56,547 bases of DNA. It comes from Intoshia linei. Taxonomy: Eukaryota > Orthonectida > Rhopaluridae. The notes below the pieces were generated by a model. It saw only the letters and a program-made list of their open reading frames with translations. It had not been told where the DNA came from and searched no databases. How positions within the stretch are numbered: position 1 is the first letter of the stretch; each line of letters opens with the position of its first letter. The DNA lies in assembly GCA_001642005.1 (NCBI GenBank), contig LWCA01000085.1, positions 1 to 56,547 of the forward strand, given 5' to 3'. Shown here one piece after another: positions 1 to 56,547 of the stretch. The translations under genes and the position numbers were made by a program.

Positions 1-1430
1 TGTTTATGGAATTAATGACAAAACTACACAGCAAAGTTTGGAAGATTATTTTAATCCGTATGGTAATTTAAAGAGCATTGATATTATTAAAGACAAAGCT
101 GGTGCGTTGAGAGGTTTTGCTTTTGTGGAATACGACGATTCCGATCCTGTAGATAAACTTACAAGTTGCTTTTTAAATTATATTTATTAATGTATTATAG
201 GAATGAAGCATCATACAGTTAATGGTCAGGATCTTCAAGTTAAAAAAGTTTTTCACAAAGAGCAGCAGCAGGGAGGTACTAGTATACTTTATTTTGATAT
301 TTTAATTATATTTTTTAGTAATATTGGGTGATAGCACTCTTTATTCTAGAGGGGCGCCACGAAACATGTATAATCAATATCGACTTGATGGTAGACAGGA
401 TTATAATGATGTTTATCGTCAAGATACATACGCTGCAAGGGGTTTTATATATTTTTTTAATTTTTTATTTATTTGATTGGATTAGGTTTAATTTTAATTA
501 TATATTTTAGGAATTCCGGATTGTAGAACTTCTTATTCTAGAGGGGCGCCACGAATCATTTATAATCAATATCGACCTAATGGTAGACGGGATTATAATG
601 ATTTTTATCGTCAAGATCCATACGCTGCAAGGGGTTTTATATATTTTTTTAATTTTTTATTTATTTGATTGGATTAGGTTTAATTTTAATTATATATTTT
701 AGGAATGCGGGGTGATAGAACTATTTATTATAGAGGGGCGCCACGAAACAGGTATAATGAATACCGACTTGATGGTAGACAGGATTATAATGATACTTAT
801 TGTCAAGATCCATACCTTTCAAGAGGTTTCATTAATTGTTTTAATTTTATATTTATTTGATTAGATAAAGTTGTATTTTAATTATATATTTTAGGAATTC
901 CGGGTTGTAGAACTCCTTATTCTAGAGGGGCGCCACGAAACATTTATAATCAATATCGACTTGATGGTAGACAGGATTATAATGATTTATATCGTCAAGA
1001 TGCATACGCTGCAAGGGGTATCATATATTGTTTTAATTTTTTATTTATTTGATTAGATAAGGTTTTATTTTAATTATATATTTTAGGAATTCCGGATTGT
1101 AGAACTTCTTATTCTAGAGGGGCGCCACGAAACATTTATAATCAATATCGACGTAATGGTAGACGGGATTATAATGATTCTTATCGTCAAGATCTATACG
1201 CTGCAAGAGGTTTTATTTATTATATTTATTTTTTAATTATTTGATTAGGTTTTCATCAAGATAATTATTCAGGATATAATAATAATACTGGTTGTACTTC
1301 TAGAACAGGTTAAGAAAATTTTTTTGATGGTCTATTTATTTTTTTAGATCAATATAGATATGCTCAAAGATACGATAAACCTACTCCAAATTATTGTCCT
1401 TATGAATATAATTATGATGCTGGCTATTAG
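1..1430 (+). CDS. hnRNP A/B-type RNA-binding protein, 3' part
   Basis: The gene enters from the left edge. Exons: <1-164, 201-275, 319-441, 511-633, 703-825, 895-1017, 1087-1209, 1249-1308, 1348-1430 (stop TAG 1428-1430). Exons 1-2 code the second RRM of an hnRNP A/B protein: the RNP1-like segment reads RGFAFVEY and the end reads KHHTVNGQDLQVKK, as in hnRNP A1/Hrb87F RRM2. The family packages nascent pre-mRNA and regulates splicing. After RRM2 comes a Tyr/Arg/Gln/Asn-rich, prion-like tail made of five 41-residue repeats plus a 47-residue end. Introns are 36-69 nt, all GT-AG, and all tail exons are phase 1-1. The first RRM and the start lie outside the window. The RRM2 call is strong; the exact orthologue within the A/B group is not settled. 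Confidence 0.87.
319..1209 (+). repeat. Five-copy tandem exon-intron array, 192-bp unit
   Basis: Copies start at 319, 511, 703, 895 and 1087, exactly 192 bp apart. Each unit is a 123-nt exon (41 codons, phase 1 at both ends) followed by an intron; the four introns between copies are each exactly 69 nt and nearly identical. The coded core is SRGAPRNxYNQYRxxGRxDY followed by a QDxYAARG end. Copy 3 (703-825) is the most diverged, ending QDPYLSRG. Skipping any number of copies keeps the frame. Confidence 0.95.
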
Positions 1431-3466
1431 TGTACATCTTTTACAATATATTAAATTACATCGATTATGTTGAATATTAGTTAAATATAGTTTTTTTAGG
1501 TCACGCATTTACACATAAGAATAGGATTAGAATTTATAATTGAATAGTTTTTTACATTTTTAATTTTAATGTAGATCTTAGTTTAAATATACATTTTATG
1601 TACAGATAGAGTAGATTTCTTATTATTTAGTTTTGCAGTGTAGTTTAGTGTTGATTTTTGTTCGATTTGAAATTGTAAAATCGATTAATTTCGTATTTTT
1701 TTAGCAATTGTAGTTTATTTAGTAAATTATAGATATGTAGTCGTTAGTCTTGGTCATTTGACCGATGATCAATATAATGTGTCAATCATGACGTTTATGA
1801 GTAACAATTTTTCTGTTTGGGACTTACGATTGGGGTTAGACTTGGAACCGACTGGCTAGTATCTGAATGGTTTTAATTATTTTTTGTAGGCTTTCAATAT
1901 AAATAATTTTTGTCACGGAGAATATTGAAAAAAATTTGTATTAATATATGGATTATGATGATAAGATTTTATTTATTTGAACCTACGAATAACATGAAAT
2001 AGGTAAAAATCATTCGTAGTCTTTAAGAATGTTGATAACTATTATGGTGTATAATCGTTGTTTGTGTTAGATAATTTTCTTTGAATTATCATTATGAATT
2101 GTATAGCCTTTTAAATGTGTTATTATGTTAAAAAATGTCATTTTTTTTTTCTGTATTTTTTTAGATTTGGCAATTCTTCATAATTAACTACAATAGTTGT
2201 TATCAGATTCAAGATAACTGACTTAATTTCGTCCAAAAAAATCTTTACGGTAAAAATACTTTAAATATTTAAAAAATTCTTGCTGCATCTTTACAACATC
2301 ACTTAAAGCTTAATATAAGGATAGTTTAGGTAATTTTATTTTATTCGAAATTGTAGGATCAATATATAAAGAAAAGTAAATTTTAATCTAAAATATCAAA
2401 TATATTAAAAATTATTTTCACTGGGAATGCTTAGATTTCTGGGGTTGAAATTTTATATTATTATTAACTGAAATAAGCTTTATCAGAATAATTTTTTTTA
2501 TAATTTTAGAACCGTCAATTATTTCAAATTTTATGTTAATAAAATATTGTACTTTCGAAATTAAAAAAATGAATACTTAAGTGTTTTTTTTGACCTTGAA
2601 GACGTCGGTTGGTTAGGTTGAAATTTTTTTTAAAACTTGGGCTGTTTTTATTATAAAAAAAAAGGAATCATCTGGTGTTTTGATCGTGAAATCGATCTTT
2701 TTTAAGGTTGTCATTTATGATAATGCTTATGATTTTAAAAACTATCCGAGAATATAAGTTGTATACAATTCTAGGACATTTTTTATTTTTACAAAAAAGT
2801 GTAATTTGGGTTTTGGCCGTAAAGATATAATATTTTGAAATTGAAAATAATCATAATGATGATTTTAAAATTTTAATTAGATTGTATATACAATTCTTAT
2901 TTAAATTTAAAAAAAAGGACAATTGCAGTTTTTGACTTTAAGGACTCAATTTCTGAAAATAAATTTTGCGATAAAACAACTCTTTCGAAAAACTGTAATA
3001 GACATGGAATTTTTAAAACTATATCTCTTACTTACTTAAATAAACTGAAACAGACAAACAAATAAATAAATACACATAAATTTTTAACTAAATGACTTTA
3101 TATAACCAAGGATTAACATTAGTAGGCACAGTAGAAAATTTCCAAAATATTAATAATCAAACTGCTCAATTACTCATGTTTAGTTAATTTTATTTGATTT
3201 ATTTTTGAAAAAACAATTCGCGTCACTGTATTAATAACTTTTTAATATTTTGTAAAAAAATTTATGAGTATTATATTATAAATTAAAATTATTCATTGAA
3301 AAATTTTAGGAAGCGTATCGTGTTATGCTATAAATTTAAAATGATTCATAATTAAATTAAATTCCAAACGAACATGACTAAAATATAAATAATTTGAATA
3401 CATGTAGTAATAGTATGTATACTATTTTGTTAATACCCCAGTAACATTTCCATATAGTTATTTTCA
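1431..3466. other. Intergenic, hnRNP 3' flank
   Basis: No coding exon is visible. The first part holds the hnRNP 3' UTR. A copy of the dispersed composite element fills 2345-3110. The rest is AT-rich sequence up to the next gene start. Confidence 0.6.
2345..3110 (+). repeat. Dispersed composite element, copy 1
   Basis: Starts at GTAGGATCAATAT and runs to a 3' end with ACAGACAAACAAATAAATA. Inside, a block of the form TTTTGACCnTGAAGA recurs near 2589, 2682, 2811 and 2930, so the element consists of degenerate monomers of about 95-130 bp. Twelve further full or partial copies occur in the window. No ORF. Confidence 0.8.
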
Positions 3467-5299
3467 ATGATGGATTTGAAACTAAATTTTTATGATGAAA
3501 AAATTAAAAAGTTATCTAAAAAATTAGGGTTAAAAATGAATTAATAGTGATTATATAATTGTAATTTTTAGAGAATGTGAATATATAATAGAATTGAACC
3601 AAGAAAATGAAAAATTGCAATATAAAAATTTATCTGATACAATATCAGAATTAAAACATGTGGTATTAAGATAATTCATCTATAAATTAAAATGTATGAA
3701 TCAATTACAGATAGAAATAAAAGATTGCGATATTATCAACTATGAAAAGTTGATAAAGGAATTAAAAAATGATTTGATCTATGAAAAAGACAGATATTGT
3801 AAAATTGAAAATCTTTTAAAGAAACAGCCTAGTGAGAAAGAATTTTTCTTTCAGAAAACTAAGATATCTGAATTAAATGAAAATGTATGTACATTAAAAG
3901 AAAAAATAGTAAAGTTGAAGGAAAAATTTAATCATAAAAATAAACTTTGTCACGAAATGATGAAATCACGAGATGATTTATGTAATCAGTCTGAAATTAG
4001 CCGCAAAATTATCTTGGAATTATCGGTTTGTTTGTATTATTTTCCTTTAATAAAAGTTATTAGAACGAAAACAAATTTTTAAAAAATGGATACCTTCAAA
4101 GAAAAAACAATGATAAATTTATATTGATTGACCCGTTTGAACATTTAACACAAATTGAAAATGATTTAAAATTAAAGATTTTGGAAATTGATAATTTGAA
4201 ACTTGTATAAAATATATCAAAAATGTAAAAAAAATTTATTTCATTGTTAGATTTTGCATGATTGTGAATTGAGGTTTGATAGTCAAACTATTAGCAATGC
4301 AAAAGGTTTGCGTGAATTTAAAAATTCAATTGATAATTTAACAAAACTCAATAATTTGATTCAAAAAGAAAATGAATGTTTGAGTCAATCTAAAAATATG
4401 TATCAAACTAAAATTACTAAGGTATATTTTAATATTTATAATTATAGTTTTTATTAACGGAATTGAAAATTCGTTAATTCCGTTAATATGGAATTTTCCC
4501 CATAGTAATACCCTAGATAATGGAGTTTAATTTTTTTAAATAAAAATCATTAAATGGTTAAATTTCTTGCTATTATAGGTTTTTGAATAAAACATGACGA
4601 AGTAATACGCACAAAACATTAAAAAAGGATCCATATCAGTTTTTTGGGGTCCATGAAAAATTTTAAATTATTTACAGATATAAACTAAAGCTAAAAATGA
4701 TATTTTCGCAATGATGGTAATTGACTTCTAATTAATACATAAATGAGTTATATTTATGATTTTCTTAAAAATAGATTCCAGAGCTTTAGAGATAAAATTA
4801 TTATTAACGGAATTTTTGGTTCATACAATTTCGTTAATATGGCATTTCCGCTAACAAAAATTCCGTTAATAAGGACTTAAATTGTAGTAATATACTTTGT
4901 ATTATAATAATATAGATTAATAAAGATTTGCAATTTTTAAAAATGGATAACATTGAATTAAAAAACGATTTAACCAATCTAAAACAAAATTATTCTCATC
5001 ATTTTGAAAAAACTAATAAATTTACTGAAAATTTAAGACAATGTTTCAAAAAAATTATATCCATTTTACAATTATCTCAATATTTTATAAACCATTTACA
5101 GCGATGTAACAAAATTAATGTAGATTTTAATGTACATGACATTTGTAAAAAATTTAAGTACAATGAATATTATTTGGAGTCAACAACATTGGAAGACATT
5201 ACAAATTATTTGAATAAAACTGCTACAGCATTACACAATGTTTTTTACAATTGTTTTATTGAAATTGAAAAAAATTCAACTGAATGTTGTCTTGTTTAA
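3467..5299 (+). CDS. Uncharacterised coiled-coil protein, six exons
   Basis: Model: 3467-3528, 3572-3662, 3711-4025, 4064-4204, 4251-4421, 4916-5299; phases match at every junction and give 387 aa. The start is the first of two adjacent ATGs (MMDLKLNFYDEK). Residues ~1-280 are highly charged, Lys/Glu/Asn/Leu-rich and heptad-like (for example ENVCTLKEKIVKLKEKF), as in a long coiled coil. The last ~100 residues are less charged, with aromatic and Cys residues (CKKFKYNEYYLE) and a TECCLV end, and may form a small folded domain. I recognise no family. The last intron (4422-4915) carries a MITE; the others are 38-48 nt. The stop lies 15 bp from the stop of the convergent acyltransferase gene, so the 3' UTRs must overlap. 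Confidence 0.72.
4451..4872. mobile_element. MITE with TTATTAACGGAAT inverted ends, in intron
   Basis: The 422-bp insertion starts TTATTAACGGAAT and ends with its exact reverse complement ATTCCGTTAATAA. Shorter copies of the end motif sit just inside both ends. The interior (TTTTTTAAATAAAAATCATTAAA ... GACGAAGTAATACGC) matches 27160-27395 in the Rab GDI gene. No transposase. Confidence 0.8.
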
Positions 5300-5314
5300 C
5301 TTGTAAATACATTT

Positions 5315-8300
5315 CTATATTATAGTTTCGTAATCATTTTCATGTTTCAATCGATTTTCATATTTTTTGTACATTTTTTTAATTGGCATTTGTATGATCA
5401 TTACAAGAAAAGTGGCTAAAAGCAATCCTATCATCATTTGTCCTATGTACAAAAAATTCTAAACATTATTTATTTATATTTAATTTCAAATCATACGTGG
5501 CAAATTGTTTCAAAGTAATAAATTGTTTTTAAATTGAAGGCATGATTATAATATATCATGGGTATTATCATGTACCACGAATAAATTAACTTGTCGAGTA
5601 TTAGAAAATATTTACATGATAGAATATTTGAAATCCATTCTAAATAATATATTATAATTAATTTAAAGTATTATTTACAATTCGCCAAATCTATACATGG
5701 TCTTAGTGTTTTTGGAAAATTTTATTTTAAAGATGCTATTTTTTAGTTATCGTTTCTCTAATAATTAGAGTCTAATTCGATAAATTCTCTAGTCTGCACA
5801 AGTTTAAATGTATTGACCAACTGTAGAGAAAAGACTGTATTATTATTTACTGATAATTACTAGCATTATTGGTATGACATGCAAATATAAACCACGCGAG
5901 AGTTAATGAATAGCCTATTGGAAAAAGAATATTGAAAGTTACACGTAAATTGAATGCTGAACCGCGAAAGTATCCGTCCGTTGGACCCAATAACATTATA
6001 ATTTGAAGTATCACATAAAATATCCAAATAACTATATTTACATTCTACGAATTTATTTAAAATATATTATACGTAAGGTTTCATTTTACCTTTGATATTT
6101 TATATTTGAAATTGTCATAATTGGAAACTAGGTAAGCAGTAAATATTCCAATGATTACAGAGTGTATATGTAGCCAAAAAGGAAATGACATTGTGTGGGT
6201 CATATCAGATCTAAAAATATTATGAATATATATTGACTCAGTCCAAGAAAAAGTAAAGGTGAAACCGGGCCTAAGAAATTTAATAAGTTTGATAAAATTT
6301 GTAATTAAAATTTTATGAAATAGGGTTCTAGATAAGTCATCCCAACTATTTTTTTCACATTGTCAAATTTTAATCAGGTAGATTACTGTACTATCAAATT
6401 TTTTACTTTGATTATAATTATAATCCACTGCAATAAGTCTTATCGAAATAATTTTTTGTTTTATAAAATAAATGGTTAATAGTTATTAGATAAAAAAATG
6501 AAAACCTTTACTTATTCCGCGAAGGTCACTTTTTAAGGTTGAAATTTTTTGTGGCTGTTAAGTGGATACAAATGTATCAGCTGTAATTTTTTTAAAATTC
6601 TAGGACTATTTTCATTTTTTAGAGACTTTAAAAAAGACTAATCTGGGTTTTGATTATGAAAATGCACTTTTTTGAGGTTACGATTTATGATAATGTTTAT
6701 GATTTACAAAAATATCCCAGAATTCATGTTTTATAAAATTCTAGACTATTCTATAAAAATAATTTTTTTCATTTTAAAATAAAGGTAATTTGGGTTTCGG
6801 TTGTATAAATATTAGTTTTATTAATTGATATTTATGATTATGTTCATAATTTTAAAATCAGTATCAAAGTGTATATTATTTTTTTACATTATAGGACATT
6901 GGATTTTAAAAAAAAATATAATTGAGATTTTTGATCGTGAAGGATTTAATTTAAAAAAATGAAATTTACGATAAAACCTTGCCGTCGAAAAACTGTATTA
7001 GAAATTCGTATTCGTAAAATTCTACACCGATTAAGTTCTTAAATAAATGGTAACAGACATACATTAAATTATAATTTTATATACAGGCATTTGTAAGTAA
7101 GGACTTATCTCAATAGTGTTGAAAAAATATTGAACCGACTTTTGACATTTTTGTGATTTGGTTCGTGGGTGAAACCTCTGAATTACTGTATACATTTTAA
7201 GGAAAGATAGAAAGTAAGAAGATTAAAAATCTATTAACCGCTTAACTTAACTTATATGTAGTCACCCGGTTATTACCTATAAATTTAATTATTTTCATAG
7301 ACGCATTCACAAAGTTCCCAAAAACTAAAAAAATCATTTTAATATGATTATGGTCAATGACCATTGGTCATATTTATATTTAATGCCTCTAAACAGAATT
7401 ATTACACCAATTAATAAATATTTAACAATCATATCATTAATCTTACACTTCACGAATAGCAATAATATCAAGCATCATTGGTGAAGCCTTATGCTTAGCT
7501 ACAGCCAAAAATCCTAGCACAACCATTTCGCCGATGATTAGTAGTATTCCAATAATGACAGCAGTGATAATGTATCTAAATTTATATTATAATAATTGAT
7601 TGTTAGATTTTGAAATACACTCAGGTTCCGAATAATAACGTAGATGTTATACACTAGGCCCTAGTGACTTGGGCAGTGATTTCTAACCATTTTTGGTTGG
7701 CGACACATATTTCAATCTCAAAAAATTTCGCGACACACCCATCACAAAAATAAACGATTGATTAATAAATATAGTTGAATTTATTTTTTTCTAATAATAA
7801 TCTGAAAATAAGCTATGAAAATTTATCATCATCACAAATTTATATTTATAATTAATAATTATTATTAATTATCTTAATTTATATTATAATTTATAATCAT
7901 TTTACAAAAAATCCTTGAGTTAAGATAAAATGTCTTTTCCTACATTTTTTTGAAAACTTTACCAAACATTTCGAGAAAAAACTCTTTATCCAATCACAAA
8001 TAAAAAATCAAAATTTTAACAAATATGAAGGAAAAATCCCTTTAATAACTTTTACATTATTAAGAAAGGGATTTTTAAATAAAGGGCTTGAAGTTATATT
8101 TTTTATTAAATACATATTTATATTTTTATTAATGTGGGATAAAATTTTATTAAAGGGGATAAAAGTTGGATTTTTAAAATAATAATTTAACGGTATTCTA
8201 GGGTCTAGACCAGGGGTACGCAACCTTTCCATCAATTTAGCCGCAAAGCTACTTTACTCATTGATATTTCGGCCGCGCAAAATTTAATTTAACATTGAGA

Positions 8301-11300
8301 GAGTTTAAATTTATTTTGATAAAAATATTTTCCTTGAATTTGAAGTAAAATGATATATTGCATTATAATGGCATGGATTGCCCACGGCTGTAAGGTCGCA
8401 GGTTGTGCACCCTGGCCTAGACTCTAGGCTTTGGGATAAAATAGCAACACCTGGCCACTCTGCAATAATTTATTTTACAAACTAAACGTAACCATTTTTC
8501 AATTTTTCTGGTAATAAAGCCAAAAATGCTGGTACTAATAAGTTACATAATTAGCAATAACAGCACGTGTTGGTGACACCTTTGGTTATGATATTCAAGA
8601 ATGTATTTTTTTAATAACCAATTATTGAAAAAGGAATCCTCTTTTTACCAGAGAGGTCTCGGGTATAGCAGGGTGGACATTGGTTATGCATATATTAGTT
8701 GTAAATATATAACCTCTTTACAAAAAAGATGTACAATAAAGCAAGTACAAATAGTTGCATTTCCAATGCTACATACCACATCCAACCAGCACACTAAAAT
8801 ATTTATAAAACTATTATTTTAAATCCAACCATTTTTGTAGGATTAAATATGTTTGAAAATAGAAAAAAATTCATAATATGACCATAACGTCCATTACATT
8901 CCTCATCCATCACCAAGTTGTCTGTAGTATATATTCCATCGGAAAGATAAGGTAGTACGTACATAAAAATTATTAATACGATATAATATACAGGTAAATA
9001 TCTAAATAATAATAATTTTTTATATTAAATGAGTAAACTTGACAATTTTATTTGTTACAATCTTTCCAAGACTTAATCTATATGAGTCATCCTTAAATAA
9101 ATTAAACATTTTGTAGCTCAATAGATACGATCTAAAATACATTACATATATATTTTATTCTAATATTTATTACGATAATAAAAATAGAATTTCGTATCCC
9201 AAAAAAGCAGTCATGATGAAAACTCCTATAATGTTTTGTAATTCTGTTTTGTAGCTGAGAATATTTGCTAAATTGTATATTTAAAAGATGTTAAATTTGA
9301 TAATACGTAATACATAATGTATGTATTATATATAATATGTATAATATACATTGTATATGCTATATTGTAATATAAAAATTATTACTTGAATAACGAGCAA
9401 TATATGTAAACGATTGACCATACATAATCCAAATAAAGGCAATTACTCTTAATCCACTATACCAATTTGATGATTTCTTTTTTTTTACATCAAATATCAT
9501 GTACCAACTGGAAACCCAACACATAGATTTTTTGAAACTTTTCACCATTATTTCACTTTGATTAAAAATAATATCACTATATTCTGATGATTGAAAATAA
9601 ACATTACTTATGGTCACAACCATTTGTAGTATGATTATTAATGCTATTAATATACTAAAATTTTATAATTAGATAAATACAATACCAATTAAGATAAAGC
9701 ATGATGCGTGCCTTAAAACTATGTGTTTTAGGAGTTGGAAAATATAGAAATTGTAACATATTTAAAATGTTAAAATAGCTAATTTAAATTAAAATAAATA
9801 ACTTTAAAGAATTAAATAATTTACACTGTTATGATGCTTCCTGTATATATTTTTGCTTTTCCAATTAAGTTGTCATCTTTTAATCCAAAACCGCTTATAG
9901 CACATTGGAGAGTGACTATACGAAATATTTCATATGTGTATGATGTATTGCAAATAATATGTAGAATATACAATGTAACTCAAACGAAGGTTCACATATA
10001 CGTTTTGTAGTTCCAATAGAAATTTCGTTTCAAAAATTTTTATCATTTTTACGTATTCATGTAAGGAATGAATTGGAACGTAAATTTAATAAATACTAAA
10101 TATTGCAGTTTCTCAACCGATGGGTGCACGAAATTTTTTTGTGTGAATATGATTTCACTTTAAGGCAAAAATTTTTATTCGTCATCATATATAAGTAGTT
10201 TTTGCTTTAAATTTAACACCAAATAAACTAAATTGATAGTCCTTACCAGGGATTGGAATGAATTGATAAAAATTAATGAAAATAAAATCAATTCATAATT
10301 TGTTCAAAAATTATTTTTTTATTAATTGCAATAAATTGGTTTTTTGAAATATAAAAAAATTTCAATTACAATTGTAATAGAAGATTGATAACAATATCAT
10401 AATCATTTTAAAAAAACTGGTCATGTGGTTATAATGAATATACTAGAATGACTGTTATGTACTTCGAACAAACAGCATCCTAGTAGGTTAAATAAATCAT
10501 TTTTCTTATTTTTTCATATTGATATATTTAATTTTTGTACTACATTTATATTTTTTTAATTATATGACAAAAACCAATTCATTGCAATTATTTTATATAT
10601 AATATATTTATACTTATATTATATATTATATATATTATATTAATAAATTTATATATATAAAAATTAATATTTAGCAAACAATTAATTGGTTTGTACAAAA
10701 TAATTGATTGGAATCAATTATTTCCAATCCCTGGTCCTTACTTATATAATATCGTTTATTTCAATAACTACCAGTATTATAATTTTATAAAGTCCATATT
10801 TATGTTACGTTTTTTTCCGGGAGAAAGTAAGACACATTTCAACCTCCCAAACTCACATCTTACGAATCAAAAATTCCAATTAAATATTGAAGTTTTCTTT
10901 ATGGATTTAAAAGCATTTTAAATTTCAACGTGATTTAAAACTAATGTACATGGAATGATTCTATTAGAATCGTAACTAATTTTGAAAAATAGTTTTAAAA
11001 CTTTTAGTTGTATATTTTAAATTAATGGCGAGTTGTTGAGAGAATACAGTAATTGAAAATACATTTAACAATTTTATGAATCAAAACACAGTGCAATGGA
11101 TTTTTGGATAAATCTAATTTAAAATAAAAGTATATTACATTTTTCATTAATTATTTGAGGTAATTCTTTTGAAATGTATTTTAAAACATATTGACAGGTA
11201 TTGGGTAGACACAGAGCTATACTTGGATTGCTCTAAATATATTTAACAATACAGTAAAACCTAAATTCAACATTTTGGAACAATTAAAATAAATAATGTT

Positions 11301-12368
11301 TTTTTTAAATCACTGTTTCCCAACCTATTTTATGGTAGGCCCCACTTTCACCTTTAAAAAAATATCAGGCCTTACTTCTTTTTCACTTTTTCTAATAAAT
11401 TATAAATGGAATCTATTCTAATAATTTTTTCTAGTAAATGATCCTATATCAGGATATTTTTAAAAAATTGTATGAGATTTATTATTATTTTGTAAAGTGG
11501 TATTATTGTATTTTAAAAATATAAAAAATATATTTTGTATTTGATATTTTGGCAATAGTTTATTTTTAAGTGAATTGGATAATAACACTAAAAAATATTG
11601 CTATTGTAATTAGAAATTTTATTCAAAATTATATTATACAAATTAAATTATTTTTGTAATAAGGCTTCTCGTAATAAGTTTGAGATTATGAAGCTGGGTT
11701 AAATTATATAAATATATAAAAATTTTACCAGTAAAGGTCTATTCAATAGTCTAAACCGGCAATATCTATAAATAAATATATTTATGGGTTAAAATAGATG
11801 ACTATTTATTTTAACACTACATAAACATTTCCAAGCCGAGCCAAGTACTATTGGTATGTAGTATATATCAGTCAACTTAGTTATATATAAATTACATTAC
11901 TTAAAATTAAAAGCTTGATATTGTATATTTTTTAATATTTTGTTGCAAACTGGTAAAGATCCAGTCCACCTCGTTTGACCTAACAAAACACCAGCTTTAG
12001 GTTTACCAATTGCGTCCAGCACTATAATTATATGTAGATTAGAAATTTTTATTTGACCAACCTTGATTTAACAAATTTGTATCATTTTTGATTTTGATCA
12101 ATTGACTATAACAATTTTTAATATTATTCCACTGAGTGTTGCACAAAAAACTGCATGGAAAGTAAACTAAGAAAATCAAGAATAAATGAAGAAAATTATT
12201 TTGCATTGCAATGTTTAAAATAAGTAAATGTAAATATTTACTTTAATAAAGATTACATAGTACATACAAAAACTCACTTACTCTTGGAATTCAGTAAATC
12301 CATTCCACAGTAATTTATACGTGGCATCGCAATGAAAAGTACGTGTTATTGTCTGGTAAGGGTAGTTC
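5315..12368 (-). CDS. NRF-6-like multipass acyltransferase (acyltransferase-3 family)
   Basis: Exons in coding order: 12282-12368, a small exon near 12140-12155, 11901-12030 (N-terminal NRF domain, LLDAIGKPKAGVLLG), 9825-9915, 9686-9778, 9386-9654, 9174-9267, 9039-9131, 8830-9001, 8714-8793, 8451-8534, 7447-7575, 6090-6210, ~5851-6044, an unresolved exon near 5770-5828, 5497-5589, 5315-5458 (stop TAG 5315-5317). Family marks: the first transmembrane segment with GLRVIAFIWIMYGQSF, then EILFLLSSYLLSY, KYLPVYY, CAGWMWYVALEMQLF (the C..WtWYLA.DmQ box), FHIHS-type HIHSVIIGIFTAYL, GYSLTLAWFIFACHTNN, and MIIQMPIKKMYKK at the end. Relatives are nose-resistant-to-fluoxetine proteins, predicted membrane O-acyltransferases; substrates are generally unknown. 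Phases match from 9825 down to 6044. Weak points: upstream start, junctions at 12.1 kb, and the exon near 5.8 kb, which meets stops. Long introns hold repeats and a hAT MITE. Confidence 0.78.
6440..7060 (+). repeat. Dispersed composite element, copy 2 (in acyltransferase intron)
   Basis: Same element as at 2345-3110, antisense to the host gene. Recognisable blocks: TTCTAGGACTATTTTCAT, TTATGATAATGTTTATGATTT twice, and the 3' part ending near AAACTGTATTAGAAATTCG. Confidence 0.75.
8211..8414. mobile_element. hAT-type MITE, 204 bp, with 8-bp target duplication
   Basis: Left end CAGGGGTACGCAACCT and right end AGGTTGTGCACCCTG are imperfect inverted repeats. Flanks are GTCTAGAC (8203-8210) and GCCTAGAC (8415-8422), an 8-bp target duplication with one mismatch. 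Ends of the form CAGxGG...CAACCT and 8-bp duplications are typical of hAT elements. It is non-coding and sits in an intron of the NRF-6-like gene. Confidence 0.88.
9916..11900. other. Long intron region of the NRF-6-like gene
   Basis: AT-rich sequence with simple TATATA runs (10600-10665). A minus-strand fragment of the composite element lies at 10735-10890. A degraded hAT-like end (CACTGTTTCCCAACCTATTT) lies at 11301. A segment near 11830-11885 could code a small exon on the minus strand, but I cannot place it with confidence. Confidence 0.5.
10735..10890 (-). repeat. Dispersed composite element, 3' fragment
   Basis: Reads CCTTACTTATATAATATCG ... AATTTTATAAAGTCCATATTT ... CAACCTCCCAAACTCACATC, the reverse complement of the 3' end of the element seen at 15400-15570. 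An ORF across it is fortuitous. Confidence 0.75.
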
Positions 12369-12641
12369 CTGTAACTTTATTTTAATTTCTGGTAAACTAT
12401 TAAATTGATGCAAAATTTTATTAGTTAGTTTCAAAAGCATTATTATTCTAGTTATGAAAATAAATTTTTTCTTGTAATATTTTATTATTTTAATGTTTAA
12501 TCTTATTTATTTGTTGGTCTTAATTATTTGGTGCATACTTGCACCGCTATAAAATACTGCACCCTAAAATAATATTAATAAAAGTAAATTAAACGTATAT
12601 AAATCGCTCCATATACCATATAAATAATACTATCGCTTTAC

Positions 12642-12722
12642 ATCTACCGCATTATTACAAAAATAAAGAATAGACTCAAAAATTGGAACAAACTTGTATT
12701 CGGTATTTGCCCATAATTGCTC
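12642..12722 (-). other. Candidate exon upstream of the NRF-6-like gene
   Basis: Between a TTTTGTAG acceptor and a GTAAAG donor lies an open 27-codon stretch, EQLWANTEYKFVPIFESILY followed by FCNNAVD, phase 0 at both ends. It could be an N-terminal exon of the NRF-6-like gene, whose 5' end is not resolved, or part of another gene. No family match seen. Confidence 0.35.
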
Positions 12723-12849
12723 CTACAAAATTTATAAACTACATATCAAAAATAAATATTGATTCATTGAAACGTTATGAAATTAATATTAGTAATGTAA
12801 TAAACATATTATGTCAGTAAGTATTTTATACAGTCTTATTCTATTCTTT

Positions 12850-13066
12850 ATATCTATAGATAGACTTTTGATTATCAAAAATAAGGACAATTGGAGTTTT
12901 TGACCCGTAAGATGTCAGTTTTGGAGGTTGAAATTATCTTATTATGTCCCGAAAAAAAACTGTAATTGAAATGTGGACTTTATAAAACTCTAAGATTGGT
13001 ATTTATTGAAATAAAGTGAAACACACACAAACAAACAAATATTGCGTAGCATATTATATAAGGATA
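12850..13066 (+). repeat. Dispersed composite element, 3' part
   Basis: Contains TTTTTGACCCGTAAGATGTC, AACTGTAATTGAAATGTGGA and the terminal CACACACAAACAAACAAATA then TTGCGTAGCATATTATATAAGGA. It shows that the element ends at a TTATATAAG(TA)AGGA-like boundary shared by several copies. Confidence 0.8.
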
Positions 13067-13130
13067 GTATTTTATTTATTTATTTTACACAGTCCAACAA
13101 AATATCAACTTTTTTGAATGCAAGTAATAT

Positions 13131-16100
13131 TTAGTGCATCTGGAAGAGATTTTTATTCTGAAAAAATAATATACTCAGTTTTTCTGCGTCACGTCCAGAT
13201 TCTTTTTTAAAATACGCCTATAGTTCGAAAAAGTGTCTAAAATGGGCAAATTGGAAGGTCAATAGAAATATTAAATAAAGCTATCGGCCCGATTAGCCAA
13301 TTATAGAAATATTTAATTTATACAAAATAATATTTGGGCAATAGAAAGGCGTATAATGTATATATTTCATGGACAAGGCTTAGAATGTGTAAAATTTTCA
13401 TTTAATTTCTAAAAAAACGACCTTTAAAGTCTGTTGAAAAAATTCCTAAATAACACCCCTTAAGGTTCGGTTTAAAAAAATTTTTTAAAACCCAAAATTA
13501 AAATATATAAATGAAAAATTTACACATTCTACAATTTATCAATGAAATGCAGTGTGCATTTGAATCAATGTGTACATTGCACACATTCTATACGACATAT
13601 ATACTTTACAATTTTTAAATACACATGTATACTTCAATTGTACTTTAATTTGTAACAACTATTCTTTCAATTGAAATGCGGGTTATATTTTTATAAATAT
13701 TTTGGCAGTTGTTATTTTGTATTTAAAATGAAATTAATGAATAAATAAATGAAAATTATATGATTGAAAAATATTGATCAGCTCTCCGTTCTGATCCGAT
13801 TCGTCATCCTTGCATTTTTTGTGTTGGACTGTTATTATGCATATTATAATTTTATATTTGTATTGTTTTTAATCTTTGCACATTTTCGAATATCAATGTT
13901 TTTTTATTAAAAATACAAAAGACAAAGTTTTGTCGTATTTTTTTAGAATTTTCAAAAAATCTATCCCATAAAAAATAAATTTACAAACAATAAGAAAAAA
14001 ATAAATCACATTTAAATTATTAATTATGTGTAACAAATTAACCCAAAAATGCACGCATGTTCATTTGTATTTCTAGTTTCTGTTTATAAATGCAACAGAA
14101 ACTACCATATTCTTGATTGAAAAATGTTAGTATGAATAAGTAATTTTATATGGTAAAAGAAACATTGCGGATTGTTGAAGATCTAGAGCAGCCTTGACAA
14201 AAATTAAATCAGTTTATTCCCGAGTAAAATTTCAAAAGAAAATTATAAAATGATATAAAATCAACAGAATAATTTTTACTAACACATTACTATGACTTAA
14301 CTATGATCAGAAAAACGTTTCTTGCGTACTAAATTTAAAATTAAATTATATAAATATAAAGGCAAATACTATTATCCACATTTTTTGATATTTGAGTGTT
14401 TATTTTGTTGCGTATATTTACATTTCGTATATCGATCCCAAATTTGAGAATTTTATTATTATCTTTAATTATATCGTAAACTTTGTTTTCATTACCATAT
14501 CCTATTGCATCGTTCATCTAACATAATTTGATGAAATTATTTACTACATTATATGGGATTTAATGGCATAAACTTAAATAGAGTAATTGAAATGTATACA
14601 TTTTCATAATAATATATGGGAAAAATATGCTAATTTTAAAAACTTTGAGCACGTATAGACCGCTAAGAGTTAGTAGTAAGCCCGAAACAGAGGACTCCTT
14701 GTGATTGTAGGCCCGGTCCATGTGGCCCTCTTCACTGTCCTGCGTTTATGTACAAAATTGAATATTTTACATGTAGATCTTCATGTAGATTAGAGTTTCC
14801 CAACCTGGCCGATTAAATATTTGGTGGGTTATTCACCCATATGTCTTTACTGGAAATGTGTAGACGTATAATCCACATTTTTTTTAAAATTGTACGATCA
14901 ATGTTTACATTTTTGATTTTAATCGAAATATTTGAAAAATATTGGTTGATAATATATTAAAAGTATTTTTCACCCGGGAATGCTTAGGTTCTGGGGTTGA
15001 AATTTTGTATTTATATCAACTGGAATAAGCTCTATCAGAATAATCCTTTTTTTTAATTTTCGGACCGTTAATTATTTCATATTTTTTGTTTTAATAAAAT
15101 ATTTCGGAAAAAATATATTAATACTAAAATGCTTTTTTGACCGTGAAGTCGTCACTTATTCGGATTGAAATTTTTTATGTGTGTTAACATGATACAACTC
15201 TACCACCTGTAAAATTTTTGAAATTCTAGGGCTGTTTTCAAAAAAAAGGAAGAGTAATTTGTGGTTTTGGCCCTGAAGATAGAATTTTTTTAAATTTAAA
15301 TTTATGATAATGTTTATGATTTTAAAATCCGCATCAGCGTATATATTTTTTTAAATTCTTCAACTCGTTTAATTGTCAAAAGGAGGGACAACAGGGGTTT
15401 TTGACCCTTAAGATGTGAAATTGGAAGGTTGAAATTGATCTTATTATTATCTTATTATGCGTCCCGGAAAAACTGTAATTGAAATGTGGTCTTTAAAAAA
15501 TTCTAAGAGTGCTAGTTAATTTGAAAAAGTAACACACACAAATAAAAATCGCGTCGCATTTTATATAAGTTAGAATAGGATTATTGCAAACCATTAAGTG
15601 AACTATTTTGGGTAACTAATATTTAGTATAGATATATAATTATATATGGTGAATCTAATAAAACTATAAAAATTTCAATTATAAAATTATGTTTAAAGAA
15701 AAGGCAAAATTTACTCTAATCATAAGGCTTTTAAAAAATTTCTGGGATATATTTTTATAATGCAATCTACACGAGAAGACGAAAATATAATCCCATGACT
15801 CAAAATTATTGATCATCCAGATTATTTTTAAATTAAGTTTTAATAACTAACAAATAGACTAAAATTTGAAATCCACAGTAAAGAATAATCATAACGCATG
15901 TTAAACATTTTTTCAAATTTAACTAGAAATGGTTCACATTTGATAGAGTAAGATTTTTATGATTTTATTAGACGTAAGCCACAAATTAGACAATAATTAT
16001 TTGATTTTATACAATTATGGTAATTAATTTAAAAGTGAATCAACTTTATATATTATATAAACTAATTAGTTTAGTTGTATGTAACAACAGAAATGACAGT

Positions 16101-19100
16101 TATTAATATTAATATTTAAATATTAATTAATCGTTTAACCACAAAATAAATTTTTAAAATTTTTTAAGGAATGTAAAAATTATAATTCATATTTACATAT
16201 TATCTTATTTTTAAGTGGAAATGTTTTTCAGTCTTGTTCAGTTTTATCAAAAAACAGAAAATTTTTAATTATATACAAAAGGGGAGACCTTACATTATTT
16301 TTAACTATAATTTAACAAGATATAAATTATTAATATCTAAAAAGCAATGTCAAGGTCCACGTTAAATTTTAATTACAAAAAATGTCCTTATTTATTAAAA
16401 ATTTTGATTTTTTAAAAAGATTATTCTACAAGTGGGCAATAAAAAATTATATCACCATAAAAATACAAAAAGTGGGCGATGCATGAAAAAAGGTTTAGAA
16501 GCCCTGATGTAGATCAAAGATCTCCAACCTTTTAAATCGTGGGACACTTTTTTATATCAAAAAATTCTACGGGTCCATTTTTGAAAATGTAGAAATTGTT
16601 TAAAATTTATTTATATACATAAATATTACCAATACACAAATTACTTTATTATGATAATTTATATATTTATTCAAAGGGTCACCAAAATTATTTTGTGGGC
16701 CACATGTTGTCAATCTTGGTGTAGATTTATGATATATACATTTTCCGTATACAAAAATCGCATAAAATTACACTAAAATCCATAAACATCATTGGCATTG
16801 TTAATAACTAAAATTTACCTGGTTGGATATTTTGATAGTTGATATTGACTTCAGGGTATTGATTGAATTAAGTAATAACAAAACACCTCTACCAGTTAGA
16901 AGATTTGAATCAACATTCAAGTGCTCTAGTTTTACACATTCTATGATGCTGCAAAGTCTCTATAAGAAAATAATAAGTAATGTAACATAACAAGGGTGGC
17001 CAAGTGGTCATCTAAAAAAAGTTAAATACACTGTTTATATCTTCAAAAACAAGAGATGCACTACATATATATTTTTTATCGCCGTTTATCGGATATTCAC
17101 AATCAAAAAAAATTTATCAAAAACTTTTTGATGAGTTAAAAAAAATTACAAAATGTAATGACTCATTATAATTTATATATAATTAATTTATGTAATAATT
17201 TATCACATTGAAAATGACAAAATATGTTTTTATAATGTTATTTTTTCTGGAATTTATGACAATTTTTATGATTGGACTGTTTTTACTTTATTTTTAATAT
17301 TATACACACATTCTGTCTAATAAAATTAAAAAGTTTTAACTTTATTTTTAATATTATACACACATTCTGTCTAATAAATTAAAAAAATGGGATAATAATT
17401 GTTTATAAAATTCTTTACGCAAATTTTAACAAAACAAAATTAAGATGATAATAATTCACTTTAAAGTAGAAAGTAATGTGATATGACGGTTCCACCTTAA
17501 AAAAATTTGGGAACCACTTTTTAAAACATTGATAATAGTAAATAGTAGGATTTTTAAGTTAGATTTTCAACGTGAATTTATTTTTTTGGTAGAATAAAAA
17601 TTGCCTTCAGCAGAGCTAGGTGATGTTTGTACGTAGTACATTTCTTCTATATATTACCGAAAACAGTACAAATCTATTAAAAGAGACGCAGTTTGGCCTT
17701 TAATATAATATCATATAATTCAGGTATATATACATTTTTATTAGAACCTAGTAATTTTAAATACCTTAGCTAATGTATCAGTCAAACAACAATTGGATAA
17801 ATCTAACTGTTTTACAGATTTGTTTGAGCAGATTGCATCAACAAGTTGTTCAAATTCAAAATGGGTGAAATTCTAAAATAAATGATAAACTATAATATAA
17901 TCTCATAAAAAAAATACAATATTATTAGCATTTATATTTGAAATTTCATTGCCACTGCACAGTTTTTCTAAAGTCTCGTCAAGATTAAAAGGATTCATTT
18001 CATTTAATTGGGATGGTTTGAGTTCTGTTGATTTTACAACACCTACAAACATTATTAATACATAAATATTTATATGAGTTTTTTCCAAATGAAAAAACTA
18101 ACTTCAATTTTTTTTTACTCATTTTGAACTGACTTGGGTAATCAATGAATACTATTCATTTTCAAGTTACATTTTGAGAAAATTAGTGGGATAAAGGTAT
18201 ATCAAGGACATTTAAAAAAATCATTATTTACAGTAATGATTTGTGATGTTGATGAGTAATCAATTTTATAGTTCTTTGATGATTATAATCAATTATAATT
18301 TGTAATTCTATTATAATTAATTAGTTTATAATTCCATACAAAGAAATTTTACTACTACGGTGTTTACTCGTTTATCGCATAAACCAGTCATTCTCAAAGA
18401 GGTCCACAGGAGTTTTTGGGGGTCCATGGAAAATTTTAGAAAATTAAGAATTACAACAATAAAATAATTTTATATAAAATTTACTTGATAAAGGGGTTTC
18501 ATCGCACATAGCAGAAATTTCTGTTGTTTTTAGATAATACTGTTCTTGTGTTAAAAGTTCTGGGCAGTTAAGTATATCTAAAATTAATAGAAAAATAGAA
18601 AATTAAATACTAGCAAGTTCTAATATATCTTTTTCTGTGGCATGATTAAGAGCGTTATTCCATTCGCTATTAGTTTCTACAATGTTTCGATCCAATTTTT
18701 TTTCTTTCGAGTAAAAATTTTGTTCTAAATAATTTACATAATTAACGATCCATTCACAATTTTTTGAAAATTATCTATCAAATAATTAATTCTCTGGTGT
18801 GAACACCATAGAATATTTTTAATTTTTTTGTAATATGGTTTGTAAGTAAAAAATTAATCTCAATATTTCAGTTTTAACTTGGGTCTGTAATGGATGAATT
18901 TTTATGAAACAATATTAATAATTCAAAGTTAATTCTTTAGTTTTAACTTGAGTATATAGGCATCATTATTCAATTTATAATATAATCAGCTGTAAAAAAA
19001 TAAAAAAATTTTCTGATGAACAAACAATGAATAAATCGATTGTAAACGTAAATAATTTATACTAAAAAACACAATTCAATTAATTTTTTTAATTTGATTA

Positions 19101-20249
19101 GAAACAACTCTAGTTACAATGTCATCATCTAATTCTAACTGCACTTAATATGCATTCGTAGTGATACGAATAATTTTTCATTTGAATATGGCAGCTCGAA
19201 AGGTTGTAACCATGCTTGATCGATAATATATTTAAACTTTATTAATATTTATTTATTTATAATAAAGTTTATTTATATTTTGTAATTCTAAATTAAATCT
19301 ATTTGAACTGAACTTTAAATTATCGTACCGCTTTTGGGGATGTTCCGTCATTGGTATACGAAAATAATTAATGATAATATTTACTTCACAATTTCCAGAT
19401 GTTTGGAATTAATCCCAAAGTCTATACGACGTACGTTACTATTTCAAAAACCCCACTTTTATTCCACCATTTAAAATTAAAATTTAATAAACTTTACATT
19501 ACCATAAGACTTATGGCATAAGTGTTAATAAAACATTTTTTTAAAAAATTCGCTTAACCACAATATAAAAAATCCAATTTTACCAACCCTTAAGGAAAAT
19601 ACCTTTTTTCCAATATTATTTTGAAAAACGATTTTACCAAATGTTATAAAAAAAACCATTAATCTTTTCATAAATGTTTTGATATTACAAAAAAAATAAA
19701 TATTTTTGAAATGGGGGTAAAAAGGTCCGTAAACTATTTGAATCGGGAACCACTGATATATAATTAAAAATTTTTGAAATCAGTTAGCTTTTTCCATATC
19801 ATCTAAAAAATAAATGACACCACCTTTTATAAATATTTTGATATTTATATCAAGACAGAGAGGGTTCATGATGAAAACTTTGGCGGCCCCTAACCAACAG
19901 ATTAAAACTCAATTTCAACAAAATCACCATTACTGTTTAATTTTTCTTTTGGTATAAATTCCACCTCAAATTTCCAGTTGTCCTCTTTAAGAGCAGTTTC
20001 TTTCATATAATTGCGTAATTTAAGAATATCAAAATTTTCGGATGGTTCCTTATCAGTATAGTATGTTGTCCTCTCACTAGCTTCCAATGCATTCTAATAT
20101 GGATAATTATAATCTTTTCTATTAAAATTTCCAAAATTATATACATTGTATTCCATCAACTCTACATTCAATTTTTTGGCTGAATCTTCGTCCAATTGAT
20201 CAATTAATTGATCCAAATCCTCATTTTTAATAGTGGCGATAGTTTCCAT
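13131..20249 (-). CDS. TMOD: Tropomodulin (actin pointed-end capping protein)
   Basis: Nine exons in coding order: 20145-20249, 19934-20093, 18611-18724, 18485-18577, 17918-18042, 17765-17872, 16819-16959, 14422-14517, 13131-13217 (stop 13131-13133). All phases agree and total 342 aa, close to the ~350 of the family. N-terminal tropomyosin/actin-binding half: LDQLIDQLDEDSAKKLNVEL, LRNYMKETALKEDNWKFEV. Middle: NNALNHATEKDILELANIL. C-terminal leucine-rich-repeat half: ETLEKLCSGNEISNINANNI, KSVKQLDLSNC, KLEHLNVDSNLLTGRGV, STIKISNQ, then NNKILKFGIDIRN and a GRDAEKL end. Tropomodulin caps slow-growing ends of actin filaments together with tropomyosin. An upstream phase-0 exon (20450-20548) could extend the N-terminus and would make 20264 the exon border. 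Introns of 1.3-2.3 kb at the 3' end carry repeats and a hAT MITE. The C-terminal exons are the most diverged. Confidence 0.9.
13360..13620. repeat. Fragment of the 49-kb pogo-type repeat family
   Basis: The stretch with AAACCCAAAATTAAA, ATTTACACATTCTAC and CATTCTATACGACATATATAC resembles the interior of the element at 49182-49849 and its partner at 42590-42752. No intact ends. Confidence 0.5.
14815..15570 (+). repeat. Dispersed composite element, near full length
   Basis: Begins near GGAAATGTGTAGACGTATAA and ends ACACACAAATAAAAATCGCG. TTTTGACC-type blocks at about 15130, 15270 and 15400 mark monomers ~130-140 bp apart. It lies in a tropomodulin intron, antisense to the gene. Confidence 0.8.
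16020..16220 (+). repeat. Second dispersed repeat (shared with 34845-35040)
   Basis: About 160 bp, including AGTTATTAATATTAATATTT and GGAATGTAAAAATTATAATT, recurs at 34845-35040 with roughly 85-90% identity by eye. It contains a self-complementary ATTAATATTTAAATATTAAT core. Confidence 0.7.
16515..16718. mobile_element. hAT-type MITE, 204 bp, second family
   Basis: Starts CAAAGATCTCCAACCTTTT and ends ACATGTTGTCAATCTTG, imperfect inverted repeats. It is flanked by ATGTAGAT (16507-16514) and GTGTAGAT (16719-16726), a 7/8 match for an 8-bp target duplication. Its length equals that of the MITE at 8211-8414, but the interior differs. It lies in a tropomodulin intron. Confidence 0.78.
17285..17386. 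repeat. Two-copy tandem duplication, ~54 bp
   Basis: ACTTTATTTTTAATATTATA continuing to CTGTCTAATAAA occurs at 17285 and again at 17339, almost identical. It lies in a tropomodulin intron. Confidence 0.85.
17540..17650 (+). repeat. Short dispersed repeat with GTACGTAGTACAT end
   Basis: AAGTTAGATTTTC, TTTTTTTGGTAGAATAAAAA, AGAGCTAGGT and ACGTAGTACAT are shared with 47695-47810 and, reversed, with 35050-35105. The function is unknown. Confidence 0.6.
18725..19933. other. Tropomodulin intron
   Basis: No exon is visible. Residues 19540-19765 belong to a hAT-like repeat that ends CGGGAACCACTG near 19756; related sequence occurs at 7910-8205, 20690-20890, 32925-33155, 42780-43150 and 50895-51072. 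Confidence 0.5.
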
Positions 20250-20449
20250 TAAATGCAACTGATTCTAATTGCGAAAATTTGAAATATGGATAATGCACAA
20301 TACATGCAAATTTGTTAAAAGTTAATTGGTATTTGAACAAACAGTCATTATTTAAATATTTATCTAAATGAATACATTTTCAGAAATAAAGAAATTTTTG
20401 CAAATGGTTAAAAGATATAAACTAGATTACACAGCATAGTTATAGTTAC

Positions 20450-20548
20450 CTCAATTTTATTCCAGACTTTCTGATCGTCCTTCCGATTGTAATGTAATCT
20501 AGCTAGTACATAATAAAATGTATACAATGTAGTAAAATAATAACATTT
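20450..20548 (-). other. Candidate upstream exon of tropomodulin
   Basis: A 33-codon open stretch between CTGCAG and GAG|GTAACT, ending KDDQKVWNKIE. It is phase 0 and would splice in frame to the exon at 20145-20264 (NQLHLMETIATI). It has no counterpart in known tropomodulins that I recall, so it may be an N-terminal extension or spurious. Confidence 0.3.
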
Positions 20549-21555
20549 CTGCAGTAAATGGTTGATTAAGACTATGTTATGATTTACAAATCATTCCGCT
20601 CTGTAATTATACGGTCAGTAATATTTATCGATTTATATATTCAGTCATTGTATACTAGATGTCACATTTTTTTGGAATTTTGATAAATTAGCATTAAATG
20701 TTTTAAAAAAGATTGGAAAAAGGGATTTCTTTTTTTGTGATTTGATTAAGACTTTTTGAGTGGATTTTTAAAAAAAGTATCGGTAAAAGTCCATTTTTCC
20801 CTAGGGCTGGAAATGGTATTTTTTATTAAATTTTATTAATGGTGGGATAAAAGTGGGATTTTTGAAATAATAATGTAGCGGTTGTCTATACTTTGGGAAA
20901 ATCAACATCTAGAAACTATGTAGTAAATATTAAAAATTCTCCTATAAAAATAAACAAAATTTATCAAAAATTTTTCTATATTTTATTTGAATCTCACGGA
21001 CTCAATTTTTTTTCAGGACCATTTATTCCGTTTACTAGAAATTAGCCTGTATGTAAATTTTAAGTGAATTTAAATCTGATCAAATACAGTTTCTATATTC
21101 AATGAACATTGTTCATTGTTACCATTTATTGATGTTGTTATTGATTATGTTCGATATTATTAGGTGGTTCCGTAAGTAATGTCGTTTTTTTAAAAAAATT
21201 AAAAAATTTATTTGATGTAATCAAATATTCACCATTGCTTTCCAGTCTTTGCCAACGTTTCGGTAGAAGAGTTAAGTGAGAGAGATGGTGACGAGGTAGT
21301 AAATTTACATTTATTTTTGATTAATTTTGGTAATTAAAAATGGTAACGGTAATTAGCTGCAACTATTATTATTATTTTTTGGTGTATTATTTTTAAGTTT
21401 TTGATGAATTAGCAATTCTGTAATAGACAATGCAATTTGCAAGTGTCATTAGAAATAAACTAAGATACAAAAATGCCACGATTCAAATTAATAAACAAAG
21501 TTGGAATTTCTATTTTCAGATGTATATTGAGAAATAATCTAACCTTATTGAAATA
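20549..21555. other. Intergenic between tropomodulin and DDOST
   Basis: Holds a copy of the hAT-like repeat (20690-20890) and the mariner relic at 21160-21290. No further exon is visible; the DDOST promoter must lie at the right-hand end. Confidence 0.5.
21160..21290 (-). pseudogene. Mariner transposon relic (transposase C-terminus)
   Basis: TTAGGTGGTTCCGTAAGTAATGTCG at 21160 is a typical mariner terminal inverted repeat. Next to it the minus strand codes LPKRWQRLESNGEY, the conserved C-terminal motif of mariner transposases. Only this end survives; the rest of the element is lost. Confidence 0.75.
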
Positions 21556-22857
21556 ATGATTTTTTGGATATATTTAATTGGATTATGTACAACTCTTTCA
21601 AGTTTAAAATCAGAATTAAGCGTCGAAAATGCAAATTTGTATCCTGAAACGTTATTGATATACGAAAAGGAAACAATATTTGAAACTCACATTAATTTTC
21701 TCAGAATACTGGAGAAAAACAGCAATGTCAAATATTCAAAGCCTATCGCTAGTTTAAATATAAAAAAGTATGGCGAGTATATATACGATAATATTGTAAT
21801 AATGATTTCAAAATCGCGTACAATCGGAGGACTAGCAATTGATGCTTTAACTGATTACGTCAATGAAGGAAAAAATTTGATAATTATATTGGAAAGAGAC
21901 AATTCAGAAGTAATTAAAAAACTAGTACAAAAATTTGGTTTCAAAGTAGCTACAAATGGAATTTCCAGCTTTGCAGATAATTTTAATAACAATGGAGGTA
22001 AAAATTACAAGATTGTTAAAGTTGCAGCGACAAATTTGGCTAGACTTTCTTCTGTTTATGATAATATGAATATAAAAGATAAGAATATTATGTACGATGG
22101 TTGTGTTATCAAATGTCACGGTAATGATGATTTGATTTTTCCACTATTGAATGCACCGTATACTTCATATGTAAACCAAAAAGAAGGTCTTTCATCAAAC
22201 TACCCGCGGTCGATTGGTACATCGTCACTTATCGCAGCTTTACAAACCAGAAATAATGCTAGAGTAACTTTAATTGGTTCAAGTAACATGTTGAGTGATA
22301 AATTTAATATTTTGTCTCAACAAACAAATTTAAATGTTGCAAGAAATGTCATTTCTTGGGGTTTTAAACAAAAAGGTGTATTACAATTGGTCAATCCAAC
22401 ACATTACATTCAATCTAAAGACAAATCTCATCCTCAGTATACTATTTCTCAACCGATTTACTATTCTATTGATGCTTATCAATTTAATATTGAAAAGTCA
22501 CCAAAATGGGAACCTTTTATTACTAATCAGTTTCAACTGGAATTTATTAGAATCGATCCTTTCTATAGATTAAACCTTAATAGTTCTCAAACACATATTG
22601 GACGATATGAAGCGTCATTTCAACTTCCAGATGTTTTTGGTATTTTTAAATTTTCTGTTATTCACAATATTCCCGGATACACTTATGTTGATCAAATTGT
22701 TACAACGTCGATTGCTCCTTTACGACACGATCAAGCCGATAGATTTGTAATTGCTGCATATCCGTATTACATGAATGCATTTGTAGTTATGATAATGACT
22801 TGGATTTTAGTTATTGTAATTATGTCTTCTAAAAAGTTGAAAGTTAAAGTTCAATAA
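21556..22857 (+). CDS. DDOST: OST48, oligosaccharyltransferase 48-kDa subunit
   Basis: A single uninterrupted 433-codon ORF; human DDOST is 456 aa. It begins with a signal peptide (MIFWIYLIGLCTTLSSLKS). The luminal region has the OST48 pattern: ISKSRTIGGLAIDALTDYVN, a Pro-Leu-Leu-rich centre, VSWGFKQ-type NVISWGFKQKGVL, and the late GIFKFSVIHNIPGYTYVDQI. A membrane segment at ~406-425 (AFVVMIMTWILVIVIM) is followed by the short Lys-rich tail KKLKVKVQ. OST48 is a non-catalytic subunit that holds the oligosaccharyltransferase complex together in the ER membrane, where N-glycans are moved to Asn-X-Ser/Thr. It is the only clearly intronless gene here. The start is the first ATG, directly at the signal peptide. 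Confidence 0.97.
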   Translation: MIFWIYLIGLCTTLSSLKSELSVENANLYPETLLIYEKETIFETHINFLRILEKNSNVKYSKPIASLNIKKYGEYIYDNIVIMISKSRTIGGLAIDALTDYVNEGKNLIIILERDNSEVIKKLVQKFGFKVATNGISSFADNFNNNGGKNYKIVKVAATNLARLSSVYDNMNIKDKNIMYDGCVIKCHGNDDLIFPLLNAPYTSYVNQKEGLSSNYPRSIGTSSLIAALQTRNNARVTLIGSSNMLSDKFNILSQQTNLNVARNVISWGFKQKGVLQLVNPTHYIQSKDKSHPQYTISQPIYYSIDAYQFNIEKSPKWEPFITNQFQLEFIRIDPFYRLNLNSSQTHIGRYEASFQLPDVFGIFKFSVIHNIPGYTYVDQIVTTSIAPLRHDQADRFVIAAYPYYMNAFVVMIMTWILVIVIMSSKKLKVKVQ

Positions 22858-23214
22858 ATTTTTTCTTTTTTTTGTCAATTCTACATTTCGTTTATCTATT
22901 TTTTTCAGAACTGATATACAGTATAGTAAATTGATGTATTTTTCATCTAATTAGACTAAATTACATTTATTTTTGGTAAATTGACAATATTTACATTTCA
23001 TAAATATAAAATGGGTTCATTATAATTGAAAATATAATTCCTAGTTGATAATAGTTTTTGGGTTTGTAATACAAATTTTGTATCCATGGACTGCATTTTG
23101 AAACATGTTTTTATTACAATTTTTGAAGTTATCTTTAAATACAGTACATTCAAGGTTGAATTTTTTGTATATATCAGTGATTCCCAAACTTTTTACTGTT
23201 GCGGTCTACCCAAT

Positions 23215-23640
23215 ATGTAAAAAAATTTTTTAACATTTCAAATTTCAAACCTCCACTTTGGTTTGCTTTGACAGATTTGGTATTTTGAATATTTTTACCT
23301 CCATTCTTATTGCCAATTAGCTTGACAAGTTGAGAAATTTCATTAATTACACCTCCACCTCCATTTTGGTTTACTTCAAATTTAATATTTCTAATAATTT
23401 GGAGAGTTTAATAATTTTTAGCTTTTGCACCTCCGCTTCCATGTCTGTTTTTACCATCAGAATATTTTTTACTTTTCGTATTTCTACCTCCATTTTGTTT
23501 TTTTATCAGATTGAATATTTCGATCGTTTGCACCTCCGGAATAATTTTGACAAGGTTTTACTGGAATATTTGGCCAAAAATTGTGGACCCAAATGTTTAA
23601 ACATTACTCCTTACTTGTATAAAAATGAATGTCTAGCCAT
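23215..23640 (-). pseudogene. Decayed Gly-Gly-repeat coding region
   Basis: ACCTCCATTTTG-like blocks recur every ~30-110 bp. On the minus strand they read as Gly-Gly cores inside Asn/Lys-rich text: CQNYSGGANDRNIQS, KQNGGRNTKSKKYSDGKN, HGSGGAKAKN, NQNGGGGVINEIS, NKNGGKNIQNTKSVKANQ, QSGGLKF. The pieces lie in shifting frames with stops between them, so it looks like a degraded repeat-protein gene, or a minisatellite derived from one. Family unknown. Confidence 0.5.
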
Positions 23641-23689
23641 TTATTGAAAAAATTGACAGTAGTCGAATTTTCCACAATACCCAGAGCGT

Positions 23690-24225
23690 GTTTTTATTTA
23701 TTTTCCAGTTTCAGAATTTAAGTCCTTCAGGGTCAAAAACCGAATTTCCTTTTTTGTTTAAAAACAAATCAGCTGAAAAATTTAGTAAAACACATTTTAA
23801 TACACTGGGACGCGTTTTAAAACCATAAACATTGTCGTTAATCTCAGCCTCAGAAATGCATACCTTCCCTTACTTTTGGCCAAAACCCAAAATTACCCTT
23901 TTCTGTGAAAATTAAAATTGTCCCAAAATTTTATAAAACAAATTCTGGGATAGTTTTTGAAAATCATCATCATTATCATAAATGAAAACCTCAAAAAAGA
24001 TAATTTTCACGATCAAAACCACAGATTACCCTTTTTATTTAGTTAAAACAGTCATAGAATTTAAAAAAACTTACAACACACACAAAAAATTTCAATCTGA
24101 CAAGCGACGTCTTCATGATAAAAAAAGATTAATCTGATACAGCATATTCCAGTTGATATAAATACAAAATTTCCCCAGAGATCTACACGAGTGATTTGTA
24201 TTTTCCATTTTTATGCTGTAAAAAA
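23690..24225 (-). repeat. Dispersed composite element
   Basis: Reverse complement of the 2345-3110 type: CTTCAGGGTCAAAAACCGAA, CTGGGATAGTTTTTGAAAATC, GATCAAAACCACAGATTACC, GCGACGTCTTCATGA, CCAGTTGATATAAATACAAA. Confidence 0.8.
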
Positions 24226-24404
24226 AGTTTATTTAAAAAAGAATATTAAAAAAAGTATAACTGATATTTCTGTTTCTTAATTTTAATTTGAAATATAACA
24301 AATACATCTATGGGTCATTTTTAGACCCTTAAATTTACGAGGTTCCATATATTATAAGTAGGAATGAGCATTACTCATTATTTTGTAATGTTAAATATTA
24401 GCTT

Positions 24405-24527
24405 ATGATGAAATCAAGGTATTCATATTCTGTACACGAGCGTATTCATGAAAATTGGCTGCAGCACATAAATTTAGAAAAAAGTAATTCAAATACAGGT
24501 TTATCTGAATATCAGACTAAATTGGTT
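24405..24527 (+). other. Candidate first exon
   Basis: ATG at 24405 opens MMKSRYSYSVHERIHENWLQ and stays open to a possible donor at GTTTAAA (24528); 41 codons. The composition looks protein-like, but I find no convincing downstream exon. The ATG-started ORF at 24824-24944 (MSIPCDGPLLFVFNLFW, ending before GTAATTT) could be part of the same gene. Confidence 0.25.
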
Positions 24528-24823
24528 TAAATTTGATCGTTGTAATGTTTTTCAAAACTCTACTCACGAATCGTGTCTCATGGAAATTAATTCAATATTC
24601 GGATTTGTTGGAAATGATCAAACATTATAATTTATAACTGGTTAAGTTAATATATTCATCACCTGGTAAAACAAGAAAGTAAACTATATAATTAAAATTC
24701 AAATTAATATGGAGCGTTTCATATTGTTATAGTATCTATACATACGCTTTTAATTATTTCACTGAATCATCTAATGAAACAATTCAAAAAGTATACATAT
24801 GTGATTTTTATTCATTTTTAACA

Positions 24824-24944
24824 ATGTCTATTCCGTGTGACGGACCTTTACTATTTGTTTTCAATTTATTTTGGATCTGCCACCATTATACACATGCACT
24901 TACTGAACTTTGGATTGTTGCATTTCAAGCCATTTTCAAAAAAG
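24824..24944 (+). other. Candidate membrane-segment exon
   Basis: ATG 24824 opens a hydrophobic 40-codon stretch, PLLFVFNLFWICHHYTHALT then AFQAIFKK, followed by a GTAATTT donor. A second frame over the same bases is also hydrophobic but starts only with GTG. Neither matches a family I know. Confidence 0.25.
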
Positions 24945-25424
24945 GTAATTTGGGGAAAATTGTTCAAAATGAATATAAATTATTTAGATGTATTCTACTT
25001 TGCACTAATTTCAATTTTCTTATCCATAATAATACACATTTTGATTAACAAATTATGAATCATGTTGTCAATAAATAGATTAACAGTTCAGGATATATTA
25101 TACTTTTTAATAATAACTTTCCGATTCACAGAAACTAGTAAACCAGTGAAACGTTTTATGTTATAAAATATACTAACGCACGTGTTATTTTTTCAAACTT
25201 TTTTCAGTGTGGATCAGTCGAAATAAGAATATATATTTTATTCAAGATCAAACTAGAGATAAATGCAGTGACTGATTATCTAAAAAATGATACTTGAATT
25301 GAACATGGCCATTTTGGTAATAAAAGGGTTCGATTGCAATCACTCTGAAACACTGATAAATTTTATTTTCCACAATGCTGTTTACTGGAATTGTAATGGT
25401 CAAGTACCAGTCACAGTAAATTTC

Positions 25425-25457
25425 AGGAATATCTGTTAAAGTTTAACAGATATTCCT
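25425..25457. repeat. Perfect 33-bp inverted repeat
   Basis: AGGAATATCTGTTAAA, one G, then TTTAACAGATATTCCT: 16-bp arms with no mismatch and a 1-nt centre. It lies about 190 bp downstream of the GDI stop codon. Confidence 0.95.
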
Positions 25458-25644
25458 TTAACTTAAACCCATCTCAATGAAATAATTTAATAATATATGT
25501 AAATGTAATCGAAATTACGGGCACGTATATTCAAAGCGACACTATATCAACGTAAAACGGGTTAACAATGTGAAAAGATGGTTCAATTTAATTGATACAG
25601 GTTAAATAATTTATCTTAAATAACAAATATAAAATTTTGAATAT

Positions 25645-28106
25645 TTATTTATCTGCATCAGCAGTTGATAAATCAAGAACTTCTCCGGTCATTCGGGTAT
25701 ATATATTTTCTATGTCTTTAATGTCGTTACAAAAATGGGTGGCTGCATCCATGGATTTACTGATTATAAGACCGGAATCTTTACCAGAATCAACGGGTTC
25801 AAAATAGTCTGTAACCCAAACATGCCTATAACGAAATTATACAATAATTAAAAATTACAAACTCTGATATAAATCCTGATAAAAGCGTTTTGGCGGGTTT
25901 GATATCTAACGTATACTCAGCATTTTCTTGAATAGTATTAATTAAAATAATGCAATATCCTTTTGCACACACCTTTAGAGATTCTCCAAGTTTTAGAACG
26001 TAGATATCTGATTAATATAAATATAATATAATATACATGATACCATGATTTCTGTTGCAATATTTAGCTGTGATAATGTGTTGACACGAGTTTACTTTTT
26101 TGAAATCTGGTGCGTCACTTTCCTTCAACAGATATATAGCACGCACAATCTAAATATTATTAATTGAATAAAAAACAAAAAACCTTGTGTCTCAAAATAA
26201 CATGCTCTCTGGCATAACTAGGAGAGGCCATAATAATTGGTGCACGTGCTTGTTTACCTTCACTAGAAAATCCCACAACTTTTCCGTCTTCCATATCAAT
26301 ACTATCAACTTTTGTTCTAAGCATATAGGTACCTCCATAAACAGCACTCAATCTATAAAAATTATAGACAGTTAACGTATCTAATATACCTAGCAAATCC
26401 TTGAGGTAATTCACCCAAACCGTAAAAAGGATAAACATAAGGTGATTTATAATCTTTGGAAGAAGATAAATAAGTATACATGTCGGCAATTGATTCGTAA
26501 GCATTGTTTTTAATGAACCTATAATTTATTTAATGTCTTTATTATTATTTGTATTACGCGTCATCGTGATGCAATGCAACAGCATGTTCCAAGAAATTAA
26601 TAATATGATCCTTCAACCCCCATGAACGATAAATATCTTCCATTGTCTTTGATTTTAACATCTTCTCATCTTTATTATTCTCAGAACAGTCAATTACATA
26701 TCCAACGAAATCTTTCAATTTTTTCTTGTCAAATAATCCCACCAAACCTATTTATTGTGTAATTTTATATAAAAACTTGATATTACCTGATGTTAGAGCT
26801 TCTGTTTCAGTGGCCGGGACTTTTCTGATTTTAGTGTTTTGCAATACATAACTAGCTTCAATATTTGCAAATTCAATGTAACGTGTTACTCCAGTTTTGA
26901 TTAAAAGATTTATAAGACGCCCTAAACGTCAATTTAACTGAAAAATATCAAACTAAATTATAAATTTCATTTTAATCTGTAATAAATAGAAACTAGGTGA
27001 ACAATCTTAGATTATAAAATACAATGAAAAAAGTATAGATTCAGAGTAAAAAGTTTTTTGCAGATGTTAAAGCTATTGCTGTATTTGCTGCAGGGTACAT
27101 AATAAACATGGCTGCCCAAAGTAAATGAAAGCCCCAAAAATCTCCCATTCCTTTTTGAATATATATGTTAACGGAATTTAATTTTTTTAAATAAAAAGCA
27201 TTAAATCGTAATATTTCTGGTTATTATGAATTTTTGATGACGAAGTAATATACACAAAACATTATGAACGGGTCCATGTAGTCTCCTGGGTCCACATCAG
27301 TTTTTTGGGCTCCATTCAAAATTTTATCAATTTTAAATTATTTAAAACAATAAAATAACGTTAAAAATAATATTTCCGCAATGATATACTCCATCGCGAT
27401 ATGACATGCGTGAACGGAGACTTTATCTTATTTTAAAATCATTTCAATGAGTAATTTTTTCCGATTTCGATGAACTATTATAATAATTATTGAAGGAATT
27501 ATATGTACAATGTACATCAGGCAGCACCAACGTTGTATATACACTGTATATCACATTATATAAAATTAAATTTAGTACCTGTATTAAACGATTAAAATAA
27601 GATTTTTTATTTTGAATATAATATTAATAATCAATATGAAGCGTAATACGCTAACATTTAACGTATATTTTATATTAAGGACATCTTTTGAATATTTAAA
27701 AATATTGAAAAGCCATACAAGAATATTTGTCAAGAATTACCTCTGGCCATAATAAGTTTAGGCATAAGATCAATATTCCAGTCCTTCACTAAAAAATGTA
27801 TATTTTACAAAATAATGAAACCTGATTCACAATCTTTGATGGGTTCATCGATATCCTTAATTTTCCCTATATGTTGGTAGTACTAAATAGAGTAAATGAA
27901 ACTTATTAATAACAAACCTTTGACAGTGGGGACAATGATGCACCTTCACCTCCATAAAAGTCATTGGAATCAATGTGAAGCACCTTTTTTCCTTTTTTTG
28001 ACATTAAAGCGCTCAATATACATTCCTATCAAGTTTTATTTTTATGAAATGAGTTAAATACCTTGAGACCTGTACCCAAAAATATTATATCGTATTGCTC
28101 ATCCAT
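25645..28106 (-). CDS. GDI: Rab GDP dissociation inhibitor
   Basis: Eleven exons in coding order: 28062-28106, 27918-28025, 27822-27882, 27741-27788, 26787-26921, 26558-26747, 26390-26518, 26184-26352, 26044-26149, 25863-26007, 25645-25825 (stop 25645-25647). Phases agree throughout and give 438 aa, the usual GDI size. Start [20 protein letters not shown] carries the conserved Rab-GDI N-terminus; then [47 protein letters not shown], the hallmark [34 protein letters not shown], and a [20 protein letters not shown] end. GDI extracts geranylgeranylated, GDP-bound Rab proteins from membranes and returns them to donor compartments. One intron (26922-27740) is long because it carries a MITE copy; the rest are 32-66 nt apart from a few. 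The 3' end is convergent with DDOST at a distance. Confidence 0.97.
27160..27395. mobile_element. Second copy of the TTAACGGAAT MITE, in GDI intron
   Basis: Begins ATATGTTAACGGAATTTAATT and matches the interior of 4451-4872 (GCATTAAATCG, GACGAAGTAATA, CATCAGTTTTTTGGG, ATATTTCCGCAATGATA). The right terminal repeat is missing, so it is truncated. Confidence 0.75.
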
Positions 28107-29420
28107 CTCGTTTTAATAAAATATAAAATTAAAGTAAACACAAAGCAATATAAATAGATTTGTAGTTTTATTAGTTTATTTGTACTCTCCATATTTAATC
28201 GATTCAAGTTGTTATGGTTAAATTTCTGTTAACGTGGGATTTTTCATTTTAGTTATAGATAATTTAAACCCTTATTTTGTTATTATTTTATTTAAACTAC
28301 ATTTTTTTATTTTACTACTTGTATATTATTTGGTATATTGATTATGTTGAATATGTATCAAAATTAAAATTTAATTTGAAATGGGTGTGTAGTACACAAT
28401 TTGTACTTGAAATAATAATAAGACTAAATTTAAGTCGATTTATTAAGTGTTTATATTTAATGAATAGGCCAACTTTATGTCTAAAAAAACTAAATAAAAT
28501 TAAAATATAGAGATTTTGATTAGAATTGACTCAATTCCAATCAATTCAATTGAGACTATCTTTTTTAATTATCATCATTATGGTTGAAATCAATGTAGTC
28601 CATTTGGGGATTTTCATGGTCTTTTTTTATTTTTTTTTTGTCTATTGATTATTTCTCTTCAGTAATAATATGCATAATACGATATTAACAACAATGTTAA
28701 GTTAATTACATGTAACGCGAACTGTGGCGGTTCGTGATTGGGGTTACAGTCACCCAGAATTTTGACCAATATAAAACAATAATATTTACAAAATTAATTA
28801 ACATATAAATATAATAATATAACAGTAAATACATACAAAAATAGTATTATAATTATAGTACATAATAATTGTACAAAAATAGTGCATAAATTATGAATAA
28901 ATAATATTATTTGATTATGATTAATAAATATACAGTATTATACTCCGTTATTCGCCCAATTGAATATATTAAATATCAGGCGAATAATGGAGGTTATACT
29001 GTACTTCGTTTCAAGTTATTTCAAGTCTATTTTTGAAATTTTACTATAGTTGTAATGACAAATAATTTTAGAATTAAAATATAATAATTATTATCAAAGT
29101 GGGTTATTTTAGTTATTTAATTAACGTAACAATACAGGATATACGATTAAAATTAAATGTAACCCTAATAGTAATTGGCTGTTATATTACATGGTTTAAA
29201 AATAAAAATTTACTATGAAAAAATATGAAAAATTTAGAGCGAATAACGGAATCGGGAAAATTACAGAATTTTAATATGATAGTACTATATAAATATAAAT
29301 TAACTGGACAAATAACGGAATGAGTGGATAACGGTGGTTTTACAGTAATTGATTATAACTGTATCATAGTTAACAGAGTAATGAATAAAAACTGGTTTAT
29401 AATTAAAACTATTTTCAATT
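28107..29420. other. Intergenic between GDI and the glycoprotein gene
   Basis: Divergent promoters for both genes are expected here but no motif is clear. Pogo-like ends occur at 28933, 29001 and 29344. The rest is AT-rich and without exons. Confidence 0.5.
28933..29347. mobile_element. Pogo-like MITE remnants
   Basis: CAGTATTATACTCCGTTATTCGCC follows a TA at 28931, and GGCGAATAATGGAGGTTATACTG precedes a TA at 29002, giving a 69-bp inverted-repeat pair. A related end (GGATAACGGTGGTTTTACAGTA) lies at 29326-29347 with internal GAATAACGGAA blocks, so a longer, rearranged element is likely. Confidence 0.6.
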
Positions 29421-32400
29421 ATGAGTTTATCAAATTATTTTCTTCTTGTCATAACCCTTATTGTGCATTTGGTAGATTTATTGTTAGAGCTATTATATTT
29501 AAAATCAATTAGAATTATTACAAGCTACACGCGCAGATTATTTCATTTGATAAAACTATTTTAAAAATAGTCAATAACACGGATAGTGCTACAACAAATA
29601 TTGTGACAATTTTAAACAATGATCATAACAAAGAAGGATCAAAAGGAAATACGACGGTACAAGATTCATCAACAGAAATCAAGCCCGTTAATGTCACGGT
29701 TTTATACAAAATACCACAATTGATATCACCAAAAGAAATAATAATTACGTAAGTTGTATAATATTATAATCTAAGGCAGTTACAGCAAAATGTGTATTTT
29801 CATGTTAAAAATAGTGACTTAAGAAAAAAATTTAAACCATTTAAAATTCTTATTTAAAATATGGTAAAAAAATTTTTTCTAAAAAAACCTTTCAAATGAA
29901 AATTTTTGAAATGATTTTTCAGTTCACGCGTTTATAATTTTATTTGAAAGGAGTTTGAGACAAATTATACAAAATTTGCTTCCATCAAAAATATCTAAAT
30001 TTATAATAAATATAAAAATACCTTAATTTACAACAGGGTCGTCAAAGTGGTATAAAAAGAGTCATAATGTTAATTGTGTTAAAATATTGTGATGTTATTA
30101 AAGGATGATTTAAATTTTAAATTAAAACCACAAAAAACTTTGGCGACTTCTGATTTACACTTAAAATTATCAATTTAGAAAAAATGATGAGGACATTTTT
30201 GCAATTATAAAATCAACAACATACACACTTGAAAAAAAAGTAAATCTTGTCGGAGATGTGAATATAACGAGAGTAATGGCTAGCGTCGATATATGTACCA
30301 ATAACTCTACAAAGATTAAATTTAAATACAATTTTGCAAAAAACAGATTATTTAAGAATGAACAAGATTTTTTTAAATACATATTTATTGAAAAGGTACA
30401 TATGTATTATAAAAAGTATACTTATATACAATGCATTACATTTGTTAAATATTGATTTGATAATACATTGTACATAACACATTCGTCACTTTGAAAAATA
30501 TCTGCTACTTTTCGTAGCAAGAACCCAGCAATATAACTATTTAATTTTATTGATTAAAGTGACTATTATAATGATAAATGTTTATACGTATAATTCTGTC
30601 TAAAAATGATCATTTGTTTATACATTAGGTTATATATACAAATTTTAGTATATTTAGCTAAATGAAGTAATAAGTCATTCAAGCATAAAAAAGAATTATT
30701 TAATGCTACATGATGTACAATTTAACGGGTATTTTTATATAAAGATACATATTATATGATACAGATATTAGCATATTATGCTAATAATATAACCTTTAAT
30801 ATTTTTCAATTTTACTTATGATCTCAACAAAACCAATTTGAATGGTCATTTTAATGAAGTGATCATCAATTTTAATGATTTATGATGACAAGGATAAAAT
30901 TATAGAATCAAAAAGCCAACGCAAAATAATCCATAAATTAAGAAAATTTTTTTTAAATCAAATTTTACATATATATTAAAGTTTATATTACAGTTATGTT
31001 ACAGTTCGATGTACAGTCAAAATCTCATTTAACGAACGTCGAAATTTTATTTTCTATATAAATGCCTAAATATCTGGTATTTAACGAATTTTTGATTAAC
31101 GAACGCGTAAATTCAATATTATTTTATTTTTTTAGTAGTTTTTAGAAGTTTTTTAAAATATTGTTATAGTTTTATGGCTTTAAATATTAGATTGACTCTT
31201 TTATGAAGTCATGGAATTTTTTTATATAATAAAAAGAATTATTTGTTCATATTAAATATAATTTTGATAAATTTAAAATATGTGTTTACATTATTTGCTG
31301 CACACTGTGCACCAGCACATTTCTAATATTTTCGTTAAATTCATTTAACGAATATCCCATTTTAACGTTTTGCCATTTTCGTTAAATGAGATTTTGACTG
31401 TAACACTTTTTTTTGGTAAAAATATGCACTTTTAACGTACATTGTGTATTTATAATGTGAGTTTAACGATATGTAAAAATGTAATATTATATATCATTAT
31501 AATCTTTGTAGTGAGTAGATCAATAATAAATTAAAATTATTCGGTTGTCTTAAAATTTTTTTCTTTTGTTGTACCCTGTTATACAGTATAACTCGTTTTT
31601 GGGCACCTTTTTTAAAAAATGCCCCAAAAACTGAGGGTAAAAATAAAATTATGTTATCTATTAAATTAATTGAACAATGATATATTTAATCAAATTACGA
31701 AAGTTGATAATGATTCGTTGATGAGGTATATCAACAAAAATAGTGCATTTATTTAAAAAAGAATGTTAAGACAAAAAAATAAAATCTTAGTGTATACATA
31801 ATATTTGATACAAACAAATGTGATGAAAACTTTTTTGATCTATATTTAAATAATCGGTTATCTTATTGTTTTTTTTTTTTGAAAACTCTTTATTTATTTT
31901 TTTTAAATTAATACAATTCCTTAATACATTTGGTAAAAAAACTTAAATTAGCTTCAAAAGAAAGAGAACAAAATAATCATTCAAGAAACTAACATGATAT
32001 TGAAAACGTACCCCAAAAAGAGAGGGTTCGTCGCTTCCGAGGTTCGCCCCAAACCGGTCGGACTGTATTCTTAGTATTACAGTATATTAGTTCTTTGTTT
32101 AGAATTGTGAGGTAATGACATCAAAACCATAAAGGTTAAGTAGTTTAGTTTAGATTTTTGACGCTTAATCATTGTATGGAATTTTTTTAAATTTATCCAC
32201 AATTCTTGATAAACATAATTTTAAAAAATTTAAACAGATATATAGTATCGACTAGTGACTAGTGCCACTGGTGTGTCAATAATTTGAAAATTTTTCATAT
32301 TCTCTAAATACATAATGTATTGATTATAGACTCCAGGGATACATATTACAACTTTGGCTAACCCAGCGTTAACAATTACCAATATCGTATCTTAGAATCT

Positions 32401-33760
32401 AAAAAGTCAAAATTAATCCAGCTAAAATTGTTATTAATTTTAGTAATCCCTGATGCAAGTGTGTCAAATAATAAGGTACCAAAGGTTCAACCCAACCTCA
32501 AAAAAATTAAATGTTATCATAATTACTTAATCTTAATTTATTTAATTATTTAATTTTAATAATTTTAATTAATATTTATTTTTTCAGTTATTTTATGTAT
32601 TTATATTTATTAGAAAAACTAGAAAGATTGACTTTACTATTATATTTACATTCAATCAAATTATGACTCAAAATATTTTATTTGACGAATTGATAGATAA
32701 AATGTTTAAAGACAAGCATTGTACCGATTTTGATAAAAATTCACTTCAATCAATAGGTAATTTAATATCTTACATATAAAATATAAATACAATGTACCAC
32801 TTTTAATTAAAGTTTAAACCAGTAATAGCTATTTTAATTAAACTTTTTTATCTTAAGTTTTAAAAAAATTTGTCTTTGCTAACATACTATTTAAATTTAC
32901 AGTAACTTAAATAATGATATTTTTTTAAAAAATCCACTTAATCAAATCACAAAATAAAAAATATAATTTTACCAAAACTGAAGGGCAAAATCATCTTTTT
33001 CCAATATTCTTTTGAAAACCTCGATTTTACCAAACTTTATGAGAAAACAATTTGTCATAAATGTTTTATATTTCATAGCTTCTTTGGTGTCCAAAAAAAT
33101 AATTATTTTGAAATGGGGTTCCGTACACTATTTGAATCGGTCACTCCGATTTCAAGTATAACTTATTTACAATTATCATGTTAAATTAATATATCGCCAA
33201 CATTATGTTGTAGTTTATTGAAAATTTCTATATTACTGGTACCAGCATTTCAGCAGTCCTGCTCATGAATCAATTAATTTTATTTAGCGATGTATATTAT
33301 TACGTATTTTAGTGGAGCATGTGGCGTTTAGTCAACTATTGTTGGAATCAAATTATGACAAGATTCCTTTGTATTATAATTATGTTATAATTATTATTTA
33401 TATAACTTTTGGAATAATGGGGCTATTGTTAACTTTGTTATTAATATACTGTGTAAGACTTTAACAAATTAATGAACCACTGTATTATAAAAATTTAATT
33501 GAAAAATTTAGATTATGAAAAATTGCATAAAATATAAGAGAAACAATGACATTAAAGTACATAGAATCGAGTCACAATTACTTGGCCAACCAGAAATAAA
33601 GAAATTTAATAATGAACCAGAAATAGAAAATCAACTTGCTCACCGGAAATGTGATAGAATTGACAAAATTATGATAAACGTACAATCAGTTGAAATTGAA
33701 AAGAATAATGTATATACTTTTTCATTGCTTTTAAATAATATCTTAGAATCCATATCATAA
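29421..33760 (+). CDS. Unassigned type I membrane glycoprotein, six exons
   Basis: Exons: 29421-29471, 29537-29748, 30179-30395, 32588-32756, 33313-33452, 33512-33760; all phases agree and give 345 aa. Exon 1 is a signal peptide, MSLSNYFLLVITLIVHL, chosen as start for that reason. The ectodomain (~18-250) carries several N-glycosylation sequons (VNNT, GNTT, NVT, NIT, NNST) and a few Cys. A KIDFTIIFTF stretch before the membrane is faintly SEA-like, which is only a guess. The membrane helix is NYVIIIIYITFGIMGLLLTL, followed by Lys/Arg and an ~85-residue acidic-basic cytoplasmic tail (IESQLLGQPEIKKF, IENQLAHRKCDRIDK). No family recognised. The 2.2-kb third intron holds two pogo-type MITEs. It could be a surface receptor or adhesion protein. 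Confidence 0.72.
31014..31400. mobile_element. Pogo/Tigger-type MITE with perfect 23-bp ends
   Basis: CAGTCAAAATCTCATTTAAC continues to GAA at the left and its exact complement ends at 31400; both sides carry TA (31012-31013, 31401-31402). The CAGTCAAA...TTTAACGAA ends and TA target are those of pogo/Tigger elements. Sub-terminal TTAACGAA copies are present. 387 bp, no ORF. Confidence 0.9.
31584..32065. mobile_element. Pogo-type MITE, 482 bp
   Basis: Left CAGTATAACTCGTTTTTGGG, right complement CAGTCCGACCGGTTTGGGGC; TA on both sides. It lies 183 bp right of the previous element in the same intron. The interior repeats GGGGCA/CCCCAA motifs. Ends are imperfect, so it is older. Confidence 0.75.
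32925..33155. repeat. hAT-like repeat copy in intron
   Basis: AATCAAATCACAAAATAAAA, GATTTTACCAAACTTTATGA and TTTTGAAATGGGGTTCCGTA are shared with 19540-19765 and 42780-43150. The right end (ACTATTTGAATCGGTCACT) is degraded. Confidence 0.6.
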
Positions 33761-34519
33761 ATAAAAAAAGAAATTTATAACTATATATATTGTTAGTAAA
33801 CGTAGTTTAATTGTAAATAATAATTATAATAAATCGTATATATAAATCATATACATATAATCATTATGAACAGACAAACCCACGGCACCAGATAATTATA
33901 TTAATTAGTTAGAAAATAATAGAATCGTACATTCGAATTTGACGCTAAAAGTATCAACCATCCGCTTGATGTTGGGAATATAATGATGCAACTATTTACA
34001 GCAAAATCTCTAAATATACCCTTATTTTGAAGATAAAAAAAATTAAATTAGACAAATTATTATACTTTACATACCAATATGTAAAGTATACCAACACGAT
34101 TACTACTACATTTACTATTTATGAATGTCAAAATATACCTACATAGTAGAAAATGTAATTGATAAAGGGTTTACTATATTTATAATTTAAATTTTAGATT
34201 AGTTTTTACTTTGTATATTATGTGAAATCTATACTTACTGACATTAATACCTTGACAAAATTTATTTCACATACACATGTACTGTATTGTAATTCTTTAT
34301 AGACGCACTTTATTTGATTATAACACAATTGTGGGCATAAAGTGTGCTAGTGCTACATGTAAGCTATTTTAACGTATTAATAATTTTAATGTTATGATTT
34401 TGTAACGTTATATAATTCTTTTTTTAACTGCGCACTTTTATATACTGTATTTAAATTGTTATTTTTATGTATATATGATATCACATTCTATTTAATACAT
34501 GCTTTGACAGGTAATATTT

Positions 34520-34840
34520 GAAATATTATAAGATATGGAGTAAGTTAATTTGGGGTTTTGGCCCTGAAGTATAATTTTCTTAAATTTAAATTTATAATAT
34601 TGTTTATAATTTTAAATCCATATCAGCGTATATATTTTTTTAAATTCTCCAACTTGTTTGATTTTCAAAAAAAAAAACAATTGGGGTTTCTAACCCGTAA
34701 AGTGTGAGTTTGGGAGGTTGAAATGTATCTTATTATCACCGGAAAAAACGGCAATTGAAATGTGGACATTATAAAATTCTAAGACTGTAGTTATTGAAAT
34801 AATGTGGAACACACGCACACAAACAAATATATAAATAAGG
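34520..34840 (+). repeat. Dispersed composite element, 3' half
   Basis: Starts inside the element at TTGGGGTTTTGGCCCTGAAG and ends ACACGCACACAAACAAATA. Confidence 0.75.
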
Positions 34841-34844
34841 ATGG

Positions 34845-35040
34845 CCATTAATTTGAAAGTGAATCAAAGTTATATATTAGTTTAGTTGTATGTATCTACA
34901 GAAATGCCAGTTATTAATATTAATATTTAAATATTAATAAATCCGTTAACTACGAGATAAATTTTTAAAATTTTTTCAGGAATGTAAAAATTATAATTCA
35001 TATTTCCATATTATCTTATTTTTAGGCAGAATTTTTTTAA
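34845..35040 (+). repeat. Second copy of the 16-kb dispersed repeat
   Basis: Matches 16020-16220: CCAGTTATTAATATTAATAT, GGAATGTAAAAATTATAATT, CATATTATCTTATTTTTAGG. Confidence 0.7.
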
Positions 35041-35139
35041 TTTTAATAAATAAATGGGTTGACTGTTATGCACTACGTACAAACGGTACCTAGCTTTGCC
35101 GAGAGCGAACATTTTTGAAAATTATGATTTGAAAAAAAA

Positions 35140-35665
35140 TTAATATTAACATGCTTTTTTGACCGTGAAGCCATCACTTTGTCAGATTGTAATTTTTTGT
35201 GTGTTAATTGGATATAGTTGTATCATCTGTAAATTTTTTTGAAATTCTAAGGCTGTTTTCATATAAAAAAGAGTAATCTGAGGTTTTAATCGTGATCATT
35301 ATATTTTTTGAGATTGCCATTTTATAATAATAATATTCCTGATAATTTTAAAAACTATCCCAGAATTTATGTTGTATTAAATTCTAGGACTTTTTTTATT
35401 TTTTGTCATTTTGGATTTTGACCGTAAAGATATAATATTTTGAAATTGAAAATAGTCATAATTTTGATGATTTTTAAATCTATTCAGATTGTGTATTTTT
35501 TATAATTTTAGGACTGATTTTAAAAAAAGGCATTTGGGTTTTTGACTTTGAAGGACTCAATTTCTGATAATGAAATTTTCGATAAAACATCACTCTCGAA
35601 AAACTGTAATAGAAACACATATACATTATTATTTATTTACTTATAAATTGTATAAGTAAGGATAT
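35140..35665 (+). repeat. Dispersed composite element
   Basis: Contains TTTTTTGACCGTGAAGCCAT, TCTAAGGCTGTTTTCATATA, AATTCTAGGACTTTTTTTAT and a TTTTTGACTTTGAAGGACTC block, then a 3' part with AAAACTGTAATAG. The order of monomers matches copy 1. Confidence 0.8.
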
Positions 35666-36283
35666 GACTGTATTTGATGAATTTACGCAAAATTGATCAA
35701 AAATGAAAATTATTTTAACTTTTATAAAATTTTAATGAGAATTAATGTAAGAATAACCAATTCAAAATAATATTAATATTATTGTTAAAAAAAATATTCA
35801 TTTAATTTATTTTTCATCTGGACCACTTAGAATTTCCTGTGGACGGCTTTAGGACCCACTTTTGTATGTAACATATTTGTTATGGATCGTATCTATGAAA
35901 CAAAGTAACCTATTTAACTATTTCACTTAGTAACTAACTGTATAATAACAATTTGTCGAATTATTAATAAATTAATTCACTTGGTAGCATTACATTTATT
36001 TATTCCAACGAATGATGAAATGTTTTGACTGAATAAAGTTATAAAGATGTAGTTTAATTGTAAAAATAAATTGTAAATAATGAAAAATATATTGGTTAAA
36101 CATTACTAAAAACTGGATTTGATTCATGATACAATAGTAAATAGATGAAAAGTTGTTGAAACATAGGCCAACAAAATATGATAACCCTATCTGGGCATAT
36201 ACAATCATTGCAAATTAATAACTGGATTAATTTATAATAATTGAATGTAGTAAAAATTTAAATATATAAAAATATTATTTAGA

Positions 36284-39200
36284 ATGAATTCTCAGAACCC
36301 ATCTCCAATAAAACCTGTTAATTTGAATAATAATGAGGAATCATACAAATTGCTATACAACTCATTTTTAAAAAAAGATTCTCTGCACATATTTTGTCAA
36401 TATTTTCCTTCATTATGTGAAAAAGCTGAAAAATATATAAAATTACATAGTGACATTATCAAATTTAATACAAATAGCGTACATTCCAAAACAGGTATTT
36501 TAATAACTATGGAAGAAGTTTTAACACAAGACATACACAAAATATTATGTAAATTGGAAATACCAATGTTATCGAATAATGCAATGTTAATATCTCTGTG
36601 TTTAGAAAGTTTTCGCAATGATTTTAAAAAAATGAAAAGTACAGTCAAATGTGACCAAGATTCTACCAACATAACAGCGCCATTCTCAAAACTCAACATA
36701 AACAAAAAGACACGTTCATATAGTCTGTTTGTCACTTCAGACAACTCACATCGACCTTGGTTTAGATCAAATTCTTATACTTCCGGTGTAAATATGGAAA
36801 AAAAACGAAAAAAGAAAAACAATATACTATTAATGAGTAATTTACCAATTGGAAATTCAAATCCAAGTTTAGTGTCAGATTTATTTGATCCTGACCGATA
36901 TAAAAAGTTTATAATTAGATCCAAACACAAAAGAGATTCCTCGCTGAGCACTATTCATCGAGGGTTAAATATGACATCGCGAACTAATTCACCTGACCCA
37001 AGAACGTTTATACCGTCAAAAATGGACAGCGACTTTTCTTTGAACAGCAGTCTAAGCCAAGAACACGAATTTTTGAAAAGAACTACGACTTTTCGAAACT
37101 CTACAACTGGTCACAAGAGTTGGTTATTGAATATGTTCAACACTAGAATCTCTAATCACGGCAGTTGTGAAAGTTTACAACCGGTCAATCAAAAGGTAAA
37201 TTCTAGTATGGATAGTAACCAAGACAACATTAAATTACTTGATGATTATGCGGTTGAAGCAGCTACAGATGATTATTTGTCTCAAATTAAAAATCTAAAT
37301 ATGACTTTCCGTCAAAAATTTCCTACTGCAATTTCCAAGATGGAAAAAAGCATTGAAGATTTTATTAAAGAACCAGGTTCCTGGAATATTTTAAGCGACC
37401 CAAGTTCTAGTTTTATATTAACCCAGTTAAGAAATATTGCAGCATCAATTCAGTTGGAATCTAAAGAAAATAAATTGTCATACCATCATTTTTTTGAAGC
37501 GATAAGAGAAATCAAAGAAATTGTTTCCAATATAGTTAAATCGCAAAATACTAATCTTGCTTCCTGTCATGAAATTATTAAAAAGGCGAATGACTTGTTA
37601 TTTGTATTTTCAAAACCGTCGCGACTTTTACAGTGTTTAGAATTTGATCCTTTTGATTTTGTTTCGTCTGTGAATATGGCTGATGAAGAAGCAAAATTAC
37701 GACTTTCTATGAACGGTGAATCTTTTTCCAAAATTCCATCTGTGATAATTGATAAATTGGGAATGATGAACAAAAACGAAAGTACCATAAATATTGATAA
37801 GTCAGTTAAAAACGTTAAATTGACCAAGCGATTTAACAGAGAACGTAATATTGAACAATACGAATTTATCAAAATTATAAGCAATGGTGCGTACGGAAGT
37901 GTATCATTGGTAAGGTCGACTAGAAATAACGAATACTATGCTCTGAAACGTATTTCAAAACAAAGTATAGCGTTTAATAATCAAATGGAACAAGTTATTT
38001 CCGAACGCGACATTATGCACATTGCTAGACACCCCTGTGTTGTTCATCTTATTTGCTCATTTGAAACACCTAATGCTCTTAATTTGGTCATGGAGTATAT
38101 ACAAGGTGGCGATTGTCGTACATTTTTAGAGCGTATTGGTGTTTTTCCTGTTGAATACGCTCGCCAATACGTATCAGAAGTTGTGTTGGCTTTAGAATAT
38201 ATTCATTCTCTCGGAATCGTGCATAAGGTATCAATATTATTCATATTAATATAAAATTTTCCATCGTAATACAGAAATACACTATAATATATATTCAGTA
38301 CCAATTAAATAAATACTTAAAAATACCAATTATGTATCAATAATTATAGGAAATTTTCACTTTATAAACATCTCAGGCGAATTTTACTAATATTGCAAAG
38401 GATTGTAATAAAAATGATAATAACAAAGTTGTATTACTTTTAGTAGTCGTAGTTTTTATTTAAATTTTATACTAAATGTTTTAAAAATGAAAATTTGAGA
38501 TTTCAAAATTGCTTAGCGATGAAAAAAATTTTGAAGGAATGAATTATGTACATTTTCACTCATATTTATTTATTGGAAATGAGTAGACGTTCAATGCACA
38601 TTTTTTTGAAATTGTAGGATCAATATTTACAAAATTATAATAATCAATAAATTTATATGTATGTAATCTATGTAATAGATGTATATAATTTTTATGGACC
38701 CTGTTGAAAATGTTTGTCCTAAAGAATAATATCATTGTGTAATTGAATCAGTTTTTTGTATACAATTTAAATTTAGTTTTTAAAAAATATAATATTTTCT
38801 CGCGGGTTTAACCTGTTTATTTTTAGTGTAAATGAATCTATGTAAAATAATTTATTTACATTAATTTTAGGATATGAAACCAGAAAATTTATTGATAACA
38901 CGAACGGGGCATATAAAATTGACAGATTTTGGATTGTCAAAAATAGGTGCTATTTTTAAAATGACATGCTATGAATTGGAAACTGATCCTTTCAATGACG
39001 GTAAAATAATTGGAACACCAGAATATATTGCACCAGAAGTTATATTGACTACTGGTTATGGGCCACCTGTTGATTGGTGGGCACTTGGAGTTATATTACA
39101 TGAATTTGTGATAGGTGAAACACCGTTTCACGCTAATTCTCCAAAAAACGTATTTTTAAATATTTTATATAAAGATTTATCACTAATTGGAATTAAAAGT

Positions 39201-40590
39201 ACGAGTTTAAGTGACCCAGAGGCACAAGAAAATGATGAAATTCCCAAGTGTAACATTTGGGAGGATATTTCTAATGATTGTGTATTATTGATTAAAGAGT
39301 TGTTGATAAGAAACCCTTTGTATCGCTTGGGAGGCATTCGAGACGACGATTTTAACCGCGAACTAGTAGCCAGTGCTTCTAATAGTACCAGTGGTTTTCT
39401 TCGAAAAACAATTAAAAACCATGATTTTTTCAAATCGGTTATTTGGAAAAATGTTATTGAAAAAGAGGCTCTATTTATTCCTAAAATTGATTGTGTTTCT
39501 GATACTAGTTATTTTGAAGACAGAAATGAAAGATATAATCATGGCGAATTTGACAGTGAAACAGATGATAATGCAGATATATTGTCCAGTAGTTTTACCT
39601 GTGTAGCCGAAAAAGACGATAATTCTAATAAGTCAAAAACAAAAATTACAAACCAATATGTTCCTATTCTATCTACTCTTGATAAATACAGAAGTGGATA
39701 TAATCTTAGTGCATCTTTTGATGAAAAAACTAATGAAAAATATTTACCATCTCCAGAATCTGTTGGGTCAATGAATTTATCATCTAGTGAGATAAAATGG
39801 TAATTTTTTTTTTTTCCGTATTACTTTTTTTAGTAAAAATGTAACCAAATTCTCTAATGATACGGCATTCCGTACATATTTGAATAAAAATGTTGGTAAC
39901 ATTAGCAGAAAACCGCAGATCAAGCGCAACAAAAGCGTCATTACTAAAACCCCTCTTCTCGACCAATTAAAACAAAGTTTATTATATGTTTATTAATATT
40001 TATATAATTATTTTAGCACTAAACAAACAGTATAGTGACTCAGGAAACAGCTCTAGAGACGAAACGCCTCCTCCATTGGTTATTAAAACTCCTTTTACTA
40101 ATTCATTAAGTAAATCAAAAAGTTATCACTTTAAAAGTCAATCAGCCCGCCCTACATCAGCTATAGATGTTCATCGCAATGCCGTACCTTTGGCAAATTT
40201 TTTTAAAAAGAACAAAATACAATTTATTACCAAAACTTTAAAACTTGTATCGAAAAATAATTATAGTTATGGATTTACTATGAATGGAATTGCAGAATCA
40301 CACGAAAATATTCCAAAATTAATTCACATTAAAAAAAGGTTCAACAAGAATAATGAAAATTCAAAACATATAATCCGACACCATGTCACCGTATATTCAA
40401 TATTTTCATTTGTAAATTTTTTTAGTCTGTTGACGCAAGTGGGCCCGCTTACAAGGCAGGTTTGAGGAAAGGATTCATCATTAGTCACATTGATAATTTT
40501 CCGCTAGATGGTATAAATCATTTTGACGCAGTTCTTCGACTTTTACGGAAAAAGACTATTAAACTTACAGTGATTTGTCCAAATTTTTGA
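36284..40590 (+). CDS. MAST: MAST-family Ser/Thr kinase with PDZ domain
   Basis: Exons: 36284-38227, 38871-39799, 39834-39976, 40017-40384, 40426-40590; 1182 aa, phases consistent. Residues ~1-310 are Ser/Asn-rich with basic patches (KKRKKKNN). ~318-500 fit the helical MAST pre-kinase domain (DYLSQIKNLNMTFRQKFP, SWNILSDPSSSF). The AGC-type kinase spans ~523-840: ISNGAYGSV loop, YYALKRISK lysine, catalytic loop GIVHK|DMKPENLL, LTDFGLSK, GTPEYIAPEV, DWWALGVILHEF. The C-terminal PDZ begins near NYSYGFTMNGI and continues SGPAYKAGLRKGFIISHID. MAST kinases bind microtubules and PTEN-type partners through the PDZ. The HRD arginine is Lys here. Intron 1 splits that motif between K and D and carries a fragment of the composite element. 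The gene ends 122 bp from the convergent Src gene. Confidence 0.96.
38575..38640 (+). repeat. 5' fragment of the composite element in MAST intron 1
   Basis: TTATTGGAAATGAGTAGACG, TTGAAATTGTAGGATCAATA: the same 5' block as at 53220 (reversed) and 56450. Confidence 0.7.
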
Positions 40591-40712
40591 GTTGCAAGCG
40601 TTCAACATTGTACAAACCACCCGTTATTGTTAAAACTTATAAATAAATTTTATTATTATAAAATACATACTGTGAATGTATAATACATGGAATTATATTC
40701 CAAAAGGAGAGG

Positions 40713-43700
40713 CTAAATGCTTTCTCGATAATTTGCTTCGGTACAAATAAAGTAGTCATCTAGAAAAGAGTGCAAAAAAGAAAAAGTTGGTCGCACTTCT
40801 GCATTTCTATCCCAGGTTTTAATGACAATTTCGTATAATGATTCTGGGAATTCAGTTTCGTCGGAAGAGGGGTTTGGCATACGATAACCGTTTTCAATCT
40901 TTGCCAAAGTTTCGGCGCCTGACATACCTGGGTATGGTATTCTTCCAAATGTCATGATTTCATATATCAGTATTCCGAAAGACCACACGTCAGATTTTAC
41001 ACTAAAACGACGTTCGAGTGCTGCTTCCGGAGCCGTCCATTTGATTGGAAATTTTGTTGTCTCATTTGCAATGTAAACGTCGTCATCTGTTTGACCATTT
41101 TCTAAAACTTTGTTCATCAATCTGGCTAGACCAAAATCTGCCACTTTAGCAACCAAATTATCACCTATTAAAATATTTGCTGCTCGCAAATCACGATGAA
41201 CATAATTTCTTTCCTCAAGATAGGACATTCCATTTGCAACCTGGGCCGCAATATCAATCATTTGAGTTAGACTTAAATTTCGCCCTCGCTTTTCATCTCG
41301 TAAATAGGCCAATAAAGAACCATGTGGCATAAGTTCTTGTATTATGTAGAGTGGTTCAACAATACTACAAACTCCCATTAATTGCACTAAATTTCTATGT
41401 CTTAGTTTATGCATTATTGCTGCTTCGTGCAAAAACGCCTGAGATGTCATTGAACCACCCTGTTTCATCATTTTCACGGCTACTTTAACTGAATCGCGCC
41501 AAAATCCTAATATAAATGTTTTTAAAATAAATAAAGTTGAAACCTGACCACACTTCACCAAAATTTCCTTCGCCAAGTTTAGTTTGTAATGTTATCAGTT
41601 TTCTGTCTACTTCAATATCTTTAAAAGGCAATGGATCGGGGCTCTGAGTACAGCATATGGTTAATCGAGAGCAGAGACCATCACTGTTATCTAAAATAAT
41701 ACATTATAAACGCTGGTCGATAATTTACTAGAATAGTATTTTATGAGATGATTTAATGATGGGAAGGTTTTTCTAGAACTTATGTAACATCCACCATTTT
41801 CCATACGCCGGATACGATAATGCCGTGTGCTTATTCTAGTTTCATCCTCGTCTAATACACTTAAAACCCAACTTCGATTGTCAGAACTGAGGCGCACTAG
41901 GAATGTGCCTCTGGAGCAGGTTGGTTGTAATAAAAATTTATCAGCTTCACGGCGATCTACGTTAAACCACCATTCTTGAGATTCCGGATTATCGTCATGT
42001 TTTTTTACGTAGTTTGAAGGAATGAACCCACATAGTGAATTTAATGAATTTAAACGTCTAGCATACCACCAATCACAGTTTTCTCTAAAAATATAAATAT
42101 ACTGTGATTTTAATAGTTACGTGTCGCCGACAATTTCCATTATATCCCCTTTTCTAAAAGACAAATCTTCGTCGTGTCGTGCTTGATAATCGTATAGAGC
42201 TCGTACAATTATTACATCTATAAAGTAAATTATTTATATCAATTTAATTCAGTTATTGAAGTCGTTCAAATTTTTGTATTTTAAGGGTTTTCAATTATGA
42301 AAACAATTTTCATTCAAACAAGTTAAAAAAATGGCTAGGTTAAATAGGTATCAAATCTGCAAAGGTCTTACCACCACGTTCTGGCATTAGTACCGGCATT
42401 TTTAGTTTTATTACTGGGAAAATTAAAAAATTAATCTATTTTTGTAAATACATTATTGCAGAGTTACCAGATGTTGGTAATTTATCCCAAAGTCAAGGAA
42501 TATAAAAAATACACTAAAAGTTTTTTTCTAATTAGTATAAACTTATAAATTAGACATTCTATTGTATGGTTCGTAAGTAATGTAAACGTAAGTTTGGTTC
42601 AAAAAAAAATTACTAAAACCCAAAATTAAACTAAAATATTAATGAAAGTTTTACACATTCTACGACTTATCCATTTTTCGGATATAAGAGACGTCCGGTT
42701 ATAAGGGACAAATTGCTTGGTCCCGATGCGTCTCTTATAAGCGGATTCCACTGTATTATATTATTTTAAAAATATTAATTTTTGATAAAATCGGATTTTT
42801 CATAAAAATATGGTAAAAGTGGTTTTTTCTCATAACATATTACTAAATTGCATAAAATATGCTTAAATTTTATCATTCACCTCCAATCATCTAAAATTTT
42901 CGTATTCACCCCCATGAAAAGCATTGCTGTATTTGATTAAATTTTATTTAGAAAGGTGCGGCATTATTAAATTTTTGTAAGACGTTGTGCTGCCTTCGAA
43001 CAGTAAATGCTTCCCATCTCTTTTCCGATACTTTTTTAAAAAATTCGATTTTACCAAACCTTAATATTAAAAACACTTAATCAAACCATAAAATAAAAAA
43101 CAAAATTTTAACAATCATGAAGGAAAAATTAATTTTTCTGAGTACTTAGTTCTAAACATTAAATATTTCTGAGACACACTTGCATTTTTGGTTTATATTT
43201 TATAAATTAGTCATTTATACATTTAAAACAATTTTGCTGGTACCCGAAAATCCATCACTATTGAATATCTTTCATCACGACCCAATGAAACTTGGTGAGT
43301 TAACTTTGATCTTAATTTGATAGACCGGTACGGACAATGAAAAATGTTTACAGATACGGGCTGGTAAGAAAACGAATAATGTGGGCTCGTGCAGGTTCAA
43401 ATCAGAATTACGTCTAAATGTAAAAACTCCAACTGGCCATAAAAGAGAAAAAAATGACAAAATATTTTAGTTTTATTTTAGTCATATTGCCACTCCTTTT
43501 TTCGCAATATTTTCCCACATGATAAATTACCTTTATTTCCATTATACATGTGGGATTCGTTATTTACTCTATCAAAATCTTGAGCTATATAAGTTGGTTG
43601 ACAAGATTCTTTATGGTTAGAGTTTGCATTAATCATAAAAGAATTTCTTGAATTTATATCGGATCCATAAGAATTTTTGATTCGATTTCTCTTACAAAAT

Positions 43701-43921
43701 GAGTTTTTGAATGCATTAGAAGCAAATTGAGCCGAGTAATTTGAATTAATTGAATTTGATATTTGAGCTGGCATACAACGACGATCAGTTTTTGAATATG
43801 ATCCACGACTATTTTCTTTTTCAAAATTTAAATCATTCTTTGTATTTTTTACAATGTATGAATTGTCAAAATTAGAGTCGCAAGTCTTTTTCTTATAATA
43901 GAGTGAGAAACACTCTCCCAT
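40713..43921 (-). CDS. SRC: Src-family tyrosine kinase
   Basis: Exons in coding order: 43531-43921, 42121-42217, 41729-42084, 41544-41690, 40713-41506; 594 aa. Start [12 protein letters not shown] carries Gly2 for N-myristoylation, Cys4 as a likely palmitoylation site and a basic patch. Residues 1-130 form a long Ser/Asn-rich unique region. SH3 (~134-190): [29 protein letters not shown]2 (~199-290): [32 protein letters not shown]. Kinase (~305-575): [65 protein letters not shown]. The activation loop is about nine residues longer than in Src and keeps one Tyr (DDVYIAN). The tail ANYRESI keeps the regulatory C-terminal Tyr. Csk-type inhibition is therefore expected. The intron after exon 1 is 1.3 kb and carries repeats. 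Confidence 0.97.
42590..42752. mobile_element. One end of a pogo-type element in Src intron 1
   Basis: Ends ...CTCTTATAAGCGGATTCCACTG then TA, the complement of the left end at 49182. It also shares GTCCGGTTATAAGGGACAAA. The other end is missing. Confidence 0.75.
42780..43150. repeat. hAT-like repeat copies in Src intron 1
   Basis: TTTCATAAAAATATGGTAAA, AATTCGATTTTACCAAACCTT and AAATAAAAAACAAAATTTTA belong to the same repeat as 19540-19765; at least two fragments in opposite orientation. Confidence 0.5.
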
Positions 43922-44143
43922 TTAATTTTTAAATAATACAATCATAAATATGAACTGTATCGATGCATTTTTCATCTAACAATAACCGTATTATATAACG
44001 ACGAAACAACTCAAGTAAATAAACTTTCTTTACTAAACATTTTTGTAGACAATGCAATGTAATGGCTGTAAGTTTTTAAGGTTAAATATTATATGTTTGA
44101 AAAATTTAAAGATATAATGATAATTTATTGTACAATATTTACA

Positions 44144-46485
44144 TTATTCAATTTTTGAAATGTTGGATACCATAAAGAATTTTCTAAATGTAATTTTGTA
44201 GTATTCATGTTTATACATTTATATATATATAATTCCCTTACTCTATGTTGAATTGGAATTCATGACTTTTGTGAATATTTTTATGACCAAATCCATTTGA
44301 TTTGTAGTCGTCAAATATTGTTATGGTTTTTTCATGACATTCTCTCGATTTAGCTATGCAATAACACTAAAAATACGTATTAGGTGGGTTCGGTAGTCTA
44401 CGTTTTCCTGTATTTTGAAACAACTTATACTAAAGTTTTGATAAAATTACACCATACTCGAAAAGCCGTGTTAACGGGTTAGTTTTAAGCTAAGTTTTTG
44501 GCTACCCCTTACCTAGCAAGGGGTAGAGGCTATGGAGTCCTGATTATTCTAAAATTTGAAAAACCGGTTAACGAATAATTCCGGTTATTTGAACAACGAT
44601 TATCCGATTAATCGGAATTTAAAATTTTTAACATAAAAACCAATAATCCTTACTTATATAATATGATACACGATTTTTGTTTGTGTGTGTCTTACTTTAT
44701 TTAAATAACTACCCTTCTTAGAATTTTATAAAGTCCACATTTCAATTACAGTTTGCTCCGGGGGTGTTCGCAAACTTAATTTAAACCTCCCAATTTCACA
44801 TCTTACGGGTTAAAAACCCCAGTTGTCCCTCTTTTTGAAAATCAAACGAGTTGGAGAATTTAAAAAGATATATAAGCTGATGCGTATTTTAAAATCATAG
44901 ACATTATCATAAATTTAAATTTAAAAAAATTATATCTTCAGGGCCAAAACTACAAATTACCCTTATTTTTTTAATGAAAACAACCCTAGAATTTAAAAAA
45001 ATTTTAATCCGAATAAGTGATGACTCCACGGTCAAAAAAGCATTTTAGTATTCATATATAAATTTTTGAAAATCTGATTATTCGAAATATATTCCGATTA
45101 TTTTTCTCCGATAATTGTTAACTATTAATCGGATATCATTCCCTAGTAGGGACGGATACAATATTTTTTAAATATTGACGGACAGGTCGAGATAAATTTA
45201 TTTATCGAACCGATTGTAAAACGTTACTGTTGAAGTGTAAGTGTTAATCCATCGATGTGTATCGAATCGTTACAAAAAGTCAAAAATTTACGGCAGATAT
45301 ACAATGTAGGCGGATAATTAAAAATTTTGCGGACACGGGCAGTTCTATGTATATGTATATGTATAACTATATTTAATTGTATGAGTAAATTGGTTACTTA
45401 CACTTCATATATCTAACTATTATTAGAAAAACTATATGCATTAATTAATGAAATAAGTAAACGACTTACATTTTCGCCGAGGTAAAATGGAATGATTTTA
45501 TCGTCTCTTGCATGCATAATCAAAATAGGACATTTTAACCGTTTGAGACTAAAATGTAAGTAAATAAGTGATTTAATATATAAGGAATACATTGATTTAT
45601 TATCAAAAGAAAATTCTATTTTAGATAGTGAGCGTTTGATAATTATTTTCATAAAGAATTTGAGAGGTAAAAATGCCTAAATAGTCACATGAATCAGTAA
45701 ATAAAAAATCTATACCGTGGTAATGGGATGTTCAATTGCAGAACAATAAAGACTGGTAAATGGGCTTTCTAGAACCAAACAATCAACATTCTCTTCTAAA
45801 TAAATGTAAAAAAAACACATACAAACTTACGTCGAATTCTGATACTATTGGACAGTTCACAAGCTACTCTATATAAATGATATAAAAATATTACAACAAT
45901 TACCCTGTTCCCAGTGAATGTCCCCATATTACGATTTTTCGATCATCGCTTAACATGTTTTTTAGCCAATAATATATTCGTAAACTATCAAAGATAATAT
46001 TTTTATATGTTGTGACACCATTCGAATCTCCAAATCCTAAAAAATAACTATACGTTACCTTTACTACTCTTCAAACCTCTATAATCAAAAGTGACAATGT
46101 TGTATCCAATTTCTGATAATTTTTGATAAGTCCCAATTCTTTCACTTCCACCACGATTATTTGTATTACCGTGAAGATATAAAATTAATCCTTTTCCAGA
46201 ATTAAGATAATCTATTCTTGTATATTCATCACAAAAATTATCATTTTCTACGTTTAATGGCGCTGGTAAAATGTGCCATACCCCTAATTTTATACCAGGT
46301 TCAGTTTCAAAATAAGAGTGGATAGTGTTATTTAATCCAAATTCTTTTGGGTTTTTCAAAATATCTGATTTTCTATTTATAAAGTTAAAAAGAACTAGTC
46401 TTTTGAGTAATTCTGGACAAAAGAATAACAGGAAAATTGGCGTTAAATATACTAAAATCAACAAGGTCGCTAATAAAACCAACAT
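44144..46485 (-). CDS. ABHD12: ABHD12-type alpha/beta-hydrolase (lysophospholipid lipase)
   Basis: Eight exons in coding order: 46059-46485, 45904-46036, 45831-45868, 45716-45795, 45591-45676, 45470-45548, 44242-44366, 44144-44183; 335 aa, phases consistent. An N-terminal membrane anchor (LVLLATLLILVYLTPIFLL) is followed by LGVWHILPAP, ILYLHGNTNNRGGSERIG, YNIVTFDYRGLKSSKGFGDS, the nucleophile elbow IVIWGHSLGTG (Ser), VLESPFTSLY, CPILIMHARDDKIIPFYLG (Asp) and the late His in NGFGHKNIHK. The whole catalytic triad is present. ABHD12 hydrolyses lysophosphatidylserine and monoacylglycerols at the ER membrane. The loop between strands is shorter than in vertebrate ABHD12 (398 aa). The intron at 44367-45469 holds a composite element and a 5-bp-loop CTACCCCTTA repeat. 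Confidence 0.93.
44645..45085 (-). repeat. Dispersed composite element in ABHD12 intron
   Basis: Nearly identical over long stretches to 52545-52985 (GTTTGCTCCGGGGGTGTTCG, CAAACGAGTTGGAGAATTT, TATCTTCAGGGCCAAAAC), so these two copies are recent or recently homogenised. Lies in sense orientation with respect to the gene's strand reversed order. Confidence 0.8.
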
Positions 46486-46562
46486 TTTTATATATATTTA
46501 AAATAACTTTGTCCTCATTACTGTAACTAACAAAAATTTCAACTCAGTGTACTAACAAATAT

Positions 46563-46586
46563 TGTTGCAACTTGCAAGTTGCAACA
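46563..46586. repeat. Perfect 24-bp palindrome upstream of ABHD12
   Basis: TGTTGCAACTTG followed directly by CAAGTTGCAACA, 78 bp upstream of the ABHD12 ATG. It could be a dimeric factor site or a cruciform; function not shown. Confidence 0.9.
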
Positions 46587-46610
46587 TTTCTTTTCTAATT
46601 TTAATAGTGC

Positions 46611-46655
46611 ATGTCATATCAGTACACTGGCCAGGGGCCAGTATGATATGCATCA
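46611..46655. repeat. Imperfect inverted repeat
   Basis: ATGTCATATCAGTACACTGGCC pairs with GGCCAGTATGATATGCAT around a short AGGG centre. It lies just upstream of the palindrome. Confidence 0.7.
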
Positions 46656-46919
46656 GAAAATATTATTTATTGGACATTGTCACTATATTGATTACGTTTA
46701 CTAATGCGTAAATCTGTTGTTTGATTAATTGCATACGTTTAAATTTGAATTTGAAATTTGTTATTATTTGTATCAATTAGTAATTCAAAATTCAAATTAA
46801 TTTCAAAGTCGTATTGATTGATATAATTAAAATATCTTTAATATCTTATAAAATTCTACAAACAAGATAAAATTTGTATATCTCCGCGAGACATTATGGG
46901 ACTGTTTAGGGGTGAAGGT

Positions 46920-47065
46920 ATAAGATTTTGACATTGAAATATATTAAAATGTTGTTGATTTTATATTATTTATCAGATTGTGTATTTTTTATAATGTTAG
47001 AATTTGTTTGAATTTTAAAAAAGGATAATTGGGTTTTTGACCTTGAAGAACTCAATTTCTGCCTT
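46920..47065 (+). repeat. Composite element fragment
   Basis: Contains TCAGATTGTGTATTTTTTAT and GGGTTTTTGACCTTGAAGAA then CTCAATTTCTG, the next-to-last monomer of the element. Confidence 0.7.
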
Positions 47066-47366
47066 TACTGATAAAATTATTTTTTTTACTGCCTTTGTAT
47101 ACTTAAATATAATATATATGTACATATTTTAATATAACTTAAATACACTATAAATCAACTTTATATTAGGATTCTACTAATTAAAAATATTCAAGTAAAA
47201 CACTATTTAATTATAATTATTTATCTATTATAAATTAAATTACAATAGTCTAGATTCTCGTCTTCCATAATAATATTATAATACAGTTTAATACGATATA
47301 GTAGAAAATATAAAATAGTATATTATTAAAATAAAATGAAAAAAACCAAATGTATAGATGAATTTA

Positions 47367-47673
47367 TCAATTTAATGTAAAAAAGATAAACTTCTGATAC
47401 ACATCGAGAATTAGTTTCTCTTTTAAATTTAAAATATTTAGTCTTGAGATAGATCGCTCACCTACCTCGTTTGTCAACCGTGCGTCCAATTTCGGTTGAG
47501 AAATAATAGAAATGAATTTTTCCCCCTTTAAGAGACATAATTAGTTCATCGTACATTTTTGATTGATGTATTATTGATACACATTTTTTCCATGCATCAA
47601 ACCAAATATTTAAAACAAAATTACAACATTCCTTAATACCTATGTTTCTAAAACAAAACAAAACATATGCCAT
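47367..47673 (-). CDS. Hypothetical small protein, two exons
   Basis: Model: 47466-47673 and 47367-47419, 86 aa, joined at G|GTAGGT with matching phase. ATG 47673 opens MAYVLFCFRNIGIKECCNFV; later comes KMYDELIMSLKGGKIHFYYF and STEIGRTVDKRG. The TTGTTTTAG just inside the ORF could instead be an acceptor (47648), which would make this the 3' end of a longer gene. No family recognised. It is divergent to the Rho gene, with 298 bp between the starts. Confidence 0.33.
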
Positions 47674-47694
47674 TAATGCTAAATTAGTGCGGAT

Positions 47695-47810
47695 TTTTAT
47701 TTTTGATATTTTTAAGTTAGATTTTCTTATTGAATTTATTTTTTTGGTAGAATAAAAAATGTTCGCTGTCGGCAGAGCTAGGTTCTGTTTTTACGTAGTA
47801 CATAACATTC
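47695..47810 (+). repeat. Copy of the GTACGTAGTACAT short repeat
   Basis: AAGTTAGATTTTCTTATTGA, GAGCTAGGTTCTG and ACGTAGTACATAAC match 17540-17650. It sits between the hypothetical gene and the Rho gene, close to where their promoters should lie. Confidence 0.6.
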
Positions 47811-47971
47811 AAACTAGTACAGAATATAAATTCATTAAATTAAAGTAAATATATATTAATAAAGTAATATTTTTGTGTAAATAAAATTTTATACATGCAT
47901 AAATCAAATATTATCACTAATTTCAACTCTTAATTTCAAACTATTCATACGAATTTATTTTTAAAATATAA

Positions 47972-48658
47972 ATGTCCAAGTCGGAAATCACTAAACCAGT
48001 TTTTTGCAAAAAATGCGTGGTAGTGGGTGATGGAGCAGTCGGAAAAACATCTTTACTAATGTCTTTCTCGAAAGATGAATTCCCAGAAGAATACATTCCT
48101 ACAGTTTTTGAAACTTATGTCGTAAAAATGGTATACCATTATGTTTAGTTATGAACCCATTTTAGGATATGGATACATCTATAATCAAGTTATCTTTTTG
48201 GGACACTGCTGGACAAGAAGATTTTGATAGACTTCGAATGCTTTCCTATCCAAATACTGATGTCATTGTGGCAGTATTTTCGGTTGAATTACACACTTCA
48301 TATGAAAATATCGTTGATAAGTGGTATAAAGAAGTTACAATGTATTGCCCAAATTCAATTAAACTCCTGGTAGCATTAAAAATAGACCTACGAGAAAATG
48401 AAGAAACTATAAGATTATTATCACTTAAAAACCTAGAGCCTTTGAAAACCCATCATACTCAACAATTGTGCGAAGAAATAAAATTTGATTCATTTTTTGA
48501 ATGTTCAGCAAAAAGCAAAGAAGGTATTCTTATAATCAAATTTAGGTTTTTATAATCCTTTTAATCGTATTTTAGGAATGGGATCTTTATTCAAGGGTAT
48601 AGCTAGCATGTCTTTTCTAGTAAAAAAAAATAAAAAATGCACATGTACAATTTTATAG
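47972..48658 (+). CDS. Rho-family small GTPase
   Basis: Exons: 47972-48130, 48166-48523, 48576-48658; 199 aa, introns of 35 and 52 nt. P-loop [13 protein letters not shown], switch [11 protein letters not shown], switch [16 protein letters not shown] and [10 protein letters not shown] place it in the Rho family; the Rho insert region is present ([14 protein letters not shown]). G5 is ECSAK. The C-terminus has a polybasic stretch (KKNKKC) and the CAAX box CTIL, whose final Leu predicts geranylgeranylation and membrane targeting. Gly12 and Gln61 equivalents are intact, so GTP hydrolysis is expected. The G4 motif reads ALKIDLR where Rho has GNKKDLR and Rac TKLDLR: the Asn/Thr is Leu, which may weaken guanine contact. 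It is nearest RhoA/Rac-like proteins but fits no one subgroup. Confidence 0.95.
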
Positions 48659-50288
48659 TTCTGAATATATTACAAATTAAAAATATTTATATACATGTAT
48701 TTCTCGATTGAATAGGTTAATTACAATTGTAATTCAAAATACCGACCAAATGAAAGTCGAGGAAATTTTTTTTCATAATATTAAATAACTTACTTTTCAC
48801 TTAGATATATTTACAATTTCTACATCATAGGTATTATTCAAAAGCTCCAATTCAGGTTTAATAGATTCAAATTTAGAAAATCCGATTAGTAATTCCACAT
48901 CAATATTCAATCATATATTTATTTTTTATTATTTACCCGTTTTGCAGAATATATTACTAAACATTTACGCGGGCCATATAATTTGATCCCTCGGACCACA
49001 TGCTGACCCGGGTCATGTTTTGGACCACCTTGGTGTAAACTATTAGATAAAGTTGTCATTTTTGTACCATTTGAGCTTTTTCTCAGCACGTTACGTAGCA
49101 ATGTATTGTATTTTAATAAATACACATCTTCAATTAAAGTTTAGAATCATCGTAAAAATAAATAATGTACAAAAAGATATACAGTGGAATCCGCTTATAA
49201 GAGACGCATCGGAACCAAGAAATTTGTCCCTTATAACCGGACGTCTCTTATATCCAAAAAATCATAAATAAATAAAATGTTAAGTAATATATATGTCGTA
49301 TAGAATGTGTAAAACTGAAATGTACACATTGTATGGGCAAGTTGTAGAATATGTATATTTCATTTATATTTTAGTTTAATTTAGGGTTTTAGTATATTTT
49401 TTTTAAACCAAAATTTTAAGGGGGGTTTTTAGGAAATTTTTTTTTAACCAAACTTTCAAGGGGGAGGTTTAAGATTCTTTTTTTGATCACAGTTTTACAC
49501 ATTCTATGCAACATATACTTAATTATTTTTTATTACAGCAATAAAACTAAAAAAATCAAATTTTTTTTCTAATTTTAGTGATTTTTTTAACGCCATTTTG
49601 GAGGTTAAACTTTATTATTAAAACAATTAGTCAAAATATTAAGGTTTCAAAAATCATTTTCTACAATAATATAATAATTTATTTTAAAAAAATCTTGAAT
49701 ATCCATTTTAAAAAACAAATTGCCTGTCCACTATAAGCGGATTTTTGTTCCTTATATCCGTCTGTGATTTATATACAAAACAAGTTTTTGATTCCATTCC
49801 CAACTTTTTGTCCCTTATAACCGGTGTCTCTTATAAGCGGATTCCACTGTATAACAAAATACTAAAAGACATTAGCTTTTCATTAATAACAAATATTTTG
49901 ACTTTTAATACAACAAATATATTATAATGTTAAATTAACACATTTAATAAAGTACACAAGGCCTGAAATCGTAGGTTTAATTGTTTATAATGATTGAATC
50001 TAAGAAACAGGAAACAATATAACAATTTGAAAAATGGAAAATAGTAATTTTTATTTTAATAATTAATAACATTACAGTCGCATATTTATATATTTTATAT
50101 CTTTCATATAAATATGTATATTATAATGATATTTATATAATTTTTTATGTTAATATCAAAATTTTCAAAATAAATAAGCTAAAATTTTTACCTAAAACTA
50201 AAACAATCTTTTAGAAAATGAATTATATGCATATGACATAAAAAACAGTTGGAATTTTAATAAACCGTTGCATCCCTTAATAAATAGA
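48659..50288. other. Intergenic between Rho and coiled-coil genes
   Basis: Holds hAT-like debris (48930-49045, ending TTTTGGACCACCTTGGTG) and the 668-bp pogo-type element. No exon visible. Confidence 0.6.
49182..49849. mobile_element. Pogo/Tigger-type element, 668 bp
   Basis: Left end CAGTGGAATCCGCTTATAAG, right end CTTATAAGCGGATTCCACTG, perfect inverted repeats of at least 24 bp with TA on both sides. Sub-terminal TCCCTTATAACCGGACGTCT repeats the theme in both arms. No transposase. Related pieces lie at 42590-42752 and 13360-13620. Confidence 0.92.
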
Positions 50289-53200
50289 ATGTCAATATTT
50301 TTGAAAAAAATTGTTAATTTATTTGAAAATAATTTAAAAAGTAATATTATTTTAATAATTAATTGTCCAATGTACAAAAGAAATGAAATATTCCAATATA
50401 TTTAGATCCAAAATTATCACATTCAACGTCAATAGAAGGAATCAACGAAAATGCTGAATTATTAAATTCTAGTTCTAGTTCCAATTTTGAAGAATATGAA
50501 TATGAGAAATCAATAGATAATGAAAGTAAATATAATAATTACAATAATTTAATAACATTTTAAATTTAGCATCATACCTGGAAAATTATACTATTGTAAC
50601 TAATAATAATATTAAATATTCTGAAATTGATGTAATACAAATTCAAGATGTTTTAAACTCTGTCTTCATATTAATAAACTTGATTGATTATGATAGACAA
50701 AAATTGATGCATTTATATAATGTGGATAAAGAAAGATTAAATATTTTGACCGACAGATTAGACAAATTAGCCATTACACGTGCCATAAATTACGAAAATA
50801 GTGTACAAGGAGGTACATGTACATTCAGTTGAGATATTTCATTCATCTTAGAGCGACATAATCACCGATTTTGCTAATTAATCATTATATTGATTTTTTA
50901 CTTTCTTTTTTTTGTGGGTGGGAAAATTTTTTTATTTTTCAAAATAATTTTGGTAGGGTTTTAAGAGAAGTTTTTTTTTTTACCCAATTTTTAAAGATTT
51001 TGAAGATAATTTTGGTATGGTCAAATAGTAAAATTCCCCCTAAGGGTAATTTCCCTGTTGAGAACCACTGCTCTAGAGAATAGACGTCAATATCTACATC
51101 AATATATTTTTATTTGCATAAAATATAATTTTATATAGTACACCAGAAAAGTGCAGATGAAATTGTTTCATTAAAAGTTAAAACTCAGTTAATTGCAAAT
51201 AATATGTACAAAATTGATAAGAAAATAAATTTAGCAAATTCTGTTAACAAAAATTTAGTCAATTCTATCGATGAATTGCACAATATAAGGTTTTTTAATT
51301 AATAATTATAATTTATTAAAAATTGACTGCAGACCAAAGGTACAAGAAAAACTTGAAATCGAAAAGGATTTCATATTTAATTTAACAAAAGAAAATGACA
51401 AGGTTTTATTTAAAATCTAGAATATAAAAAAATTAAAATGTTGGTTTATTTTCATTAATTATAAACTTGTATATAATTATATCTATAGATTAAAGATATT
51501 ATTAAACAAAACGAAATGTTATTAAAAAAAACTAATAATAGATTGAAGCAATGTGAAACGGTTATAGAAAAAGAAAAAAATGCCATGAATTTAAAAAAAG
51601 AAAAAAAAGAAGCAGAACTTAAAAATTGCAAGTAATATTTGTACATGTTAAACATACATAATCAATGATTATTAATCATATTTTAAATCTACTGAGTAAG
51701 TACAGTTGCAAAAGTCTACACAAACGTTTAATATTTTGAAATCTCTAATTCTGTATTTTTATTTATTTATAAGAGTATACATGATATACGTCGATATTTT
51801 TTTCATTATTCTTGGTAGAAACTTTTTTGTTGGTTCATATTTACGGGTTTCCTTGCCCATCCCTTTTTTCAGTAAATTCTAGGCATTTTCGATAATATTT
51901 AAATTAGGTAATTGAGAGGGTCATTATAAGACCTCAAATTTTTTGGATTAAAGCCACATTTGTGTTGTTACGATGTATTCTTGGGATCATCGTCTAGTTT
52001 TTATGATTTATATTTAGAAATAAACTGACAATTGAAAATAACAATAATAAAACAATTTTGGCTAATATAGAAAAATCAAAGAAATTAACCAAAAATAATG
52101 AGCTTAAAGCAATTGAATATGAAGAAAAAATAAATTATTTAGCAAAAAAAAAAGAAACAATGATTGAAACAGTAAATTTGAATAAATTGTTAAATAAAAA
52201 AAAATATAGCACAAGATGTTACAATCCGAAATGGAAAAAAAAGAATTTATTTGTGGACGTGAATATAATAAAAACAAAAAATTGACAGAAAAACTAAACA
52301 AAAATGTAATTTAACTTTACGTACAATATTCTCTACCTAGCTTACCAATTTGTTGCCATGTTGGAAATCCCAACTTTAAACTAAATAATTTTATAATAGT
52401 AGAGAATCATAATTACAATTTGGCGAAATGTAACAACTATGACACCAGAAACCATTATAATAGAATTAATTTATACTAGAAAATGTTTCACACCTTGGTC
52501 TTCCCTGTTAAATTTTTAAACAAATTTTTCGATGCAAATAATTTATCCTAAGTTATATAATATGCTACGCGATTTTTGTTTGTGTGTGTGTCTTACTTTA
52601 TTTAAATAACTACCCTTCTTAGAATTTTATAAAGTCCACATTTCAATTACAGTTTGCTCCGGGGGTGTTCGCAAACTTAATTTAAACCTCCCAATTTCAC
52701 ATCTTACGGGTTAAAAACCCCAGTTGTCCCTCTTTCTGAAAATCAAACGAGTTGGAGAATTTAAAAAAATATATACGCTGATATGGATTTTAAAATCATA
52801 AACATTACCATACATTTAAATTTAACAAAAATTATATCTTCAGGGCCAAAACCACAAATTACCCTTCTTTTTTTAATAAAAACAGCCCTATAATTTAAAA
52901 AAATTTACAGGTGGTACAGTTGTATCCTGTTAACACACACAAAAATACAACTTCACGGTCAAAAAAGCATTTTAGTATTCATATATTTTTTTTTCGAAAT
53001 ATTTTATTAAAACAAAAAATGTGAAATAATTAACGGTCCGAAAATTAAAAAAAAAATCATTCTGATAGAGCTTATTCTAGTTGATATAAATACACTAGTT
53101 CATACCCGAGAAATCTATGCATTCCAGATGAAAAATAATTTTTAATATATTATCAACCAATAATGATCAATTATTTCGATTAAAATAAAAATTGAAAATA

Positions 53201-55405
53201 TAAATATTGATCCTACAATTTCAAAATAATGTGCAGTGAACGTCTACATATTTCCAATAAAGAAATATGGATGAAAATCTATATAATTCATTCCTTCGCA
53301 ATTTTTAAATTTAAAATTCTCATTTTCAAAACATTTTAATACAATTTAAATACAAACTAAACAACGAAAATAAATCAACTTTGTTAATAGCATTTTTATA
53401 TTTATTAATAATATTACAATCCTTTGCAATTTTGGAAAAATTCGACTAAAATATTCACTTTTACAAACTACCCCATCATTCTGAAGAATGACTGAAACTA
53501 CAAACGGACGGTAACATATACATTACATAAATGAAAATTTAGAGAGAATTTTTTAATTCAAAATGTGAGGAAAATAATAATACTTTGAAAAATCAGAATT
53601 ACGATTTAAATACAATATCATTAGAAAGAAAAGATTTTTCTGATAAAATGACTGCAAGTATAAAAAAGAATGAAAGATGGTAAAATTGAAAAAAATAATA
53701 AAAATTTTGTTAGTAGAAAAAAATGCATACAATTGGAAAAATCATTAAAAATGTATTTGAACGATAAAACAAAAACTGAAAAAAATAATCAAGATGCTTT
53801 AGAAGAGGTACAATTTTGATACAATTAAAAAATATAAGAAATTCTAAACACTATTACAAAAAAATGACGAAAAAATTTAGTTGGCTGAAATGAAAGAAAG
53901 ACATAAAAAAATTATAGAAAAATTAAATACACTCATATCCCAATCAGCAGCAAATGAACACCTTCTTTTAGTATGATATGATAATTATTAATACGAATAT
54001 ATTTTTTAGAACAACATTTCAAACGTTAAAAACAGTATCAGGGAGATAATCAAATCTAGACATTCAATTGAATCAATTATGAAAGAGGAAAATGAGAATT
54101 TAGAAAATGATAAAGAAATTCATTTGAAACAAATGGAAAAAGTAAAATAAAAATTATTGGTTGCAAATTTTTAGTATACATTTGCGCGTGATCAAATAAA
54201 AACATTAGTAAAAAACGGAAATGCAAAAATTTTTCAATTATTGTTATTACTCGATGAACGCAAACAGGTAAAAAAATTATCATTTTTTTTGAATATTTAG
54301 GAAATTAAATCTTCGTCAAAAAAATTTAATTCAGAAACCAGTAAATACGAAGAAATGGAATCTAAACGAAATAAAATGTTACTAGATCAAAATAATTCCA
54401 AAAATGAATTACAAGTTTCATTTTATTTACTTTTACATTAATTAATTTAGGAAATTTTAAATGAGTTAAATTTGAAAAATATAAACATTAAGAAATCCTG
54501 CGAAAAATTAAAAAACCAAAATGAAGACTTAATTTCTGCTACGATAACTATGAATAAAAATATTGATACATTGATCATTGAAAATGAAGTATTACAGTAA
54601 TTTATTGTTGTTATATATTTAATGGACAATAATTTACATGTTTTTTCTAATCAGGTCAAAAGTTAAAGTAAAGAGAAAAGAAAATGAAGAATTGTGTTTT
54701 GATAATAGTTCAATTCAAACAGCAATTGATAACGCAATCTGTAATTAAATTTATTTAATTGATAGGGTCATATGAGCAATTTCTAGTTTGAACCAATTTT
54801 ATTTTGTCAATATGACATTTGTATGATTTTCATTATAAAAATTACGTCATTAGAACCGACATTTAGTAAACAGTTATCCAAAACTGTTAATAATAGCATC
54901 AATGATAGACTATTTAGCAAGAGAACAGTCTGGTAGATATGAACATAAAATACTATTCAAAAATCGATGTCAATATTTACAATTACAAAAGGTGAATTTT
55001 TTAATTGTTAAGACTAACATTTTTAGGAACAATTGAATAAAATCTACAGTGATAACGATAACTATCACAAGATTTTTTTGAATAATAATGAAACAATAAT
55101 AAAATTAAACCATGTTATTTCCAATACTTTGCAAGTACAATATAAACAATGGTTTCTGAAACTTAGTACAGAAAAGGTATTTAAAATTTTCATTTTTAAA
55201 AAGTTTTTAGTTACACTTGAATCAAATCAACCTTATTTCAAAAAGCCAAAGACATCATAAAAATTACTACAATTTATATGAAAACCTTATAAATACTAAC
55301 CAAATAATATCTTGGCATAATGTTCTTTCAACCAATAATATAAATAAAATTGTTACCGAAACAGTGGATAAAATCAACAGATATATAAGAAACGAAATGA
55401 TATGA
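50289..55405 (+). CDS. Large uncharacterised coiled-coil protein, 19 exons
   Basis: Exons: 50289-50340, 50406-50525, 50570-50812, 51139-51289, 51333-51402, 51489-51631, 52018-52171, 52210-52305, 53543-53679, 53714-53807, 53881-53970, 54010-54141, 54175-54267, 54301-54414, 54451-54596, 54655-54740, 54897-54991, 55027-55176, 55211-55405. All 18 junctions keep phase; 786 aa. After a short N-terminal part (MSIFLKKIVNLFENN, a Ser/Glu-rich stretch, ~60-140 helical), residues ~150-680 are almost unbroken Lys/Glu/Asn coiled coil (KKTNNRLKQCETVIEKEKN). The last ~90 residues are less charged (YKQWFLKLS, NQIISWHNVLS). No family recognised; the layout is like centriolar, kinetochore or cytoskeletal coiled-coil proteins. 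Two introns are inflated by repeats (50813-51138; 52306-53542). The gene has the same style as the one at 3467-5299, but I see no clear homology. Confidence 0.82.
50895..51072. repeat. hAT-like repeat in coiled-coil gene intron
   Basis: TTTTGGTAGGGTTTTAAGAG and AAATAGTAAAATTCCCCCTA, ending TTGAGAACCACTG at 51072. The CAGTGGTTCTCAA end is typical for hAT elements; the left end is unclear. Confidence 0.6.
52545..53330 (-). repeat. Dispersed composite element, near full length
   Basis: Fills most of the 1.24-kb intron 52306-53542. Reads from TATGCTACGCGATTTTTGTT (3' end reversed) to ACGTCTACATATTTCCAATA (5' end reversed). It is the best partner of the copy at 44645-45085 and defines both ends of the element. 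Confidence 0.85.
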
Positions 55406-55475
55406 GTTTAATATGATAAATAAATATTTTATTGGTAAATATCAAATTTAATAATTTACTATAATAATGCCAATT

Positions 55476-55686
55476 TTAACCAACAAATTTGGACCATAAT
55501 CTCATACACGAAACTTTAATTCTGTCATAAAATGCACTTGTTGAATCTAAAGCTGGTCTCACATCCAAAATAGTTGTATCTTGTTCGTTTGATGAGCTGG
55601 GGTTGTTGTAATAATCAATAAGATACCGAACATTTTCACCACAACGATTTACATGCCAATCGTGTCTATCGAAAGGCAGAGGGTTT
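55476..55686 (-). CDS. HCCS: Holocytochrome c-type synthase, last exon
   Basis: One 70-codon exon, one base completing the previous codon, stop TAA at 55476-55478. It contains the diagnostic C-terminal heme-lyase motifs [37 protein letters not shown] and [21 protein letters not shown] attaches heme covalently to apocytochrome c in the mitochondrial intermembrane space. The His in [10 protein letters not shown] region follows the family; the heme-ligand His of the N-terminal half is not in the window. Upstream exons must lie right of 55690; I see none up to the window end. It is convergent with the coiled-coil gene, 70 bp between stops. Confidence 0.94.
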
Positions 55687-56547
55687 CTAGGAAAAGATTA
55701 AAAATATAATATCTAAATCAGGGGTGCATAATAGGGTGTCACATCAAATATTTTTTTAAGATATTCAAAAACATATTCAGTACATTAGGTGTAATTTAAA
55801 AAAAAATAAAAAGGTCTACCAGGGTAAAATAAGTATTATTCTTTCTTTTTAATCCTCTATTTTTATGAGGTTATCTATTAAATCAGATGATTAATTTTGA
55901 AAATGGCTCATTAACGAATGTGCGTTTATCAATTAAGTAATTAACAAAAATTAGCTAAATGTAAGTTTATTTTCAAGTTTTTTTTACAAAAACTCAAATT
56001 CCTGCTTTGTCTGTGGAAAAAAATTAAAAATGTTTGTATAATTTAATAAAACGAACTGAGCTGTATCATCTACAATTGACGTTGTAGTGATATATCGCTA
56101 TCATAGTAATCGAGATTCGAATATATACTTTTGATATAACTCATTTGTGATGTCTAACTAGCAACGTGGCTATAGTCATATAATTGTATAATAATAAATA
56201 AAATAAACAACCAAAAAAATAAATTCTCGTTGAAAATCTAAATTAAAAATCCTATTATCGTTATTATCAATCCTTCAAAGGAGTAGTTCCCGAACTTGTT
56301 TTAGGTGGAACCATCATATCACATTACTTTTTACATTAAAGTGAATTGTTCCATCGTAATTTTTTTTTGTTAAAAATTTTATACAAAATATTTTGAAAAT
56401 GAAAATTAAAAATTCCGAAAAAATGAATTATATTAATTTTCACCCATATTTCTTTATTGGAAATGTGTAGACGTTCACTGCACATTTTTTCAAATTGCAA
56501 AGATGTCAACCAAGTAAGCAATTTTGTGAAATTGGTTTTTGTCATTG
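55687..56547. other. Region right of the HCCS exon (probably its intron)
   Basis: AT-rich, no exon visible on the minus strand. Right end carries a GTAGTTCCCGAACTTGTTTT hAT-like piece (56283) and the 5' block of the composite element (56430-56500). Confidence 0.5.
56430..56500 (+). repeat. 5' fragment of the composite element
   Basis: TTTCTTTATTGGAAATGTGT followed by AGACGTTCACTGCACATTTT; same block as 38575-38640. Confidence 0.7.

Follow-up and report, generated by a model that had tools for sequence, protein, structure and literature searches.

Within the hnRNP family, the best parallels to the locus described here are two alternatively used exons in the low-complexity tail that follows the RRMs. 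Exon 6 of hnRNPDL (57 residues) is described in PMC9842712 as coinciding with the fibril core and as missing from the soluble isoform, and its inclusion decides assembly. Exon 7B of hnRNP A1, according to PMC8498194, adds 52 residues to the Gly-rich domain. More generally, the simulations and experiments cited in PMC11820118 identify aromatic residues, and depending on context also Arg, as the contact points of prion-like tails, while PMC8389229 defines hnRNP A/B proteins by a Gly-rich tail with RGG. The duplication of coding exons side by side affects about 10% of animal genes, according to earlier work cited in PMC9013439.

The array of tail exons found in the orthonectid Intoshia linei shares with hnRNPDL exon 6 and hnRNP A1 exon 7B that it is in-frame, contains Tyr and belongs to the low-complexity tail after the RRM. 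It differs from them, as those reports describe them, in that each of the known systems is one Gly/Tyr-rich exon known to be switched, whereas the array comprises five copies of predicted exons rich in Tyr, Arg and Asp. As in tandem exon duplication (PMC9013439), adjoining and similar coding exons of equal phase lie within one gene; here, there are five copies, the introns look hybrid, the copies have exchanged sequence with one another, and the whole is located in a low-complexity tail. In a limited search of titles and the openings of abstracts in open-licence literature, papers on Intoshia included, no hnRNP exon array of this kind came up. The hybrid-intron observation, the conflict between exon and intron histories, and the excess of amino-acid-changing differences combined with invariant Tyr are new here; what has been found is a neat variant, in several copies, of processes already known and no new system.

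The window, that is, the whole stretch of DNA analysed (56,547 bp), is the entire contig C1064 of a draft assembly (34.65 Mb, 1319 contigs). Its array consists of five exons of 123 nt at 319-1209, one per 192 bp, with four 69-nt introns between them (Table 1). Tandem Repeats Finder describes it with a period of 192, 4.9 copies, 0% indels and a score of 1431, the highest among the 12 rows for the full window, and elsewhere in the window gives no tandem period above 54 bp. Once spliced, the model extends from base 2 to its single stop codon at 1428-1430 and encodes 331 residues in nine exons; all eight introns are GT-AG. With an open frame across nine exons and eight GT-AG introns, the array is far beyond chance. 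The coordinates, exon length, phase and period that a sequence-only reading had given are confirmed. Its unit of 192 bp in all five copies holds for four units, but the fifth exon is followed by an intron of 39 nt (1210-1248), and its term 'near-identical', used for the introns, fits unevenly: intron pairs agree at 59-69 of 69 positions (86-100%) and exon pairs at 100-118 of 123 (81-96%).

Table 1. Positions in the window of the exons and introns in the predicted hnRNP A/B-like gene
Feature	Position	Strand	Basis
Exon with most of RRM2, hnRNP A/B-like; contig starts inside it	2..164	+	phmmer, Pfam RRM_1
Intron A (36 nt, phase 1), matching the C397 and C861 paralogs in position and phase (by eye)	165..200	+	
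Exon in which RRM2 ends and the linker starts	201..275	+	gene model
Upstream intron B, 43 nt; last 20-25 nt resemble 3' ends of the 69-nt introns	276..318	+	
Array exon 1, 123 nt, phase 1-1	319..441	+	
Hybrid-looking intron 1, 69 nt	442..510	+	
Array exon 2	511..633	+	
Hybrid-looking intron 2, same sequence as intron 1	634..702	+	
Array exon 3, most divergent of the five	703..825	+	
Hybrid-looking intron 3	826..894	+	
Array exon 4	895..1017	+	
Hybrid-looking intron 4	1018..1086	+	
Array exon 5	1087..1209	+	
Downstream intron, 39 nt; 34-39 nt align ungapped with 5' part of the 69-nt introns	1210..1248	+	
Exon 8, 60 nt, phase 1-1	1249..1308	+	
Last intron, 39 nt	1309..1347	+	
Last exon and stop codon	1348..1430	+	

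The contig starts in the middle of RRM2 and of a coding exon, 318 bp 5' of the array, and lacks the preceding half of the gene, including RRM1 and the start codon. For the 79 residues encoded 5' of the array, the best PDB chains in phmmer are those of hnRNP A2/B1 and A1 (whole-chain E 1.2e-28, summed over two RRM stretches; RRM2 of the top chain 68.5 bits, RRM1 31.6 bits), and Pfam RRM_1 scores 46.1 bits on these residues against a cut-off of 20.7. The hnRNP label that had been given to the gene thus holds for the RRM, which is a second RRM of the hnRNP A1/A2 type. The tail, said earlier to be rich in Tyr and Arg, indeed contains 41 of each among its 252 residues in the five-copy model, together with 26 Asp, 22 Asn and 21 Gly, and has a net charge of +14; the five units carry 31 of these Tyr and 38 of these Arg. 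No RGG was seen by eye in the translation, and with Gly at only 21 of 252 tail positions the gene lacks the Gly-rich RGG tail of hnRNP A/B; it is hnRNP A/B-like, short of a full member. The 252-residue tail is expected to be disordered.

A search of the assembly with an RRM1 query gave 31 matches and no contig that clearly continues the gene. Two contigs were considered as the 5' half and rejected: C1020, which holds the best RRM1 match, has that one RRM alone listed, and C687 starts a different second RRM (by eye). A protein search with the 331-residue model gave nothing at E <= 0.001 among 5935 candidates; that the gene is unique does not follow from this, since in the PDB the model scores 94.2 bits with hnRNP A2/B1. 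Rfam and ARAGORN found nothing over the window. Among the matches listed for the whole 34.65-Mb assembly in DNA and protein searches (at least five each), these five copies are the only ones, and a Tandem Repeats Finder scan for other exon arrays in 48 loci off the window contig, many of them overlapping (61 loci minus 12 of the window contig and L061, which is also on the window contig), gave no period above 72 bp.

The introns that flank the array are informative about its origin. The 39-nt downstream intron can be aligned, gap-free, to the beginnings of introns 1-4 over 37, 37, 39 and 34 nt, with scores of 49, 49, 43 and 43; a score of 49 was reached by none of 500 shuffles, the best of which scored 48. 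At the other end, the final 20-25 nt of the upstream intron (43 nt) align with the 3' ends of introns 1-4 with scores of 35, 35, 38 and 37, where 38 was reached by 11 of 500 shuffles. As a control, 85 other GT-N37-AG stretches (window, plus strand, beyond position 2000) score 35 at best, so that the upstream scores of introns 1 and 2 only equal the best control, and the matched 20-25 nt are AT-rich. To judge from these alignments, the 69-nt introns look hybrid, with a downstream-like start and, less strongly, an upstream-like end, as would be expected of unequal exchange around one ancestral exon. AGs are present at nt 39-45 in all four internal introns, and they would lie near the expected 3' border of the downstream intron's own sequence. 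The earlier proposal that exon and intron were duplicated as blocks is supported. We propose that one 123-nt phase 1-1 tail exon was multiplied when the introns on either side of it underwent unequal exchange, and that this exchange would have left the hybrid 69-nt introns, as the comparison suggests strongly for their downstream half and less so for the upstream one.

The copies did not remain separate afterwards. When two-state sites with at least two copies per side are counted, the exons group copies 1+3 (4 sites), 2+5 (3) and 3+5 (2), whereas the introns group 1+2 versus 3+4 (5 sites). An identical run of 84 nt within the unit joins copies 1 and 2, with the lowest permutation P of the six pairs (0.0002; the other five 0.16-0.99). 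A single tree cannot account for both the exon and the intron groupings, and such conflicting histories show that the copies have swapped tracts among themselves since the array arose. Of the suggestion that the array reflects recent duplication or homogenisation, the exchange or homogenisation survives, through the conflicting groupings and the 84-nt tract, but 'recent' fails for the array as a whole because the exons differ by up to 19%. It fits introns 1 and 2 best, which are identical at 69/69 positions, though their exons differ at 17/123 sites.

The differences between the exon copies are mostly amino-acid-changing. The five exons are separated by a minimum of 35 changes, of which 31 alter the encoded amino acid although the paths had been selected in favour of silent ones; under neutrality, simulations with six settings predict 7.9-10.4 silent changes where 4 are seen (P(<=4) 0.007-0.063). 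Further, dN exceeds dS in 10/10 exon pairs, which are not independent of one another, and omega is estimated at 1.27-2.50 across four codon models. These values could mean that amino-acid change between copies was actively favoured, a reading that is compatible with the duplication history and that we hold as a tentative, somewhat unlikely one. On the other hand, a codon model with omega set to 1 and kappa to 2 has a likelihood only 1.1 log units lower (-330.42 vs -329.33), which is not significant, and exchange between copies violates the tree model. In copies 1-4, exon positions 1+2 are variable at 22/81 sites against 11/69 for the introns (P 0.12), and position 3 is intron-like (6/41, P 1.0). 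The excess of amino-acid-changing differences is thus suggestive only. The amino acid is invariant among the five copies at 22/41 positions, which include 6/6 Tyr (P 0.017), 5/7 Arg (P 0.27, not significant) and 11/13 of Tyr and Arg taken together (P 0.008), in tests that were picked after data inspection and are weak. Under the duplication history that we prefer, selection may hold the Tyr positions, and perhaps many of the Arg, while the remainder drifts or diversifies.

The frame tolerates the loss of any array exon. All 32 skipping subsets stay in frame through to the same stop, as had been claimed for any subset. Introns are less forgiving: the retention of any of the eight leads to a stop before residue 332, and an early stop would likewise follow if splicing used any of the six AGs examined inside the 69-nt introns, those that end from nt 25 onwards, so exact splicing is needed. 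The 69-nt introns are ordinary for I. linei, the median intron of which is given as 57 bp in PMC6543705. Two paralogs of the gene in the same species are located on contigs C397 and C861 (loci L031, about 1009-2213, and L034, about 980-2215); they are closely alike, with two RRMs and short Tyr-rich tails, in models made by eye with perhaps incomplete 5' ends. They share with the window gene the position (by eye) and phase of the RRM2 intron, and from RRM2 on their introns are of phase 1 throughout (4/4 in each). They differ from it in having no array and in terminating in RHNPYKRY, which the window gene lacks; viewed by eye for an M9 or PY-type nuclear signal of hnRNP A/B proteins, the C-terminal part of its tail reads CPYEYNYDAGY instead. 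From this comparison, the phase symmetry of the exons looks ancestral and not array-specific, and in-frame duplication could have been possible because such genes already had phase-1 introns.

The same properties bear on the idea, raised in the sequence-only reading, of a splicing or copy-number dial, in which the number of array exons varies by transcript or individual in 41-residue steps. It agrees with the 32 in-frame subsets, with the precedent of switchable tail exons in hnRNPDL (exon 6, PMC9842712) and hnRNP A1 (exon 7B, PMC8498194), and with the scarcity of GTA 5' splice sites, found at 2/8 introns of the window gene versus 9/12 in the two paralogs (Fisher P 0.065), a faint hint that its 5' splice sites may be weaker. 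The splice borders are, however, nearly alike in all copies, with no visible mark for separate control, and the intron phase that allows harmless skipping occurs in both array-less paralogs as well. A dial, though compatible with the duplication history, is not supported in the form proposed and is in our opinion unlikely. The probabilities that we assign to these readings overlap, both diversifying selection and a dial being compatible with that history. The splice borders and frame of the five copies are intact, and all five are probably spliced in constitutively.

The contig starts only 318 bp before the array, in a draft assembly of 1319 contigs, and the copy number could be an artefact, the true number being different or alleles having been strung together. 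Each copy has differences of its own, however, and at offsets of one, two, three and four units exact repeats reach at most 88, 30, 65 and 27 nt, so identity does not span whole multi-unit blocks; we regard an artefact as very doubtful. A mutually exclusive cluster, with a single variant unit per mRNA, is highly improbable: the exons adjoin, are similar, have equal phase and length and differ mostly in amino-acid-changing ways, but double inclusion stays in frame in all 32 subsets, so the frame enforces no exclusivity of the kind that a frame break on double inclusion commonly, though not universally, provides, and the introns are near the I. linei median length, with no obvious crowding. The whole is best explained, and in our judgement probably so, by a heritable increase in the length of a sticker-rich tail, with all exon copies usually spliced in.

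Other repeats and genes were observed along the way. A 54-bp tandem repeat with a nearly identical unit is present both in the window (17279-17385) and 3' of the C397 paralog (L031 2465-2654), apparently a dispersed minisatellite, and a similar 40-bp tandem unit is shared by the window (49384-49484) and contig C154 (L035 825-996). Another RRM locus (L007 2608-2819) has tandem repeats of 72 bp and 54 bp, one unit frame being Ser/Arg-rich (by eye). Within the window, an unbroken ORF of 433 residues at 21556-22854 encodes the oligosaccharyltransferase subunit DDOST (OST48), with 30-34% identity to other relatives (119 listed besides itself, of 173). A kinase domain extends across two ORFs at 36284-39800 with DUF1908 upstream, a pairing that we take to be MAST-like, and a domain of the tyrosine-kinase type is located on the minus strand at 40716-41591 (Pfam PK_Tyr_Ser-Thr, 263 bits). 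A COX1 family search of the whole assembly gave no match; the assembly seems to be without the mitochondrial genome, which has been described for I. linei (PMC12249979).

What could the lengthened tail do? By analogy with prion-like tails, the array would multiply contact points, and the hnRNP tails of other animals suggest that added copies most likely raise Tyr and Arg contacts and strengthen self-association in RNP assemblies. The role in condensation is borrowed from other species, and the tail of the window gene has Arg and Asp in place of Gly. A more far-reaching idea is that of a modular 'sticker array', in which Tyr and many Arg are fixed, the spacers are under positive selection, exchange between copies alters their number, and steps of 41 residues set the strength of condensation, through evolution or through splicing; as a whole we think it distinctly unlikely. 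The locus illustrates tail growth by whole exons. In this tiny marine parasite, whose body and genome are strongly reduced, it offers a natural dose series for the number of Tyr/Arg modules that the tail of an hnRNP-like protein can bear. Should the number of copies, or their inclusion, prove variable, the array would test directly whether tail length is an evolvable control of RNP assembly.
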